From Chloroflexi bacterium HGW-Chloroflexi-2 (GTDB taxonomy: Bacteria > Chloroflexota > Anaerolineae > Anaerolineales > Anaerolineaceae): DNA of 64,000 nucleotides. Shown here in pieces: positions 1 to 64,000 of the stretch. The first letter of the stretch is position 1; the number at the start of each line of letters is the position of its first letter. The notes beneath the pieces were generated by a model. It searched no databases. It was not told the DNA's origin and saw only the letters and a list, made by a program, of their open reading frames with translations. The DNA lies in contig PHBY01000008.1 in assembly GCA_002840735.1 (NCBI GenBank), forward strand, positions 186,001-250,000, written 5' to 3'. Made by a program: the position numbers and the translations under genes.

Positions 1-1
1 T

Positions 2-409
2 GAACAGGCTGAATTGCGTCAAATTGGCAAACGTTTTTCCTTAAAAATTGAAGAACGGGATTTGCCCGATGATGAACTTGTGGAAAAGGTGGTTTCAGAG
101 CGCATCATCACCCTGCTGGAAGCAAAATTACGTACCAGGGATAAATTACGGACGGAACGTATGCAGCGTTTCCTGCCGCTTGCTCGCAGCTTGAGTGAAA
201 GCGATGATGAGAGTGGCTTGCTGGCTATGTTGCTGGATGATTTTTATCAGGAAACCTTCTACTCACCGGTCATACCTCCATTATCGGAGGATCAGCAGGA
301 ACGCCAACGAAGTGCACGTCGTCCAAAACCTCGCGCTACAAATGAGTCAGAGCGTAAAGGTAGCTATTCTTCTAATAAATCCAGCAACCGCAGACGCCGT
401 CCTCGCTAA
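2..409 (+). CDS. DEAD/DEAH-box RNA helicase, C-terminal part (5' end outside window)
   Basis: The frame is open to the left edge of the window, so only the last ~135 residues are seen. They read as the segment after helicase motif VI in DEAD-box RNA helicases: an I-x-x-R-x-LP strand (IEERDLP), a helical stretch with paired acidic and basic residues, the 'FLPLARSL' helix, 'LLAMLLDDFY', then a basic low-complexity tail ending SNRRRRPR. Such tails bind RNA. A TTG at 14 could be mistaken for a start, but coding clearly continues upstream of it. The catalytic motifs lie outside the window, so the family call rests on the C-terminal pattern only. Confidence 0.6.
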   Translation, partial: EQAELRQIGKRFSLKIEERDLPDDELVEKVVSERIITLLEAKLRTRDKLRTERMQRFLPLARSLSESDDESGLLAMLLDDFYQETFYSPVIPPLSEDQQERQRSARRPKPRATNESERKGSYSSNKSSNRRRRPR

Positions 410-457
410 ATTCGAAAGCTAAAAAATGTCCTACGATCCTACACGCAGCTCCTGGGG

Positions 458-1099
458 CTAAGGTTGACGTAAGAATTCCAGGGTTCTCCTCCATGCCAGG
501 CTGGCTGCTTCTGCATTATATGCATCCACGCGATCTGGTTCACAGAACCAGTGGCTGGTATCAGGATATTGGTAAAAGGCGTACGGTCTGTTTGATTTCT
601 TCAGTGCAGATTCAAGCTCTTCGACATTTGTCTGAGGTTCAAATACATCAAATTCCGCGAAATGCCCCAGGTAAGATGCTCTGGCATGGGTAAAATCATC
701 TGGTCCGGTGCCGTAATAAACCACGACTTTGCTGATTTTTTCAGGACGATTATTGGAGAGATCCAATGCCAGGAATGCACCTAATGAAAATCCAATGACT
801 GAGATACCTTTATCTGAATGTGAGGTTTGATCCAGCAGGAGTTCTATGGCATTGTCAAGATCTGATCTGGCTTGCTCCAGGCTCAATTCATTGCTGTAAA
901 TTTCTGCGGTCTCAATTTCAACGGTAAGTTTTCCGTGGTATAAGTCCGGTGCATAGACCGTGAAACCTTCTTTGGCTAATTGGTCACAGTAATTCTTGAT
1001 GGTTTTATTCAATCCCCACCAGGCATGCAAGACCAAAACTTTTCCGACACTTTTATTCTTCGTGATAGCAAGGTGACCACCAGATTGTGCAGGTGACAT
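458..1099 (-). CDS. Dienelactone hydrolase family protein
   Basis: A 213-residue alpha/beta hydrolase of the DLH family. Visible marks are the early 'LHAWWGLN' oxyanion region, 'YAPDLYHGK', the nucleophile elbow GFSLG at about residues 103-107 and a late His in 'DTSHWFCEP'. Classical dienelactone hydrolases use Cys at the elbow; here it is Ser, as in many DLH-like esterases, so the substrate is not predictable and chlorocatechol degradation should not be assumed. Start ATG at 1099 follows a strong AGGAGG site. It stands alone, convergent with the helicase. Length matches the family (~210-240 residues). Confidence 0.8.
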   Translation of the reverse strand: MSPAQSGGHLAITKNKSVGKVLVLHAWWGLNKTIKNYCDQLAKEGFTVYAPDLYHGKLTVEIETAEIYSNELSLEQARSDLDNAIELLLDQTSHSDKGISVIGFSLGAFLALDLSNNRPEKISKVVVYYGTGPDDFTHARASYLGHFAEFDVFEPQTNVEELESALKKSNRPYAFYQYPDTSHWFCEPDRVDAYNAEAASLAWRRTLEFLRQP

Positions 1100-1333
1100 A
1101 TTATCCTCCTGATTCTTTTCTTAGTACGATTTACCTCAAATTTTCACAAACATAGAATCAAAACTTGCAGTTCTCCGCAAAGTGGTATGCATATATATGG
1201 CGAAATGCATCTGCATTTATGTTGTTAAAAATCCTTCCCAACTCGTTATTTTTTTAATTTATTGTAACCAAGTGATCTGAAATCTTAATAAAAGATATAA
1301 AGTTATTTGTGTCATTTCAATAATTAGCGGTCA

Positions 1334-1371
1334 GGGTGTTTTTGGCGTGCGTCCGCACGCCAAAAACACCC
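1334..1371. repeat. REP-like palindrome, copy A
   Basis: A perfect 17-bp inverted repeat (left arm GGGTGTTTTTGGCGTGC, loop GTCC) in intergenic DNA. The same arms recur at 37,148-37,185, and downstream flank (CGCTTGCCC..GATTTATTGAG) is also shared. A variant lies at 25,931-25,962. No T-run follows, so it is not a plain intrinsic terminator. Apart from this and the fragment at 1,462 I see nothing in 1,100-1,534. Confidence 0.8.
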
Positions 1372-1461
1372 GCTTGCCCCGATTTATTGAGATGATACAG
1401 TTATTTTGTATTCAAAATCACCTGCATGATATAATCATTTTTTCCTGTTGAGCATTTCTTT

Positions 1462-1545
1462 ATGACTGAAAGTTTACCCAATAAACCTGTAAACAAAAGG
1501 CTGGTGCTGGTTTCGGAAGCAATGGGGGCACACATCAATCATTAA
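1462..1545 (+). other. Short open frame, possible 5' remnant of a lost gene
   Basis: A 27-codon frame (MTESLPNKPVNKRLVLVSEAMGAHINH in translation, in pieces: MTESLPNKPV / NKRLVLVSEAMGAHINH) reads like the first strand of a nucleotide- or sugar-binding fold, then stops at the 3' end of the DUF6398 gene. It could be the stump of a gene cut by the accessory DNA to its right. No ribosome site is convincing. Weak evidence. Confidence 0.2.
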
Positions 1546-2068
1546 TTTCCGTGGCAGAGTTATCAGGAATATATGGGATTAACCCTTTTCGGAATGCTTC
1601 TTCTTGATAATTTCGAGGTAAAGATCTGGCATCAACATTAAAACCATTGACTGAAATCACCCAGGCCATGGGATTCTTATCGACCAAACCAGGCAATATC
1701 CATTCATGACTGAAGTGGTCGATATGCATCATTTTCTTAATCTGATTTGCTTTGTTTGCACCAGTACTGGTTGCTACTCCAAACCAGGCACACAACTCAT
1801 CTGCTTTCATATGCGGATTCTGCGATTTATCAAATAGAAAGTTGACCGATCCTATCGCATAAACAATGCCACAAGCCCAGGTATTTAATCTTCCAGAATT
1901 GAGGGGTGATGGCCGCTTACGAGCTAATTTCGCCGCAAGCTCTTTACTTAACAATGAGTAATCTTCATTCAACTTTTCCAGACAAAACTCATCAATTAAT
2001 GTGGAAATTTCTTGATATTGTGATTGCATTGCATTTGGCACTGAATATTTTTTAGGATTTGAAGGCAT
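1535..2068 (-). CDS. DUF6398 domain protein
   Basis: A soluble 177-residue protein without signal peptide or membrane segments. The central part (about residues 15-110) has the DUF6398 pattern as I remember it: a helix with 'FCLEKLNEDY', an 'LARKRPSPLNSGR' segment, then 'TWACGIVYAIGSVNFLFD' and a small helix-turn-helix-like end 'LCAWFGVATSTGANKANQIK'. The domain's function is not known. ATG at 2068 follows AAGGAG with good spacing. It sits on the same strand upstream-to-downstream of the Doc gene but is separated by ~46 bp and is downstream of it; co-transcription with the AbrB/Doc pair is possible. Confidence 0.6.
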   Translation of the reverse strand: MPSNPKKYSVPNAMQSQYQEISTLIDEFCLEKLNEDYSLLSKELAAKLARKRPSPLNSGRLNTWACGIVYAIGSVNFLFDKSQNPHMKADELCAWFGVATSTGANKANQIKKMMHIDHFSHEWILPGLVDKNPMAWVISVNGFNVDARSLPRNYQEEAFRKGLIPYIPDNSATEIND

Positions 2069-2114
2069 GGTATTCTCCTTTTTTCGATGGATTATACATG
2101 TTTAAATTTATTGA

Positions 2115-2513
2115 TTATTCATTTTTTTTACTATATTTTCTGAACCACTCAGCTATCTCCACTAATGAAAGCTGAGATTGGGCGCAGGCTAAGGCAAACA
2201 GTACCATTTCACGATTCTCAACCTGCAAGAGATAGCCATTTAATCGTAAAAATAAAGCGGATGCTGTGATCGCCGTCCGTTTGTTCCCATCCACAAATGG
2301 ATGATTGCGAACCAGAGAATCTATCAATGCAGCCGCTTTCAGCATGATATCTGGATACAATTCTTTTCCGTCAAAGGTTGCTTGTGCCCTACCTAAGGTT
2401 GATAGCAGCATCCCAATATCCCTGACTCCATGACCTCCACCGATAGTAGAAATGAGGCGACTATGTAAGAAAAGCATTTGCTCAGGCGTGAGATAATGGA
2501 TCATCATTTTCAA
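2115..2513 (-). CDS. doc: Doc-type toxin (Fic fold, death-on-curing family)
   Basis: A 132-residue Fic-fold protein of Doc size. The catalytic motif HPFVDGNKR is at about residues 75-83; Doc enzymes carry HxFx(D/N)xNKR and phosphorylate EF-Tu, while full Fic enzymes have HPFxxGNGR and transfer AMP. Here the motif keeps Pro and Gly as in Fic but ends NKR as in Doc. Residues 5-30 (YLTPEQMLFLH) match the Doc N-terminus. It lies 21 bp downstream of an AbrB-type antitoxin gene, the usual antitoxin-first order. Functional call is by family; active-site residues look intact. Confidence 0.85.
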   Translation of the reverse strand: MKMMIHYLTPEQMLFLHSRLISTIGGGHGVRDIGMLLSTLGRAQATFDGKELYPDIMLKAAALIDSLVRNHPFVDGNKRTAITASALFLRLNGYLLQVENREMVLFALACAQSQLSLVEIAEWFRKYSKKNE

Positions 2514-2534
2514 TTTAAGTAGTTGAAGAGAATT

Positions 2535-2780
2535 TTATTTGGCCAGTTCTTCAAGAGCCGGACGATATTGTTGAATAAATTCATCCACCTGACTGGCGAA
2601 ATCCTCATTAACCCCCGTAATGGCAAGTGGTTTTTCAACCGGCGTTAGAATAACCCTGTGTTGTTCTCGGTCCAGTTCCAGATTAATATGCTCACCGACA
2701 CTAATGCCAAGATCATCCAACACTTCCTTTGGAAGCGATAGAACAATGCTATTCCCGGTTTTAAATAATTGTCTGATCAT
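2535..2780 (-). CDS. AbrB/SpoVT-type antitoxin of the Doc pair
   Basis: An 81-residue protein starting at ATG 2780, chosen because GGAGG lies four bases upstream; a longer in-frame reading to 2852 would run through the putative operator. The N-terminal ~45 residues (MIRQLFKTGNSIVLSLPKEV) form a swapped-hairpin AbrB DNA-binding domain, with the G-N-S-x-x-x-x-LP pattern. The C-terminal tail (DFASQVDEFIQQYRPALEEL) is the likely toxin-neutralising segment. It should bind the inverted repeat just upstream and repress its own operon, with Doc as co-regulator; that is inferred from Phd/Doc and MazE families. Confidence 0.85.
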   Translation of the reverse strand: MIRQLFKTGNSIVLSLPKEVLDDLGISVGEHINLELDREQHRVILTPVEKPLAITGVNEDFASQVDEFIQQYRPALEELAK

Positions 2781-2791
2781 GTAACCTCCAA

Positions 2792-2808
2792 TACTTACGG
2801 TGTAAGTA
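2792..2808. promoter_or_regulatory. Candidate operator of the AbrB/Doc operon
   Basis: TACTTAC-GGT-GTAAGTA, a perfect 7-bp inverted repeat with a 3-bp spacer, ends 12 bp upstream of the antitoxin start codon. Position and symmetry fit autoregulation by a dimeric antitoxin. Inference only. Confidence 0.5.
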
Positions 2809-2959
2809 CAATCTAATGATAGTATATCATGTTTAGATAATAAACCAACCAAGTTAAAAACGGCAGAATTAGCTTTTTAGAACATCTGATAAATGGGTTT
2901 TGGTGTCCATATATTTTATCGTTTGGGTACACAATTAATTTTATGCTGGTACACAGACT

Positions 2960-3943
2960 TTATTGATGACCAACGACTCGGTGTGGTACATACAGTTCTT
3001 CCAGATATGAAACTTCATCCTGCGTCAACTTAACAGATAATGCTCCAACAGCTTCCTCCAAATGTGAAATTTTGGTTGCCCCGATGATCGGAGCTGTGAC
3101 TGGAACTTTCTGTAATAACCAGGCGAGGGCGATTTGACTGCGGGGGACTCCATGCTTACCAGCGAGTTCTGCCACCCGCTCAACAACCTGTTGGTCTACG
3201 TCAGAAGTGGAATCATATTTACCCTTAGCTATTTGATCGGTCTCCGAGCGCAGGGTAGATTCGGATGACCATTCCCGCGTCAATCTACCGGATGCAAGTG
3301 GGCTGTATGGAATCAGTCCGATCTTCTCTTCTCGACAGAGCGGTACCATCTCTCGCTCTTCTTCGCGATAAATGAGATTTAAATGATTTTGCATGGAAAC
3401 AAATCGAGTCCACCCATGTTTCTCGGATACATATAATGCCTTCTGGAATTGCCATGCCCACATGGCTGATGCGCCAATGTAACGAGCTTTACCCGTCCGC
3501 ACAATATCATTCAAGGTTTCCATCGTTTCTTCGATCGGAGTTTCATAATCCCAGCGGTGAATTTGATACAAATCCACATAGTCCGTTTGTAGTCGCTTCA
3601 AACTTTTGTCGATCTCGCTCATTATCGCTTTACGAGATAGACCTGAGCCATTAGGGTAATCAGACATTTTTCCGAAGACTTTGGTAGCGATGACAACTTC
3701 ATCCCGTCTGGCGAAGTCTTTCAAAGCACGACCCAGAATCTCTTCACTGGCACCGATCGAATAAACATTGGCAGTATCGAAGAAATTAATCCCAGATTCA
3801 AGCGCTTTCTGAATGATGGGTCGACTGTTTTCTTCATTCAGCACCCATTTGTGAATCCAACGGGTCGCATCCCCGAATCCCATGCAACCCAGGCATATCC
3901 TCGAGACTTTCATTCCTGTTGAACCTAAACGCGCGTATTCCAT
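2960..3943 (-). CDS. Aldo/keto reductase
   Basis: A 327-residue NADPH-dependent oxidoreductase with an (alpha/beta)8 barrel. The tetrad is visible: Asp and Tyr in 'FFDTANVYS', Lys in 'VVIATKVFG' and His in 'LYQIHRWD'. The cofactor end 'PIIGATKISHLEEAV' is typical of the YajO/voltage-gated-channel-beta-like subgroup (AKR7/11/12). ATG at 3943 has a GAGG site. Substrate unknown. It has its own transcription unit between the toxin pair and the Fic gene. Confidence 0.9.
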   Translation of the reverse strand: MEYARLGSTGMKVSRICLGCMGFGDATRWIHKWVLNEENSRPIIQKALESGINFFDTANVYSIGASEEILGRALKDFARRDEVVIATKVFGKMSDYPNGSGLSRKAIMSEIDKSLKRLQTDYVDLYQIHRWDYETPIEETMETLNDIVRTGKARYIGASAMWAWQFQKALYVSEKHGWTRFVSMQNHLNLIYREEEREMVPLCREEKIGLIPYSPLASGRLTREWSSESTLRSETDQIAKGKYDSTSDVDQQVVERVAELAGKHGVPRSQIALAWLLQKVPVTAPIIGATKISHLEEAVGALSVKLTQDEVSYLEELYVPHRVVGHQ

Positions 3944-4023
3944 TATTCTATCCTCTTTTTAAATTGGGCTTATTTCTATTTTTAGAAAACTCCAATTTTT
4001 CACACTTAAAATTCCATGAAGAT

Positions 4024-5172
4024 CTATTCTATGGAATTATCAATGAGTTTTAAGATCTGGATTGCGACATAGGTTTTTCCCCATGCGCGTCCGGTAACCT
4101 CTTGCAAGATACCCAACTCTTCCAGCACTTTTACAATCTGTCGGGCGGTAGGCAGGGATACATGCAGCAGTTCAGCAGCTCGCGAAACGGTCATATAAGG
4201 ATTGGTAAATAGAGGGTCAATCAGCACTGCTGCTTTTGGATTGCTTTGAATTTTATGATGCAGCTTTTCGCGCAAATCCATCAATGCGCCGGCTTGTCGC
4301 ACAGCCTGCATCGAGGTTTCTTCCACACCGCCTAAGAAATAATACAACCAGGAATTCCAATCCCCAAGAGTTCTAACCCGTTGGAGTAAATCATAATATT
4401 CCTGCCGATGTGCTTCAAGGTAAGCGGAAAAATAGAGTAGAGGTTGAGACAATCGCCCACGCTCAATCAAAAACAAAGTTATCAGCAAACGACCAACACG
4501 GCCGTTACCATCGAGGAAAGGATGAATGGCTTCAAACTGTTCGTGCAAAATGGCGCATTGGATTAATTCGGGAAAGTTTCCACGATCCTGAAGGAATACC
4601 TCCCAATTAACCAGGATGTCCATCATTATGTCTGCTGGTGGTGGAACGTAAGGCGCATTTGCTAGTGTTGAACCAGGAGGTCCGATCCAATTTTGTGAAC
4701 GTCGAAATTCTCCTGGCGTAGCATTTCCACCACGAACTCCTACCATCAATTGACCATGTATTTCACGAACCAGCCGTAATGAAAGTGGCAAAGAATTCAA
4801 ACACTCAATTCCATATTCCAGGGCTGCAACATAATTCTGGACCTCGGTCAAGTCAGCACTGCTAGAAGCGCTGTTTGGTTTCTCCAGGTCATCTAAAAGT
4901 AATTCGGCAATTCCAGCACGGGTGCCCTCAATTCTTGAGGAAAGCACAGCTTCTTTGCGAACATAGGATGCAATCAAAAGGTGCGGATTGATGATGTGAC
5001 GACCGAGCCCAGACAATTCACTTAAGGCTGCATCAGCTCTGGACAGAGCCAGGACGAGATGCGGGTCATACGAAATTTCTGGTGGTAAAGGTGCCGGGAT
5101 AAATGCCCAGTAACCCTTTGGCGTTAACAACGCCTGTCCCACGTGTGGTGCCTTGAAGTCTTCTTTATTCAT
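4024..5172 (-). CDS. Fic-domain protein with N-terminal inhibitory motif and C-terminal winged helix
   Basis: A 382-residue Fic protein. Order: Fic N-terminal domain with the inhibitory motif SSRIEG (the class II S/TxxxE(G/N) helix) at about residues 76-81; Fic core with complete catalytic motif HPFLDGNGRVGR at about 216-227; C-terminal winged helix (TVSRAAELLHVSLPTARQIV). Class II Fic enzymes AMPylate proteins and are held off by the inhibitory Glu, so no separate antitoxin is needed. The winged helix suggests DNA binding, perhaps autoregulation. ATG 5172 has AGCAGGA upstream. All key residues are present. Confidence 0.9.
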   Translation of the reverse strand: MNKEDFKAPHVGQALLTPKGYWAFIPAPLPPEISYDPHLVLALSRADAALSELSGLGRHIINPHLLIASYVRKEAVLSSRIEGTRAGIAELLLDDLEKPNSASSSADLTEVQNYVAALEYGIECLNSLPLSLRLVREIHGQLMVGVRGGNATPGEFRRSQNWIGPPGSTLANAPYVPPPADIMMDILVNWEVFLQDRGNFPELIQCAILHEQFEAIHPFLDGNGRVGRLLITLFLIERGRLSQPLLYFSAYLEAHRQEYYDLLQRVRTLGDWNSWLYYFLGGVEETSMQAVRQAGALMDLREKLHHKIQSNPKAAVLIDPLFTNPYMTVSRAAELLHVSLPTARQIVKVLEELGILQEVTGRAWGKTYVAIQILKLIDNSIE

Positions 5173-5451
5173 CGATCATTCCTGCTTTGAAAGATTTTTA
5201 CATTACTTATTGAGCTTTGTAAAAATATACCACATTACTTTCAAAACGACTGAGCGAAACGAGTGTGTTTCGAAATAATTTTAGATAACTGCTATGGGGG
5301 AACATGAAAAACAGCCTGACCTATCAATGTTCACAAAGAATATGGCATCAAGATGTATGGCAATGAATGGCAATCCAATTCCCTGCAATTATAGGAAAGT
5401 TCTGTTATTACACGATTCTTTTCCATATTTAACGATATCAAATCCCGCAGG

Positions 5452-5486
5452 TTTGACTTATAGCTGCACTTGTGGCTCGGTCCGAG
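5452..5486 (-). repeat. DUF35-tail repeat, most diverged copy
   Basis: On the minus strand the core CGGACCGAG is followed by a diverged version of the YGYKF-coding segment found at 8,038 and elsewhere. Between the Fic start (5,172) and the NTase pseudogene (5,620) I see only this and the HigA remnant; a 71-codon plus-strand frame there has no support. Confidence 0.45.
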
Positions 5487-5506
5487 ATTTTACGGTTAAT
5501 GTTGCT

Positions 5507-5591
5507 TGATAACCTGCCTTCCTATCAATAAGTCCGCTGGGATGCCAAAGCCTCGGTAATTGTTGAATCATTTGCAGGGAAAGACCCTCGG
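5507..5591 (-). pseudogene. Remnant of a HigA antitoxin C-terminus
   Basis: The minus strand reads EGLSLQMIQQLPRLWHPSGL, which aligns with RGLSLRMIQLLHTGLGIPADL in the intact HigA gene at 7,045-7,458, with a small frameshift after 'QQL'. DNA identity to that gene is obvious over ~60 bp. No start, no helix-turn-helix part is left. Confidence 0.55.
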
Positions 5592-5619
5592 TGGCAGTTG
5601 CCGCATCACATGAAACCTC

Positions 5620-6201
5620 TCAATCATAATTGGATGCTGCGAGTACCCTTCGTAATAAATCTTGGATGCCCATCCTGCCAGCCCAGTTATGCAGATATTG
5701 AAAATCCAATCGATCACCTTGCAGGTTTAACACACCCAAAATATCCCGCCATTGACGTTCAGACTTCTCCCCGCCAGCCTTATACGATTCCAGTTTTGCC
5801 AGAATGATATCCTCTGCTGTGGAAAAATAAGCCCACTCCTCTGGTGCATTCCCGATAACTTGAGAAATCCTGCGTTCCATCTGGTTCAAATCGAAAGGAC
5901 GTTGCTTGAGAATATACACATCTACTTTAAAAATTGTTTCCAGATGGATCAGGTTAAAGCTACCAGTATTTATAATGGCATCCCGAATCACATCCGCATC
6001 AATGTAGAATTCACTTTCCAATGAAGAAACCAAATCCGGAATTTGTTCCAAACGGATATCTGCCACCAGATCAGCATCCAATGTAGCGCGGGCAATACCA
6101 AAAACGGCTGACGCCAGCGATCCCCCGATCAAATATGGAATTCCAAGACGATCGAAAACTTTTACGACTGTGAGGGTAACATGAATGGGTTAAGATAGCA
6201 C
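5620..6201 (-). pseudogene. MNT-like nucleotidyltransferase, premature stop at codon 4
   Basis: The frame encodes a nucleotidyltransferase-fold protein: 'IPYLIGGSLASA' then the metal-binding region 'ATLDADLVADI', 'HLETIFKVDVYI', and a C-terminal half with 'EDIILAKLESYKAGGEKS' and 'RQWRDILGVL'. Homology continues upstream of the only internal start (TTG at 6132): codons read HVTLTVVKVFDRLGIPYL back to a TAA at 6190-6192. Three codons before it a GTG (6201) sits just after the 81-aa gene, so the natural gene probably began there and carries a nonsense mutation at codon 4. A TTG restart would lose ~20 residues, including the first strand. Such NTases pair with the small gene upstream. Confidence 0.65.
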
Positions 6202-6210
6202 TTCAACCTG

Positions 6211-6456
6211 CTAGTCGACCAACGGACCGTATACACGATGGGCAAGCTCTGGTCCGAGAAGCAGGTCGGCCAGGCGACGATGAAGCTTCAAAGGAGAATC
6301 CATCGGGAAACGGCTTCGCAGCCCGGATAACGCCAGAGTCTTCACGGTTTGGTTCATCTCGCCCAGTATAGCGAGTTTGCGCTCCGACGATGCCTGACGT
6401 AACAAGCGATATTGCAAAGCGGTAATTTTAGGATGAGTATCGGATAGTATTTCCAT
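6211..6456 (-). CDS. Small ~80-residue partner protein of MNT-like nucleotidyltransferase
   Basis: An 81-residue helical, charged protein with no signal peptide. It is a paralogue of the products at 6,696-6,938 and 21,461-21,676: all share 'THPK(I/M)xALQ', 'LxRxAS', 'KxxxLxxxNQ', 'LALxGLRSxxP' and 'RRLAxLLLGxExAxxVY'. The nucleotidyltransferase frame begins 9 bp after its stop, so the two form one operon. The pairing suggests a regulator or antitoxin, but this is inference; I know no experimentally studied member. This copy looks intact, with ATG start and a weak ribosome site. Confidence 0.6.
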   Translation of the reverse strand: MEILSDTHPKITALQYRLLRQASSERKLAILGEMNQTVKTLALSGLRSRFPMDSPLKLHRRLADLLLGPELAHRVYGPLVD

Positions 6457-6492
6457 TTCAAAATTATTATAGCATTTTTCATATGAAAGAAT

Positions 6493-6546
6493 TTACAAAA
6501 CAGGACTGAATGTATACCTGTATATTCAACTCTGTCCACTCTGGAA
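6493..6546 (-). repeat. DUF35-tail repeat
   Basis: Minus strand: CCAGAGTGGACAGAGTTGAA, then codons IYRYTFSPVL and a stop, matching the IYGYKFRPV end of DUF35 proteins. It lies directly upstream of the 81-aa gene and downstream of the nucleotidyltransferase fragment. Confidence 0.6.
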
Positions 6547-6577
6547 AAATAAAGTTAATTTCCAGGTTTTCAAAATT

Positions 6578-6715
6578 TTATTCCAATTCTTTTAAAGCAC
6601 GTTCTAATAAATTGTTGACTTCGAGTACATCCGCCCATTTTCGTAAATAGCTTAGGTCGAGCATGCTAGCGCGTGTTTTCAAAATCCCAAGAATTTCACG
6701 CCATTGACGCTTCAT
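6578..6715 (-). pseudogene. C-terminal fragment of MNT-like nucleotidyltransferase
   Basis: Codons MKRQWREILGILKTRASMLD through LLERALKELE and a stop match the last ~45 residues of the nucleotidyltransferase at 5,620. The N-terminal catalytic part is absent. The fragment overlaps the end of the 80-aa gene: a deletion joined the end of the small gene to the last third of its partner. The same junction occurs at 21,461-21,480. Confidence 0.7.
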
Positions 6716-6938
6716 AAACCTTATATGCAATTTCCTCACCGAGCAATAAACCCGCCAGCCTGCGGCGCAATTCGGTTTCGCTGCTCTCAGGATACTGAGA
6801 ACGTAACCCGGCCAATGCTAACAAGCGTGCCGATTGGTTGAGCTGCGCCAGCATTTGCATTTTCCGGGTGGGACTGGCTGACCGCCATAACTCAATTTGT
6901 AGGGCTTCCATCTTCGGATGGGTATCAGGGAGGGGCAC
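6696..6938 (-). CDS. Small ~80-residue partner protein, copy with deleted toxin partner
   Basis: An 80-residue paralogue of the 6,211 protein, with GTG start at 6938 (MPLPDTHPKMEALQ). Its last residues (EASMA) come from reading out of frame into the truncated nucleotidyltransferase, so the natural C-terminus is altered by the deletion. The rest of the family pattern is intact. May still be expressed as an orphan. Confidence 0.5.
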   Translation of the reverse strand: MPLPDTHPKMEALQIELWRSASPTRKMQMLAQLNQSARLLALAGLRSQYPESSETELRRRLAGLLLGEEIAYKVYEASMA

Positions 6939-7044
6939 TCATCCATTTGATTTTACCCGAATTGGAAATAAAAAAACACCTTCCGATCTAGTAAGGCGCT
7001 TTTTCTTCCGAACTTACCATTATGCCTGCATCACAGGGCGGATT

Positions 7045-7458
7045 CTACATACTTTTATAAAACTCATTCTGAGATTTGCCAGAAGAGGTCACTTTTCTTG
7101 TCTGTTTTCCAATTAAAAGATCAGCAGGAATGCCGAGACCAGTGTGTAACAGCTGGATCATTCGCAGGGATAGTCCGCGTTTTCGGTTTAATACTTCAGA
7201 AACGCGCTCCTTACTGCCCAGGTATTGAATCAAATCGGAACGGGTCAGCCCTCGGCTTTCCATATAATACTCAAGCACCTGAACCGGATCATCTGGCTCA
7301 GGAATTGGATAGAGTTTGGCTTCATAGGCTTCAACCAGAGTCACCAGAACATCCAAATGATCGCCTTCCGGTGTACCCGGTTGGGATTCTAATAAGTTCT
7401 CGATTTCTATCAATGCCGCTTGATAGTCAGCTTCATTATGAATGGGTTTAATTTCCAT
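7045..7458 (-). CDS. higA: HigA-type antitoxin / XRE regulator
   Basis: A 137-residue protein with the HigA layout: N-terminal 'IHNEADYQAALIEIENLL' and 'LVTLVEAYEAKLYPIPEPDD', then an XRE helix-turn-helix (LTRSDLIQYLGSKERVSEVL; RGLSLRMIQLLH). HigA binds and neutralises the HigB mRNA interferase and represses its operon. No HigB gene is adjacent; the upstream gene encodes a 110-residue membrane protein, its stop only 3 bp before this ATG. The ribosome site GAGG lies inside the upstream gene's last codons, implying coupled translation. The C-terminal tail beyond the domain is short and ends at the edge of the duplicated segment. Confidence 0.85.
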   Translation of the reverse strand: MEIKPIHNEADYQAALIEIENLLESQPGTPEGDHLDVLVTLVEAYEAKLYPIPEPDDPVQVLEYYMESRGLTRSDLIQYLGSKERVSEVLNRKRGLSLRMIQLLHTGLGIPADLLIGKQTRKVTSSGKSQNEFYKSM

Positions 7459-7460
7459 TT

Positions 7461-7793
7461 TTAATCCTCATTATCTCCATTCCTCAACAAAGATACAGCG
7501 CCTAATGTACCTCCAACAAGAGGTACTAACGAAGGTAATGCTGTAGGAATAGCAGTAAGACATCCTATCAATATTCCTTTACCTATCGCTAAACCCCATT
7601 CCTCCTTAAACCCGTATTTTTGAAGTAATACAATTGGTATTGTAAGTGCTATAGAAACCCCTATTGAAACAATCCAACTTGCTCCAACTGTACCTCCTTC
7701 TGCTGTGAACAACATCCAATCTACTGAAAACATTCCAAACCCAGCTAGGGGATGAAGCCCCATCATTTGACAAAACTGCTGAAATTTACTCAT
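7461..7793 (-). CDS. Small two- to three-pass membrane protein paired with HigA
   Basis: A 110-residue protein with hydrophobic stretches near residues 17-60 (VDWMLFTAEGG; WIVSIGVSIALTIPIVLL) and 70-103 (LAIGKGILIGCLTAIPTALP). No known domain recognised. ATG 7793 follows AAGGGA. It precedes higA with a 3-bp gap, in the place where HigB normally sits. It might be an unrelated passenger or a membrane toxin under HigA-like control; sequence alone cannot decide. Confidence 0.6.
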   Translation of the reverse strand: MSKFQQFCQMMGLHPLAGFGMFSVDWMLFTAEGGTVGASWIVSIGVSIALTIPIVLLQKYGFKEEWGLAIGKGILIGCLTAIPTALPSLVPLVGGTLGAVSLLRNGDNED

Positions 7794-8037
7794 TTTAGAA
7801 TTCCCTTATACTTAAGTAATCGTCCGACGGCTTGTGTTAACAATAGACGGGAGTGTATTCTACTTGGGATTAGAAAAAAATTATAGCTTACTTAGTAATT
7901 ATTCGTTTACATAATTATTCATTTCTTTTTTGGGGATTTTTTCACTTTCCATGTCTCATTAATTATATATGTTGTCCACTACAATGAACAAAAAAACTTC
8001 CCAACCAGGAATGCTTTTTTCCAATAAACTTACAACT

Positions 8038-8091
8038 TTATTCCTTCATCACCAGCCTAAATTTATACCCGTACATCCGACTCGGTCCGCA
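8038..8091 (-). repeat. DUF35-tail repeat, best-preserved copy
   Basis: Minus strand: CGGACCGAGTCGGATGTACG followed by codons YGYKFRLVMKE and TAA, a clear DUF35 C-terminus. The rest of 7,794-8,191 shows no gene. Confidence 0.7.
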
Positions 8092-8191
8092 GAGGAGAGT
8101 TTAAGGTTGTGGTTTAGCAATTACTTTAACCGGTGATGGGTGAGTTAGTTATTGAATGCCAGGTTTTCCTCACCAATTCTTAAATTGGTTC

Positions 8192-8220
8192 TTGATTAAG
8201 TAATACAATTGTATTACAAT
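8192..8220 (+). promoter_or_regulatory. Promoter with palindromic operator for the RHH gene
   Basis: TTGATT (8192-8197) and TACAAT (8215-8220) are separated by 17 bp, a good sigma-70 layout. The spacer and the -10 edge contain the perfect 18-bp palindrome GTAATACAATTGTATTAC (8200-8217). A second palindrome, CCAATT-CTTA-AATTGG, lies at 8173-8188. The ribbon-helix-helix protein encoded 30 bp downstream is the obvious candidate to bind and shut this promoter. Confidence 0.6.
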
Positions 8221-8249
8221 AAATTCTATCTTGATTAAGGAGCTTAAAA

Positions 8250-8477
8250 ATGCCCAGGAAAAACTCACCCACCAAACCAGTACGTTCTTTTCGACTAAGT
8301 TATGAGTGTATTCGGCAGTTGAAAGACCTGGCCGGCAATATGGGACGCAGTGAAGGAGATGTGGTTGAGGTTTCTATTGACCGGATGTACCGGGAAGAGC
8401 TTAGATTTGGAAATTTGATGATTGGCGAAGGTGGAAAGCCAGAAGACAGCTACAAAGCTGAAAGTCAGGAGGAGTAA
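8250..8477 (+). CDS. Ribbon-helix-helix (CopG/Arc-like) protein
   Basis: A 75-residue protein; residues 10-55 fit a ribbon-helix-helix: strand VRSFRLSYECIRQL with alternating residues, helix 'IRQLKDLAGNMG', turn 'RSEGDVV', second helix 'VVEVSIDRMYREEL'. The remaining tail is acidic. ATG has AAGGAG upstream. It is followed after 2 bp by a membrane protein gene, so the two are co-translated. Likely autoregulator of the pair. Confidence 0.65.
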   Translation: MPRKNSPTKPVRSFRLSYECIRQLKDLAGNMGRSEGDVVEVSIDRMYREELRFGNLMIGEGGKPEDSYKAESQEE

Positions 8478-8479
8478 AG

Positions 8480-8935
8480 ATGATCGCCGGATTCTTTCAC
8501 TTTATTTGGAAAATCGCCTGGAATACGATAATAATTCTTGTCTGCGCCAGCTTGATTTTTATTGGATACAAAGCGAACCAGTCAATGACAGTTACTGGAG
8601 CACTGGACGGTATAACTTATGTTGAGTTCATCCAGGATCGCCTGGATGCAGCCCAAACGGTTAAACCTTCACAATGTGGTTGGGGAATGATGCTTTCTCT
8701 GGCTGCGCTTGGACCGATTTATAGTGTGGTTTATACGGACGTGGCGATTCACCCCGACGGGTTCCTGGATAAGGTTACGGCGCCAGATCCCGATATTCCC
8801 TCAGGGGTAGCTGAAGCAAAGTGGTATGACGTACCTGGTATCTGGTGGGATGTAGTAGAGCGGCTATCATGGACAATGTTGGGGAAACAAAGCTCGTTTG
8901 GATGCCAGTTCCGGCCAGTAGCAAATAATGAGTAA
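8480..8935 (+). CDS. Single-pass membrane protein of unknown function
   Basis: A 151-residue protein with one N-terminal membrane segment (IAWNTIIILVCASLIFIGY, about residues 11-29) and a ~115-residue outside domain rich in Trp, Pro and Asp (DVPGIWWDVVERLSW; FGCQFRPV). Two Cys (in SQCGWG and FGCQF) could form a disulfide. Start ATG follows GGAGGAG inside the end of the upstream gene. No known family recognised. Confidence 0.6.
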   Translation: MIAGFFHFIWKIAWNTIIILVCASLIFIGYKANQSMTVTGALDGITYVEFIQDRLDAAQTVKPSQCGWGMMLSLAALGPIYSVVYTDVAIHPDGFLDKVTAPDPDIPSGVAEAKWYDVPGIWWDVVERLSWTMLGKQSSFGCQFRPVANNE

Positions 8936-8958
8936 TACCCCTTGTAATTTGAACTTAT

Positions 8959-8997
8959 ATATAGGATAATAGACATAAAGCGTCTATTATCCTATAT
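8959..8997. promoter_or_regulatory. Operator palindrome of the first AbiE operon
   Basis: Perfect 16-bp inverted repeat (ATATAGGATAATAGAC / 7-bp spacer / its complement). The right arm ends on the second base of the abiEi ATG (8996-8998), leaving no room for a ribosome site. AbiEi antitoxins are known to bind inverted repeats in their own promoters. Confidence 0.75.
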
Positions 8998-9652
8998 GAA
9001 ATCAGAAAACCTTTTCTCACTTGAATCTTTTCCATACTTTACCATTGAAGCGGTAAAACAGCTTCTTGGCGATGAATCCGTTGCAGCCGGCACGATTCAA
9101 ACCGCGTTATATCGCTGGATGAAAGCCGGACAAATCATTCAGTTGAAAAAAGGTGTTTACATGACACGCCACTTTTTCGAACAGCATCGCGCGGACGCTT
9201 ATTTTGCACCCATGGTCAGCGCGATTTTGATCCCCCAGTCCTATCTATCGCTGGAATATATTTTACAGCGCAGCGCTATTCTGACCGAAATGACGTATCC
9301 GGTTACTGCGGTTACGCTCAAGCAGACCCGTGTATTCGAAAACAAACTGGGAACTTTTACTTACCGCAATATCAAAGCAGATCTCTATCAAGGGTTTTTA
9401 TTCTCCGAATACATGGGCATTCCAATAGCCCAGGCAACGGCAGCAAAGGCACTTTTTGATTTTCTCTATTTACGCCCCTGGAAGGGCAGCAAGCGGTTGG
9501 CCGGCTATGATCTGGCAGAAGATCTGCGTCTTAACCTTGAAGATTTCTCAGAAAGTGACCAGGTTGAATTTGCAACCTTCGTGAAGATCAGCAACAGCAA
9601 AAAGATGGACCAGATTCTAAAAAACTTGAGGAAAACCGTATGGCGACTTTAA
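8996..9652 (+). CDS. abiEi: AbiEi-type antitoxin (type IV toxin-antitoxin)
   Basis: A 218-residue protein: N-terminal winged helix (residues ~8-60, 'LFSLESFPYFTIEAVKQLLG', 'LYRWMKAGQIIQLKKGVYMT') and an AbiEi C-terminal domain (YLSLEYILQRSAILTE..., 'PIAQATAAKALFDFLYLRP'). AbiEi represses the operon and neutralises the nucleotidyltransferase AbiEii, giving abortive phage defence. It overlaps abiEii by 13 bp. The start codon sits in the right arm of a perfect palindrome and lacks a Shine-Dalgarno, suggesting a leaderless message. Confidence 0.85.
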   Translation: MKSENLFSLESFPYFTIEAVKQLLGDESVAAGTIQTALYRWMKAGQIIQLKKGVYMTRHFFEQHRADAYFAPMVSAILIPQSYLSLEYILQRSAILTEMTYPVTAVTLKQTRVFENKLGTFTYRNIKADLYQGFLFSEYMGIPIAQATAAKALFDFLYLRPWKGSKRLAGYDLAEDLRLNLEDFSESDQVEFATFVKISNSKKMDQILKNLRKTVWRL

Positions 9653-10470
9653 TCCAGTTGATGCAAAACGTCCTGTCACAAAAAGACCCTTTGCTGCCCA
9701 ATGAAACCAAACGGGTGATCCTCAAGGAATTTCTACAGGCGTACACCCTCGATTTTCTCTACAATCACCCGGTCTACCGCAAGCTCAATTTTTATGGCGG
9801 TACCTGTTTGCATGTGATCTACGGCCTGAACCGGCTTTCTGAAGATATCGACCTGGATAACAGCAATGGGATTGATTTGAGCAAACTCGAAAACGACCTG
9901 CTGACATTCTACCGTTCCAACATCGGGTATGCCGATGTGACCGCCAAAACCCAAATTGGGGAGTGGGGCGTGCGGCGCACCACCTTGAAGTTCCCGATTC
10001 TCTATGCTTTGGGATTGACCTCGCATGTCAACGAACCACTGCATCTAAAAGTGGAGGTCAGCCAGCACAAGCAAACCGCTGTCGTGCGCCAGACGCCAGT
10101 ATTACTTTTTGGCAGAAGTTTTGTGGCCGCGCATTTTACACTGGAAACGATGATGTCCGGCAAGATGCTGGCTTGCCTGGAGCGCAATTTTCAGAAGGTC
10201 GGGGGAGTTGCGATCAAAGGCCGTGATTTTTATGATTTACTGTGGTTCATGCAGCAGAAAATCAATCCATTGGAGGAAAAACTGGACAAAGACGGTCGCC
10301 AGCCTTATACGGTTCGATCCGCGATGGAATTATTGGGCGAAAAGATTGCTGAAATGAAGCTCTCTGGCCTGGCAGAGGATTTGCTGCCTTTATTCGAACA
10401 ACGGTCTTTCATCGAAGCCTGGTTGGAAGGGTTTAAAGAGAATTTTAGAGAGTATGTGAAGAATTATTGA
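9640..10470 (+). CDS. abiEii: AbiEii-type nucleotidyltransferase toxin
   Basis: A 276-residue nucleotidyltransferase (DUF1814/AbiEii family). Motif I is 'LNFYGGTCLHVIYGLNRLSEDIDLD' in parts: GGTCLHVIYG at about 48-57 and RLSEDIDLD at 60-68, giving the GGTxL and DxD metal-binding residues. Later marks are 'LKVEVSQ', 'ETMMSGKMLACLERN' and 'KGRDFYDLLWFM' (Kx12-GRDxYDL). AbiEii enzymes add nucleotides, and related MenT toxins block tRNA. All key residues are present. Overlap with abiEi keeps toxin and antitoxin translation linked. Confidence 0.9.
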   Translation: MATLIQLMQNVLSQKDPLLPNETKRVILKEFLQAYTLDFLYNHPVYRKLNFYGGTCLHVIYGLNRLSEDIDLDNSNGIDLSKLENDLLTFYRSNIGYADVTAKTQIGEWGVRRTTLKFPILYALGLTSHVNEPLHLKVEVSQHKQTAVVRQTPVLLFGRSFVAAHFTLETMMSGKMLACLERNFQKVGGVAIKGRDFYDLLWFMQQKINPLEEKLDKDGRQPYTVRSAMELLGEKIAEMKLSGLAEDLLPLFEQRSFIEAWLEGFKENFREYVKNY

Positions 10471-10566
10471 TACACTATGCTCATCAATAATTCCTATTGT
10501 GATAGTTTTACATTCTTCAGCTCTATAAAATGGTATCCCATTTTTTGTACCGCTATTCAAAGACAC

Positions 10567-10845
10567 TTATTTTAGAAATCCCAATTTCCCTTTTTTGTTC
10601 TCTAGAATAGATTGGCAATATACCAAACCTATTTCAGTTATTTTTATGGCTCGCCTGTCCCAATCAATATAATGCTTTTCAACAAGAATCTTGAGAGCGG
10701 GCAGCGTTTTATCTTCAGATAATTGAGCTTTTTCGAGGACATTATGTAAATCATAAGTTAGGGATTCGTACACTATCCCCTTGCTGATGCTCTCACCCAT
10801 TTTGTAAAGAGCTTTCATAACCTTTTCTTCAATGTTCATTTCCAT
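10567..10845 (-). CDS. Small winged-helix-like protein, unknown
   Basis: A 92-residue charged protein. The pattern 'EEKVMKALYKMGES', 'LEKAQLSEDKTLPALKILVE', 'KHYIDWDRRAIKITEIGLVY' fits a winged helix with beta wing 'DRRAIKIT'. No exact family recognised. ATG 10845 has AAGGAGAC six bases upstream. It lies 21 bp after the stop of the chimeric frame at 10,867, on the same strand. Confidence 0.5.
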   Translation of the reverse strand: MEMNIEEKVMKALYKMGESISKGIVYESLTYDLHNVLEKAQLSEDKTLPALKILVEKHYIDWDRRAIKITEIGLVYCQSILENKKGKLGFLK

Positions 10846-10866
10846 TGAGTCTCCTTCAAAAGTGGT

Positions 10867-11481
10867 TTAGTTAACTAATCCTTCGCTACAAATAATCACA
10901 GGAAGAGGGTTCTCTTCGCGGTCAGATTGACGTTCTACTTCTCTCCGTAAACCATAGCGTTGATAAATTTTTCCAAGTGCTGCTAAAAGGTCCAAACCTT
11001 TGACTTGTCGATTTTTTAATGCGTTCAATTCTTGCCGAACTGCTTGATATAACGGCTGCTTGAATATATCTGACATTTGACTAATTTGCCCTTGAATGTC
11101 GATATTCCGGGTTTGGCCAATTAACATCTGTAATTCTTGAAGAACATACTTTTGAGCAGCAGTAAGGGCCAAAGTGTGAGTTTGTTCGGCTTGTCTTGCC
11201 CTAACTTCCTCTTTAAATTTTCCGAATAATTCCATAACCGCAGCGTTGTATCCAAATGGCAGAGGCGTTGAGGGCGTATCAGGAGAACACCTCATTAAAT
11301 TTAATATCTTAGGGATCTCGCGAGTGACCATCTCATTGGGCATCCCTATTTCCACTTGGTATTCACCCAAGTCTGTCAGTTGAGATGTCACAACCGGTCC
11401 TTCTCCCAGTTGTTCGAATGGCTTGGTATAAGGTGGGTAGTACGTTATTTCTTTTTCCCATCCAACTTCAAAACATTCGAC
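10867..11481 (-). pseudogene. Chimeric frame: DUF35 fragment fused to an unknown C-terminal segment
   Basis: The first ~55 residues (open from 11,481, only GTG start at 11,391) match the intact DUF35 protein: EGPVVTSQLTDLGEYQVEIG here versus EGPVVTAQLTDLGDQDVEIG there, followed by MP-EMVTR-I. After 'EIPK' the sequence switches to ~155 helical, Gln-rich residues (VMELFGKFKEEVRARQAEQT; MLIGQTRNIDIQGQISQMSD; LLAALGKIYQRYGL) that have nothing to do with DUF35; they might be the end of a larger, helicase-like protein. The upstream limit overlaps the end of the DUF4287 pseudogene in another frame. I read this as two gene ends joined by deletion; whether a protein is made is unknown. Confidence 0.5.
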
Positions 11482-11726
11482 TCATCACGATGGACTCCAT
11501 CTGACCCTACATGTTTATCCCCTATTTCTACACCATTATTGATAACGTAAACAATTGCCATGGCGTGACCACGGTCCAAACCATAATCTTATTTAAGCCA
11601 TGCTACGATCTCCCCTGCTATTGTCTTCGGGTTGTCAAAACCTTTTTCTATTGCCATCGCAATAAAATCATTGGGAGTTTTGCCGGTTTTTTATTCGATG
11701 TTGTCGCGATAGGCTTGATAAGACAT
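11445..11726 (-). pseudogene. DUF4287 protein with two in-frame stops
   Basis: The frame reads MSYQAYRDNIE-stop-KTGKTPNDFIAMA...GEIVAWLK-stop-DYGLDRGHAMAIVYV, the recognisable DUF4287 pattern. TAA stops are at 11,691-11,693 (codon 12) and 11,589-11,591 (codon 46); related proteins usually have Glu at these places as I recall. A strong GGAGG site remains before the ATG. DUF4287 function is not known. Broken but recent, since the rest of the sequence is well kept. Confidence 0.75.
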
Positions 11727-11759
11727 AGTTTAAACCTCCTATAAATGGATATTAGTAAA

Positions 11760-12035
11760 AAAGATCGAAACGTTCTGTTGCCACTGCTAATTATGGTTGA
11801 GTGGTTCTGAACACTTGTGAAAAGTAAATATGTAACTTAATTGAATTACAATCTTCAAAAACCAAGATGCTTTTACAAATCAGAGATGTGATTCACCGGA
11901 ACCATTCTTCGGATAGCGCCGAGGAGACACTTGTCCACTGATTGCAGCGTTAGAATCTGTCTCACAACTGCTACCGTCTTTGAGTAGACTTGGACTTACC
12001 GAAGGGTTTTAATCTTCTTTTTTCGCAGAAATAAA
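11760..12035. other. Intergenic stretch without a gene
   Basis: No coding frame supported. On the minus strand near 11,955 the sequence TCTAACGCTGCAATCAGTGG resembles the left end of an attC site, as at 12,280 and 13,066, but its partner arm is not clear. Confidence 0.3.
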
Positions 12036-12057
12036 TGGGTTATCGCAGACGAGAAAG

Positions 12058-12100
12058 TACCGGCTTATATATACATCTGTACAACCGACCCAGTCTGCTC
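12058..12100 (-). repeat. DUF35-tail repeat
   Basis: Minus strand: GCAGACTGGGTCGGTTGTAC, then codons YRCIYKPVL, matching the tail repeat at 8,038 with small insertions. Confidence 0.5.
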
Positions 12101-12120
12101 AACAGATGTGAGAGTGTTGA

Positions 12121-12280
12121 TCTAATGGTTTGCTTTATCGGCAAGGGCGGGATTTGGAGGGCAAAACCTCCAAATCCCCGCGAAGCGTCCGCCTTTGAGA
12201 CCGCCACCTCGAAAGTGTGGGCAGCGCTCGCACTTATCTGCTTCACACGAGATTCGGCACGAAGATTGCCGTTGTTAGGT
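12121..12280 (-). repeat. attC-like inverted structure after the DHFR-like gene
   Basis: Starting in the stop codon of the gene at 12,275 the minus strand reads ACCTAACAACGGCAA and ends ~155 bp later with TTGCCG..ATTAGAT. The CGGCAA/TTGCCG arms (12,266-12,271 and 12,139-12,144) are inverted, and a perfect 12-bp hairpin (12,149-12,160 with 12,167-12,178) lies inside. ACCTAAC fits the integron R'' box RYYYAAC; the far end is a poor R' box. Suggestive, not proven. Confidence 0.35.
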
Positions 12281-12844
12281 TTTTCTTGTGTAGTGCAAGC
12301 AAACCACGCCAGAAGAAAAAACTTTACTGGTGATAAGTGACAGACGGGTTTTTGTCTTTATATGTTTGAAAACAGGAATGCCGTTCCCAAGCAGAATTGG
12401 ATTTATATTGAACCAGTAATCATCAATTAGATTTGCTGCCATTAGCGAATGCCCGGCAGTCGGACTCCCAAAAATAAGAATTTCTTTTTCTGTGCTTTGT
12501 TTGATTTTGGTGATTTCATCAAACAAATTTTCACTAATTACCTTAGTGTTGATATGGTTTTCTATTTTCATCGTTTTCGATAGGACAATCTTCTTTACGT
12601 GTTTGTACCATTTTGAATGTTCGATATCATGTTTTGTTGGGTTCGGTTGTTCTGCTGCGGTTGGCCAATAGCTTTCCATAAGTTGATATGTTTTTCTTCC
12701 GTATAAAGCGATATCTGTTGCATATATTCTTTTTGCACCATAATCGAAAATTTCATCATCCACATGAATCCAATCCATTTGGCCGTTTATCCCAGATCCA
12801 AAACCATCCAGGGATATGTGCATAAATAAAGTTAAGTTTCCCAT
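12275..12844 (-). CDS. Dihydrofolate reductase-like (RibD C-terminal) family protein
   Basis: A 189-residue protein of the RibD_C/DHFR-like family: opening strand 'LTLFMHISLDGF', 'DIALYGRKTYQLM', 'KKIVLSKTM', cofactor loop 'ILIFGSPTAGHSLM', and the closing 'NPILLGNGIPVFKHIK' with a last strand 'GVVCLHYTRKT'. Members bind NADPH and reduce pterin- or flavin-precursor-like substrates; exact substrate unknown. Start ATG with AGGAG upstream (AATAATAGGAGTAAAA form). It is one of two tandem genes of the same family, each followed by an attC-like structure, like integron cassettes. Confidence 0.85.
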   Translation of the reverse strand: MGNLTLFMHISLDGFGSGINGQMDWIHVDDEIFDYGAKRIYATDIALYGRKTYQLMESYWPTAAEQPNPTKHDIEHSKWYKHVKKIVLSKTMKIENHINTKVISENLFDEITKIKQSTEKEILIFGSPTAGHSLMAANLIDDYWFNINPILLGNGIPVFKHIKTKTRLSLITSKVFSSGVVCLHYTRKT

Positions 12845-12904
12845 TTTTACTCCTAATAATAAGTTGAGTTATTACCCACAAGATAATTCTAGGCTAGTTT
12901 TTGC

Positions 12905-13066
12905 ATTGCCCATAACGGTTGGTGTTATACCCCTTCGGGGTAAGTGGGGGCAGGCGTGGAATCTTCTTGGGAGCAAAAAACCTCCTAGGCACATATGCGT
13001 GAAATACTTGACTGCCGCTACTCGGTGTGGGAAACGAATCCCGCTTGTCCGCTGCACGCTGAGTTA
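12905..13066 (-). repeat. attC-like region between the two DHFR-like genes
   Basis: Minus strand begins GCCAACTAACTCAGCGTGCA at the natural stop of the upstream gene and ends ACCGTTATGGGC just before the next gene. The ends (GCC..CTAAC and GTTATGGGC) are roughly inverted, as in attC sites, but internal pairing is weak. Confidence 0.3.
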
Positions 13067-13634
13067 GTTGGCTCTTTTCTGCCTTGTACGATAACTGAGA
13101 TAAACTATACCATTGCCAAAACGACGTTCCGCCAAAAGGTCGAGCTCCAATCGTACATTGACAGGCAGAGCAGATTTGCCCCTCCACGAGAATCGGGAGC
13201 AGAAACAAATGGCACTCGTCAATCAACCCTACCCGGAAGGCATGGGCGGTGAGTTCTGAACCACCAATGAGGATGTCATATTCGCTGTATGCTTTGAGTT
13301 TTCGAATCGCTTCTGGATCGAATGTTTGCGAAAGCTGTGTCTTGCGAGTCGAAATATTCTCCAATGTTGTGGAGTAAACAATTTTGTTTGCAGCTTGCCA
13401 GATCTCAGCGAAGTTACGCATGAGTGTAGACTCTGCTGCTAGATTGGGATCAGTCTCCCATACCATCATGGTTGCATACATTCGCCGTCCGTAGAGATGA
13501 GTACGCATTGTCCGTACGAGGTCAGTGATAAACGTGAACACATCCTGACTAGGGTCTATCCAATCAAACTTTCCATCCTGGTCCTCAATGAATCCGTCAA
13601 GTGATATATTCACTACGTAAATCAAATTGGACAT
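13064..13634 (-). pseudogene. Dihydrofolate reductase-like (RibD C-terminal) protein, frameshifted
   Basis: A second RibD_C-family gene: 'YVVNISLDGFIED', 'RTHLYGRRMYATMMVWE', 'NKIVYSTTLE', 'DILIGGSELTAHAF', 'GLIDECHLFLLPILV'. Directly after 'ILVEG' a frameshift in a G-run (about 13,178-13,185) diverts the frame into ~80 unrelated residues ending at 12,894. In the neighbouring frame the natural end is intact: KSALPVNVRLELDLLAERRF, then GNGIVYLSYR and TAA at 13,064. Either a mutation or a sequencing error in a homopolymer. ATG 13634 has GGAGG upstream. Confidence 0.75.
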
Positions 13635-14050
13635 ATTTAACCTCCATATTTATACCTGTATTCAAATTTCTTCAACAAATCACACGAATTTAATAAGAAT
13701 TACCTAACTATTCATTATAAGGATTTGTGTTACGTTGCGTTTCTACCATATAACCTACTAAAAGAAGTGAGATATACAGATATTATTTTCCTCAAACAAT
13801 CGGATGTGAACAAATCTTAAATTTATAATCCTCCCAGGTTTTAAAAATCATACATCTACGATCGCTCAATCCAATTTTCAAAACTAAAAATTTATTGGTT
13901 GTTCAACTACGCGACACTTTTCATATGAAGCATTATTCTTTTAACAACTAGAAAACCGAGGCTTACTGAGTGTGCGATTATTTTATCCACCATACCCAGA
14001 ATCGATTCAGGGATAAGCTGTAATTACCAACCTTTCTAACTTTACGCATA
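13635..14050. other. Intergenic stretch without a gene
   Basis: About 400 bp of AT-rich sequence. No frame, RNA gene or clear repeat seen, apart from a possible vestige of the YGYKF tail at 13,650. Confidence 0.4.
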
Positions 14051-14100
14051 AACCGGTAAACTTATACTCGTACTTCCAACTCGGTCCACTCTGGAAAGAG
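14051..14100 (-). repeat. DUF35-tail repeat
   Basis: Minus strand: CTTTCCAGAGTGGACCGAGT, then codons YEYKFTG. Its flank (TGAAAATCATTCTTCTCTTT) is shared with the copy near 21.3 kb. Confidence 0.65.
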
Positions 14101-14128
14101 AAGAATGATTTTCATAGGTGTCCGAATT

Positions 14129-14266
14129 TCATTCCAATTCTTTTAGAGCACGTTCCAATAAATTATGGACTTCGAGTTCTTCTGCCCATTGTCGTAAATA
14201 GCTTAGGTCGAGCATGCTAGCGCGTGTTTTCAAAACCTCAAGAACGTCACGCCATTGACGCTCCAT
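14129..14266 (-). pseudogene. C-terminal fragment of MNT-like nucleotidyltransferase
   Basis: MERQWRDVLEVLKTRASMLD through LLERALKELE and stop: a third copy of the fragment at 6,578 and 21,343. Upstream only GCATGCAA.. of the small partner gene remains before unrelated sequence begins at ~14,285, so a further deletion took the rest. Confidence 0.7.
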
Positions 14267-14290
14267 AGACCTTGCATGCAATTCGAATGA

Positions 14291-15223
14291 CCGCTGACTG
14301 AAGTTATCAACCAAGCTGTAACTCGTTACATAGCTAATTTGAAACAATCCACTTTGGTCGAAGTTGTTCTACATCCAAAGATCCCTGAATATCCAGAGGA
14401 AGCTTTACGAGAAGCTTTGGTTAATGCAGTTGTGCATCGCGATTATAGCCAGTACGTTCTTGGCAGCCAGGTGCAGATCGAAATGTATGCTAACCGGTTG
14501 GAGATTATCAGCCCTGGGGGATTGTTTGGCCCAGTTAGCCTGTCCAATCTGTAAACGTCCCAGGCATTCCGCAACCAATTATTGATCCGTCTGCTCGGGG
14601 AATTTGGGTTGGTCGAAAATCGCGGTTCTGGGATCCGGGCAATGGTCTCTGCCATGCGTGAAGCGCATCTGGAACCGCCACAATTTGAGGATCACCGGGA
14701 CTATTTTAAGGTAATCTTTTCCAACCAGGAGCTCTTGGACCCGGAAAGCCTGGCATGGTTGAACCAGTTTGCCGGTCTACTTCTCAATTCACGGTAACGA
14801 ATTAGCCTGGCATACCTGCATAAACATGAGCCGATGACTAACCCTGAATATTGTCGGCTAAATAGTGTGGATTCGGTAACTGCAACCAGGGATCTCAAGG
14901 GGTTAGTAGAGAGCGGCCTGGTTGAAATGCTTGGCACCAGGCGATGGGCAGTTCACCGATTGGTTTTAAACCAGGCTGCTGCCCAGCAGTTGCCTATCCA
15001 TCTCGATGAACTCAAGCTTAACCCTCGTCAGGAATTGGCTATTAAATGGATTAAGATCAAAGAATTTATTACTTCACAACAATATAAACTTCTTTCTAAA
15101 ACACCCATCTCCGAGATAACGGTCCAGAACGACAAGAACGATCTGGTAGAAAAAGGGGTAATTACGCCTATTGGTCATGCTCGAAGCACGCGTTATTTAC
15201 AAAACGATAGCGCTTTGGGATAA
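14291..15223 (+). pseudogene. AlbA/RecG-C-like ATP-binding transcriptional regulator, truncated with two stops
   Basis: One frame over ~310 codons, without a proper start, encodes a GHKL-like ATP-binding part (EEALREALVNAVVHRDYS, 'VQIEMYANRLEIISPGGLFG', 'FGLVENRGSGIRAMVSAM') and a winged-helix part (RISLAYLHKHEPMTNPEYCR; TATRDLKGLVESGLVE). This is the C-terminal two thirds of the 'ATP-dependent DNA helicase RecG-related' regulator family, usually ~450-500 residues with an N-terminal AlbA_2 domain, absent here. TAA stops break it at 14,552-14,554 and 14,795-14,797. The 5' end was lost at the junction with the nucleotidyltransferase fragment. Confidence 0.75.
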
Positions 15224-15409
15224 TTCGCAATACTTCCTGAATAAGCCAGTTCACTCTTCTCGGTGTACACACCCCAAAAAATTGAATGCCAAATAATTTG
15301 GTTATCAGCCGACAGATGCCTGTAATTCTGTCAGATCCCACCACATTACCGACAAAATTGACGGGGTTGCAATATTTTGGCAAGTACTATTTCCTTGTAC
15401 AATAAGTTC

Positions 15410-17854
15410 ATGGCTGAATCCTTTGATATTGAACGAAAAATTTCTGAAATCGAAGCAGAGTTAGCGAATCTGGATCATCACCGTAACCAGTTACTGGATG
15501 AGCTGACACAATTACGCCGGCTGCACATTCAAAAAGATTCCCCAGCACAACTAATGCTGAACATTCAGGGAATTACAGTCAATAACCAATCCTCTCAAGA
15601 GGAAAAAATCCGGTTATTCCGTTCTTTATTCAAAGGGCGGGAGGACGTGTTTCCACGCAGGTTCGAAAATTCCAAAACCGGAAAGTCAGGCTACGCCCCC
15701 GTCTGTCGTAATGAATGGCAAGCAGGAATTTGTCATAAGCCGAAAATCGCCTGCCAGGAATGCAATTTTCGCGCGTTTACTCAAGTGAACGATGAGATCA
15801 TCCGGAATCATCTCATGGGAATTGACCCCAATGACCGTTTTGGCAGAGACTTTACAATAGGGGTTTATCCTTTGTTGGCAGACGAATCATGCTGGTTTCT
15901 GGCAGCTGATTTTGATAAATCCACCTGGACAGAAGACGCCAAAACCTTTCTGGAGACGTGTGTCAGTTATCAAGTTCTTGCCGTCTTGGAACGATCACGT
16001 TCCGGAAATGGTGGGCATGTATGGATATTTTTTGAAACACCAGTTCCTGCAGTATTAGCGCGAAAACTCGGATCATTACTGCTAACCAGTGCGATGAACC
16101 GGCGACCGGAAATCGGAATGGATTCTTATGACCGGCTTTTCCCCAGTCAGGATACCTTGCCCAGAGGCGGATTTGGTAATCTGATTGCACTACCGCTGCA
16201 GAAAAAACCACGTGAACAAAATAACAGCATCTTTTTGGACAATGATCTCAATCCCTATTCCGATCAATGGGCTTTTTTATCATCGATTCAGAAGATGGCT
16301 CATCAAGACCTCGAAAGAATTGTGAAGAGTGTTCAAGGCGAAGGTGAATTTACCGGCGTCCGCGCGGTAGTTTTGGATGAAACCGAGAACGAACCCTGGA
16401 AACTGACCCCATCACGGAAATATAAGGAACCACCAATAATTGGTCCTTTGCCAGATCAACTCAACCTGGTCATCAGCAACCAGATTTACATTGAAAAAGA
16501 AGGGCTGCCCGCGCCCTTGCGAAATCGCCTCATCCGGTTGGCCGCCTTTCAAAACCCCGAATTTTACAAAGCCCAGGCCATGCGCCTATCAACGTTCGGG
16601 AAACCCAGGATTATCAGCTGTTGTGAGGAATATCCGAAACACCTTGCCTTACCCAGAGGGTGTCAGGAAGAGCTGTTCCAGGTATTGGGTGAGCTAAAAA
16701 TCAAAACAAAGATGATTGACGAACGTGCGACTGGTGATCCTCTATTATTAAACTTCCAGGGAACGCTTCGTCCTGAGCAGCAGCTTGCCGCAGATCAACT
16801 GATTAAGCATGATATCGGTGTTCTTTCTGCTTCTACTGCTTTCGGCAAAACGGTCATAGGTGCATGGTTAATTGCTCAAAGGAAAGTGAACACCCTGGTA
16901 ATTGTTCATCGAAGACAGCTGATGGACCAATGGGTAGAAAGCCTCCAATCGTTTTTAGGACTGGGAAAAAAGGAAATCGGACAGATCGGGGGTGGAAAAC
17001 ATAAAATCACCGGAACGGTAGATGTAGCGATGATCCAGAGCCTGATCAACAAGGGCACAATCAATGATCTGGTTGGGAATTATGGACATATCATTGTTGA
17101 TGAATGCCACCATATATCCGCAGCCAGTTTTGAGCAGGTGATTCGCCAAGCAAAAGCCAGGTTCATTACCGGTTTATCCGCAACCGTCACCCGGCAGGAC
17201 GGTCACCACCCGATCATTTTTATGCAATGTGGGCCTGTCCGATATCGGGTAGATGATCGCCAACAAGCCGCCGCACGCTCATTTACCCACAAGGTAATTG
17301 TTCGTAGAACCAATTTTGTTTTGCCAAGTCGAGCGGACAATGCTCCAGAACCAGGCATTCAGGAAGTGTACGCTATGCTCGCAGCGGATTTCTATCGAAA
17401 TCAAATGATTGTTGACGATGTTGTTGAAGCCGTTCACATTGACCGTTCGCCTGTATTGTTGACAGAACGCCGAGAACACCTCGCATATTTTGCTGATACC
17501 CTGGCAGACAAAGTAAAAAATATTATTGTTTTATCTGGTGGAATGGGGCGCAAACAGCGGATTTTATTGATGAACCAACTGAACAATATTCCAGAGGATG
17601 AAGAACGTTTGATCATTGCTACCGGACGGTATCTGGGGGAAGGGTTTGATGATGCTCGCCTTGACACTTTATTTTTGGCATTGCCGATTGCCTGGCGCGG
17701 AACGGTAGCACAATATGCAGGTCGACTTCACCGCAATTATGACTGTAAAAGTGAGGTGATCATCTATGATTATGTCGATGACCAGGTGCCAGTATTGGCT
17801 GGTATGTTTGGAAAGAGGAAAAAGGGGTATAAGGCCATCGGCTATGAAGTGTAA
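15410..17854 (+). CDS. TOTE-type primase-polymerase/superfamily 2 helicase fusion
   Basis: About 814 residues. Order: N-terminal coiled coil (ERKISEIEAELANLDHHRNQ); archaeo-eukaryotic-primase domain with a Cys/His cluster (CRNEWQAGICHKP..CQECNF), the metal pair in 'FLAADFDKS' and 'GNGGHVWIFFE'; then an SF2 helicase with Walker A 'SASTAFGKTVIG', DECH box 'IIVDECHHIS', 'GLSATVTR' and motif VI 'QYAGRLHRNY'. This matches the primase-helicase of TOTE conflict systems, proposed to act against invading nucleic acid; function is inferred. All motifs look intact among broken neighbours. Start at ATG 15410 is preferred over TTG 15377; a TACAAT box ends 6 bp before it and no ribosome site is seen, so it may be leaderless. 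Confidence 0.8.
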   Translation: MAESFDIERKISEIEAELANLDHHRNQLLDELTQLRRLHIQKDSPAQLMLNIQGITVNNQSSQEEKIRLFRSLFKGREDVFPRRFENSKTGKSGYAPVCRNEWQAGICHKPKIACQECNFRAFTQVNDEIIRNHLMGIDPNDRFGRDFTIGVYPLLADESCWFLAADFDKSTWTEDAKTFLETCVSYQVLAVLERSRSGNGGHVWIFFETPVPAVLARKLGSLLLTSAMNRRPEIGMDSYDRLFPSQDTLPRGGFGNLIALPLQKKPREQNNSIFLDNDLNPYSDQWAFLSSIQKMAHQDLERIVKSVQGEGEFTGVRAVVLDETENEPWKLTPSRKYKEPPIIGPLPDQLNLVISNQIYIEKEGLPAPLRNRLIRLAAFQNPEFYKAQAMRLSTFGKPRIISCCEEYPKHLALPRGCQEELFQVLGELKIKTKMIDERATGDPLLLNFQGTLRPEQQLAADQLIKHDIGVLSASTAFGKTVIGAWLIAQRKVNTLVIVHRRQLMDQWVESLQSFLGLGKKEIGQIGGGKHKITGTVDVAMIQSLINKGTINDLVGNYGHIIVDECHHISAASFEQVIRQAKARFITGLSATVTRQDGHHPIIFMQCGPVRYRVDDRQQAAARSFTHKVIVRRTNFVLPSRADNAPEPGIQEVYAMLAADFYRNQMIVDDVVEAVHIDRSPVLLTERREHLAYFADTLADKVKNIIVLSGGMGRKQRILLMNQLNNIPEDEERLIIATGRYLGEGFDDARLDTLFLALPIAWRGTVAQYAGRLHRNYDCKSEVIIYDYVDDQVPVLAGMFGKRKKGYKAIGYEV

Positions 17855-18132
17855 ATTAGCCAAAAATTTGAGGATATTCTATAAATTTGTAATTGACATA
17901 ACGTGTGTAGAAAAATTTGTTATGCCTTACAAACACTTTTCAACTTTGAAAAAATTAAAATTGTCCCTGTCGCGATTTTTCAAGAAAGAAAACGCTTGCA
18001 ATAATCAATATACAATTGAATGAGACGCAAATGCGTCCAAAAAAATTAACGATAGCTTGTTTTTTACACCGTAATACTGAACGTTGGCCTGTTTATTTTC
18101 GCCCGGGTGCAATGTTCGGTATTTTTGTTTTA

Positions 18133-18360
18133 TTACATAAAAACCGAACCGGCACAACCAGGGGGAATGGATCGCCGGCAGGTGTTGCTGATCGCGTGAA
18201 AATTCCCAGAAGTTGACCTTGCACCCATCACCTTCCCAAAGCGAAGTACGCAGCGGGAGCCGCTCAACAGAGTCCAGCCGATATATTCCTTTACCCCGAC
18301 AAAGTTGTTATCGCGGTGTAGGATCTTGCAGACCTGCCACATGTCATTGGCCAGGGTTTC
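18133..18360 (-). pseudogene. Possible remnant of a type I methyltransferase (HsdM) N-terminus
   Basis: Minus-strand codons ETLANDMWQVCKILHRDNNF then VGVKEYI resemble the first helix of HsdM subunits that begin with 'DMW..C.ILRRDN'. After that the match fades, with likely frameshifts. A 210-bp frame stays open but looks noncoding. Remaining DNA in 17,855-18,132 shows nothing. Confidence 0.3.
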
Positions 18361-18391
18361 GCGTGTTTATCCGTTGGTTAATGCCAAAATG

Positions 18392-19252
18392 TCACTCCCA
18401 TATTGATAGAATGAAAGATTGCACTTGCGGTAAAAGCTCTTCAGCCGGGGGCGCGTCCGGCACGAAGGGTAAGAGCTGCTGCGCCCATTCATTACTAGCA
18501 ATAGACAAAAGATCTTTAGAAACAAAATCGTTTGGAGATGTGTATGCAACATCTCGGATAACGCATTTCTGATTCAATAGGGGTATTAAATCAGGCGATT
18601 TTAGACCGGGAATTTTCAACAAATTCCACAGATCATAATAATCCCGGCAAACCCGGCTTGCGCCCCAACCGCGTTCCTGCAAGCGTGCTTTGCTCTGTAA
18701 AAGTGCTCGTAATTTCTCCACGGTGATTTCTGTCAGAGAATACACCGGGATGCGTACATCAATCTCCTCAGCAAACCCGTGCAAAACCGGACGAATTTCC
18801 ACAGGTGTAAGAATGGGTTCGTCCACAGTGATCTCCACCTTGAGCCGGCATAACGGTTGTCGTTGTTCTGGGAACTGTACTCGCACCAGGTAAGCTTTTT
18901 GATCGCCTGGATGAGGTTGTTTCAACAGAATCGGTTCCAATCCAACCTGAAACGGTCCGCGCTCATTTAACATTTCATCCATGGAGTGAACAACAGTCTC
19001 CATCAGGGAATCAATTTGCTTAATCGGTCCCATTACCCGCGTAGAATAATCCAGGTCTTCAGAAAAGCGGTAATTCGCGAAATAGAGTTTTTTCAGAGCA
19101 GTGCCGCCTTTTAACACCAGGTTCTCGCCCAACCCATCCACGTGGTTAATTACAGCCAGCAGGTAACTCAGTGCATAGTCTTTTTCAACAATATATTGCT
19201 GAACTTGTGTCTTTTGGGTGACCGATCGGATTAATTGAGGAACGTTGGGCAT
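18392..19252 (-). CDS. abiEii: AbiEii-type nucleotidyltransferase toxin, second system
   Basis: A 286-residue nucleotidyltransferase: 'QQYIVEKDYALSYLLAVI', then GGTALKKLYF and RFSEDLDYS (metal-binding DxD) at about 49-73, 'CRLKVEITVDEP', 'ITVEKLRALLQSKA' and 'CRDYYDLWNLL'. It differs from the first AbiEii at 9,640 (different subgroup, longer C-terminus), so the two systems are not recent duplicates. Its ATG directly follows the antitoxin stop codon with no gap. Catalytic residues are intact. Confidence 0.9.
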   Translation of the reverse strand: MPNVPQLIRSVTQKTQVQQYIVEKDYALSYLLAVINHVDGLGENLVLKGGTALKKLYFANYRFSEDLDYSTRVMGPIKQIDSLMETVVHSMDEMLNERGPFQVGLEPILLKQPHPGDQKAYLVRVQFPEQRQPLCRLKVEITVDEPILTPVEIRPVLHGFAEEIDVRIPVYSLTEITVEKLRALLQSKARLQERGWGASRVCRDYYDLWNLLKIPGLKSPDLIPLLNQKCVIRDVAYTSPNDFVSKDLLSIASNEWAQQLLPFVPDAPPAEELLPQVQSFILSIWE

Positions 19253-20095
19253 TTAGAACCTTTTCAGATTTTCAGTAATATGCCAGCGGGAATTCTTGAT
19301 TGCGCTGGTTTCTTCAAGGCCAGGATCCAATCGATAGTACCGTTTTACTGGATAAACTCGTAAACTTTCGAGGCTGTTGCCTGTATACCCAAGGTTTTCA
19401 AGTGACCAACCCAATCGCTTGATCACAGAGCCTACATCGTACTTTAAGGCATAATCCACCAATTGATCTACATTGATTTGGTCAATGGTGTTTTCCAGAA
19501 TTTCAATCGCGGCGGCGAAACCGCCGAAAATATCTGGGCGGGCTATTAAATCCAGGGCGGTACGTTCTCGATCGGTAATGTTCACCTGTTGCCATGAATT
19601 TACCCACATTTTCTGGAATCCCCAAAAGAGGTTGGGGGCAATATGGATGAATTCAAAATCATGTCCTGAGACTGTCCACACAGCTCGTCCTCTCGGACTG
19701 TGTGCCTTTCCAAGTCGCATTTCAGGTGTAATCACCTTCGTTGGGGTTGTTGCCTGCACCATGACCGGGTTCTGTGTTGTAAAACCATGGTAGGCGCAGG
19801 CGGACCAGTGACTGATCGCCATCGGCTGAATTAATGCTGCAGCAATCGCATAAACCGGGACTTCTTCAGAATATAATGGACTCTTAACTAAATAGGTGCC
19901 GCGCTTTAGGATCTCAATCCAACCAGCATCAGCCAATGTGCTTAAAAGGTAACGGAGGTGGCTAGTTGATAGTCTCTGTGTGTTGGCAAGTGGCTTGATC
20001 TGCTCCAATGTAAACAAAGGACCATATTCCTTGACGGCTGCCTCAAGCAACAGTAAGCCCTGCGATTGTGAGTAACGAGGTTCTTTGTTCATCAT
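19253..20095 (-). CDS. abiEi: AbiEi-type antitoxin, second system
   Basis: About 280 residues: N-terminal winged helix (LLLLEAAVKEYGPLFTLEQI; LRYLLSTLADAGWIEILKRG), AbiEi middle (AISHWSACAYHGFTTQ), a tail domain with 'DRERTALDLIARPDIFGG' and 'KYDVGSVIKRLGWSLENLG'. I prefer ATG 20095 to the GTG at 20101: a perfect TATAAT (20,103-20,108) ends 7 bp upstream and there is no Shine-Dalgarno, so transcription likely starts at the ATG. A perfect palindrome overlaps the promoter. Expected role: repressor of the operon and inhibitor of AbiEii. Confidence 0.85.
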   Translation of the reverse strand: MMNKEPRYSQSQGLLLLEAAVKEYGPLFTLEQIKPLANTQRLSTSHLRYLLSTLADAGWIEILKRGTYLVKSPLYSEEVPVYAIAAALIQPMAISHWSACAYHGFTTQNPVMVQATTPTKVITPEMRLGKAHSPRGRAVWTVSGHDFEFIHIAPNLFWGFQKMWVNSWQQVNITDRERTALDLIARPDIFGGFAAAIEILENTIDQINVDQLVDYALKYDVGSVIKRLGWSLENLGYTGNSLESLRVYPVKRYYRLDPGLEETSAIKNSRWHITENLKRF

Positions 20096-20106
20096 TTGCA
20101 CTATTA

Positions 20107-20143
20107 TACTGCGATAATTAGTTTTGGGCTAATTATCGCAGTA
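20107..20143. promoter_or_regulatory. Operator palindrome of the second AbiE operon
   Basis: Perfect 15-bp inverted repeat (TACTGCGATAATTAG, 7-bp spacer, complement) abutting the TATAAT box at 20,103-20,108. Same spacer length and same position relative to the start as in the first AbiE operon, but different arm sequence. Confidence 0.75.
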
Positions 20144-20154
20144 AGTTAGTTCAA

Positions 20155-20319
20155 TTAATCGTAAATTCGCTTCTGCAACTCGGCTAAATTTGCTTGTAAC
20201 TTTGGCAATGAACCAAAGCGGTGTGCCACGCCAGGCGCAAGCCCTGGGGGACGATCCCAATATTCACAGTCCAGAACAAATTTAATTATCCTGAGGTATT
20301 TGAAACTATTGAGAATCAT
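20155..20319 (-). other. Short open frame, possible gene remnant
   Basis: A 54-codon frame from ATG 20319 ends in a heptad-like helix LPKLQANLAELQKRIYD. Upstream part 'DCEYWDRPPGLAPGVAHRFG' looks like real protein but I do not recognise it. Could be the 3' stump of a deleted gene. Weak. Confidence 0.25.
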
Positions 20320-20449
20320 AAATTACATGAACTGAGCATGATAAAATCTACAGATACACATTAATCAAATTAGAATCCCAGCTGGAATTTGTAGTTTTCC
20401 ATTCTCCTTGTATTTCGTAGAAATTTATTCATCTGAAAGAGAATTTTTA

Positions 20450-20851
20450 ATGAGAAAAATTAATTCTTTATTGACTTTAATAATAATAGTTGTATTTTTG
20501 CTTTTAATCCTAGGAGCTTGTAAAGCTACCGAACTGGAAATTAACCAGGAAATTGGCAAGTGGGAAGCAAATATTGTTCGACCAACTGGCTATGACACAG
20601 TGGATAGACGAATTGTCTTGGAAGTGGATACCGATAACCAATGCTTTGAACGCACCACTGACCCCAATACCGGCGTAATTTATGGGGAAGGCGATTGTAT
20701 CATTGAAGTCAGACAAGATGGCAATACCTGGATTGTATATGATAACGGAAAAGTGTTACGGGTTGGATTTGATGGTGAACAATTGGTTATTTATGGTATG
20801 TTTCCCAGCTTTGGAGCAGAACCGGACGTGAAATTTTCTCGTATTGAATAA
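20450..20851 (+). CDS. Small lipoprotein
   Basis: 133 residues from ATG 20450: signal peptide MRKINSLLTLIIIVVFLLL followed by lipobox LGAC with the lipidated Cys at about residue 24. The mature part is a small beta-rich domain (WEANIVRPTGYDTVDRRIVL; EVRQDGNTWIVYDNGKVLRV). No family recognised. The longer reading from 20,408 adds residues before an obvious signal peptide and is rejected. Isolated, on the opposite strand to its neighbours. Confidence 0.65.
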   Translation: MRKINSLLTLIIIVVFLLLILGACKATELEINQEIGKWEANIVRPTGYDTVDRRIVLEVDTDNQCFERTTDPNTGVIYGEGDCIIEVRQDGNTWIVYDNGKVLRVGFDGEQLVIYGMFPSFGAEPDVKFSRIE

Positions 20852-21004
20852 CGACCAATCAGGAGGGTGGCATTTCTTTTGAACTTTCATTTTTATTCCT
20901 GAATTGTCGATCTGAATCTATAAATGCAAGCCAATAATCATAAACTCTCACTGCCCAAGCGATAGTTCGTAATAGATTAGCCAATCCACCGATTAGAATT
21001 TGAT

Positions 21005-21205
21005 CTAATGTTCCACTGTAACAATGATTTTGCCTTGTGCGTGTCCTTCATCAAGATACCGGAGTGCTTCTGCCGTCTCACGCAACGGATAGGTCCGATC
21101 GGTGACTGGTTTCACTTTACCTGTTTCGAGAAGTTCCTTTATGGTAGCTAAATCCTTTTGGTTTATCTTTGCAAGAAACGCGCTTAAATCACATAAGTAA
21201 AGAAA
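21005..21205 (-). pseudogene. C-terminal fragment of a zinc-type (MDR) alcohol dehydrogenase
   Basis: The minus strand reads KDLATIKELLETGKVKPVTD, then RTYPLRETAEALRYLDEGHA and QGKIIVTVEH-stop, the standard end of NAD(P)-dependent MDR quinone reductase/alcohol dehydrogenases. No start and no cofactor domain: about 80% of the gene is missing. Confidence 0.7.
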
Positions 21206-21253
21206 ACGCCTCCTGGGCAGGGAAGCGCATTTATCTTCGATCTTAAAACTTTA

Positions 21254-21312
21254 TCACCACTTTACAGGTCTGAACATAAATTCATTCATCAGACTCGGTC
21301 CGCTCTGGAAAG
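21254..21312 (-). repeat. DUF35-tail repeat
   Basis: Minus strand: CCAGAGCGGACCGAGTCTGA then codons ending MFRPVKW-stop. Lies directly downstream of the nucleotidyltransferase fragment, as at 6,493 and 14,051. Confidence 0.65.
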
Positions 21313-21342
21313 AGAAGAATAATTTTCATAGGTGTCCGAATT

Positions 21343-21480
21343 TTATTCCAATTCTTTTAGAGCGCGTTCCAATAAATGATTGACTTCGAGTACCCCCGCC
21401 CATTGTCGTAAATAACCCAGATCAAGCGTACCAGCGCGTGTTTTCAAAACCTCAAGAATGTCACGCCATTGACGCTCCAT
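21343..21480 (-). pseudogene. C-terminal fragment of MNT-like nucleotidyltransferase
   Basis: MERQWRDILEVLKTRAGTLD to ALKELE-stop, overlapping the end of the 80-aa gene exactly as at 6,578-6,715. Part of the duplicated segment. Confidence 0.7.
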
Positions 21481-21676
21481 AGACCTTGCATGCAATTTCC
21501 TCACCGAGCAATAAACCCGCCAACCTGCGGCGCAATTTGGTTTCGCTGCTCTCAGGATACTGAGAACGTAACCCGGCCAATGCTAACAAGCGTGCCGAAT
21601 GGTTGAGCTGCGCCAGCATTTGCATTTTCCGGGTGGGGCTGGCTGACCGCCAAAGCTCAATTTGCAGGGCTTCCAT
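21461..21676 (-). pseudogene. Small partner protein, copy with lost start codon
   Basis: Near-identical to 6,696-6,938 (MEALQIELWRSASPTRKMQM; LALAGLRSQYPESSE), but the GTG start of that copy is GCG here, so only an internal ATG (21676) remains and nine residues are lost. C-terminus ends out of frame in the truncated nucleotidyltransferase. Confidence 0.55.
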
Positions 21677-21733
21677 TTTGGGATGGGTATCAGGGAGGGG
21701 CGCTCATCAATTTGATTTTACCCGAATTGGAAA

Positions 21734-21769
21734 TAAAAAAACACCTTCCGATCTAGGAAGGCGCTTTTT
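21734..21769. terminator. Bidirectional intrinsic terminator after the DUF35 gene
   Basis: CCTTCC (21,744-21,749) pairs with GGAAGG (21,756-21,761), flanked by an A-run on the left and T-run on the right, so it can work on both strands. A slightly decayed copy lies at about 6,970-7,003. Confidence 0.7.
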
Positions 21770-21784
21770 CCTCCGAACTTACCA

Positions 21785-22186
21785 CTATGCCTGCATTACA
21801 GGTCTAAACTTATATCCATAAATAATGATTCCACGATCATCCATGTCGGTGCGGATCTTGCGGGTGACCATTTCGACTGGCATGCCAATTTCCACATCCT
21901 GATCGCCCAGGTCAGTCAGTTGTGCCGTCACCACCGGGCCTTCTTCCAGCTGCACCAATGCCATAGTGTACGGGGCAGATTGTTCGTATCCAACTGGGAC
22001 ACTGGTCATCTGAGTAAAACTATACACCTGTCCACGGCCGCTGAATGAAAATTGTGTTTTTGCTTCTCCACCGCAATACGGGCATACATCGCGTGGGGGG
22101 AATATCTTAGAACTACAATGCGGGCAGACCTCTCCCACCAATGCGTAGCGTTGTTGTTTTAATCTCCAATGACGTGGTACTTCCAT
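21785..22186 (-). CDS. DUF35 Zn-ribbon/OB-fold protein, acyl-CoA carrier of the thiolase/HMG-CoA synthase set
   Basis: A 133-residue protein: rubredoxin-like Zn ribbon with CPHC and CPYC (residues ~21-39), then an OB fold ending in the family's YGYKFRPV signature. In archaea this protein bridges acetoacetyl-CoA thiolase and HMG-CoA synthase in one complex and holds the shared CoA. Here it follows the thiolase homologue, HMG-CoA synthase and HMG-CoA reductase on the same strand, 137 bp after the thiolase stop. ATG 22186 has AAAAGGAG. Its 3' end is the apparent source of repeats scattered through the island downstream. Confidence 0.9.
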   Translation of the reverse strand: MEVPRHWRLKQQRYALVGEVCPHCSSKIFPPRDVCPYCGGEAKTQFSFSGRGQVYSFTQMTSVPVGYEQSAPYTMALVQLEEGPVVTAQLTDLGDQDVEIGMPVEMVTRKIRTDMDDRGIIIYGYKFRPVMQA

Positions 22187-22323
22187 TTTTAATTACTCCT
22201 TTTCATCCTCTGATGATCAATGCCAGTTTAATCTTTAACTTCTATCAATTCCTATCAAAAAACCTTTTTCCCTATCTTCTTAACCTGTTTTAATGAACAA
22301 AAACCAGAGCCAGGAGAGAAGAA

Positions 22324-23490
22324 TTACCCGGGCATTCTCTCCAATACATGTGTCACCGCTGTGGAAGCGGGTCCACCCAGACTCTGCACCAGTCCCAGGC
22401 GAGCATTCGGGATCTGATTTTCTCCCGCTTCACCCCGCAACTGTTGTACAGCTTCTACTAATTGGTAAGCACCGGTAGCGCCTAAGGGATATCCACGTGC
22501 TTTCAATCCTCCCATGGTGTTGATGGGTAAGTCACCTTTTAGTGTAAGCCTGTCCCCAATCCCCAATTTCCAGCCTTCTCCACGTGCGGCAAACCCGGCT
22601 GCTTCCAGTGAGAGAACCCCATACACACTGAAGGCATCATGCAACTCGAAGAAATCCACATCGCTGGGCAAAATGCCAGCCTGTGAACAGGCATTCTCGA
22701 GTGAGACTCCGGCAGCTCGAAAAGCCAATGGGTCGGGTCGATCGTGCAACGCCAGGGTGTCGATGGCAACATCCGACCCGATCACACGCACCAGGGGATG
22801 ACCTACTTTATGGGCAATTTCTGGTGTGGTCAGGATTAGGGCGGCTGCACCATCGGCATATGGGGCGATATCAAACATGTTCATGGGGGAGGAGACCATC
22901 CCGGCTTTTTCATACACCTCTGGCCGGATGGCTTTGCGGAACATGGCGTTGGGATTGTTGACAGCATTGGCGTGTCCAATTAAAGGGAATGCGCCAAATG
23001 CCTGCCGGTCTGCTTTGGGATTTTCAAACAGGTAGCGCTGCATCAGCAAGCCTGCCTGGCTGGTGAGTGTCTGACCAACGTAGTTTTCATAGTCGTAATC
23101 CATCACCAGTTTGGTGGGTTCATCCATCGTATCCCCGGAAAGATCGGTATATTTTTCCATGCCCAATGCCATGGCGATATCCACCCAACCAGATGCGACT
23201 GCCAGATATGCCATACGAAATGCAGCAGCAGCCGATGCTTCCCCAGCTTCAATCGTGTACGATTCTGTTCCTTCCAGGAAGGTATTGTCGGTTACCAACG
23301 CGCCTAAATTTGCCTGGTGGGAAGCCACGGAAGCAATTACATTGCCAATATAGATCGCTTCGGGAATCATTCCTCCCGCATCTTTTTTGGCAGCCTGAAC
23401 AGCTCGGGCAGAAATATTGCGCAAAGAGAGTTCCCAATGTTCACCAACCGGGATTTGACCGATACCTGCAATAACAACTTCACGCATCAT
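22324..23490 (-). CDS. Thiolase-family protein lacking active-site Cys and His
   Basis: A 388-residue archaeal/SCP2-type thiolase homologue, complete in length (AIYIGNVIASVASHQANLGA; 'LGMEKYTD'; 'FELHDAFSVYG'; GGLKARGYPLGATG). The nucleophile segment, normally (V/I)EAACASG, reads IEAGEASAA, so Cys is Glu. The conserved GHPLGATG reads GYPLGATG, so His is Tyr; the C-terminal catalytic Cys region is also altered (VQSLGGPAST). The HDAF His is kept. It sits 7 bp after HMG-CoA synthase, in the place of acetoacetyl-CoA thiolase. Either a non-catalytic scaffold or an enzyme with changed chemistry. GGAGG lies just before ATG 23490; the second ATG at 23487 has better spacing. Confidence 0.8.
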   Translation of the reverse strand: MMREVVIAGIGQIPVGEHWELSLRNISARAVQAAKKDAGGMIPEAIYIGNVIASVASHQANLGALVTDNTFLEGTESYTIEAGEASAAAAFRMAYLAVASGWVDIAMALGMEKYTDLSGDTMDEPTKLVMDYDYENYVGQTLTSQAGLLMQRYLFENPKADRQAFGAFPLIGHANAVNNPNAMFRKAIRPEVYEKAGMVSSPMNMFDIAPYADGAAALILTTPEIAHKVGHPLVRVIGSDVAIDTLALHDRPDPLAFRAAGVSLENACSQAGILPSDVDFFELHDAFSVYGVLSLEAAGFAARGEGWKLGIGDRLTLKGDLPINTMGGLKARGYPLGATGAYQLVEAVQQLRGEAGENQIPNARLGLVQSLGGPASTAVTHVLERMPG

Positions 23491-23497
23491 TCCTCCC

Positions 23498-24580
23498 TTA
23501 CCGCATGGTTAAAGTGCCACGCAAACGCGTGTAAGTTGCATAATCGATCTCGGTTCGCCGGGCAATATAATCCTGTGTTTTCAAGGCTTTGTCCCGCCGT
23601 TCCAGAATTCGATCGGTCACGGTAATATCCATGGCATCGGATCCAGCTCCAGAACCGAATGAGACCAAAAGAATACGGTCACCTGGGTCTGCTTCGTCCA
23701 GAATGGCTGTCAAACCAATGATGGCAGCGCCGGCATATGTGTTTCCAATCATTGGCGATAATAAACCTGTTTTGTATTGCTCTTTGGAGAAACCCAATAA
23801 ACCAGCCACACGTTGTGGAAATTTGGTGTTGGGTTGATGAAAGACTGCGTATTTATAATCTGCCGGGGTGGTATTCATCGCCTGCATCATATGTTTGCCA
23901 GCTTCCGTGATATGTTTGAAGTAAGCCGGGTCGCCAGTGAAGCGCTGACCATGCTCCGGATAATGTTGCTCGGGTCTGCGCCAGAAATCCGGTGTATCGC
24001 TTACATAGGAGAAAGTAGCGTTGATGATTGCTACCGCTTCCTCTGCCGGGCTAAAAATGTATGCCGCCCCACCTGCTGCAGCAGTGTATTCCAGGGCGTC
24101 ACCAGGTCGACCCTGAGCGGTATCCATTCCAATCGCTAGCGCGTATTTTGCCATTTTAGACCCGACCAATCCAATGGCTGCAACCATAGCTTCTGTCCCG
24201 GCTTTACAGGCAAATTCCCAATCGCCGGCTTGAATGTGGGGAGAACAACCGATCGCTTCTCCAACGATGGTGGATGAAGGTTTCACGGCATAGGGATGTG
24301 ACTCACTGCCAATCCAGACCGCACGGATCTCTTTCGGGTCAATTGCAGCTCTTTTTAAGGCGTTTCTGGATGCTTCGATGGACATGGTGATGGTATCTTC
24401 ATCAAACCCGGGGACTGACTTTTCCTTGATAGGCAAACCTTCTCCATCTCCACCTTTCCACAATCGAGCAATCTCCGTAGCTGGCAATCGATAACGAGGA
24501 ACATAAGCACCATAACCGATAATACCAACCGGATGATTGGGTTTTAACAAAATAGGATCGGTAGCATAATCATTCATCAT
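23498..24580 (-). CDS. Hydroxymethylglutaryl-CoA synthase (archaeal type)
   Basis: A 360-residue enzyme condensing acetyl-CoA and acetoacetyl-CoA to HMG-CoA. Visible residues: Glu in '[15 protein letters not shown]', nucleophilic Cys in '[12 protein letters not shown]', His in '[12 protein letters not shown]', and '[12 protein letters not shown]' plus 'GSGAGSDAM'. The length and sequence match the archaeal-like group that works with a thiolase and a DUF35 protein. It lies 4 bp after HMG-CoA reductase, all in one operon of the mevalonate pathway for isoprenoids. Confidence 0.92.
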
Positions 24581-24584
24581 TAAT

Positions 24585-25874
24585 TTATTTTCTCCATTCT
24601 GCTAATATTTCCTGGGCACGTTCCACCCGAACATTTTTTTCTTGTGCTATTTGAGCCGCCAGTTTTGATATTTCTTCTCCTTCAGCACCTGCCGTGATGG
24701 CGACCTGACGGGCATGCAGGCTCATATGACCACGTTGAATACCTTCGGTAGCTAAAGCTCGTAAAGCTGCTAGATTTTGTGCCAGTCCGGCTGAAACGAT
24801 AATTTCAGCCAAGTCCTGAGCATTTTCAATTTTCATTAATTTCAGAGCAGCTATCGCAGTGGGATGAACTCGCGTAGCGCCACCAACCGTTCCAACCGCC
24901 ATGGGCATTTCGATGGTCCCCACCAGATTGCCATCCTTATCCTTTGCCCAGGTGGTCAGGCTGGTATATTTACCGGATCGCGCTGCATAGGCATGGGCTC
25001 CGGCTTCCACAGCCCGCCAATCATTGCCGGTGGCGATCACAATCGGATCAATGGCGTTCATGATACCTTTATTGTGGGTGGCTGCGCGGTATGGATCCAC
25101 CGCCGCAAATGCCCAGGCTGCGATAATGCCGTCGCGAACTTCATCGGCACTGAAATGACCGAAGGCCAGATTTTCTTTCAAGATCGTGACCCGTGATCGG
25201 GCTAATCTTCTGTCCGCCAGGTTGGATAGAATGCGCAAATGTACTTTTCCACCGCTTAACGTTTCGATTTGAGAGGCTAACGTTTCGGCGGCTGTGTTGA
25301 CCGCATTCGCGCCCATCGCATCGCGCACATCAAAGATCAGGTGCACCACCAGGAATGGACCAATAGGGGAATCATCAATAATCCGTACCTCTATGTCGCG
25401 TGGTCCGCCCCCATATTTACTTAATACCGGGTCCACTTTGCCTGCAATATCCAATAAATTCTGTTTGGCTTCCAGGATTTTTAATCGGGCGGAATACACT
25501 TCATCCAGATCAATGACCTGAATTTGGGCGATCATTTCTGGAGCAGTGGTGTGAGCAAAGAAACCACCGGAGGAACGCGCCAGTTTCGCCATGTAGGAGG
25601 CACTGGCGACGACAGAGGGTTCTTCCAGCACCATCGGAATGAGCACTTCCCGTCCATTGACGATGAAATTCTGAGCAATACCCAATGGCAAGCTGAAAGT
25701 ACCGATGACATTCTCAATCATGTGATCAGCCTGGTCAATTTTCAATCCATTTGCACCGCTCAGAATTGATATTGTTTGAGGATCCAGATTTTGGGTTCTT
25801 TGGAGCCAGGCATGCCGTTCTTCAAGGCTCATGTTGTAAAATTTTGTCTCATCTCTCCCTGGTTTGGGTTCCAT
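24585..25874 (-). CDS. mvaA: Hydroxymethylglutaryl-CoA reductase, class II (degradative type)
   Basis: A 429-residue class II enzyme: [12 protein letters not shown] (substrate/CoA region), catalytic Glu in '[11 protein letters not shown]', Lys in '[11 protein letters not shown]', '[15 protein letters not shown]', and catalytic His in the C-terminal '[13 protein letters not shown]'. Class II enzymes have ~430 residues and no membrane anchor, as here. With HMG-CoA synthase next to it, it probably makes mevalonate in spite of the 'degradative' label. First gene of the operon; ATG 25874 preceded by 'GGAGGATG'. Confidence 0.93.
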
Positions 25875-25930
25875 GCATCCTCCGGATATTCATCCTTTTT
25901 TCAGTGTCATCTTTGTATTCTGAGGTTGGC

Positions 25931-25962
25931 TGTTTTTGGTGGGTAGTTACCCACCAAAAACA
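25931..25962. repeat. REP-like palindrome, variant copy
   Basis: TGTTTTTGGTGGGTA / GT / TACCCACCAAAAACA: same outer arms (TGTTTTTGG) and same overall design as copies at 1,334 and 37,148, different inner arms. The remaining intergenic DNA 25,963-26,194 shows nothing. Confidence 0.7.
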
Positions 25963-26194
25963 CCCTGACTCCTAAAATGAACAAACCTTTTTCGCTTGTC
26001 GGGCAAATTGTAGTGGACAAAGGCTAGCAAAAACTATCAACTTTCAAACAGTTCATTATTTTCTGCCAATTTGAACCGTTATTAATGAAACCCATTTAAG
26101 TCATTTTCTTAAATCTCAATAGCTCGATTTATAGGTATCCAAAAAACAAAATCGATTTATCGTAATTAGATTGCTTTATTAATTTATAAAGAAG

Positions 26195-26881
26195 TTAAAG
26201 CTTGAATGTGTCCCCAGGTTTCAAAACATGCACCTGGCAATTCACTTCTTTCTCTACTTTATTCGCCCATGACTGCCCGTCCTGAGCGATCAAATCCCAG
26301 GTATTGAAGTGAATGGGAATCACGTGTTTGGGTTGGAGCAATTTGACTGCCCTCAACGCATCGACTGGCCCCATGGTGTAGTTATCCCCGATCGGAATAA
26401 CCGCCAGATCAATTCCTTCTTCCCCAATCAGCTTCATGTCCCCAAATAGACCAGTATCACCGGCTATATAAATTTTCTTATGATCATTGGTGGTCAATAA
26501 GAATCCAGCTGGGTTGCCACCATTGCTACCATCCGGCAGCGCGGATCCGTGCAATGCCAGCGTAAGCTTGAGATATCCAAATGGATATTGGAAACCACCT
26601 CCCAGATGCTGTCCATGAGTCTTTTTAACGCCCTGCCTCCCAAGCCAGTTTACAATTTCAGCGTTAGAGATCACTTCTGCATTTGTGCGGGTGGCAATGG
26701 TCACACTATCGCCGACATGATCCCCGTGCCCATGGGTAATTAAGAGATAATCAGCCTGTACCTGATCGGCTTTAATCGGCGATACCGGGTTTCCACTGAA
26801 AAATGGATCGATGATCAGTTTGTATCCCGACGTATTCACCCCAAGCGTAGCATGCCCATACCAGGTTATTTGTGTTTCCAT
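26195..26881 (-). CDS. Metal-dependent hydrolase, UPF0173 (metallo-beta-lactamase fold)
   Basis: A 228-residue MBL-fold hydrolase of the UPF0173 family: 'WYGHATLGV' near the start, metal motif HGHGDHVGD (HxHxDH) at about residues 51-59, 'YIAGDTGLFGDM' and 'HVIPIHFNTW' with the last His. Substrates of UPF0173 are unknown. It lies 21 bp after the large envelope gene on the same strand, with AGGAGG before its ATG. Length typical (~225). Confidence 0.9.
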   Translation of the reverse strand: METQITWYGHATLGVNTSGYKLIIDPFFSGNPVSPIKADQVQADYLLITHGHGDHVGDSVTIATRTNAEVISNAEIVNWLGRQGVKKTHGQHLGGGFQYPFGYLKLTLALHGSALPDGSNGGNPAGFLLTTNDHKKIYIAGDTGLFGDMKLIGEEGIDLAVIPIGDNYTMGPVDALRAVKLLQPKHVIPIHFNTWDLIAQDGQSWANKVEKEVNCQVHVLKPGDTFKL

Positions 26882-26902
26882 ATTTCCTCCTGAATGAAAA
26901 GA

Positions 26903-29782
26903 TTACTCAACCACAAATTCAAATTCACTGGAAATGATCTCATTACCGGCCACATCGTAAATTTTGATATAGAGCGTGTGTTTTCCAGCGTTTATGCTTA
27001 TAGGATAACTATACGGCATTTGGGTGTTGTTGCCAACGATTTGTCCATCCAACCACCACTCAACCCGCTCAATCCCGGCACTGTCAAATGCTTCCGCTTG
27101 TAAGGTGATGGTACCCTGTGAGGACCTTGGTATGGTGCGATCGGCTGTTGGGTAAATGATCTTACCGGTGGGGGGTGTGTTATCTACCGATACCTGGATG
27201 GTATGGGTATCCACCTGGAAATTCTCGCGAATCACCATCAGACGCATGGCATATAGTCCATCTTCAATCTCATTCGTATCCCATTCCACAATCTTTCGAT
27301 TGGAAATCTTGCCAGTGAGATCTTCACCTATCTGTAACCAGGATGCTGGATTTAAACCCTGCCCGATCTGGATGCGATAACTGGTCAAATCCTGAGTTTG
27401 CACGGTTCCCATGACGTCTACAACACCTCTCACGTAACTATAGTTGGCTGGCGCGGTGATGAGCGCATCTTCTGAAGGGTTAGGAGCCTGAATTAAGTCG
27501 TAATCTTTCGGTGGCACTGCGATATTATTCGCTGATGCCCAATCTAATGCATCTTCCGGAACAAGCATGTAAGTTCTGGTTTCAACCATTTCTGCGGGTG
27601 TGAAGACAGTAGCCAGTAATCCCGTTTCCCGATTGATTTCGTAACTCTTGAAGAGATTATCATATCCTGCTGGCTGTGTTCCATCAATAAAAATTTCAGT
27701 GATGGTATCCGGACATTCCCGGGTTGGAAGCAAACCAGACAAATTACAAACCACAACTTCGCTGATACCGGTAGGCTTTTGCCAATTCTCCACCGGTAAA
27801 TTCTGGTGCAACCATTGCATCATGGCATACCAGACACCACCAGCAATTTTGGGATTCAATTCAAAGGCACCTGCTTCAGACTGTCCAAACCAGATCACGC
27901 TGACGTATTGCGGGGTATAACCGGCAGTCCAGATTTCGTCCTTAGTAAAGGTAGCACCGAACTTTGCGCCACTGGGTCGACCCAAATCCAAAAGATTGGG
28001 ATATCCCAGCGTTGCCCTGCGTTCGTAATCGTCTCTGAGGATATCATGGGTCAAATAGGCCAATTGCGAACTCAGGATTGCCTGGGAATCTGTTTGAAAA
28101 TCATCCAAAACCAGACCATCAACCATTTCTACATGGTGTAGTAATTTTGGTTCAATCAATCCATTGGAAGTATTTTTGATGCCGAAATGCGTACCAAGGG
28201 TAGCGAAAATACTGTAGAAATCTGCGACTTCTACAATGGTGACACTTTCTCCGGAGAAGAGCATTTCCTGAACTTGATCGAGATTGCTGATGGTGTTCAA
28301 GCCGAACGAATTGGCACTGCGTGATACCACATCATAACCTATCTGATCGAAAAGCCGGGTAATTCCGGTTAAATAATCATTGGCAAGCGCGGTTCGAAAT
28401 CGCAAAGGACCTTTGTAACTATCAATAGGTAATTGATAATCAGACAAATCCTCGGATAGATATGCCGGGGTATCCCAGACTTGAGTGGCAGGGGAGAACC
28501 CTCTGGCGAAGGCATTCACTGCAATTAACGGTGTCAGAATGGTGCCACCTTGTTTGCGTGTATTGATGGGTGATTCTTCGTCCCCTTTCAGATCACCAAC
28601 CATTGCAAGGACTTCACCACTGCGCGGGTTCAGAATAATTCCACTTCCCATCAATTCAATGCCATCCATCGACTCATCAAATAGCGACGGCAAGAACCTT
28701 TCTGGGGAGCAGGTGGCATTGTCACTTGTAGATCCTTTTACTCGCTTCAACTGACTGATTATTGTGCAGCGTAAAGCTTGTTGAATTTCATAGTCCAGAC
28801 TTGTAATTACTCTTAGACCACCCAGCTCCACCCGCTCTCTGCCATAGATCTCATACAGTTTATTTATTACCAGAGAAGAAAAAGCAGAGGCGATTTGCTT
28901 CTGATTGGCAACCGCTGAAACAATTTCCAGCTCTGATTTCTTGGCAGTATTGTAATCTTCATCTGAAATAAAACCTTCTTCATTTAATTGTTTTAATAAA
29001 TTTACCTGATTTTCCAGGGCAGCCTGAGGTGCATCCATTGGGTTGAGCGCAGGTGTGAGGGAGGTGGACACCAACAATGCAGCTTCCGCCAGATTCAATT
29101 CACTGGCATTTTTATTCAGATACAGGCGCGCGGCAGAATCAACGCCAATTGTGTGATGACCATATCCACTGCTGTTCAGATACCATTCCAGCACCTGCGC
29201 TCTTCCGTATTTATTGGTGATTTGAGCAGCCAGCAGACGCATGCGTAAAATGCGGTTGAGGTTCATTGGCTCATCCCAAAGCAACAATTTTTCAACCAAT
29301 GTCTCGGCGATCGTTCGCTCAGTATCGGTTGAAAGTATATTCCTGTTATAACCGGGACTGCTCCAAAAATCGGGTTGGTAAACCGCTACGCTGAGCTGAA
29401 CAACATACGGGCTGATAAATTCGGGCCGGTTGGGATCCAAAGGCAGAAAGCGTCTCTGGATACCGGCTTCTTCCAGACGATAGATTTCAATTTCATTGCT
29501 TTTATCCATCAGGACCGTAGGAGATAGCAGGATGCCATTTTCAGGATCAAGATATGCAGGAATCCACTCTGAGGATGGTAAATCGGTTGTCAATTGCGTG
29601 TAATAGTAGCCGGTGATAACCGGAATGCTCGCTACAACGATCAACAGAACAATGAGTGAAATCAGACTCACCTGTCGAAGTGAACGCCGCGTTTTGACGG
29701 ACTTTAGTTTTCGTCTTTTTTTTCTATCTTTAACGATCAGGAGCGTTTGTAAGCGTGATTTCATTGGATCAGGATCGATCAC
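26903..29782 (-). CDS. PBP1-like glycosyltransferase/transpeptidase protein with degenerate active sites and Ig-like C-terminus
   Basis: A 959-residue membrane protein: N-terminal TM (about 37-58), GT51 domain (about 80-270), transpeptidase domain (about 330-690), then Ig-like/Big domains (about 790-959). The folds are recognisable ('AQVLEWYLNSSGYG', 'ASELNLAEAALL', 'IWTAGYTPQYVSV'). The key residues are not: GT51 'ED..F' is 'YQPDF', RKxxE lacks its Glu, GSTFKP (SxxK) is GGTILTP, KTG is KFG. So neither glycan polymerisation nor cross-linking seems possible. It overlaps the TPR gene by 4 bp. Probably a structural or periplasmic scaffold in an envelope with altered or no peptidoglycan. Confidence 0.8.
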   Translation of the reverse strand: MIDPDPMKSRLQTLLIVKDRKKRRKLKSVKTRRSLRQVSLISLIVLLIVVASIPVITGYYYTQLTTDLPSSEWIPAYLDPENGILLSPTVLMDKSNEIEIYRLEEAGIQRRFLPLDPNRPEFISPYVVQLSVAVYQPDFWSSPGYNRNILSTDTERTIAETLVEKLLLWDEPMNLNRILRMRLLAAQITNKYGRAQVLEWYLNSSGYGHHTIGVDSAARLYLNKNASELNLAEAALLVSTSLTPALNPMDAPQAALENQVNLLKQLNEEGFISDEDYNTAKKSELEIVSAVANQKQIASAFSSLVINKLYEIYGRERVELGGLRVITSLDYEIQQALRCTIISQLKRVKGSTSDNATCSPERFLPSLFDESMDGIELMGSGIILNPRSGEVLAMVGDLKGDEESPINTRKQGGTILTPLIAVNAFARGFSPATQVWDTPAYLSEDLSDYQLPIDSYKGPLRFRTALANDYLTGITRLFDQIGYDVVSRSANSFGLNTISNLDQVQEMLFSGESVTIVEVADFYSIFATLGTHFGIKNTSNGLIEPKLLHHVEMVDGLVLDDFQTDSQAILSSQLAYLTHDILRDDYERRATLGYPNLLDLGRPSGAKFGATFTKDEIWTAGYTPQYVSVIWFGQSEAGAFELNPKIAGGVWYAMMQWLHQNLPVENWQKPTGISEVVVCNLSGLLPTRECPDTITEIFIDGTQPAGYDNLFKSYEINRETGLLATVFTPAEMVETRTYMLVPEDALDWASANNIAVPPKDYDLIQAPNPSEDALITAPANYSYVRGVVDVMGTVQTQDLTSYRIQIGQGLNPASWLQIGEDLTGKISNRKIVEWDTNEIEDGLYAMRLMVIRENFQVDTHTIQVSVDNTPPTGKIIYPTADRTIPRSSQGTITLQAEAFDSAGIERVEWWLDGQIVGNNTQMPYSYPISINAGKHTLYIKIYDVAGNEIISSEFEFVVE

Positions 29783-31617
29783 TTTGTGGGCGTTATGGTC
29801 GGAGTAGCAGTTATGCTGGAAGTCATGGTAGGTTTGATCGTTTGAGTCTTTGTAGGCGTTGTTGTTGGTAATACTGTTCTGGTGCTACTGGTCGGAGAGG
29901 GAGTCTCGCTTGGCGAGGGTGTGGCTGTGTAATACTGATTGAGGTAGAACTCGGCAGTAGCCTTCCATTCCGGTAAAATGGCTTCGGTATCCAATTCCAA
30001 CATGCGTTCCCAATCCCGTTGGGCAACATCGTTCTTCAATTCTTCCAGCGCAATTGCCCGAACAAAAAACATGTGGGCAAGTTCCCTATCATTCTTTGCC
30101 AGTTTCTGGCATTCACTCGCCTGTTGATAAGCATTCCCTGGTTTCTTCAAGGGGAAATTAGCTTCGCTGAGTGTGATGCAGGCCTTGAAAGATTTGGGTG
30201 CCAGTTTAAAGGCTTGCGCGTAATCTTCAAATGCTTTTTGATACTCCTCCATAGCGGTGTAAATCACGCCACGCTGAGTAAAACCTTCATCATAAGTTGG
30301 ATCTCTTTCCAAAATTTCATTCAATAAATTGATGGCTTCTTCAAACTTATCGTTAGCTGCATAAGCAGTCGATAGCAGAATCTCTGCTTCAGGGTCAAAG
30401 GATGTGTTGTATCTGGCATAAATCAACAAAGGCTCGAGGGATGCTTTGGGATTACCACTCACCTGAAAAATCTCGCCCAAAAATTTGTATGCATCCAGAA
30501 GAGTCAAGTCTTTTTCCAATGCTTTTTCTGTGTAATCGATAGCTAAGTTGAATTCATTCTCTGACAGGGCAATGCGACCTTTCGCCAGATCAAGTAGCGG
30601 TGTATTGGGTAGAAGAATCTCCACATCATCCAGATATTCACGGGCAGATTCGATGTCTCCTTCCTTAACATAAGCCTGTAAAAGAGCCAGATAAGCTTCG
30701 CCATTATCAGGATCAAGATCGACACTGATGAGCAGGTCTTCTATTGCCAATTCAATGCTATCTTCACGCAGCAGGTTTATTTTTGCTCTTCCGTAATATC
30801 CCGGAGCAAAATCAGGATTGATATTGATGGCTTCTTCGTATGCTGTCAATGCATTTCTGAGTTCACCAATTTGAAAATAAGCCTCTCCCAGATGGTAGTA
30901 GATATCGGGAGCATCTTTTTGAGATTGAAGCGCCTGGTTGAAATATTTGATCGCCTCCAACCAATTGTCTCTTTGATAATTACGCATGGCGATACTGAAA
31001 GCTTCAACAATCGGATGTGGTGTAAAGACATAGATAGGTGTTGGGGTGTAAGTGCTTTGCAGAATATTCCAGGGAGCAGTTGGTTCGATAATTCTGGGGG
31101 TAAGCGTGATGGTGGTGGTTGGGCTGGCAGGGTAGGTTGGTGTGGGCACAGCCGTTCCAAATGCAGCCATGTTACGTCCGCGGAACAACCACAGGCGATT
31201 GGATTGTATAGCCCAGACGATGAGGATGATCACAGCAACTAGACCAACAAAAGAAAGACCAACTTTCAACCAGGGAACTTTAGGTGCAGGTTTTTCCACA
31301 GGTCCCAGCGGTGGTAATTGCCATTTGCGTTTTTGAGCTTCAAATGGAATAGCCAGACTTTCATCCGCTGGCAGATCTCCCAACATGATCAAACCGCGCC
31401 GGGCCAGTTTATTTTGCGGATCGAGCTTGAGGGTCTGATTGAGGCAATAACGACGCTCTTTAATACTATCCACCACAGCGCTCATCCACAACCAATAATC
31501 CGGATTTCCCTGGTTCTGTTTCAGTAGACGCGTCAATAGATCTTTCCCACGAGTACGATTTCCTTCTTCGATCGCACTCCGGGCTTCCTGAAACATCTTC
31601 TCTTCGGCAGTTGTCAT
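29779..31617 (-). CDS. Membrane-anchored tetratricopeptide repeat protein
   Basis: A 612-residue protein. Residues 1-60 are a TPR-like cytoplasmic part (ARSAIEEGNRTRGKDLLTRL), TM at about 108-128 (VGLSFVGLVAVIILIVWAI), a Thr/Pro linker, then about nine TPR units (e.g. 'PDIYYHLGEAYFQIGELRNA', 'PDFAPGYYGRAKI', 'YDEGFTQRGVIYTAMEEYQK') and a Thr/Ser/Pro tail of ~60 residues. First gene of a three-gene operon with the PBP-like protein (4-bp overlap) and UPF0173 hydrolase. Likely an outside scaffold for protein partners, perhaps the degenerate PBP. Confidence 0.85.
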   Translation of the reverse strand: MTTAEEKMFQEARSAIEEGNRTRGKDLLTRLLKQNQGNPDYWLWMSAVVDSIKERRYCLNQTLKLDPQNKLARRGLIMLGDLPADESLAIPFEAQKRKWQLPPLGPVEKPAPKVPWLKVGLSFVGLVAVIILIVWAIQSNRLWLFRGRNMAAFGTAVPTPTYPASPTTTITLTPRIIEPTAPWNILQSTYTPTPIYVFTPHPIVEAFSIAMRNYQRDNWLEAIKYFNQALQSQKDAPDIYYHLGEAYFQIGELRNALTAYEEAININPDFAPGYYGRAKINLLREDSIELAIEDLLISVDLDPDNGEAYLALLQAYVKEGDIESAREYLDDVEILLPNTPLLDLAKGRIALSENEFNLAIDYTEKALEKDLTLLDAYKFLGEIFQVSGNPKASLEPLLIYARYNTSFDPEAEILLSTAYAANDKFEEAINLLNEILERDPTYDEGFTQRGVIYTAMEEYQKAFEDYAQAFKLAPKSFKACITLSEANFPLKKPGNAYQQASECQKLAKNDRELAHMFFVRAIALEELKNDVAQRDWERMLELDTEAILPEWKATAEFYLNQYYTATPSPSETPSPTSSTRTVLPTTTPTKTQTIKPTMTSSITATPTITPTK

Positions 31618-31700
31618 GCATTGAGTTTAGCATAGCCGTAAATGCACGACAAGGGAAATGGGAGAAGAAACCTCTTTTAATTCATGGTATCATTCCAGAA

Positions 31701-32660
31701 ATGAAATCCAAATCAATCCATCAATTTATCATCCCCTTGATGATTTTCCTCGCCAGCTGTATTCCATCCGGACAGCTCACCTTACCAGATAGCGCTTTCA
31801 CCAGCACACCCGTGATCCCCACCATCGCTCCTTCGCCTACCCCCACCATCACTTCAACATCAACGCCACGCCTGACTTCCACCCCTTTACCCTCGCCAAC
31901 ATCCACACCTCGAGTTCACACCATCAAATCAGGTGAAACATTGCTGGGGATCGCCTGGTTTTATAATGTCTCCGTGGACGAGTTGAAATCCATGAACCCG
32001 GATGTCAATCCGAATATCATGATCGTGGGGACTGACTTGTTGATCCCGGTTGCGACCTTGCCACCAACCAATCTGACTCCAGAACCGACGCCCATACAAC
32101 TGCCTCTCGTAGGCTTGAATTGTCTGCCGGATGCTGATGGTGGTGCCTGGTGTTTCGTGTGGGTCAACAATACCTCATCCGAAGCCTACGAAAACATAAC
32201 CATCGGATTTAACCTGGCTGACTTACAGGCAACTCAGGTCTTTTCCAGTCAGGGTACAGCTCCCCTGAACATTCTTTTGGCGGGTGAAAAAATACCTGTA
32301 GCTTTATATTTCCCCGGTCCGGTACCCCAACCATTTCAAAAGAGTGCCCAGTTTGTCTCAGCGGTCCCTTATAATCCGGAATCCGGCCGTTATCTTCCCA
32401 TCAATATTGAGGTGACTAGCGATAATCCAGCTCTGGAAGATCAATTAGTCAGCATTAAAGGAATATTTACACTGGATGAACCTGCATCCAATGTCGCAAT
32501 TGTTGTAGTCGCGCTGGATGAACAGGGCAATCTTGTCGGATTACGACGATGGCAATCAACTTTGTCTGAACCAACAAAAGAAGGCGCATTTCAAATTGAT
32601 TTAGCTGCCATGTCTGGCAAGATCGTCGAATATCTTTTATTTGCCGAAGCCCAACCTTAA
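31701..32660 (+). CDS. LysM-domain lipoprotein
   Basis: 319 residues from ATG 31701; the longer frame from 31,611 would overlap the divergent TPR start and lacks sense before the signal peptide. Signal sequence MKSKSIHQFIIPLMIFL with lipobox LASC, a Ser/Thr/Pro linker (~50 residues), one LysM domain (VHTIKSGETLLGIAWFYNVS; 'NPNIMIVGTDLLIPV') and a ~180-residue beta-rich part. LysM binds GlcNAc glycans. Divergent from the TPR operon with an 83-bp shared promoter region. Confidence 0.85.
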   Translation: MKSKSIHQFIIPLMIFLASCIPSGQLTLPDSAFTSTPVIPTIAPSPTPTITSTSTPRLTSTPLPSPTSTPRVHTIKSGETLLGIAWFYNVSVDELKSMNPDVNPNIMIVGTDLLIPVATLPPTNLTPEPTPIQLPLVGLNCLPDADGGAWCFVWVNNTSSEAYENITIGFNLADLQATQVFSSQGTAPLNILLAGEKIPVALYFPGPVPQPFQKSAQFVSAVPYNPESGRYLPINIEVTSDNPALEDQLVSIKGIFTLDEPASNVAIVVVALDEQGNLVGLRRWQSTLSEPTKEGAFQIDLAAMSGKIVEYLLFAEAQP

Positions 32661-32664
32661 AAAA

Positions 32665-34083
32665 TTACCAGATCAAATAGCTATCGTTAACACACAATGG
32701 TTCATCGCCAGGGATATTCAGGCATAAGGAATAGGTCAACACACTGCCATTCTGTACCCGTTTGATCGCTGGAATGGTAATCTTACTGATGCCATATTGG
32801 TCGGTGGCGGGTACATCATAAAAATATTCATTGCCATCTGGCAATGTGATTTTCAATTTTGCCGCAATGTTTTGAAGTGGCGTTCGATTTTCGGTACGTA
32901 AAACCTGGATCTGTAATTCCTGCTCTTCATTCAAAGATACATGCGATGATTTTTCGGTAATGAGAATCGTGACTGTCTGGGCGGTATATTCAAAAAGAAC
33001 AACTTGTTCAGTCTGGATATTCATGGTCTGCAGAAATTCTTCCCCTAAAGGCACCATTTTTACTTCCTGACTGCCAGGCAAAAAATCCAGACAGTAATTC
33101 TGAAAACATTGTCGGATATGATCGCCGTCTTCATAAACCTCACACAGTGGACTACCGGAGAGTTCTCTGCCACCATGTTGGATGATGAATTGGTCAAACA
33201 CCGAGGGAACATGGAAACCATTCGGGCTGTTGACCACATAAAACACCATGTTATCTTCCAGGGAGTAGAGCTGTGGACCGGGTTGATCCCTCCTAACCCC
33301 CAGACGAACCGGGATGTCCAACAGATGGATCGTTTCAGGCAAGGCTGGATTTCCAATAAACACAGCATTCTGGTATACCTGTTGGATCAAACCTGGTTGA
33401 ATTTCAATCGGGGCGGTTAACGGTTCTCCAAAAGCATCCAGATGTTCAAACCTTTTAATAAAACGCAGGAATGGCATAGAGACTGTGTTGGCATTGACAT
33501 TCACGCTCGCTCCTTGCCTGGCAGTGAATTTGCATTTTTCGTTACAGGTATAGGCGCCGTATGCCAATAAATGAATCTTTTCCTCATCACCACTCATCTG
33601 GCGATAAAACCCAATATTTTCAAAATATTGCTCGATCCTTTTTTCCTGCAGATTGTATCGAACAGGTGTGATCAACCTCCCGGTGGTGGGTTCTCCCCCC
33701 AATTTCTGGTAAAGAGGCATGAATCCTTCATACACCTCGAGTGCTGTATTTGAGGTGTTTCCATTTAAAGAAGTATTTCCCCCCAACATCGCGCCAACGG
33801 GAAAGAAAAAATAACCTTGATTTTGACTTAAGTTTTGATTGAAGCACATCAATGTATTTTCAGTGTACTGGCATTGGTTTTCTTCCCAGAAAAAAACTTC
33901 TGAAATGACAGGTCCAAGAACTTCAACTCCGCCCATTTTCTTGTAAAAATCCCGGAAAGATTTATCAATACCATAAACTCTATTATTGGATCCACTCATA
34001 TCACTGCTACCACAAGCCGCGAGTAGAATCGACAAAAAAATGAAAGAAACAATAGTTTTATAAAAAACGGTTTTGATATTCAC
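32665..34083 (-). CDS. Lipoprotein with repeated GG-x-G/P-type motifs
   Basis: A 472-residue lipoprotein: signal peptide with lipobox LAAC (Cys at about 24). The mature part has at least four ~50-residue units with the shape F-x3-(Y/I)-x3-GG-x4-G-x-P(L/I): FRDFYKKMGGVEVLGPVISE, FMPLYQKLGGEPTTGRLITP, FLRFIKRFEHLDAFGEPLTA, FDQFIIQHGGRELSGSPLCE. These look like LGFP-type surface repeats. The last ~110 residues are Ig-like. Convergent with the LysM gene (4 bp apart). Function unknown, probably cell-surface binding. Confidence 0.7.
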   Translation of the reverse strand: MNIKTVFYKTIVSFIFLSILLAACGSSDMSGSNNRVYGIDKSFRDFYKKMGGVEVLGPVISEVFFWEENQCQYTENTLMCFNQNLSQNQGYFFFPVGAMLGGNTSLNGNTSNTALEVYEGFMPLYQKLGGEPTTGRLITPVRYNLQEKRIEQYFENIGFYRQMSGDEEKIHLLAYGAYTCNEKCKFTARQGASVNVNANTVSMPFLRFIKRFEHLDAFGEPLTAPIEIQPGLIQQVYQNAVFIGNPALPETIHLLDIPVRLGVRRDQPGPQLYSLEDNMVFYVVNSPNGFHVPSVFDQFIIQHGGRELSGSPLCEVYEDGDHIRQCFQNYCLDFLPGSQEVKMVPLGEEFLQTMNIQTEQVVLFEYTAQTVTILITEKSSHVSLNEEQELQIQVLRTENRTPLQNIAAKLKITLPDGNEYFYDVPATDQYGISKITIPAIKRVQNGSVLTYSLCLNIPGDEPLCVNDSYLIW

Positions 34084-34181
34084 ATAGACCTGAAGAATAA
34101 TTTAATTTGAAGAATCGCAATAGCTATCCTCAAAAAGTATATCAAATTCATCCCGTAATAACAATCGACGTATCTTTTCTC

Positions 34182-35126
34182 TTAAGCAGTTGGGATATTT
34201 TTGATCCGTAACCTTAAATCAGATTCGTACGTATTCTGCAATCCGATTTCTAAAGGGGTGAGGGGATAAAAATTCAATTTTTCTCGAGCCAGTGTTAAAT
34301 CTGCGCACATTCGACTGGGACCACCGTCATTGCGGATGTTGTAAACCACTTCCGGGCTTTTTCCTGTAATTTCTGCGACCAGCCGGGTTAATTCGCGCAC
34401 ACTCGTTTCTCTGCCACTCCCAAGATTGATCGTCTCGCGATTGATATTAGTCGCAGAAACTGCAGCAATCAGTCCATTTACCACATCGTCAATGTAAATA
34501 TAATCTCTGGTTTGTATCCCATCACCGTGCACAACCAGCGTCGAATTCGAATGTGCTTGTTTCAAAAAGTTTGGGATCACCGGGGGATGGGTGGGTGGCA
34601 TTTGTTGTCCTGGCCCATAAGCATTGAAAATACGTAAATTTACTGTTTCAATACCCCACAAGCTGCCAATGGTGTGAATGTAGTATTCAGCGGAAAGTTT
34701 GGAAACTGCATATGGTGAGCGCGGTTGTGGAATGGCGGATTCTTTCACGGGTTGAGAAGATTGGTTCCCATATATGGCACCCGAAGATGTGAAGACCACC
34801 CGGCGAACACCTGCATCACGCATCGCTTCCATAAGTGTGACGGTTCCCCCAACATTGACCAGATTATATTCCCGCGGATACAGGACTGATTCGGGTACGA
34901 CAACGCGGGCAGCAACATGGTAGACGCAATCAACATCCTGCAATAATGTCCATAATTTCGGACGATCGTTGATATCACCACGAATGAATTCAACATCCGG
35001 CAATAATCTGTCAGGATCACCCGTCGAAAGGTCATCCAATCCCCGTACATAATGACCTTCTTTTACCATTTTGTTTGCTAATGCTGAGCCGATAAATCCT
35101 GCGGCCCCAGTGATAAAGATGCGCAT
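34182..35126 (-). CDS. NAD-dependent epimerase/dehydratase (UDP-glucose 4-epimerase-like)
   Basis: About 314 residues, extended SDR. Rossmann motif GAAGFIGS at residues 7-14, 'LDDLSTG' for NAD ribose, catalytic 'SPYAVSKLSAEYY' (YxxxK), 'RIFNAYGPGQ' and 'GDGIQTRDYIYIDDVVNG'. Typical of GalE/WbpP-like epimerases making surface sugars. I choose ATG 35126 (AGGTG five bases upstream) over GTG 35132. Confidence 0.88.
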   Translation of the reverse strand: MRIFITGAAGFIGSALANKMVKEGHYVRGLDDLSTGDPDRLLPDVEFIRGDINDRPKLWTLLQDVDCVYHVAARVVVPESVLYPREYNLVNVGGTVTLMEAMRDAGVRRVVFTSSGAIYGNQSSQPVKESAIPQPRSPYAVSKLSAEYYIHTIGSLWGIETVNLRIFNAYGPGQQMPPTHPPVIPNFLKQAHSNSTLVVHGDGIQTRDYIYIDDVVNGLIAAVSATNINRETINLGSGRETSVRELTRLVAEITGKSPEVVYNIRNDGGPSRMCADLTLAREKLNFYPLTPLEIGLQNTYESDLRLRIKNIPTA

Positions 35127-35389
35127 AATCACCTATTAATTATGAATGAATGAGATGTTATCAGACTTTAATTTTATACTTTCATCGATGAGAATTGATC
35201 GTAAATTAACAAATTATTCGATATTGTACAAAAACGCCAATGTAAAAACTGAACTCATTATAGCATAACCGATTACTAATCAATTTAAAAAAATCTTCAT
35301 TTGAAATCAGAGAAATCTGCTTGTTAATTTCCTAATTCCGGGATTTTCCCTATAATTAGGGAGAAGATAGATTTAGCAATGAAAAATTT

Positions 35390-36451
35390 ATGAAACATAT
35401 TATCGAAGATTTTAATCCTTTATCAGGCAAGAATGACATAACCACCGCCATCCGCGAAGTGATTAAGTATTATGGTGTCAATCTCAGTGAAGAAATGCTG
35501 TTTGGTCTGGGCGCTGGTTTGCATTTCTACTATTTCAATATGCGTAGTCTGCCACATCCAGTCATTGGTGGCAGAATGCTTCCCAGAAAATTTGAGGAAA
35601 ATCTCACCCAGCATAGCCATATCAATATCCAAATAAAAACCACGGAAGATGAGAAATCAGCCTGGAATTTACTAAAGAGTAAACTCATTCTTAATCATCC
35701 CGTTATCGTTTATGTGGAAATGTCTGAACTGGATTATTTACACATGCCACCGGATCAACGCTTTGGGAGTCATTGTGTCACGGTATTTGGTTTTGATGAA
35801 GAAAAAAATGTAGCCTATGTATCCGATCGTGATCAGGTGGGGTTTCCCATCACGGTGTCTCCACAGGAACAACCCCAGAGTTTCCATTTGATACCCATAC
35901 CAGAACTCTCCAGAGCACGAATTTCCAAATTGGAACCTTTCCCCCCGGACAACATCTGGCTGGAGATTGAGTGGAATTATTACCATTTTCTTACCCGCTT
36001 TCAGATTTTTTCTGCCATCAAGGAAAATATGATTCAATTTCTCAATGCACCTCACACAAACGAAGGTTTGAGAGCTATTCTCTTATTTGCTCGTTCCATG
36101 GATAAATGGAAAAATTGGAGTGCAGCAAAACTAAATCGGGCAGCGTTGAACGCCTTTATCATGATTGATCAAATTGGAGGTACAGGCGGTGGCGCTTTCC
36201 GAAAAATGTATGGACATTTTTTATTGGAAGCATCTCACCAGGCAGCCGCCCCCGCTTTAGGTGCGGTTGGAGAGCAATACTTATTCCTGGGTGAGCAGTG
36301 GGATGAAGTTGGACACCTGTTTTTCAACCTTTACCAGGGTGAACAGCCAGATATTCTCGAGGATATAAAAAATAAATTGCTTCAAATCGCAGTTGTTGAA
36401 AAAGGCCTTGCCAACCAATTGCTTTCTGTCATTAATGCCATAAGCGAATAA
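35390..36451 (+). CDS. BtrH-like (BtrH_N/DUF4872) protein without the usual Cys
   Basis: A 353-residue protein. The first ~150 residues match the butirosin BtrH N-terminal, papain-like fold: 'TTAIREVIKYYGVNLSEEML', 'FGLGAGLHFYYF', 'GSHCVTVFGFDEEKN' with the His/Asp pair. The opening motif, usually HCxTTAL, reads NDITTAI, so the expected Cys is Asp. The C-terminal half (DUF4872-like) has 'GAFRKMYGHFLLEAS'. BtrH moves an acyl group from a carrier protein to an antibiotic; relatives in other bacteria have unknown roles. TATAAT at 35,351 may be its -10 box. Confidence 0.7.
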   Translation: MKHIIEDFNPLSGKNDITTAIREVIKYYGVNLSEEMLFGLGAGLHFYYFNMRSLPHPVIGGRMLPRKFEENLTQHSHINIQIKTTEDEKSAWNLLKSKLILNHPVIVYVEMSELDYLHMPPDQRFGSHCVTVFGFDEEKNVAYVSDRDQVGFPITVSPQEQPQSFHLIPIPELSRARISKLEPFPPDNIWLEIEWNYYHFLTRFQIFSAIKENMIQFLNAPHTNEGLRAILLFARSMDKWKNWSAAKLNRAALNAFIMIDQIGGTGGGAFRKMYGHFLLEASHQAAAPALGAVGEQYLFLGEQWDEVGHLFFNLYQGEQPDILEDIKNKLLQIAVVEKGLANQLLSVINAISE

Positions 36452-36452
36452 T

Positions 36453-37076
36453 TTATTGCTCTGGATATTTTTGAATGCAAGTTTGCAGGGCAATCGTGAT
36501 TGCCTTCAGGCTGGTATCCAGACTCATAGAAGGAGCGTTCAGGTTTTTTTCAACCACCTGCTCCGGTAATGAAGGTAGATGAATAAATCCGCATAGACTT
36601 TTATTCTCAGCGAGACTCAAATAATACAGACTGCTATAAAAAACCTGGTTACACAAATAAGCCCCGGCAGATAGAGAAATCTCGGCTGGAATTTGGGCCG
36701 TTTTCAGTTGGCTATAAATCAGGTTGACTGGCAAGGTAGAGAAGAAAGCCGCAGGACCATCTCCAACCACTGCCTGATCCCGAACCTGGATTCCTGAATT
36801 ATCCGCAATTCGAAAATCCATCCAATTAATGGCTACTTTCTCGATGGAAACAACCGGTCGATTCGTTGCTTCTCCCAGCAGGATGATAATTTCTGGATGT
36901 GTTTCCTGAATGGACTTTCTCAACCAGGCTACTGCTTTTTCACGATCGACAGGCAGGATCTCCAGAATCAGGTTGTGTCCTGAAAATGAATCTACCGGGA
37001 AGTTCTTAATAACTTCTGCCGATGGGTTGGTGGTACTTCCATTAAAAGGTTCAAATCCAGTCAGAATAATGTTCAT
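36453..37076 (-). CDS. pcp: Pyroglutamyl-peptidase I
   Basis: 207 residues from ATG 37076 (AAGGA eight bases upstream); a longer frame from 37,319 is rejected because it passes through the palindrome at 37,148. Family marks: 'ILTGFEPFNGSTTNPS', catalytic Glu in 'IILLGEATNRP', Cys in 'LSAGAYLCNQVFYS', His in 'GFIHLPSLPEQ'. Removes N-terminal pyroglutamate from peptides in the cytoplasm. Length normal (~205-215). Convergent with the BtrH-like gene, 1 bp apart. Confidence 0.92.
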   Translation of the reverse strand: MNIILTGFEPFNGSTTNPSAEVIKNFPVDSFSGHNLILEILPVDREKAVAWLRKSIQETHPEIIILLGEATNRPVVSIEKVAINWMDFRIADNSGIQVRDQAVVGDGPAAFFSTLPVNLIYSQLKTAQIPAEISLSAGAYLCNQVFYSSLYYLSLAENKSLCGFIHLPSLPEQVVEKNLNAPSMSLDTSLKAITIALQTCIQKYPEQ

Positions 37077-37147
37077 ATTCACGTCCTTGGGTAAAAAAAT
37101 TTGTATTGAGTGTAACATTATTTTGAGTACTTTTAAGTTAGCGGTGG

Positions 37148-37185
37148 GGGTGTTTTTGGCGTGCAGCTGCACGCCAAAAACACCC
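37148..37185. repeat. REP-like palindrome, copy B (perfect 38-bp)
   Basis: GGGTGTTTTTGGCGTGCAG followed directly by its complement, a loopless perfect palindrome of 19-bp arms. Shares arms and downstream flank with copy A at 1,334. Located 72 bp upstream of pcp. Confidence 0.85.
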
Positions 37186-37377
37186 GCTTGCCCTGATTTA
37201 TTGAGGTGATTCATTATTTTTGCAGATTTTACAAATACCTGGTCATAAGTCCAGTATGTTCCTCGCTTAAGGTACGGAGTAGAATCTGAACTTCCGTGGG
37301 TTGATTCATTTTCCATCATCGTTTAAAGTAGTAGAAACCGAATTAATATTAGCAAAGAGAGAAGAAATGGCAAAGAA

Positions 37378-37833
37378 ATGATAAAACTAATGATTGCTGA
37401 TGACGATGCCAAAGTACGGTCTGCAATTACACTCTTACTGGATCAGGATCGAGTTTGTTGGCAAGTCATTGCTGAAGTTGGTAATGTAAACGAGCTGTTT
37501 ATAATGGTAGAGGAAAAAAAGCCTCAATTATTGTTGTTGGATTGGGAATTACCAGAAGATTGTTGTGGGGATATACAACCTCCATATTATTGTTTGAAAG
37601 ACAGGATTCACCATTTGCGGGAACTGAATCCGGAAATGTATATCATTGTTCTCAGCAGCAAACCACAGGTTAAATCTGAAGCATTGGAAGCGGGGGCAAA
37701 TAACTTTGTTTCAAAAGGAGATCCCCCTGAATTCTTTCTGAATGCGTTATATGCTTTGTGTGATAAGCCTTCCATGTATTTCGTCGGGCAACCCAAAAAG
37801 AAATCAGTGCACCGTTATTTTGCGGCGATTTAA
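37378..37833 (+). CDS. Stand-alone response regulator receiver protein
   Basis: A 151-residue receiver domain: acidic pocket 'MIADDDAK', phospho-acceptor Asp in 'LLLLDWELPE', Ser/Thr in 'YIIVLSSKPQ', and Lys in 'NNFVSKGDPPEFFL'. It has a ~20-residue insertion after the Asp (EDCCGDIQPPYYCLKDRI) with two Cys pairs, unusual for the fold. No output domain and no kinase nearby. Two terminators follow. Confidence 0.85.
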   Translation: MIKLMIADDDAKVRSAITLLLDQDRVCWQVIAEVGNVNELFIMVEEKKPQLLLLDWELPEDCCGDIQPPYYCLKDRIHHLRELNPEMYIIVLSSKPQVKSEALEAGANNFVSKGDPPEFFLNALYALCDKPSMYFVGQPKKKSVHRYFAAI

Positions 37834-37852
37834 TTGTAATTAACGCATTCCT

Positions 37853-37877
37853 AAAAATCCCCTCCAGGATTTTTTTA
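37853..37877 (+). terminator. Intrinsic terminator of the receiver gene
   Basis: AAAAATCC pairs with GGATTTTT around CCTCCA, followed by further T residues, 20 bp after the stop codon. Confidence 0.75.
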
Positions 37878-37886
37878 ATCAGAAAG

Positions 37887-37909
37887 CATCTACTGGGTAG
37901 ATGTTTTTT
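37887..37909 (+). terminator. Second intrinsic terminator
   Basis: CATCTAC-TGG-GTAGATG followed by TTTTTT, just downstream of the first terminator; isolates the glycerol operon from the receiver gene. Confidence 0.75.
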
Positions 37910-38067
37910 GATATTTCACGCCGAAATTTATAATGCGTATAGCTATAAATTGTATTTATAAACAGATTAAATGATTTATTAAAAATTATGGAGCTGAATA
38001 TAATTAAACAAGTAAGCTGTTTAGTAAACAAAAAATTGATTTACTTCATCATCTTTCCGGAGGATTT

Positions 38068-39567
38068 ATGTATATAGCCGCAATTGACCAGGGTACCACC
38101 AGTACGCGTTTCATTATTTTTGACCTGACCGGTAAAATCATTGCATCCGAGCAAAAAGAACACCAACAGATTTACCCACAACCCGGGTGGGTGGAGCATA
38201 ACCCATTGGAAATCTGGCAAAATACACAGGAAGTGATTTCCAGTACACTACAAAAGAGTGGTATTCGTCCCAATGAAATTGCTGCGGTGGGAATTACCAA
38301 TCAGCGTGAAACAGCTATCCTCTGGGAGAAGGCTACAGGCAAACCGGTTCATCCTGCAATTGTCTGGCAGGATACCAGAACGGATAAAATTTGTTCGCAA
38401 TTAGCGCTGAATGGGGGGCAGGATCGCTTCCGTTCCAAAACAGGACTGCCTCTGGCAACCTATTTCTCCGGTCCGAAAGTGAAGTGGGTCCTGGATAATT
38501 TTCCTGAGATACAGGAAAGAGCAGAGCAGGGTGAAATTCTGTTCGGAAATGTTGACACCTGGTTAATCTGGAATCTCACCGGTGGACCGGATCATGGTTT
38601 GCATATCACGGATGTGACCAATGCCTCGCGTACGCTATGTATGAATCTCGAAACCCTGGATTGGGATCCGGAAATTCTGCAAATGATGGGAATTCCACGG
38701 GTGATGCTTCCACAAATCCGTTCATCCAGCGAAGTTTATGGTCGCATTAATTTGGGTCAATTGTCAGGAGTTCCCATTGCTGGAATTCTGGGGGATCAAC
38801 AGGCAGCCCTTTTTGGCCAGACCTGTTTTGACGTGGGTGAGGCCAAAAACACCTATGGCACCGGGTGTTTTATGTTATTGAACACCGGCACCAAGATTGT
38901 ACAATCGGATAATGGCTTGCTAACAACCGTCGGATATAAAATTGGAGATGCTCCTGCCATCTACTCGCTTGAGGGATCCATTGCCATCACCGGCGCGTTG
39001 GTGCAATGGTTGCGCGATAATCTCAACATCATTCAGAATTCGAATGAGGTGGAACCACTGGCAAAAACGGTGGATGATAGTGGTGGCATCTATTTTGTTC
39101 CGGCATTCTCAGGCTTATATGCCCCTTATTGGCGTAGTGATGCCCGTGGTGTGATTGTCGGGCTGACACGTTATATCAATAAAGGTCACCTGGCACGCGC
39201 AGTTCTGGAAGCCACGGCTTACCAGACGCGTGAGGTGCTGGATGCAATGAACAAAGATTCAGGTGTAGATCTGAAAGCGCTCAAAGTGGATGGTGGCATG
39301 GTTTTCAATAACACTTTGATGCAATTCCAGGCGGATATTCTGGGGGTGCCTGTCATCCGCCCAACGGTAGCAGAAACGACAGCCCTTGGAGCAGCCTACG
39401 CTGCCGGATTGGCAGTAGGTGTTTGGTCACAGATTGATGATCTGCGCGCCAACTGGGGGATGGATGCAATCTGGCGACCTCAGATGAATGTGGATCGACG
39501 CGAAAAAATTTATGCAGGTTGGAAGAAAGCAGTAACCCGCACATTTGATTGGGTTGAAAAATTTTAG
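38068..39567 (+). CDS. glpK: Glycerol kinase
   Basis: A 499-residue FGGY kinase phosphorylating glycerol to sn-glycerol-3-phosphate. Marks: '[14 protein letters not shown]' (phosphate loop), '[10 protein letters not shown]', '[13 protein letters not shown]', '[14 protein letters not shown]', '[14 protein letters not shown]', '[19 protein letters not shown]'. Full length, all motifs present. GGAGG before the ATG. First gene of the operon; its product is the substrate of the next enzyme, 42 bp downstream. Confidence 0.96.
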
Positions 39568-39609
39568 TTATGTTATGATTGTGAAATTAGTTACAATGGA
39601 GTAAAACGC

Positions 39610-40794
39610 ATGGATAAACCGCAAGCAATTGTGATCGGCGCTGGCTTCACCGGGGTGGCGGTTGCTTATGATCTGGCACAACGTGGGATGAAGGTCACAG
39701 TTCTGGAACGGGGACCACTGGTCAATGGCACTTCGGGACGAACGCATGGCCTTCTGCACAGTGGTGCCCGTTATGCAGTCGATGATCAGGAATCTGCGAT
39801 CGAGTGCATCGACGAGAATCTGATTCTGCGTAAGATCATTCCGCAGGTAATTGAACCCAATGGCGGTCTTTTTGTAGCGCTGAACGAGTCCGATATGGCG
39901 TATCGTGAAGCATTTATAAAGGGCTGTGCAGATTGTCATATATCAATAGAAGAATTAACCCCCAGGCAGGCTCTGTCCCTTGAGCCAAACCTAAATCCCA
40001 AACTGATCACAGCCTTTAAAGTTCCGGATGGCACCTTTGACCCCTTACGCCTGGCGATGGGATTCGCTGCTTCCGCCAATGCATTGGGAGCTGAAATTCA
40101 CTTATTTTGCGAGGTGCAGGATTTCATCCTGGACGGAATGGGGAATGTAAAGGGTGTAAAGTATCTTGATCGTTCTTCAAATCAAATTAAAAAGATCAAT
40201 GCCGACATCGTAATCAATGCTGCCGGAGTCTGGGCCGGGGAAGTGGCTGGACACGCAGGCAACATTGATCTTCCTATTAAGCCTACCCCGGGTGTGATGG
40301 TGGCGTACGATCAACGTTTGTGCCAGCGTGTCATCAATCGACTGAATGAACCTGGCGATGGTGATATTATCGTTCCACAACGCAAAATGATCACGGTCGG
40401 CACTACCTCCTTTGAAGCGGATAATCTGGATTACATTCCGGTCTTCGATGATCAGGTACAGCTCATGTTTGAGCGTGGTTGTGAGCTCATCCCAGCCATC
40501 AAGCACACCAAAGAACGCGGGGCTTTTATGGCATCCCGGCCTCTCCTGGATTCAGGCACAAAGGGACGCAGTCTGACCCGAACGTTCAAGTGCTTCGATC
40601 ATAAAGAATCAGATAACGTCGATGGGCTGGTAACCATCACCGGAGGGAAAGCCACCACCATGCGTCTCATGGCGGAAAAGACAGTTGATCTGGTTTGCCA
40701 GAAATTAGGCATGCGTGTACCCTGTCAGACGGCTGAAATCCCAATCCATTCATATCGTAAGTTTCATCTCGCACACAATCAGGAGGTTGCATGA
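39610..40794 (+). CDS. glpA: Glycerol-3-phosphate dehydrogenase flavoprotein (GlpA type, without Fe-S tail)
   Basis: A 394-residue DAO-fold flavoenzyme. FAD motif 'VIGAGFTGVAVAYDLAQRG', 'GTSGRTHGLLHSGARYA', 'NAAGVWAGEVAG', 'GDIIVPQRKMITVGTTS' and 'VTITGGKATTMRLMAEKTVD' are those of anaerobic G3P dehydrogenases (GlpA), which oxidise glycerol-3-phosphate to DHAP. E. coli GlpA is ~540 residues with a C-terminal BFD [2Fe-2S]-like part; this one stops before it. Its last codons overlap the start of an SdhB-like gene by 4 bp, so the two proteins are probably made in equal amounts and joined in one complex. Confidence 0.9.
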   Translation: MDKPQAIVIGAGFTGVAVAYDLAQRGMKVTVLERGPLVNGTSGRTHGLLHSGARYAVDDQESAIECIDENLILRKIIPQVIEPNGGLFVALNESDMAYREAFIKGCADCHISIEELTPRQALSLEPNLNPKLITAFKVPDGTFDPLRLAMGFAASANALGAEIHLFCEVQDFILDGMGNVKGVKYLDRSSNQIKKINADIVINAAGVWAGEVAGHAGNIDLPIKPTPGVMVAYDQRLCQRVINRLNEPGDGDIIVPQRKMITVGTTSFEADNLDYIPVFDDQVQLMFERGCELIPAIKHTKERGAFMASRPLLDSGTKGRSLTRTFKCFDHKESDNVDGLVTITGGKATTMRLMAEKTVDLVCQKLGMRVPCQTAEIPIHSYRKFHLAHNQEVA

Positions 40795-41504
40795 CACAAA
40801 CCTGGCATGTTACTTACGAAATCTTCCGCAAAAAAGGCGATCAGTCTACCCATTATGATCGCTTTGAAATGAAAGTTGATCCGGATGAATATGTGCTGGA
40901 TGGCATTGAACGCATCTGGGCTTTCCATGATCGCTCCTTGGTTTTCTCGCATGCCTGTCACCACTCTACTTGTGGTGCTTGCGGTATGGTGGTCAATGGT
41001 GTCGAAAAACTTACCTGCATCACGCCCATTCGCTCGGTGACAAAGGATGGCGGTGTCATTCGTGTGCAACCCATGCGGAATTTTCCTGTCATCAGTGACT
41101 TATCGGTGGATATGACCGTCTTTTATCAACGCATGGAAAGTGTCGGGCATCAACCGGTTGTCTCCGTTGGCTTTGAAGATAGTAAAGGGAAGCTTGATTC
41201 CGAAGATGATTTGTTGCGGTTATCTGATTGTATCGAATGCGGACTGTGTATCAGCGCTTGTCCGATCGCCCTGACCACACCAGCCTATCTGGGGCCTGCG
41301 GTTCTGGCTGGAGCGCAACAATCCGGGGATCTCAACCCCTGTGTGCTGGAACTGGTGGATTCTGAGAATGGTGCCTGGCGCTGTCATAGCGCTTATGAAT
41401 GCACAGAAGTATGCCCATCGCATGTCGATCCGGCCTGGCGAATTATGGACTTGCGCAAGAAATTAGTAGCCAGGCGTATAAAAAAATTCTTTGGTGTAAA
41501 GTAG
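40791..41504 (+). CDS. SdhB/FrdB-type iron-sulfur subunit, in glycerol-3-phosphate dehydrogenase operon
   Basis: A 237-residue electron-transfer subunit. Plant-type [2Fe-2S] site CHHSTCGACG with a later Cys (KLTC), [4Fe-4S] site CIECGLCISACP and the [3Fe-4S] set with 'CHSAYECTEVCP'. All ligands for three clusters are present. In succinate dehydrogenase it carries electrons from the SdhA flavin to quinone. Here no SdhA gene adjoins; the overlapping partner is the GlpA-type flavoprotein, so electrons likely come from glycerol-3-phosphate. It could still serve an SdhA encoded elsewhere. Confidence 0.88.
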   Translation: MTQTWHVTYEIFRKKGDQSTHYDRFEMKVDPDEYVLDGIERIWAFHDRSLVFSHACHHSTCGACGMVVNGVEKLTCITPIRSVTKDGGVIRVQPMRNFPVISDLSVDMTVFYQRMESVGHQPVVSVGFEDSKGKLDSEDDLLRLSDCIECGLCISACPIALTTPAYLGPAVLAGAQQSGDLNPCVLELVDSENGAWRCHSAYECTEVCPSHVDPAWRIMDLRKKLVARRIKKFFGVK

Positions 41505-41512
41505 GAGCGAAA

Positions 41513-41899
41513 ATGGCAGAACATCCACAAAAACCTGCTAATCTTATAAAATGGTTCGATCCTCGGAATAAGAGTTTGGGTTCCTGGGCTTTTATTCTCA
41601 ATCGTATTACCGGTCTTGGTCTCACACTTTATCTTTTCCTTCATTTAATAATGCTGGGACAATTAGCCAGAGGTCCCGAAGCCTACGACGGTTTTATTGC
41701 TCTGGTAAAAAACCCCATCTTTCTAGTTGGTGAATTATTGGTAATCGCTGCAGCCTTCATCCACGGATTAAATGGAATACGAATCGGGATTACCAGCTTT
41801 GGAATAGCAGGTGGCAAACAAAAGCAGCTCTTTATCGGGCTGATGACTGTGGCCGTCATCGCGATTGTCTATTTTGCCATTCGCATGTTCACCCATTAA
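41513..41899 (+). CDS. SdhC-like cytochrome b membrane anchor
   Basis: 128 residues from ATG 41513 (GGAG upstream); a longer frame from 41,399 lies inside the previous gene. Pattern of SdhC: 'SLGSWAFILNRITGLGL' with the Ser and Arg of the quinone site, three TM segments, His in 'LYLFLHLIM' and in 'FIHGLNGIRIGI' as heme ligands. Binds heme b and reduces menaquinone in the membrane. Lies 8 bp after the iron-sulfur gene. Confidence 0.88.
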   Translation: MAEHPQKPANLIKWFDPRNKSLGSWAFILNRITGLGLTLYLFLHLIMLGQLARGPEAYDGFIALVKNPIFLVGELLVIAAAFIHGLNGIRIGITSFGIAGGKQKQLFIGLMTVAVIAIVYFAIRMFTH

Positions 41900-41914
41900 T
41901 AAGGAAGGAGAGAT

Positions 41915-42289
41915 ATGAGAGACGGATTTGATGTGACTCCTCGGTCGGGTGAAGGCGCTGGACTCTGGTTTCTGAAGATACTAACCGGTTTCCTGGTCAT
42001 TATTGTTTTAATTATTCACCTGATCGTCAATCACTTAATTGTTGAAGGTGGTCTGTTGACCTATGCCGATGTTGTCCGCTATTATCAAAATCCCATCATT
42101 CCCATCATGGAAATTGCATTCCTGATCTTTGTGGTCACCCATGCGTTGATGGGATTACGCAGCGTACTGCTCGACCTGCATCCATCCAACAAAGTACTGA
42201 AGCTTATCAACTATGGCCTGGTCGTTCTGGGTGTTGGTTCCATTGCTTATGGCACCTGGCTGATATTGGTGATTGTGGGCAGGGGGTAG
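41915..42289 (+). CDS. SdhD-like membrane anchor
   Basis: A 124-residue protein with three TM segments (FLKILTGFLVIIVLIIHLIV; IPIMEIAFLIFVVTHALMGL; 'LVVLGVGSIAYGTWLILV') and His residues in 'IHLIVNHLI' and 'THALMGLRS', the SdhD pattern. AAGGAAGGAG before the ATG. Last gene of the operon glpK-glpA-sdhB-sdhC-sdhD-like. Confidence 0.85.
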   Translation: MRDGFDVTPRSGEGAGLWFLKILTGFLVIIVLIIHLIVNHLIVEGGLLTYADVVRYYQNPIIPIMEIAFLIFVVTHALMGLRSVLLDLHPSNKVLKLINYGLVVLGVGSIAYGTWLILVIVGRG

Positions 42290-42301
42290 CTTTTATCTTC
42301 A

Positions 42302-42329
42302 TTGACATGCCCCTCAATTTGGGTATAAT
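42302..42329 (+). promoter_or_regulatory. Consensus promoter of tRNA-Lys
   Basis: TTGACA (42302-42307), 16 bp, TATAAT (42324-42329), ending 14 bp before the tRNA. Both boxes match the sigma-70 consensus fully. Confidence 0.85.
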
Positions 42330-42343
42330 TGCCTTGCGATACT

Positions 42344-42416
42344 GGCTCACTAGCTCAACTGGCAGAGCAATTGACTCTTAATCAATCGGTTCAGGGTTCG
42401 AGTCCCTGGTGAGTCA
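42344..42416 (+). tRNA. tRNA-Lys (anticodon CUU)
   Basis: Cloverleaf fits: acceptor GGCTCAC with GTGAGTC, D arm GCTC/GAGC, anticodon stem ATTGA/TCAAT with loop CTCTTAA (anticodon CTT), T arm CAGGG/CCCTG with TTCGAGT loop, discriminator A. CCA is only partly encoded (CC). No integrase or att duplication is seen beside it. Confidence 0.95.
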
Positions 42417-42459
42417 CCTGACAAACGGTAGGGGATGGCCGTTACCCCTAAACTCAATT

Positions 42460-42486
42460 AGGATCTGCTCCGCAGGTCCTTTTTTG
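42460..42486 (+). terminator. Terminator downstream of tRNA-Lys
   Basis: GGATCTGC-TCC-GCAGGTCC (one G-T pair) followed by TTTTTT. Confidence 0.8.
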
Positions 42487-42576
42487 TTATTCTTAACTTC
42501 TATCAACAATGTTTTGCTTTCACACCTCTCTTTTTTTTGGTATAAATAAAACCATCAATTTGACTGAGGATTTCAA

Positions 42577-43041
42577 ATGAAAAAAATTGCTGTTATGTTT
42601 GTTTGTACCGGAAATATTTGCCGATCGCCCATGGCGGAAGCTGTTTTCAGAAAAATGGTTTTTGACAAAGGATTGGCTGACAAGTTTGTCATTGCTTCTT
42701 CAGGTACGGGCAGATGGCACGTGGGCGAACCTCCCCATGTAGGCACCCGTTTGATCCTATCCGAAAACAAGATTGAAGTTGGGGGTAAACGTGCCCAACA
42801 ATTGAAATCGCAGGATTTTCAGGATTATGACTATCTGATCGCCATGGATCAGGAAAATGTGGAGGATGTTCAATATTATTTCAAACAAACAGTCAGGCGT
42901 TTGATGGAATTTGCCCCACCTGGATTCCCATTGGATGTGCCCGATCCGTACTATGAGCATAATTTTGAAGAGGTCTACAAGTTGGTCAATGCCGGATGCG
43001 AAGGTTTGCTGACCTATATTCTCAAAAATGAAGGATTATGA
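42577..43041 (+). CDS. Low-molecular-weight protein-tyrosine phosphatase
   Basis: A 154-residue LMW-PTP: P-loop CTGNICRS at residues 10-17 (CX5R) and the catalytic acid in 'DVPDPYYE'. These enzymes dephosphorylate tyrosine kinases of the Wzc type in many bacteria; a Wzc-like kinase is encoded 17 kb away at 60,252. The fructosamine-kinase-like gene starts within its last codons (4-bp overlap, ATGA). Confidence 0.92.
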   Translation: MKKIAVMFVCTGNICRSPMAEAVFRKMVFDKGLADKFVIASSGTGRWHVGEPPHVGTRLILSENKIEVGGKRAQQLKSQDFQDYDYLIAMDQENVEDVQYYFKQTVRRLMEFAPPGFPLDVPDPYYEHNFEEVYKLVNAGCEGLLTYILKNEGL

Positions 43042-43931
43042 CACCTCTACCAGCTTCCTTAAACAAAGCATTGGATCAAGCACTCAAGGAAATTGGGGAT
43101 CCAGGACCTGTGGTTGAGATCCGATCGCAGGGTGGTGGCTGCATCAACCATGCATCGCAGGTTGTTACAAAAAAGAATCAATATTTTCTGAAGTGGAACC
43201 CACAACCCTTACCCAATATGTTCACCGCAGAATCATTGGGTTTGAAATTATTGGCAGCTGAAAATGCCATCCGGGTTCCTGCGGTCATCAAAGCCCAGGA
43301 AGCGCATGCTGGAGTCCCGGCCTTCATCCTCTTAGAATGGATCGATCGTCGCCCCAGTTTTGATCAAAAAATCTGTGGTCAGCAGTTAGCGCAGTTACAC
43401 TCACAAAGTTTGGCTCCTCAATTTGGACTGGATCATGATAATTATATCGGCAGCACCTCGCAATATAACACCTGGCACGCTGATTGGGTAAGCTTTTTTC
43501 GGGATCAACGCTTGCTACCTCAAATTGACCTGGCACAGCGCAATGGGCGCTGTGGACACGCACGCCGGCAGAAGCTGGAGCGATTGCTCGCACATCTGGA
43601 TGATTGGATCGGGGGAGTCCCCAGCAAACCGTCTTTGTTGCATGGCGATCTTTGGGGTGGTAATGTGATCTGGGATGAAAAATCCAATCCTGTTTTAATC
43701 GACCCTGCGGTCTATTATGGCGATCGGGAAGCGGATCTGGCATTTACGCAAATGTTTGGTGGTTTCAGTCAGGCTTTTTATCAGGCATATCAGGAGACCT
43801 ATCCACTGGAACCTGGCTATCAGGACCGTTTTGAAGTTTATAATATTTATCATATTCTCAATCATCTGAATCTATTTGGTGAAAGCTATGGATATTCGCT
43901 CGATGCTGTCCTGAGACGATTGGTAGGCTGA
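43038..43931 (+). CDS. Fructosamine kinase family protein
   Basis: A 297-residue kinase of the FN3K/aminoglycoside-phosphotransferase fold. N-lobe 'GGGCINHASQVVTKKNQYFL' with the Lys, catalytic loop 'LLHGDLWGGNVIWDEKSNPV', metal Asp in 'LIDPAVYYGDREADLAFTQM'. Family members phosphorylate ketosamines on proteins or sugars and aid deglycation. Coupled to the upstream phosphatase and 2 bp before the YdcF gene. Confidence 0.9.
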   Translation: MTPLPASLNKALDQALKEIGDPGPVVEIRSQGGGCINHASQVVTKKNQYFLKWNPQPLPNMFTAESLGLKLLAAENAIRVPAVIKAQEAHAGVPAFILLEWIDRRPSFDQKICGQQLAQLHSQSLAPQFGLDHDNYIGSTSQYNTWHADWVSFFRDQRLLPQIDLAQRNGRCGHARRQKLERLLAHLDDWIGGVPSKPSLLHGDLWGGNVIWDEKSNPVLIDPAVYYGDREADLAFTQMFGGFSQAFYQAYQETYPLEPGYQDRFEVYNIYHILNHLNLFGESYGYSLDAVLRRLVG

Positions 43932-43933
43932 TC

Positions 43934-44737
43934 ATGTTTGTTTTTCTTTCAAAATTCTTGCCTTTATGGTTTTATCCGCTGGGTCTCGTCTGGTTGCTAT
44001 TGATTGCGTATTTAATTCTGACTCGCAAACAAACAGAAGACAGGAAATGGCGCTGGGTTGTTATTCTGGTGGTTGTGATCATTTTTGTTGGTGGAAATCG
44101 CTGGGTGCCTGCCATTCTGGCAAGATCACTTGAATGGCGCTATCTACCTCCAGAAAATCTGCCGAAGGAAAGTATGGTCGTTTTATTAGGTGGGGGAACG
44201 GAATCGCAGCAGTATCCGCGTCAAATGACAGAAACCAACGGTGCGGGTGATCGGGTGTTGTATGCAGCCAGATTGTATCAAACCGGAATCGCCGGGCAGA
44301 TCTTGCTGAGTGGCGGCAATATCGAATGGTCTGGCTCACGCACCACCACACCAGCCCAGGATATGGCGGAATTGCTCCTCATGATGGGCGTGCCCGGGAA
44401 TGTGTTGATTTTGCAGGACCAATCTCGCAACACAGCGGAAGATGCCCAGTATAGCGCAGAGATTTTAAAGGAACGTGGTGTGGAGGAAATTATCCTGGTA
44501 ACCTCCGCCAGTCATATGTTGCGATCTGTCGCGTTATTTGAGAAACAGGGATTGAAGGTCATCCCGGCTCCCACTGATTACAGCATTACCTACAATCAGT
44601 GGAATGCGCTCTGGAAGCCAAGCGTGCAGGACCTGCTGGTTGGCCTGGTGCCGAACGCGGGAAATCTTTCGGATTTGAACTACGTGTTGAAAGAATATCT
44701 CGGCTTTGTGGTATATCGGGTGAGAGGGTGGTTGTAA
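43934..44737 (+). CDS. YdcF/SanA-like DUF218 membrane protein
   Basis: A 267-residue protein with two N-terminal TM segments (about 8-28 and 37-57) and an outside DUF218 domain: 'MVVLLGGGTESQQYP', 'GIAGQILLSGGNIEWSG', 'QDQSRNTAEDAQYSAEIL', 'EIILVTSASHMLRSVALFE'. DUF218 proteins act in envelope processes (ElyC, SanA) with unclear chemistry. Third gene of a tight operon. Confidence 0.88.
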   Translation: MFVFLSKFLPLWFYPLGLVWLLLIAYLILTRKQTEDRKWRWVVILVVVIIFVGGNRWVPAILARSLEWRYLPPENLPKESMVVLLGGGTESQQYPRQMTETNGAGDRVLYAARLYQTGIAGQILLSGGNIEWSGSRTTTPAQDMAELLLMMGVPGNVLILQDQSRNTAEDAQYSAEILKERGVEEIILVTSASHMLRSVALFEKQGLKVIPAPTDYSITYNQWNALWKPSVQDLLVGLVPNAGNLSDLNYVLKEYLGFVVYRVRGWL

Positions 44738-44796
44738 TAAATGATTATTTCTGTATAATAATTCCATAAATTATTCCCCTTGTAGCAGGTGATAAC

Positions 44797-44970
44797 ATGA
44801 CAGAGCCTAAGCAAGACTACGTACCACCCGCCATCATTTTTGAAGCGGATATTGAAACAAACGCAGGAGTTTCTGGGCGAGTTAATTCAACCACAATCGA
44901 TCCCCTGGATGCTGAGTTGCACGGCTGGGACTGGCCGATTGAATCCGATTATTTAACCCCCAAAGAATAA
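44797..44970 (+). CDS. 57-residue precursor-like peptide
   Basis: A short frame with ATG 44797 and a moderate site (AGCAGG). Sequence features: 'DYVPPAIIFEADIETNAG' then 'DPLDAELHGWDWPIESDY'. The opening Y-x-PP-x-I-x-x-E-x-x-(L/I)-E-x-x-AG resembles a type of small Anaerolineae peptides that I recall beside PqqD proteins; that is recollection, not a search. It lacks a signal peptide, is acidic, and sits 15 bp before the C25 protease gene and upstream of S24/S26 peptidase and PqqD genes, so a ribosomally made, processed peptide is a reasonable guess. Confidence 0.55.
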   Translation: MTEPKQDYVPPAIIFEADIETNAGVSGRVNSTTIDPLDAELHGWDWPIESDYLTPKE

Positions 44971-44985
44971 ATTCAAGAGAATAAC

Positions 44986-47900
44986 ATGCAAAATTCCTGG
45001 TTGAATTTTTCCAGGTCTGTTTTGATTATGGACAAAATCAAAATGAGATTTCTGATGGGTTTGATTCTTGTTGGGCATGTATTTACGCTGGCCTTCTCAT
45101 TGGGAAAACCCGCCCACTTAACGGATGCGCCACAGATCGAATATCAAAGTGCAAATAACACCATTTCCTTAACCTTACATGTTCCAGCCATTCAATGGCA
45201 ACAAACAGATGCGGGGACATCCATTTCGATTCCAAATGCAGAAATTCTTACCCATCCTGGCGATCCGGACATTCCATATTTTTCCACGGCTATAGCGTTG
45301 CCTGCAGGTACTTCCCTGCAAACCTTTATCAATATTTCGCCTGAACTGCGTGTTCCTGCACCGGGCGATCTGAATTATTCATCCACCTACGAATCCGAAA
45401 TGATTCACAATTCATTCGAACAAAGTAACAATTTGTGTTCTCAGGAAGTATTCCAAAACCCAATTCAAATGGGTAACCCATTCTGGTACCGCGATCAGTA
45501 TCTTGTTTCAATTAATTTCTATCCAATCCGTTGGGATTGTGTATCAAATAAATTTATAGTCATCAAAGACCTCGAACTCAAAATTACGTTTGATGAGCCG
45601 CTGGAATTTGTTGAAAATTTGAATATGGATTTACTGGATGATATCAATCCCCTGGAATTGAATATCATCAATCCACATGATGGCTTTTTATGGAAAGCAG
45701 ATCCTCCCGTTCTCTGGGGGAGTGACCTTCGAGATCCATGGGAAACACGTGTCCGTATAGAAGTTGAAGAGCCGGGCATCTACCGGATCACCTATGAAGA
45801 CCTTCAAGCAGTTGGGTTTGATCTGGAAGGATTAAACCCTATATATTTTCACATCGAAAATCAGGGTCGTGAAGTCGCCTATCAGTTTGAAGGAGACGAG
45901 GATGCCATCTTCGATGCAGGTGAGTCCTTCCTCTTTTATGGCGAGCAATTTCAAGGGGATTATTTATCGGCCTTATATGCACATCAAGCTGATCACTGGC
46001 CAGCCTTTGGTTCCTGGCAACCTGAATTTTCAGCCTTCATGCTCGAAAAATACACCAACACCAATGTCTACTGGTTGTTCATCTCCAACACACCTGGTCT
46101 GAGAATCACTGAAATCGATGGTACTCCTCAATCGGGGAATCCCGTTACTACCTTTGTGGATCAAGCACACTTTGAGGAGGAAAAAGTATGGTGGACTTAT
46201 CATTTCACCAACGAAGATACCTGGTTTTGGGAAAATGTTAATGTGCTATCATTCCCGTCCATTTATAAATATTATGTTCAGTTTATAAATCCGGTAATCT
46301 CTGAGGAACTATCAGCTCACGTAGAAGGACAAATTGTCTCCGCCACATCCAGTTCAGCCATCAATCCAGATCATCATCTTCAATTCTTCCTGAACGACCA
46401 ACTAATTACCGATGAGGATTGGGATGGCGCTGTTCGTCATTCGTTTTCAGGTTCGATCAATCAACAGTACATAATTTCAGGTGAGAATAAATTTTCTTAC
46501 ACAGTCCACTCGGTGGGATTACCAGCTTCTCGCTATGGGTTTGACTGGTTCTCAGTTAACTATACCCGCGTCTTGAAGGCAGTGAATGACCAACTGTTAT
46601 TCAACATTAATTCAGTTGAACCAGTTGATGTTCAGGTGGCTAATCTTTCTTCCCCTGCAAATTATTTATGGAATATATCAAACCCTTTACAACCAATTGC
46701 CATTCGTAGCCCAGAATTTGATACCGGATTGCTTACATTTAACCAGGATTATTTAGGGCAGCAGCAATACATCGTTTCAAACTTGAGTGCCATCAAATCG
46801 GTTACAGAGAATCTCTTCCTATACACACCGCCGGATCTCCTGTCTTCAAACCAACAGGCGGATTACCTCATCATTTCTCCCAAACCATTTCTGGAGGATT
46901 TACAACCCCTGGTAGATTATCGATCTTCCCAGGGGTACAATGTTCGTCTGGTTGATCTGCAGGATGTATACAACCAGTTCAACTTCGGCATTGCTCACCC
47001 CATTGCAATCAAAAACTTTTTTGGGTACATCTATCAACATTGGGAAAAACCAGCACCCGCTTATGTGTTACTGGTGGGAGATGGGCATTGGGATTTGAAA
47101 AATGTAAAGTCCTCTGAGAAGACTTTTATGCCACCCAATTTTGTCTGGGTCGATCCATTGCAGGGTGAAGTGGACAGTCTCAGTGATCTGGTTGCGGTTG
47201 CCGGAGATGATATTTTCCCGGATGCTATGATTGGCCGTCTGCCTGTCAACACCACCCAGGAATTGCAAGGGTTTATTCATAAGACCATTCAATTTGAAAC
47301 AGGGAATTCTGAGTGGAAAAGAAACCTGACCTTCGTGGCGGATAATTATTACCTCCAGAACCCGGACAACTGTACAGACAATGACCCCATTACGGTCTGT
47401 TCCACTGATCCGGCTGGTAACTTTCCTGCTATTGTCAATCAGGTCATTGCAGATGAAATACAAGCTCCATACCAGATCAATAAAATCTTCCTGGATGATT
47501 ATGATTGTCGCTCATCCTCACCCGATAATTGTACTCAAGTAAGAACCGATATCGCGCAGGCATTTAACCAGGGGAACCAGATCATTTCCTTCAATGGACA
47601 CGGCGCTATTCCCTATTGGGCGGCTGAAAAGGTCTTGCATGTTGATCATATTCCGGATCTTACCAATAAAGATCTTTATCCAGTAGTGTTCTCTCTGGAT
47701 TGTGTGGATGGATACTGGTATTATCCACCCAATATACCTGACCAACCTATCGATCGACGCTCGCTCGCCGAGGAATTAACCCGTGTTCCAGAAAAAGGCG
47801 CAGTTGCCATGCTTTCATCGCCTGGAAACGGCTATGTCAATGGCCATGAATTACTCCAGCGTGGATTTTTCTCCGCCTTCTCCAACCTGCCACTTCCCAC

Positions 47901-48051
47901 TCTGGGAGCCCTGGATCTGAATGCAAAATTAACATTGATGGCAAACCACGGCAATGATAGCCTGATTTTTACCTACATGATTTTTGGTGACCCTGCTTTG
48001 CAATTATCCCCAATTCGATGGAAATTTTACCTTCCTTTGGTGACACGCTGA
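44986..48051 (+). CDS. Secreted C25 (gingipain-type) cysteine protease
   Basis: A 1,021-residue secreted protein: signal peptide around residues 20-42 (MRFLMGLILVGHVFTLAFS), gingipain propeptide-like region, a beta-rich part, and a C25 peptidase domain (about 620-1,010): 'VDYRSSQGYNVRLVDLQDVY', 'VLLVGDGHWDL', catalytic His in 'ISFNGHGAIPYW', Cys in 'FSLDCVDGYW'. It ends with FYLPLVTR, a C-terminal tag shared with two other secreted proteins in this window. ATG 44986 or the inner ATG 45028 could start it. C25 proteases process surface proteins or digest peptides; its neighbours suggest a role in maturing the cluster's products. Confidence 0.88.
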   Translation: MQNSWLNFSRSVLIMDKIKMRFLMGLILVGHVFTLAFSLGKPAHLTDAPQIEYQSANNTISLTLHVPAIQWQQTDAGTSISIPNAEILTHPGDPDIPYFSTAIALPAGTSLQTFINISPELRVPAPGDLNYSSTYESEMIHNSFEQSNNLCSQEVFQNPIQMGNPFWYRDQYLVSINFYPIRWDCVSNKFIVIKDLELKITFDEPLEFVENLNMDLLDDINPLELNIINPHDGFLWKADPPVLWGSDLRDPWETRVRIEVEEPGIYRITYEDLQAVGFDLEGLNPIYFHIENQGREVAYQFEGDEDAIFDAGESFLFYGEQFQGDYLSALYAHQADHWPAFGSWQPEFSAFMLEKYTNTNVYWLFISNTPGLRITEIDGTPQSGNPVTTFVDQAHFEEEKVWWTYHFTNEDTWFWENVNVLSFPSIYKYYVQFINPVISEELSAHVEGQIVSATSSSAINPDHHLQFFLNDQLITDEDWDGAVRHSFSGSINQQYIISGENKFSYTVHSVGLPASRYGFDWFSVNYTRVLKAVNDQLLFNINSVEPVDVQVANLSSPANYLWNISNPLQPIAIRSPEFDTGLLTFNQDYLGQQQYIVSNLSAIKSVTENLFLYTPPDLLSSNQQADYLIISPKPFLEDLQPLVDYRSSQGYNVRLVDLQDVYNQFNFGIAHPIAIKNFFGYIYQHWEKPAPAYVLLVGDGHWDLKNVKSSEKTFMPPNFVWVDPLQGEVDSLSDLVAVAGDDIFPDAMIGRLPVNTTQELQGFIHKTIQFETGNSEWKRNLTFVADNYYLQNPDNCTDNDPITVCSTDPAGNFPAIVNQVIADEIQAPYQINKIFLDDYDCRSSSPDNCTQVRTDIAQAFNQGNQIISFNGHGAIPYWAAEKVLHVDHIPDLTNKDLYPVVFSLDCVDGYWYYPPNIPDQPIDRRSLAEELTRVPEKGAVAMLSSPGNGYVNGHELLQRGFFSAFSNLPLPTLGALDLNAKLTLMANHGNDSLIFTYMIFGDPALQLSPIRWKFYLPLVTR

Positions 48052-48473
48052 TGATCAAATCGCAAAAAAGTCTTCATTCAATCATTACGACATATATTAT
48101 CGGTTGTCCGAGGGTGCGCTTTCACGTCATCGGGAAATCAATGCAACCTCTTATTCAGCGAGGGAATTGGATTGTTGTTGAACCAATTTTTCCGAATATG
48201 GGATATGCTCAGGGTGATATTATTCTGTTTTCAAGGGCAGGTGAATTTGTGGTTCATCGCATCGTAGCGCTCAAAGATCAGTCCATCATCACCCAGGGAG
48301 ATTGGACTAAAATACAGGATCCTCCGATTTTGCAATCTGTGGTGATTGGAAGAGTGGTTGAGGTGGAAAAGCCATTCTTTACAATTCGACTCAACCAACC
48401 ATTTGGAGGTTGGATTAATCATGTGATTTTTTGGCTTGTAAGCCATGTAAAATGTTTGATTTCATATCAATAG
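48051..48473 (+). CDS. S24/S26 family peptidase (signal peptidase-like)
   Basis: 140 residues from ATG 48051, whose first base is the last base of the previous stop (TGATG), so translation is coupled. Ser-containing 'RFHVIGKSMQPLIQRGNWIV' (GxSMxP, nucleophile) and the basic segment 'GDIILFSRAGEFVVHRIVAL' with 'ITQGDW' match S26 peptidases; the general base is usually Lys, here the equivalent position lies in 'FVVHRIV'. Such proteins often sit beside PqqD in peptide clusters. One C-terminal hydrophobic segment may anchor it. Confidence 0.82.
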   Translation: MIKSQKSLHSIITTYIIGCPRVRFHVIGKSMQPLIQRGNWIVVEPIFPNMGYAQGDIILFSRAGEFVVHRIVALKDQSIITQGDWTKIQDPPILQSVVIGRVVEVEKPFFTIRLNQPFGGWINHVIFWLVSHVKCLISYQ

Positions 48474-48481
48474 GAGAAAAA

Positions 48482-48760
48482 ATGAATTTACAATCAATTC
48501 CAGTTCAAAATCAAACCATCCAATTTCACCGTGTTGACGATGAGGGACTACTTATCCTAACGGATATTGGCAAGATAAAAGGATTAAATCAAACAGCTGC
48601 TTTTATCTGGGAAACCATAGATGGCACAAAAACGATAGCTGAAATTGCCAAAGATGTTGATGCGAAATTTAATTCTCAACTTTCATCCATACAAAACGAT
48701 CTGATCGAATTTCTTACACAATTAAAAAATCGTTCCCTTATATACTTAAAGGAAAGATGA
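48482..48760 (+). CDS. PqqD family (RiPP recognition element) protein
   Basis: 92 residues from ATG 48482 (AGGAG upstream). PqqD fold: 'HRVDDEGLLILTDIGKIKGL', 'NQTAAFIWETIDGTKTIAEI', 'AKDVDAKFNSQLSSIQNDLI', 'EFLTQLKNRSLIYL'. PqqD proteins bind leader peptides and present them to modifying enzymes. No radical SAM or transglutaminase-like enzyme is adjacent. Overlaps the next gene by 4 bp. Confidence 0.9.
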   Translation: MNLQSIPVQNQTIQFHRVDDEGLLILTDIGKIKGLNQTAAFIWETIDGTKTIAEIAKDVDAKFNSQLSSIQNDLIEFLTQLKNRSLIYLKER

Positions 48761-49569
48761 GTATTAATCAAAAAACACTGCTGATCATTGTCGTAGTATG
48801 CCTGCTGAGTCGGGTATTTTTGGGGTCGATTTCTTTCGTTCAAGCTGCCGTAACGCTGGTTTCATTTGATGCTTACCCTGGTAATCAACAGGTAATTTTG
48901 GAATGGGAGACAGCCACCGAAGCAGATATGCTCGGTTTTTATATCACCCGCAATAACCAACCCAATGGAAATTACACCCGGATCAGCCCTTTTATCTTTA
49001 CACAGGGCACAACAGTCAGTGGCCTGGTATACCAGTATATTGATGGTAACGTGATCAATGGCCAAACCTACTACTACAAATTGGAAGCTGTTGATAATAC
49101 TTACAACAGTGAATTTTTTGGGCCGGTTTCAGTTATTCCGCTGCAAACCACATCCACCCACACCCAAACAATCACCCAAACCAGTTCCACCCAATCATTG
49201 ACTCGCACTTCTACGCCAACCATCACATTAACCCCTACCATTGATCTCACCCACAGCAAAACACCAACGCGAACATCGACATCCCCATTTTCGTTCGTGA
49301 CCAATACCGCTACCATGACATCTACGGCAACTCCGCGAATCTCTCCAACATATACCGGTACGGATACACCAGATTTGACATTAACCCCTGTAATTACCCG
49401 TACCCTGAAAATCATCAGTTACAATGTTTTCACGCCAACTGTTACGCCTGTACCTGAAGAAGTCAGCCCTTTCAGACAGGGTCTGGTTGGGTTTGTGATC
49501 ACGATTGGGATTGGCTTCCTTCTCATCATGACTGTTATCATCATCCAAAGGAATCGCACATCGTTTTGA
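48757..49569 (+). CDS. Fibronectin-III-like surface protein with Thr-rich stalk and C-terminal membrane anchor
   Basis: 270 residues: signal peptide (about 1-30, ending FVQA-AV), one Fn3-like domain (VTLVSFDAYPGNQQVILEWE; 'TYYYKLEAVDN'), a ~90-residue Thr/Ser/Pro stalk, and C-terminal TM (VGFVITIGIGFLLIMTVIII) with short basic tail. Type I surface topology. Translationally coupled (4-bp overlaps) to PqqD upstream and the C25 lipoprotein downstream. Confidence 0.8.
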   Translation: MSINQKTLLIIVVVCLLSRVFLGSISFVQAAVTLVSFDAYPGNQQVILEWETATEADMLGFYITRNNQPNGNYTRISPFIFTQGTTVSGLVYQYIDGNVINGQTYYYKLEAVDNTYNSEFFGPVSVIPLQTTSTHTQTITQTSSTQSLTRTSTPTITLTPTIDLTHSKTPTRTSTSPFSFVTNTATMTSTATPRISPTYTGTDTPDLTLTPVITRTLKIISYNVFTPTVTPVPEEVSPFRQGLVGFVITIGIGFLLIMTVIIIQRNRTSF

Positions 49570-51653
49570 GAGTCAGAACCATCCATATCATCTTATTATT
49601 GAGCCTATTGGTTGGCTTAACGGGCTGCCAGATTCAAAATCCTTCAAACCTTCCAGGTCAGGAAATTTCACAATTGCGCATCATTGTGTCGGATGAGGGT
49701 TACTATCAGATCACCCGCAAAGAATGGGAGGAAAATGGGCTTTCTCTTCATGACCCTGACCAGATACAATTACAGTTTCAAGGCAAACCACATCCGTACT
49801 GGCTAAACGCCGCACCCGATTCAAACGATTTCGCCATTCGATTCTATTCACCTCCGGTTTCACCAGCTAACAATCTAAGTGAGAACGTTTTTCTTTTGTC
49901 CAGAGGATTTTCAGAATCGAATAGCCGCATTATACCCAAAAAAGCACCTCCCACCCAAAGCAATTTCCAAAACAACTCGACTGGAACATATCGTGAAAAG
50001 TACGAAGGACAAGCCCTTTATCTCCCTCACGCAGTGGGTGAAGATCATTGGCTCTGGGCTTTATTCCAACCGGATCAACCCATTTCGCAGGAAATTAATT
50101 TGCCACAAGAAACAGTGGATAGCGCTACGATCCGGTTTCAAGTCTGGGTTTCTCCCACCAATATGGAGAATCCCGTACAACTTTTTTCAGCGTCTATCAA
50201 TGACCATGTTTTAACTCCCATACGGGTTGAAGGGCAGGGATGGCAGGAGATTGAATTTCAACTGGATCCAGCGTATGTGACCCAAAGGAATAACTTTTCC
50301 ATTCAGCCGATAACATCTCCAGATGACCTACCAGCAAAAATCTACTTGGATTGGATCAAAATGGAATATTCTCTTCCGGTTTATCTGGATGACCAGGTTC
50401 AATCATTTGCAATTCGTGAAAACCATTTTTTTACTTCAACAGGTTCTTCCAATGGCTCATTGGTGGTGGTAGATGAAAATCAGCAGGTTCTCGATATTTA
50501 TTCAATCCAATCTGATCACCTGTTCACGTTGGCAAATTTACCAGATACAACTTATGCCTGGATCCCTGATAACCAGTTTTTACCAGTTTCATCCCTTCAA
50601 CCAATTCAAAAAGAAGAGCTTTTGCTCCCATCCCAACCAATTGATTACCTCGTGATTGCCCCCAAAAAATTTCAGTTGGCGCTTTCACCCTTGATTAACT
50701 TAAGGCAAGAGCAGGATTTGGCAACGCTGATTGTGACTCCCCAACAGATTTATGATTCTTTTAATTCAGGCACGCCGTCTGTTGATTCCATACAGAAATT
50801 TATTCAAAGCATCGATCAAATTGAGCCAGGTCAGTTGGACTACCTGTTACTGGTCGGTGACTTCACTTATGAAATTATTGATTATCAGGAATTCATAAAA
50901 TTAGTACCGTCATTTTTTATTTCTTCAGGTCTGTCAGGGGAGACCATCAGCGATTACCCCTATACCGATCTAAACGCTGATTTAATCCCGGACCTTTCAG
51001 TGGGACGATTTCCTGCTAACACATCCGAACAGGTAACCGCCTGGGTTGAGAAGGTAATTTTGTATGAGCGCTCCATCCCTTCTGACTGGAACCAGATGAT
51101 CACTATTTCCGATCCATCGGATACAAATTTTACTGTATTTGCAGATAGTTTTTTAATCCCATTTATGGGTGAATATCAGACTCAATTGTACAATGCACCT
51201 GGTCTACATGAAATTCAAGAAATATTCCAAAGTTCATATGCACTGGTTACTTATTTCGGTCATGGCAGCATAGACCTTTGGGGAAAAGAGAAAATCTTAT
51301 CAATTCCCATGCTATCCGAATTACCAAAATCACCCGCCCCACCTCTTATCATCAGTTTCAGTTGTTTGAATGGTTACTTTATCCACCCACTGAAAATCTC
51401 TCTGGCTGAAGGATTATTATTCCACCCTGGTGGGGGAGCGATAGGAATTTTTGCCCCGACTGGACAAACATTAATGGAGGATCATGAAAAATTATTGCAA
51501 TTCTTACAGAATAAGTTACAATCAAATGATCATTCCAGAATTGGAAATCTAATCTATCATCAAAAAGGGGAGAATTCTCCTGATAATTACTTTGTCGCTA
51601 ATATTTTTCAAACATTTATATACTTTGGCGACCCTGCCATGCTCATTCCATAA
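49566..51653 (+). CDS. C25 (gingipain-type) protease, lipoprotein
   Basis: About 695 residues with TTG start at 49566 (TTGA overlap with the upstream stop). Lipobox LTGC with Cys at about residue 18. C25 domain in the C-terminal half: 'IDYLVIAPKKFQLALSPLI', 'DYLLLVGDFTYE', His in 'VTYFGHGSIDLW', Cys in 'ISFSCLNGYFI', 'IYFGDPAMLIP' end. It lacks the LPL tag and instead is lipid-anchored. A second protease of the same family as 44,986, in the same operon. Confidence 0.85.
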   Translation: MRVRTIHIILLLSLLVGLTGCQIQNPSNLPGQEISQLRIIVSDEGYYQITRKEWEENGLSLHDPDQIQLQFQGKPHPYWLNAAPDSNDFAIRFYSPPVSPANNLSENVFLLSRGFSESNSRIIPKKAPPTQSNFQNNSTGTYREKYEGQALYLPHAVGEDHWLWALFQPDQPISQEINLPQETVDSATIRFQVWVSPTNMENPVQLFSASINDHVLTPIRVEGQGWQEIEFQLDPAYVTQRNNFSIQPITSPDDLPAKIYLDWIKMEYSLPVYLDDQVQSFAIRENHFFTSTGSSNGSLVVVDENQQVLDIYSIQSDHLFTLANLPDTTYAWIPDNQFLPVSSLQPIQKEELLLPSQPIDYLVIAPKKFQLALSPLINLRQEQDLATLIVTPQQIYDSFNSGTPSVDSIQKFIQSIDQIEPGQLDYLLLVGDFTYEIIDYQEFIKLVPSFFISSGLSGETISDYPYTDLNADLIPDLSVGRFPANTSEQVTAWVEKVILYERSIPSDWNQMITISDPSDTNFTVFADSFLIPFMGEYQTQLYNAPGLHEIQEIFQSSYALVTYFGHGSIDLWGKEKILSIPMLSELPKSPAPPLIISFSCLNGYFIHPLKISLAEGLLFHPGGGAIGIFAPTGQTLMEDHEKLLQFLQNKLQSNDHSRIGNLIYHQKGENSPDNYFVANIFQTFIYFGDPAMLIP

Positions 51654-51681
51654 CCTATTCAATAAATTTATATAGGAAAGT

Positions 51682-52101
51682 ATGATGAATAAACAATTAA
51701 CCTTAAAGCTTTTTTTAATCATTGGTATTTTATTTTTGTTTGTGTTTATTCCACCGCATGTGGTTTGGGGGGGACTCGACTTCCAGACAGTGCCTACCCT
51801 TCCTCCCACTGCAACAATTACTTCCACTTCTACCCTAACTCCGACTGCGACGATTACCGTAACGCCAACGATTATCTATACCAGCACGTCAATTCCACCA
51901 ACACCAACCTTCACAAACACATTTATACAACCTGTGCAGGCATCCCCAACTTTTACCAAAACCCCTGAGATTGTTGTGCCTCCACCTCAATCAAACTGGA
52001 TAAACTATGTTCTCCTGGCATTGGTTATTGCAATTGCTATCGCTTCAGGAATCATTGGATACTTATTACTTATTCGTAAGAAAAAGCCATCTGATCAGTA
52101 G
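51682..52101 (+). CDS. Thr-rich membrane-anchored small protein (VVWGG type)
   Basis: 139 residues: signal sequence, then 'HVVWGGLDFQTVPTLPPTAT', a Thr/Ser/Pro stalk (~75 residues), TM 'VLLALVIAIAIASGIIGYLL' and basic tail. Paralogue of 52,361-52,891: both share V-V-W-G-G-x-x-F-Q-T-V-P-T right after the signal sequence. Function unknown; the conserved short mature N-terminus may be the active or displayed part. Confidence 0.7.
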   Translation: MMNKQLTLKLFLIIGILFLFVFIPPHVVWGGLDFQTVPTLPPTATITSTSTLTPTATITVTPTIIYTSTSIPPTPTFTNTFIQPVQASPTFTKTPEIVVPPPQSNWINYVLLALVIAIAIASGIIGYLLLIRKKKPSDQ

Positions 52102-52360
52102 GTTAATCCACGCAGTGTTCATATAAGTCAATTACCAGAACAGCCTGAAAATCAAGATATTAATTTCCTGATGAAAAAATGATTCATCGTTTTATCAGGA
52201 TGAGACTAAATTTTCGGTTACAATAATCAAATATGAGATCGGGGAATGTTATTGCATCAACCATGTAAAAATTCACCCATTGAATATCCTAAACGAATGT
52301 GTACTGCATTTTAAATTCATGTAATATTAACAACAAATCCGAAGAATTAGAGATGACGCC

Positions 52361-52891
52361 ATGAAATCAATATTTGGAACCAAATACCTGTTTTTCCCAA
52401 TCATTATCACACTCTTTTTATTGATTCCTGAAAATGTGGTTTGGGGAGGTCAAAGTTTTCAGACAGTACCCACCATCGGTCCATCACCCACCCCGACCAG
52501 AACACTGTCCATTACTGCTACACAACCGGCCAGTACCGGTACACCAATGAATAAACCAACTTCCACTCCAGTTTTGATTACTCCCGTGGCTGCAAGCGCT
52601 ACTTTTACCGCAGAAGCAACCAGGTCATCACTTTCTGCGACCTCTGAGCCACAAAAAACCGAATCAATTTCCGCAACAGATGATCCTTCACCACCGGATA
52701 ACACTTCGGTGGTTATTTTGCCAATGGTTTCTAGTGGCGATTCGACGCCAGGCGAACAATCCAGCCAGGAAAGTAATAAACCTATCCCGGCTTTTGTATT
52801 TCCATTGGTGGTGGTATTGTTATTCGTGATCATTTATCTCTCCACCAGATGGTCGTTGAAAAAACCACAGGATGAAATTCAACCCAAATAA
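52361..52891 (+). CDS. Thr-rich membrane-anchored small protein (VVWGG type), paralogue
   Basis: 176 residues with the same design as the previous gene: signal sequence, 'NVVWGGQSFQTVPTIGPSPT', Ser/Thr/Pro stalk (~115 residues), TM 'IPAFVFPLVVVLLFVIIYLS' and basic tail. The stalk differs freely, whereas the VVWGG-FQTVPT segment is conserved. The 258 bp before it contain no gene. Stop lies 3 bp before the DUF4012 gene. Confidence 0.7.
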   Translation: MKSIFGTKYLFFPIIITLFLLIPENVVWGGQSFQTVPTIGPSPTPTRTLSITATQPASTGTPMNKPTSTPVLITPVAASATFTAEATRSSLSATSEPQKTESISATDDPSPPDNTSVVILPMVSSGDSTPGEQSSQESNKPIPAFVFPLVVVLLFVIIYLSTRWSLKKPQDEIQPK

Positions 52892-52894
52892 CAA

Positions 52895-54799
52895 ATGACC
52901 AAAAAGAAACTGATCCTGGTTTTTATTCTTGTCCTTGCTGCGGGCGTGGTATTCTGGGGAATTAATCTGACACGTCACACCATCCATCTTTACCAGGCAC
53001 GCCAGGAAGTTAAAATGATGCTACTGGGAGGTCTGGAAAGTGTCTCACCGAATTATGCTTTTCAGCTTCTGAATGAGGTTGAACAGGATCTATCAGTCAT
53101 AGACCGCAGCCTGGGATGGTCGTATCCGCTATTGAACGTCACGGGGAAACTGACATCTCAGGTGCAGCCATCCATCAAGTACTTAAAATCATTAACCCGC
53201 TATACCCTCCTGTTTGAGGAAAAATTAGCGCCGTTTATGAACCGGGAAATGGATAGTGGTGTCGAATTGACCAGCCTGATCAATGATATTTTGAGTGACG
53301 AGGCTTTAATCGCCCAGGCAAAATTTTACTCGGAAGAGATCGAACGCCAACATGCCAGAATTGAAATTTCAGCTTTGCCGTTCCGCTTTCAGGATGATTT
53401 TCAGATGCTGGAACCCTTCATTCCGGCCATCATCTCATCCGGGAAGATATTTCCGTTATTGCCAGACCTGGCGGGTATGAATGCACCTGCTCAATATTTA
53501 TTGTTGGCGTTGAATCATGATGAATTGCGTGGCGGTGGTGGCTTTATCACCGCTATGGGTACCGCCACACTGAACAGTTTGATCGATATTGATTTTGAAA
53601 TGCAGGATTCCTATCAGGTGGATGATCTGACCAAAGCGTATCCACTCCCCCCGCAACCGCTGCAGGATTACATGTTGGCCGGGATCTGGGTGCCGCGTGA
53701 TGGAAACTGGTCTGCTGATTTTCCCACCTCAGCCCAGACCGTTCAAAATTTGTATGAATTGTCCACCGCTCAAAAAACAAATGCTGTCATCGCCTTTGAT
53801 CAACACACCGTTCAAAAGTTTCTGGAGGTAATGGGACCCATCAATATCGATCCCTCACAGGAATTGTGGGTAAATTCGGACAATGTGCTGGAATATATGT
53901 ACGAAAGCTGGGGGCAGGCCAGTGATTCCGAAAATTGGTGGGCCAATCGCAAAGATTTTGTGGGCATTCTGGGTAAAGCCATGTTGCAAAGTCTGATCAA
54001 TACCCGCGATTATAAAAAAATGATCGCCCTGGCAAAAGTCTCGCATGAATTGCTGCAAAGCGGTCATCTAATGCTTTATTTCAATGAACCAGCTATCCAA
54101 TCTTTACTGGCAGAAATGGATTTGGATGCTGCGGTTCAATATCAAGGCGGCGATTTTTTGTACTGGGTGGATTCCAATATTGGCTTCAATAAAGTTGATG
54201 CGGTTATCATACGTAAATTGACCTACGCAGTCGATTTAACCGATCTGGATAACCCCACAGCGCATCTGACCATGGAATATGAACATCCTATCGATGTTGA
54301 GGTGCCCTGCGTGCATGAAGCCACCTATGGCAAAGATATTGCCTACACCAACATGTTCCAGCGCTGTTATTGGGATTACTGGCGGGTTTATACAGCCCCT
54401 TCTACGAAATTGCTGAATGCCAATGTTCAATCTGTGCCGGGCGACCTGCTGCTGAGTGGAAATGACTGGCTGGGGGATTTGGATCTGGAGAGTGATTTAC
54501 CTGGCTTGGGGATGATTGCCGGGTTGCAAATTGTCCCTACCAATGCTACCAGGCAGATTGTGCTGAATCTGGCTTTGTCACCAGAGATTCTAACCTATCA
54601 ATCTGGTGTCATCGGTTACCAACTAACCTTACACAAACAATTAGGTTTGACCGAGTTGCCAATATTGATCAAAATAAAAATTCCAAATAATTATAAATTC
54701 TACGAAACTCCGAATTTTTATATAAACAATAATTTAGGAAACGTTTCGATTAGAATAAATAAAAATATTGAAAAATTATATTTTGCTTTTTATAGATAA
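52895..54799 (+). CDS. DUF4012 membrane-anchored protein with AT-rich 3' end
   Basis: 634 residues: N-terminal TM (LILVFILVLAAGVVFWGI), coiled region, then DUF4012 core ('YLLLALNHDELRGGGGFITA', 'VIAFDQHTVQKFLEVMGPIN', 'FNEPAIQSLLAEMDLDAAVQ'). DUF4012 proteins occur near polysaccharide genes; function unknown. From about 54,660 the base composition becomes very AT-rich (codons KIKIPNNYKFYETPNFYINN), unlike the rest of the gene, and this continues into the next two genes, so the natural C-terminus may have been replaced. Confidence 0.85.
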   Translation: MTKKKLILVFILVLAAGVVFWGINLTRHTIHLYQARQEVKMMLLGGLESVSPNYAFQLLNEVEQDLSVIDRSLGWSYPLLNVTGKLTSQVQPSIKYLKSLTRYTLLFEEKLAPFMNREMDSGVELTSLINDILSDEALIAQAKFYSEEIERQHARIEISALPFRFQDDFQMLEPFIPAIISSGKIFPLLPDLAGMNAPAQYLLLALNHDELRGGGGFITAMGTATLNSLIDIDFEMQDSYQVDDLTKAYPLPPQPLQDYMLAGIWVPRDGNWSADFPTSAQTVQNLYELSTAQKTNAVIAFDQHTVQKFLEVMGPINIDPSQELWVNSDNVLEYMYESWGQASDSENWWANRKDFVGILGKAMLQSLINTRDYKKMIALAKVSHELLQSGHLMLYFNEPAIQSLLAEMDLDAAVQYQGGDFLYWVDSNIGFNKVDAVIIRKLTYAVDLTDLDNPTAHLTMEYEHPIDVEVPCVHEATYGKDIAYTNMFQRCYWDYWRVYTAPSTKLLNANVQSVPGDLLLSGNDWLGDLDLESDLPGLGMIAGLQIVPTNATRQIVLNLALSPEILTYQSGVIGYQLTLHKQLGLTELPILIKIKIPNNYKFYETPNFYINNNLGNVSIRINKNIEKLYFAFYR

Positions 54800-54843
54800 T
54801 TTGTTATTCTATTTAGATAATAATATAGTAATTTAGAGACAAC

Positions 54844-56298
54844 ATGAATCATAAATTTATAAAATTATCAATAAATTTTATTATTATCTCTATAATTTTT
54901 AACTCGTTTAGTTCAAAATCTTATGCACAAAATATTCAAGTCGATACTTGTCATTTTGGCATAAATAACGTTTATAAATTTATTGATGGTTATGATATGA
55001 CTATTTTAGGAGCTGACAGCTACATTAACTGGGACATTAAGAATGATCCCATTGAACCTGAAAATTATCAACATGTTAAAGTTATAAGAGTCTGGGGAAA
55101 TAACGATAAATTTGAGATAACAAAATCCAATCTTCCTGATCAATTAGATATTTATCCTGGCTCAATTTGGATTATTGGTAACGAACCGGATACTACATAT
55201 GAAGATCAGGATAACTTAACTGCTGAAACTTATGCACTTAGATTTGTAGAATTGAGTTCAATTATTCGTAATCATGATCCATCAGCATTAATTGGATTTG
55301 CGCCTATTGTTCAACCATCACCTGTTCGGATTTTTTATCTTGAATTAGTTATAGCCGAAATGGAAAAATTATTAAGTGGAACTGAGATTTCGATCTCAGA
55401 TACTTTTGATATTTGGACAATACATGCGTTCCTGCTTAATGAAATGCCTAAAGAATGGGGAACTGGACTTCCTCAAGGGATTACGATGGAAATGCTAGAT
55501 GAGAATCATCAACCATTAGATTTGGATTATAGAACTGATACCCATTCCATGACTCTTTTCAAACAATTGATTATTAATTTTCGTCAATGGATTTTTCATG
55601 TTGGTCTGGGAGATAAACCACTTTGGATTACTGAATATGGAAGTCTTATGCCTTACTATTATGTCCCTGAAAATGAGACAATTGAATTTATGATTGAAAC
55701 ATTCGACTTTTTGTTATCTTATAAAGATCCAACCTATGGTTTTTTACCCGATAACAATCGATTAGTCCAAAAATGGTATTGGTTTAGCTTAAATCATTCA
55801 ATCTATGATAAAGGTGGTTCATTGTATAATCTTGATATAAATTCAGAAACCAATACAGGGTTATCTTTCCGTCAATATGAACCAAATTCAGAATTTGTTG
55901 ATCAAAAGAATCCAGATTTTGAACCTATTTCCATTGAGGAAATAAGTCCATTAAGGTATTCTGAAATTGAAGGGAATGTAGATTATTTAATTAAAATCCG
56001 TGTAAGAAACCATGTTAGTTCAGATCACATCTCTAATTTTGTATTACATCTTTATGATGAGAACGACAATAAAATTTCATCAAATATTGGCTATACAGTA
56101 AGATGTGGTGGAGACGGTTTTACGAATTTGATTTATTCAAATATTACTCCAGGTTCAATAAAATCAAATTTTAAATTTGTTGTTGAAACAAATTCATCAG
56201 AAGATATTAATCCATCTAATGATGAGTTAATGATAAAGGAACCGATTGAATTTTTGGGACTTCCAAGGCTAATTTATTTGCCATTAATATACAAATAA
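54844..56298 (+). CDS. Secreted glycoside-hydrolase-like protein with C-terminal LPL tag
   Basis: 484 residues: signal peptide ending 'SYA-QN', a TIM-barrel-like domain with 'GSIWIIGNEPDTTYEDQDNL' (acid/base Glu in NEPD) and 'LWITEYGSLM' (nucleophile Glu), both typical of clan A glycosidases, then a ~110-residue Ig-like domain and the end IYLPLIYK. Specificity unknown. The gene is strikingly AT-rich next to its neighbours, suggesting transfer. Its terminal tag matches those at 48,051 and 57,054. Confidence 0.7.
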   Translation: MNHKFIKLSINFIIISIIFNSFSSKSYAQNIQVDTCHFGINNVYKFIDGYDMTILGADSYINWDIKNDPIEPENYQHVKVIRVWGNNDKFEITKSNLPDQLDIYPGSIWIIGNEPDTTYEDQDNLTAETYALRFVELSSIIRNHDPSALIGFAPIVQPSPVRIFYLELVIAEMEKLLSGTEISISDTFDIWTIHAFLLNEMPKEWGTGLPQGITMEMLDENHQPLDLDYRTDTHSMTLFKQLIINFRQWIFHVGLGDKPLWITEYGSLMPYYYVPENETIEFMIETFDFLLSYKDPTYGFLPDNNRLVQKWYWFSLNHSIYDKGGSLYNLDINSETNTGLSFRQYEPNSEFVDQKNPDFEPISIEEISPLRYSEIEGNVDYLIKIRVRNHVSSDHISNFVLHLYDENDNKISSNIGYTVRCGGDGFTNLIYSNITPGSIKSNFKFVVETNSSEDINPSNDELMIKEPIEFLGLPRLIYLPLIYK

Positions 56299-56592
56299 TA
56301 ATTTTTCATCCTCTATTTTCATGATAATTATGAATTTTAAAAACTAAAGTTATTAATGAAGAATTACTTAAAGGTTCATTTTCCTTAACCATAAAATCTA
56401 TACTCTATTGATTAACCTTACTCACCATTATGACCAAAAATAACACATCTAAGTTTTATTCAAGATATTCTACTTGCCTAAAAATGGAAAATGTTGTATA
56501 TTGATACTCAGTTGGTTTCCGATTAATAAATAATAATGGATAAATAATCCATCTACTATATATACCTTATATTATCAACAGGGGAGGTACCG
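56299..56592. other. AT-rich intergenic stretch
   Basis: About 290 bp, very AT-rich, no gene or clear hairpin seen. It belongs compositionally to the insert 54,660-57,060. Confidence 0.4.
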
Positions 56593-57054
56593 ATGTTGAA
56601 AAAAACAATAAATATTAAGACAATAATTACTTTAGCAATTATCGCAGTAATAATTAGCCTTGGATCTATTGGAGCCAGTTGGAAAATAGGATTTGCAGTA
56701 ACTAACCCGACAATTCCATTTGTCACATCAGTGACTCCTAGTTCATTATGTGTCGGATCAGGTGATGTGAATGTTACTATAACTGGTAGAAATTTTATTA
56801 ACTATGAAGGTACTTATTACACTTCTATTAGTTGGTTAGGCCCAGGAGACTCATCTCCATCAACCATTGAACCAGAATATATTAGTGAAGATGAAACAAT
56901 ATTAAGGTTTTGGGTAGAATCGTTCAGGTTAACAGAAGCAGGGACAGCATTGGTTGTAGTTGTAAACCATCCAGAACTTGAAAATCCATTTGAACTGGCC
57001 AGTTTTTATATGGACATTAATCATTGTACCTATATTCCACTCATCATGAAATAA
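56593..57054 (+). CDS. Secreted IPT/TIG-domain protein with C-terminal tag
   Basis: 153 residues: signal peptide (IITLAIIAVIISLGSIGAS), one IPT/TIG-like Ig domain ('VTSVTPSSLCVGSGDVNVTI', 'TGRNFINYEGTYYTSISWLG') and the end CTYIPLIMK. Strong GGGGAGG before the ATG. It is a minimal case of domain plus tag. AT-rich like its neighbour. Confidence 0.75.
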   Translation: MLKKTINIKTIITLAIIAVIISLGSIGASWKIGFAVTNPTIPFVTSVTPSSLCVGSGDVNVTITGRNFINYEGTYYTSISWLGPGDSSPSTIEPEYISEDETILRFWVESFRLTEAGTALVVVVNHPELENPFELASFYMDINHCTYIPLIMK

Positions 57055-57081
57055 TCACAAAAAATCATCTACCTCTCATGG

Positions 57082-57105
57082 GGTGACTCAGTCACCTCAT
57101 TTTTT
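57082..57105 (+). terminator. Terminator abutting the next start codon
   Basis: GGTGAC-TCA-GTCACC followed by TCATTTTTT; the T-run ends directly before ATG 57106. Confidence 0.7.
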
Positions 57106-58653
57106 ATGACAAAGAAAATTCTTTCCTCCACCGCCTCTCTTTTTCTCTCTGTCAGTGTGGCGACAGGATTATCTTACCTGTTCACCGTTTCCCAACGACT
57201 GACCTGGGCGAATTTTGGCAATGATGGTGGTGACTTCCTGTCTGCCATTCTAACCGGAGGAATTCCTCACCCCACCGGCTATCCCACTTATACATTTCTG
57301 GGTATTCTCTTCCAAAAAATTCCAGTAGGGGATCCCTATTTTCGGGCAACCATGCTGTCCTGGTTGCCAGCAGCCATCGGTGCAGGCCTTTTAGCCCTCT
57401 TAATCAAGAAGTTATTAAGTGATAAATTGCCATCCATTTCCACACCAACTGCGCTTCTTTCTGGACTGGTGTGGGGTTGGATGCCTTTCCTCTGGTCCCA
57501 GGCTGTCATTATCGAAGTGCATGGTTTGCAGTCCTTATTTTTGGTGCTTGCCCTCTGGTGGATTTGGATTTTATTGCATGGGCAGCAGAGAAAAGTCAAA
57601 ACCTCTTCATTCATCCTTTTATCGTTTTGTTTTGGTTTAGCTATCGGGAACCATATCACCATCCTGCTTTTCCTGCCGGCTATTTTATTTGCATTATGGA
57701 TTGCCTGTAAAAATGGCATGTCCAGACATACCGTTTTTGGACAATTATTGGCTGTCGGATTGGGTACCCTTGTCTATCTTTATTTACCACTTCGTGCAGC
57801 CCACTATCCACCCATCAATTGGGGTAACCCACAATCCTGGCAGGGCTTCTGGTGGGTTATATCAGGCAATCCTTACCAAAAGCTGGTAGCTGCCACTTCA
57901 ATTTCGCAAATATTTACACGCATTTCTGCATTGGCTGGCCTTCTGATTCAACAATTCGGTTATCTGGGTGTGATCCTGGGGGTGATCGGTGCGGTTCAAT
58001 ACAAACATCAAAATAGAAACCTGCCGGTCATTCTGGTTTACCTTTTTATTGCATTTTCCTTTTTTGCTATCTTGTATGGCACCGATGATTCCATCACGTA
58101 TTTGTTAGCGCCTTTTTTGGTTTTTGTCATCTGGATTGGGTTGGGAATCGCGAACATGATTCCATTCACCTGGAGAAAAATTCCGGTGGGTTATGCCTTA
58201 CTGGCGATTTACTCAATAACGGTCATTGCAGCCATTCCAGGTACCATCCAGACAATAAATCCACATCAACAAACTCAACCCGCTGATTATGCCGAATACT
58301 TGATGGAACATTTGCCTGAAAATTCGATTCTGCTGACCAGTGAAGATCGCGATTCCTTTCCAGTCTGGTACTACCATTTTGGTCTGCAACTACGGCCAGA
58401 CCTGGCAGTCATTGTCCTGCCGCTTTCTCAATTCCGCTGGTATCAGGAAACTTTGTCGCATATCTATCCTGGAATCAACTTCCCGGATTTGATATCTCAA
58501 ACCAGCAATAAAAGTAGTGCCTGGGGGGAGCGTGTTCCGGAACTTAATCCGGATCGGCCTGTTTGTAGATCCACCATTCAAAAGGCTACAGGTAATTCAA
58601 TTTATGTGCTCTGTTCAAACGGCCAGAATTATAATTTTGTAATTTCCGAATAA
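57106..58653 (+). CDS. DUF2723 (protein O-mannosyltransferase-like) membrane protein
   Basis: A 515-residue polytopic protein with ~10 TM segments. The first loop has 'NDGGDFLSAILTGGIPHPTGYPTYT', in short form GGDFLSA..GIPHPTGYP, the DUF2723 signature with the catalytic-type Asp of GT-C glycosyltransferases. The C-terminal ~120 residues are soluble and outside ('ILLTSEDRDSFPVWYYHF'). Probably transfers lipid-linked sugar. No ribosome site precedes the ATG, since a terminator hairpin occupies the place. Confidence 0.82.
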   Translation: MTKKILSSTASLFLSVSVATGLSYLFTVSQRLTWANFGNDGGDFLSAILTGGIPHPTGYPTYTFLGILFQKIPVGDPYFRATMLSWLPAAIGAGLLALLIKKLLSDKLPSISTPTALLSGLVWGWMPFLWSQAVIIEVHGLQSLFLVLALWWIWILLHGQQRKVKTSSFILLSFCFGLAIGNHITILLFLPAILFALWIACKNGMSRHTVFGQLLAVGLGTLVYLYLPLRAAHYPPINWGNPQSWQGFWWVISGNPYQKLVAATSISQIFTRISALAGLLIQQFGYLGVILGVIGAVQYKHQNRNLPVILVYLFIAFSFFAILYGTDDSITYLLAPFLVFVIWIGLGIANMIPFTWRKIPVGYALLAIYSITVIAAIPGTIQTINPHQQTQPADYAEYLMEHLPENSILLTSEDRDSFPVWYYHFGLQLRPDLAVIVLPLSQFRWYQETLSHIYPGINFPDLISQTSNKSSAWGERVPELNPDRPVCRSTIQKATGNSIYVLCSNGQNYNFVISE

Positions 58654-58676
58654 AATGCAAGGATAGCGAGTACCCC

Positions 58677-60074
58677 TCACCGGTAATCTCGTCTACGCAC
58701 CTTCAGGAAGATGGCGCAAATAATCGCCTGCATCACCCAGAACAGGATCCCTGGTTTGGCACCAAAGGCAATCGCATCGGTCATACTGAACCCCAGATGG
58801 GCAATCTGACCCCCCAGGAATCCGACCAGGATCACAAAGAACAATTCTTTTGTCATAAAATTCGTTTTAGGATTCGCACTCGAAGGTCTTCTTAATCGCT
58901 TGAGGCTGTCAAATATCATCCAGAATGAGGTCATGTACATGCCGATAAAACCGATCAAGCCCGGAATTCCCAGATCCAATGCCGTCTGCAGAAACAGGTT
59001 ATGGGCATGCCCAATATCTTTCACTGGCACATCTGCCGCAATGGTTTGTAATGGATACAGCACATTCACAATCGTCCGGAATGTATTCATCCCCATGCCG
59101 GTGAAGGCAAAATCCTGAATAGCATAAATGGCGCGCGACCAGATTTCAACCCGGCCGCTTAACGTATTCATCGAGAATGCCATGCTGGCCATACCGCTAT
59201 CCGGGAAAAGTTGATTTACATACGTCATGAATTGGCCGTTCAGGATGTAGTAGGTGAGAATCCCAGCGCCAATGATGAGTAGAAAAATATAACCCCATCT
59301 GATTTTTTGGGGTAACACTACCAGCAATAGCAAAATGAGACCCAATGCCAACCCGATATAGGCTGATCGCGATTGGCTGAAAAGTAAGACCACACTGCTT
59401 AATCCCAGGAAAATTAAATCGATCAGAATGTAAAGGATGATGAGAAATGGAGATATTTGTTTTTTGATCTTCTTGAAACAAATGATCAGCCAGAACAATA
59501 CAACTATCCAGAAGGGAATGATCCAGGTGAGCGCTCCCCCGACTTCATTCGGATGAAACCCTTCACTCAGACCTGGAATCAGGGATGATATTTTTGGGAA
59601 TTGTTCATATACTGAATTGAAAATAATGATTTTGTTGGTTGGCCATTCGATACCCAACAATCCCAGAACGGAAATTCCCACACTTCCAGGGATAAAAATG
59701 AGCGTCGTGATAAAAATACCAATCCTTTTTTTTCCAAAGCGCACCAGGGCAAAAAAGACTGCCATTCCCCAGATCACACCGGTTACCTTTTGTAAGCTGA
59801 CGGCGATATCATAGGTTGCATACAGACTGACCAGAACCTGAATAGCAATCACCAATAATGCCAGATTCATTGGGGTCGATGGAATCGGTTGTCTCTTAGC
59901 CAGAACACTGATCAACCAGGTGAATGGGATTAACAGTAAAATCCAGCTAAATTCGGGCTGGATCATCATAAATAACGGTGTTGCTGCCAATAGAATGAAC
60001 CAACCAAACGAATCAATCGATTCGAGGATACCTTTTATGTTCCACCTGGCTTTATTACTTTTTTGTTCTGACAT
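58677..60074 (-). CDS. O-antigen ligase/polymerase family membrane protein
   Basis: A 465-residue polytopic protein (~11 TM) of the Wzy/WaaL family: long outside loop with 'YVNQLFPDSGMASMAFSMNT', 'LSGRVEIWSRAIYAIQDFAF', 'GMGMNTFR' and 'VPVKDIGHAHNLFLQTALDL', where the conserved H-x-HN motif of O-antigen ligases lies. It polymerises or ligates surface polysaccharide. Convergent with DUF2723 (23 bp) and divergent from the Wzc gene. Confidence 0.85.
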   Translation of the reverse strand: MSEQKSNKARWNIKGILESIDSFGWFILLAATPLFMMIQPEFSWILLLIPFTWLISVLAKRQPIPSTPMNLALLVIAIQVLVSLYATYDIAVSLQKVTGVIWGMAVFFALVRFGKKRIGIFITTLIFIPGSVGISVLGLLGIEWPTNKIIIFNSVYEQFPKISSLIPGLSEGFHPNEVGGALTWIIPFWIVVLFWLIICFKKIKKQISPFLIILYILIDLIFLGLSSVVLLFSQSRSAYIGLALGLILLLLVVLPQKIRWGYIFLLIIGAGILTYYILNGQFMTYVNQLFPDSGMASMAFSMNTLSGRVEIWSRAIYAIQDFAFTGMGMNTFRTIVNVLYPLQTIAADVPVKDIGHAHNLFLQTALDLGIPGLIGFIGMYMTSFWMIFDSLKRLRRPSSANPKTNFMTKELFFVILVGFLGGQIAHLGFSMTDAIAFGAKPGILFWVMQAIICAIFLKVRRRDYR

Positions 60075-60251
60075 AGGTTCTTGGTTAATTGTACTGTAAT
60101 GTTGCTGATCTATTCGCAGGGACTGTAATGATTAAAAACATTAACTCTGCTATGATTTCTCGTTATTTTTTCGAAAATCTGATAAAATCCAAAGCGGAAG
60201 GATCTTCGAAAGTTCCTCAACTGCTTTCAATCTCTGCAATCAAGGTGGACA

Positions 60252-61862
60252 ATGAATTATCAATTACAGGAAACAGAAAATGATTTTGAGAGTATCGACA
60301 TTCGCCAATATCTGGCCTTATTCTGGCAATGGGCCTGGCTGATCGCCCTGGTGACAGTTTTAGCAGGACTGGTGTCTTTTTTGGTCAGTCAGCGCATGAC
60401 ACCAGAGTATTCAGCTTCAACAACCCTTTACATCAATGAGGCACCTTCCACCAAAGCCACCGACTATAACTCCATCATCACCAGCGAGCGCATTTCCGGT
60501 ACTTACTCAAAGATGATCACCACCCGTCCAATCCTGGAAGAAGTTGCCACTCGTGTGGGGGTGACTGTCGGGTATCTGGATGGACGCATCACCGTCAGCC
60601 CCATTCGCGATACCACGCTGATCCAGATCACAGTAAAATCCAGTGATCCTATCCTGGCTGCCCAAATTGCCAATGAATTAGCCAATGTATTCTCTGAACG
60701 TGTTGTTCTGATTCAGGAAGAACGCTTCACTGTTTCAAAAGAAAGCTTGCAAACACAAATTTCCGATATGGAAGCCCAGATTGATGAGGTTATCTCAGCG
60801 CTTGTTACCGAAGATGATGCCGGCGTAAAAGCCAGCCTTGAAACCAAACTAACTCAATATCGCGCCATCTACTCCAACCTGATTCTCAGCTACGAACAAA
60901 TCCGTCTCTCGGAAGCGCAAACAGTCTCAACCGTCATGGCTGTGGACCCAGCGACCGTACCCACACAACCCATCAGTCCTCAGGTGATGCGCAATACAGC
61001 CCTGGCTGCCATGGTGGGATTGATGCTGGCGGTCGGCGTGATTTTCCTGATTGAGGCGCTGGATGATACGATAAAAACTCCAGACGATGTCAAGAAAACC
61101 CTTGGCTTGCCCGTGCTGGGTGTTATCGCCAAGCATGATTCAGAAGAAGGCAAGCCAATCACCAGTACCACACCACGTTCACCGGTTGCAGAGGCTTTCA
61201 GATCTTTACGAACCAATATACAATATACGGCAATTGATTCTCCGCTGGAAAAAATCCTTATAACCAGTACCGATCCCAGAGAAGGCAAGAGCACAGTGGT
61301 GACCAATCTGGGGGTGGTTTTTGCTCAATTAGGAAGAAAAGTAACACTGATTGATGCGGATTTACGCAAGCCCAGCCTGCATCGCAAAGTGGGTGTTCAA
61401 AATCGCACCGGTCTCACTGCTTTGTTTGTTCGATCCATGGACACATTGGAACTGATCATGCAGAAAACAGAAACGCCAAACCTGAATATCATTACTTCAG
61501 GCGAATTACCTCCTAATCCATCCGAATTATTAGGATCGAAAAAGATGAAATCCATATTGGATAAAATTGCGGAATCATCGGATATGATTATTATCGACAG
61601 CCCCCCAGCCCTGGCTGTTACGGATTCTTTGGTTATGGTGCCATATGTGGATGCGGTATTAATCGTTATTAAACCAGGTTTTACCAAAGCAAAAAGTGCC
61701 CTTTTGATCGTTGAACAATTCAAACGCTCCAATGCGAATCTGATCGGCGTTGTGATGAATGAACTCGATCTGGGGCGTTCCCGCTACAGCTACAAATATT
61801 ATCAATACAAAAGCGATAAGAACTACGGAAAGTATTATTCCCACGAGAAAAAATCGGCGTAA
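60252..61862 (+). CDS. Wzc-type polysaccharide co-polymerase/tyrosine autokinase
   Basis: A 536-residue BY-kinase: Wzz domain with two TM segments (about 25-45 and 242-262) and coiled coil, then cytoplasmic kinase with Walker A 'TSTDPREGKSTVVTNLG', A' 'VTLIDADLRKPSLHRKVG', B 'MIIIDSPPAL', and a C-terminal Tyr cluster (SRYSYKYYQYKSDKNYGKYY). Autophosphorylation of that cluster controls polymer length and export. The LMW phosphatase at 42,577 is a possible partner. ATG 60252 with AAGGTGG. Confidence 0.93.
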   Translation: MNYQLQETENDFESIDIRQYLALFWQWAWLIALVTVLAGLVSFLVSQRMTPEYSASTTLYINEAPSTKATDYNSIITSERISGTYSKMITTRPILEEVATRVGVTVGYLDGRITVSPIRDTTLIQITVKSSDPILAAQIANELANVFSERVVLIQEERFTVSKESLQTQISDMEAQIDEVISALVTEDDAGVKASLETKLTQYRAIYSNLILSYEQIRLSEAQTVSTVMAVDPATVPTQPISPQVMRNTALAAMVGLMLAVGVIFLIEALDDTIKTPDDVKKTLGLPVLGVIAKHDSEEGKPITSTTPRSPVAEAFRSLRTNIQYTAIDSPLEKILITSTDPREGKSTVVTNLGVVFAQLGRKVTLIDADLRKPSLHRKVGVQNRTGLTALFVRSMDTLELIMQKTETPNLNIITSGELPPNPSELLGSKKMKSILDKIAESSDMIIIDSPPALAVTDSLVMVPYVDAVLIVIKPGFTKAKSALLIVEQFKRSNANLIGVVMNELDLGRSRYSYKYYQYKSDKNYGKYYSHEKKSA

Positions 61863-61867
61863 ATTCT

Positions 61868-62833
61868 ATGCACTTAACCCTGATCCCGGATGAACTGCAA
61901 TTCGCCATCCATCTCATGGAAGGTTGTGCCACTATTACGCTTAATGTACAACAAAAACACATCAATTCGCAAGACAAAGCGGATCATTCACCGGTAACCA
62001 TCGCCGATTATGCTGTTCAGGCATATGTTGCTCAAGCAATAATGAACGCTTATCCAAATGATTCGATGATAGGGGAAGAAGCCAGTAGCCTCCTTCAACA
62101 GGATGAAAAATTGCTGAATGAAGTTACTCAACAGGTAAAAGCTCTATTACCCGAATCCAATCCGGATTTAGTCAATTCATGGATCGATCATGGCCAGGGT
62201 CAGCCCAATGGCAGATTCTGGGTTCTCGATCCAGTCGATGGCACCAAAGGATTTCTACGCCGCATGCAATATGCCACCGCATTGGCGTTGGTGAAAGATG
62301 GAGAAGTAATTTTAGGGGTACTGGGTTGCCCGAATTTACCTTACGCTGGCCACACCGGCGTAATGGCTTATGCCTATCAAGGGCAGGGTGCCTGGTGGCA
62401 ATCATATAATCAACAAACGGAAACACAACCCATGCGTGTATCCGAAATCAAAAATTTATCTGAGTTTCGAATTTTGCGCTCCTTCGAGGACAGCCACACC
62501 GACAGCGCCAGAATAGACTCATTTGCCAGGCAGGCAGGTGTGACGGTTGACCCGGTCCGCATGGATAGCCAGGCCAAGTACTTTCTACTGGCATGCGGGC
62601 AGGCAGAACTCTCGATGCGTTTACTGGCACCCGAAAGAGCCGATTACCGTGAATTTATCTGGGATCAGGCACCGGGATATCGGGTGGTGCTAGAGGCCGG
62701 TGGTACGATTACCGATACAGACGGAAAACCGCTCGATTTTTCGACGGGACGACGACTAAATAACAATCGTGGGATCTTTGCCACCAATGGACAGATCCAT
62801 GAGGAAGCGTTAAAAATTCTGCAACAATCATAA
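61868..62833 (+). CDS. 3'(2'),5'-bisphosphate nucleotidase (HAL2/CysQ-like)
   Basis: A 321-residue Mg-dependent, Li-sensitive phosphatase: 'DHSPVTIADYAVQAYV', 'SMIGEEASSL' (metal Glu), 'FWVLDPVDGTKGFLRRMQYA' (DPxDGT), and 'EFIWDQAPGYRVVLEAGG' (WDxAPG). The long form with 'KGFLRRMQYA' is that of HAL2 enzymes, which turn PAP into AMP, as needed after sulfate transfer from PAPS. A CysC gene follows after one gene, supporting this. 5 bp after the kinase gene. Confidence 0.9.
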   Translation: MHLTLIPDELQFAIHLMEGCATITLNVQQKHINSQDKADHSPVTIADYAVQAYVAQAIMNAYPNDSMIGEEASSLLQQDEKLLNEVTQQVKALLPESNPDLVNSWIDHGQGQPNGRFWVLDPVDGTKGFLRRMQYATALALVKDGEVILGVLGCPNLPYAGHTGVMAYAYQGQGAWWQSYNQQTETQPMRVSEIKNLSEFRILRSFEDSHTDSARIDSFARQAGVTVDPVRMDSQAKYFLLACGQAELSMRLLAPERADYREFIWDQAPGYRVVLEAGGTITDTDGKPLDFSTGRRLNNNRGIFATNGQIHEEALKILQQS

Positions 62834-62854
62834 ATTTTCCATTCGGAGATTCAT

Positions 62855-63604
62855 ATGGATATCGATTTTTGGGTGCTCATTGTAGTAGGTTTTCTTGCGC
62901 AATTGATTGATGGTAGCCTGGGTATGGCATATGGGGTTTCATCCAACAGCTTTTTACTGGGTGTCGGTGTTCCCCCGGCGATCGCCAGCGCCAGCGTGCA
63001 TACCGCTGAGGTTTTCACCACGGCCATTTCTGGATTTTCACACTGGAAATTGGGTAATATCGATAGACGTATCGTCCTGGGATTGATCATTCCCGGTATG
63101 ATCGGGGGGGCCATTGGGGCGTATTTGTTGACCAGTGTGGATGGTAATGTCATCAAACCCTACATTGCCATGTATCTGCTGATTATGGGTATCCGTATTC
63201 TCTATAAAGCATTCATTCATAAGGAAAACCCGGACAAAGATCCAAAACCCAGATTACTCGTTCCACTCGGTCTGGCTGGCGGATCGCTGGATGCCATCGG
63301 CGGAGGCGGTTGGGGACCGATTGTCACCACCACGCTCATCTCCAGCGGACACACGCCTCGTAAAACGATTGGTTCCGTCAATTTCTCGGAGTTCTTCGTT
63401 ACCCTGGTTGTTTCGATCACATTCCTGATCACGATTGGCATTTCACATTGGAATGTATTCCTGGGTCTGATGATTGGCGGTGTGATTGCAGCGCCTTTTG
63501 GCGCTTTACTCACCAAGAAGATCCCGGCGCGTGTGATCATGATTATTGTTGGACTGTTAATCATCTTCCTGCAAATTCGCACCCTTTATCAGATCTGGGG
63601 CTAA
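62855..63604 (+). CDS. TauE/SafE-type sulfite/sulfonate exporter
   Basis: A 249-residue protein with ~8 TM segments: 'LAQLIDGSLGMAYGVSSNSF', 'SVHTAEVFTTAISGFSHWKL', 'GGSLDAIGGGGWGPIVTTTL', 'FSEFFVTLVVS', the pattern of the TauE/SafE (DUF81) family. Moves sulfur-containing anions, direction and substrate uncertain. Set between bisphosphate nucleotidase and adenylylsulfate kinase genes, so it likely handles sulfate or sulfite. Confidence 0.9.
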   Translation: MDIDFWVLIVVGFLAQLIDGSLGMAYGVSSNSFLLGVGVPPAIASASVHTAEVFTTAISGFSHWKLGNIDRRIVLGLIIPGMIGGAIGAYLLTSVDGNVIKPYIAMYLLIMGIRILYKAFIHKENPDKDPKPRLLVPLGLAGGSLDAIGGGGWGPIVTTTLISSGHTPRKTIGSVNFSEFFVTLVVSITFLITIGISHWNVFLGLMIGGVIAAPFGALLTKKIPARVIMIIVGLLIIFLQIRTLYQIWG

Positions 63605-63650
63605 TCTAAGATTAATTCCAGTCATAATGAGATGCGGCTATAATTAGGAT

Positions 63651-64000
63651 ATGAGTAATCACATCATTCCCCACCAGCATCCGATCAGTCAATCGGATCG
63701 GACATTGATCATGCATCATCAACCACTCTTGATCTGGTTGACTGGGCTATCCGGCAGTGGCAAAAGCACCATTGCCAGTGCACTCGAACTGCGCTTGAAC
63801 AAGGAGTTTGGCGTTCACACCTACCTGCTGGATGGAGACAATATCCGCTCTGGCTTAAATTCAGATTTGGGGTTTTCCGACTTTGACCGAGAGGAAAACA
63901 TCCGCCGGATTGGAGAAGTAGCTAAGTTGATGGTGGATGCTGGCTTGATCGTGATCACTGCCTTCATCAGCCCCTTCCAGCGCGATCGTGACCGCGTGCG
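63651..64000 (+). CDS. cysC: Adenylylsulfate kinase, 5' part (cut by window end)
   Basis: The first ~116 codons: P-loop '[17 protein letters not shown]' at about 26-42, '[20 protein letters not shown]', '[20 protein letters not shown]', '[16 protein letters not shown]'. Phosphorylates APS to PAPS. TATAAT at about 63,639 ends six bases before the ATG and no clear ribosome site is present, so it may have its own promoter and a leaderless message. Confidence 0.93.

Follow-up and report, generated by a model that had tools for sequence, protein, structure and literature searches.

A glpA-sdhBCD gene cluster of Chloroflexota predicted to encode a membrane-bound, quinone-linked glycerol-3-phosphate dehydrogenase

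The question raised by this locus is which proteins accept electrons from its GlpA. The window, a 64,000-nucleotide stretch of a contig from Chloroflexi bacterium HGW-Chloroflexi-2, contains a gene for a GlpA-type FAD flavoprotein. GlpABC-type enzymes combine a GlpA that has an Fe-S tail with the products of adjacent glpB and glpC genes. In the window neither glpB nor glpC adjoins the cluster, and the neighbors are sdhB, sdhC and sdhD. Five genes are found on one strand in the order glpK, glpA, sdhB, sdhC, sdhD, with a 4 bp overlap of glpA and sdhB. No sdhA was found within the cluster. The match of the window GlpA to TIGR03377 covers profile positions 2–381 of 530, and the C-terminal Fe-S domain is absent. 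The open reading frames and family matches agree with the initial annotation, which had described a short GlpA without its Fe-S tail overlapping an SdhB-like protein, followed by SdhC- and SdhD-like anchors behind glpK and without SdhA.

Table 1. Features of the glpK-glpA-sdhBCD cluster at positions 38068-42289 of the window, with the adjacent tRNA gene.
Feature	Product	Length (aa)	Position	Strand	Family match or remark
glpK	glycerol kinase	499	38068-39567	+	NF000756 778 bits, TIGR01311 756 bits, both over cut-off
glpA	short GlpA-type FAD flavoprotein	394	39610-40794	+	TIGR03377 433 bits
sdhB	SdhB-like three-cluster iron-sulfur subunit	237	40791-41504	+	TIGR00384 (dhsB) 153 bits
sdhC	SdhC-like membrane anchor	128	41513-41899	+	Sdh_cyt 57 bits, TIGR02970 58.6 bits
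sdhD	SdhD-like membrane anchor	124	41915-42289	+	Sdh_cyt 37.8 bits, cut-off 25.8
tRNA gene	tRNA-Lys		42344		downstream of sdhD

The SdhB-like protein scores well above the TIGR00384 cut-off of 88 bits, and its Fer2_3 and Fer4_8 matches exceed the Pfam cut-offs. SdhC and SdhD each exceed the Pfam cut-off for Sdh_cyt. With the NCBIfam models SdhC passes (58.6, cut-off 52.3) and SdhD falls below the cut-off (28.5). The program-called open reading frame for sdhC opens at 41399, within sdhB. The ATG at 41513 is preceded by AGGAG, and the start was re-assigned to this position as the likely one.

The host genome is 4.1 Mb in size and 99.87% complete. PF02910, the SdhA family, has a single match in it, on contig C19, where the sdhA gene is accompanied by its own sdhB, sdhC and sdhD. 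In a succinate dehydrogenase (SDH) or fumarate reductase (FRD), SdhA or FrdA would be encoded beside sdhB/C/D, and at the window cluster it is not. Conserved cysteines and histidines nevertheless point to the three-cluster SdhB and the heme-type anchors of these enzymes. Homologues of menA and COX1 are present in the genome, which makes a menaquinone chain plausible. A GlpD-like protein, with a score below the cut-off of that model, is also encoded, so that oxidation of glycerol-3-phosphate (G3P) need not depend on the cluster.

We propose, with a probability of about 0.8, that the cluster encodes a membrane-bound, quinone-linked G3P dehydrogenase, GlpA-SdhBCD. GlpA is the predicted G3P-oxidizing subunit, while the SdhB-like subunit is predicted to be the electron wire from FAD to the anchor. 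GlpK would convert glycerol to G3P, which would be oxidized to dihydroxyacetone phosphate (DHAP) at the FAD of GlpA. The electrons would then travel past a re-tooled loop of the SdhB-like subunit to its [2Fe-2S] cluster, and via its [4Fe-4S] and [3Fe-4S] clusters to the SdhC/SdhD anchor. The anchor, probably with two hemes b, would reduce a quinone, most likely menaquinone as judged from menA in the genome and from the anchor type. SdhB, SdhC and SdhD would in this way replace the Fe-S tail of canonical GlpA together with GlpB and GlpC.

The choice of partner by GlpA was examined in a sample of 201 Chloroflexota genomes. GlpA was found at E≤1e-60 in 44/201 genomes, which gave 45 matches, and the neighbors were examined for 30/45 matches, namely the window and loci L193-L221. 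GlpA was short at 9/30 loci and 8/9 of these have an adjacent sdhB. The ninth (L200) belongs to a genome (G037) in which such an SdhB is encoded at a separate locus (L183). The remaining 21/30 loci have a long GlpA, with an adjacent glpB in 20/21 and no visible glpB match at L213. None of the 30 loci has both sdhB and glpB adjacent to GlpA. The two types differ in length, 383–402 aa in 46 sdhB-linked rows versus 518–559 aa in 14 glpB-linked rows, and the latter contain 4–6 cysteines past residue 400. Carriers of short GlpA are thus a steady minority, 9/201 of the sampled Chloroflexota genomes. In a sample of an archaeal phylum, GlpA was found at E≤1e-40 in 35/300 genomes and eleven stretches were fetched. 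Six have the order glpA-sdhB-sdhC-sdhD with glpK upstream and a short GlpA. Two encode a long GlpA followed by GlpB, in two others a 428-aa GlpA precedes a small CoxG-like protein (judged by eye), and one was cut.

The complex could instead run mainly in reverse, with menaquinol reducing DHAP to G3P as a source of the lipid backbone that bypasses NAD(P)-dependent GpsA. GpsA (PF07479) had no match in the window's genome (the control matched in 10/14). In the Chloroflexota sample GpsA was found in 0/9 genomes with short GlpA versus 118/192 others, and in 10/44 genomes with any GlpA at E≤1e-60 versus 108/157 without, although these counts are phylogenetically non-independent and completeness is only 84% for one of the nine genomes with short GlpA. 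Both comparisons lean toward a reverse function. However, missing GpsA is a class-wide trait, whether GlpA is present or not: GpsA was found in 0/25 sampled members of the window's class and in 118/176 other sampled Chloroflexota. Since GlpA at E≤1e-60 was found in only 6/25 class members, and in one of these it is long, the complex does not explain the missing GpsA. Furthermore, the neighboring glpK argues for catabolism, GlpK can itself make G3P from glycerol, and the GlpD-like protein is present in the genome. DHAP reduction by menaquinol is also uphill under standard conditions. Finally, Thermofilum is reported to have GpsA (PMC6431249), which again counts against reversal. Taken together, mainly reversed operation is unlikely. 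A more elaborate scenario, in which a complex-II look-alike spanning both domains was assembled once by swapping SdhA for a G3P dehydrogenase and is also reversed in GpsA-less Chloroflexota to make lipid G3P from DHAP and menaquinol, we regard as quite improbable.

G3P oxidation by GlpA-SdhBCD, the preferred reading, also depends on the substrate of the flavoprotein. The GlpA score lies below the TIGR03377 equivalog cut-off of 552.8 bits, which leaves some room for another substrate of the DAO family in place of G3P, but the low score is consistent with the missing tail. The positions of GlpD residues R54, Y55, R317, R332 and K354, which line the G3P site, are kept in 48/48 short GlpA proteins, and glpK is the usual neighbor. 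The nearest folds to the structure model of the window GlpA (pLDDT 83) are GlpD and GlpO. A substrate other than G3P is very improbable in light of these results.

The pairing of GlpA with the SdhB-like protein was then followed through the relatives of the latter. Loci were taken from the best 80 of 94 contig matches ranked by similarity to the window SdhB; such seeding favors linked loci, and the counts describe relatives of this protein rather than all SdhB. glpA is directly upstream on the same strand in 69/80 of these loci, with sdhC and sdhD also present in 60/69. Five of the nine linked loci without both anchor genes end at a contig edge (L060, L061, L063, L080, L092) and four are not cut by the contig (L064, L082, L094, L096). 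glpK is upstream on the same strand in 54/69 linked loci, some of the others being cut. The linked loci comprise 57 from Chloroflexota, 9 from Actinomycetota, 2 from Spirochaetota, and 1 that is unassigned. Of the eleven loci in the set of 80 that have no glpA link, four are truncated on the upstream side, sdhA is present in three, and neither gene is in view in the other four. The order glpA-sdhB-sdhC-sdhD, for which the initial annotation had suggested a search of related genomes, recurs in tens of loci and its adjacency is therefore not due to chance. That annotation had also named two findings that would speak against a hybrid enzyme, a lone sdhA elsewhere in the genome and relatives whose sdhB-D set adjoins sdhA with glpA nearby by accident. 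Neither was observed, as the sdhA on contig C19 has a complete set of its own and the sdhB-D set of the relatives adjoins glpA.

The four-subunit complex is not universal, since there are four stand-alone SdhB proteins of the glpA-linked kind (L073, L074, L086, L183) and two Spirochaetaceae loci without sdhC and sdhD. One long open frame in L082 resembled a GlpA-SdhB fusion. This was rejected, since the reading frame shifts within the locus, which also contains an N, and GlpA is closed by a stop codon of its own in a different frame. This locus was set as linked by hand in later counts. Three archaeal SdhB matches (L093, L095, L098) were rejected as members of the hybrid set because sdhA is present and they are ordinary SDH. 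L097, whose contig begins just upstream, groups with them in the SdhB tree. The genomes of the three (G101-G103) gave no GlpA match at E≤1e-20.

Residues were compared in alignments of SdhB of at least 200 aa, SdhC of at least 100 aa and SdhD of at least 90 aa. The 11 cluster cysteines of SdhB are kept in 76 rows; the only deviations are a few X or gap cells in three columns. Cys occupies all four [2Fe-2S] ligand positions in hybrid SdhB and in E. coli FrdB, whereas one of these positions is Asp in E. coli SdhB and in the SDH of the host genome. The [2Fe-2S] loop of the window SdhB, HACHHSTCGACG, is unlike that of SDH/FRD. The pattern [HYQ][AS]CxHxxCGxCG was found in 82/83 rows of the window SdhB's kind versus 0/32 SDH/FRD rows, and CRxxxCG in 0/83 versus 23/32. 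The shorter, single-His motif CxHxxCG occurs in 83/83 rows of the window SdhB's kind, yet it is not special alone because it is also found in 7/32 SDH/FRD rows. In complex II the [2Fe-2S] loop faces the flavin. The distinct loop could be a mark left by the changed flavin partner. The structure model of SdhB is moderate (pLDDT 69) with E. coli FrdB as the best fold match; this model and that of GlpA are single-chain models, which bear on the folds and not on contact between GlpA and SdhB.

In the anchors, SdhC H44 and H84 are invariant (69/69 rows), as are SdhD H35, H40 and H76 (68/68 rows). E. coli SDH carries one heme and has only the equivalents of H84 and H76, from which we infer that the GlpA-SdhBCD anchor is diheme. 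Paired histidines are not special to the hybrid, and both heme-position histidines are found in the host's own SdhC.

Phylogenetic trees were built for both subunits. In the GlpA tree, made from a hand-picked set of rows, the 46 sdhB-linked and two unlinked short GlpA proteins form one clade (100/99) apart from GlpABC-type GlpA. This clade spans archaeal, Chloroflexota, Actinomycetota and Spirochaetota rows. The archaeal rows branch first within it, and its sister is archaeal GlpA of 428–441 aa. The SdhB tree excludes thirteen loci that duplicate longer stretches, as well as SdhB fragments shorter than 190 aa; proteins were truncated at 330 aa, and the identical rows L030 and L180 were both retained. 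The tree splits 84 rows of the glpA-linked kind from 32 SDH/FRD rows at 99/97 after label correction. Under the first labels it required 7 changes of the glp label and 3 of the sdh label. Six labels were changed after the first tree was seen. L085 went from sdh to glp, its SdhA match being a 28% stretch inside GlpA. L082 went from orphan to glp, L097 from orphan to sdh, and L045, L050 and L091 from orphan to cut. The free SdhB tree placed the six archaeal rows among bacterial ones with weak support (87/70), unlike the GlpA tree. A constraint uniting the bacterial SdhB rows, with archaeal and Spirochaetaceae rows left outside, was not rejected, and its likelihood was slightly higher (p-AU 0.62). 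In SdhB the two Spirochaetaceae rows sit on a long branch; in GlpA they are placed with Actinomycetota. The sequences of both subunits fit one assembled module common to Bacteria and Archaea.

Almost no credence can be given to the idea that SdhBCD serves the ordinary SdhA as an additional electron-transfer and anchor module and is located beside glpA by chance. Curated family models do recognize SdhB and SdhC as SDH subunits, but the one sdhA detected in the genome is accompanied by its own sdhB/C/D, glpA is linked in 69/80 loci (best 80 of 94), and the SdhB forms a separate clade with a different [2Fe-2S] loop. Synteny, trees and residues instead support the suggestion of the initial annotation that the SDH electron module has been re-used for G3P oxidation, whereas the menaquinone that it named as acceptor is something we infer.

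The initial annotation knew of no described enzyme of this composition. A GlpA-SdhBCD is, however, given for Thermofilum pendens on the basis of gene order in the Fig. 9 legend of a 2025 paper (PMC11962113). Going by this legend, the kind is already known as an archaeal prediction and GlpA-SdhBCD is not unprecedented. In the window, as in T. pendens, glpA is followed by sdhB, sdhC and sdhD on one strand. Unlike the window cluster, the type in that legend is archaeal and was reconstructed from synteny (PMC11962113). The window also resembles the six archaeal loci described above in its short GlpA and upstream glpK, and its GlpA and SdhB share clades with the archaeal set (GlpA 100/99; SdhB 99/97). 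The anchors of the six loci are only 27–43% identical to those of the window over the aligned parts.

E. coli GlpABC has in common with the window the GlpA FAD domain and quinone-linked G3P oxidation, the latter predicted for the window, but its GlpA is long, has an Fe-S tail, and works with GlpB and GlpC. Complex II shares with the window cluster a three-cluster SdhB and heme-type SdhC/SdhD anchors. It differs in that the flavoprotein of the window cluster is GlpA and not SdhA, and in that the window SdhB has its own loop signature and belongs to a separate clade. GlpD shares the FAD fold and the quinone-linked G3P oxidation predicted here, and it is not known to have Fe-S or heme partner subunits. 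A further parallel is Sulfolobus GlpA-CoxG (PMC11962113), in which the C-terminus of GlpA is likewise non-canonical and the anchor has been replaced. Unlike the partners in the window, CoxG of Sulfolobus is a membrane anchor without SdhB-type clusters. To our knowledge, CoxG is cofactor-free.

No bacterial GlpA-SdhBCD was named in the open-licence literature searched. New here are the bacterial members and their spread, the observation that sdhB and glpB exclude each other beside glpA, the clades shared with the archaeal set, and the signatures at residue level. The results indicate that in bacteria, too, an unrelated flavin dehydrogenase has become the partner of the iron-sulfur and anchor module of complex II. 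The bacterial hybrid runs against the statement printed in PMC11962113 that canonical glpA of bacteria is consistently found together with glpB and glpC. Sequenced strains with the predicted enzyme include Anaerolinea thermolimosa IMO-1, Levilinea saccharolytica KIBI-1, Leptolinea tardivitalis YMTK-2, Bellilinea caldifistulae GOMI-1 and Thermanaerothrix daxensis GNS-1. The predicted enzyme bears on how its bacterial carriers handle glycerol.

Besides the predicted GlpA-SdhBCD, a G3P:quinone oxidoreductase, the genome of the window (G000) encodes a second, GlpD-like predicted G3P dehydrogenase. This protein matched PRK12266 at 259.5 bits, under the NCBIfam cut-off of 360 for that model. A search with PF07479 for GpsA, the G3P dehydrogenase that uses NAD(P), gave no match in the 25 sampled members of the class (G000 and 24 others), and 118/176 sampled Chloroflexota outside the class had one.

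The window also encodes a protein that carries a TOTE conflict-system primase domain and two gingipain-family proteins, the latter near each other on one strand.

GlpD-like protein of G000 and proteins of the window
Protein	Position	Length	Domains or top model
GlpD-like	G000:C2:117157-118248 (= L100:705-2306)	533 aa	PRK12266 (NCBIfam)
TOTE primase-domain protein	window 15377-17854	825 aa	TOTE conflict-system primase (AEP) and helicase domains
BtrH_N/DUF4872 protein	window 35390-36451		BtrH_N, DUF4872
Gingipain-family, first	window 44986-48051		Peptidase_C25
Gingipain-family, second	window 49566-51653		Peptidase_C25

Parts of the gene set were observed on their own. Two Spirochaetaceae loci (L094 and L096) carry the glpA-sdhB pair with no recognisable sdhC or sdhD at either locus. 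At four further loci (L073, L074, L086 and L183), SdhB of the GlpA-linked kind is encoded alone amid other genes, without sdhC/D. The genomes of L074, L086 and L183 were checked for glpA, and a short-type glpA, whole or in pieces, was found elsewhere in all three.
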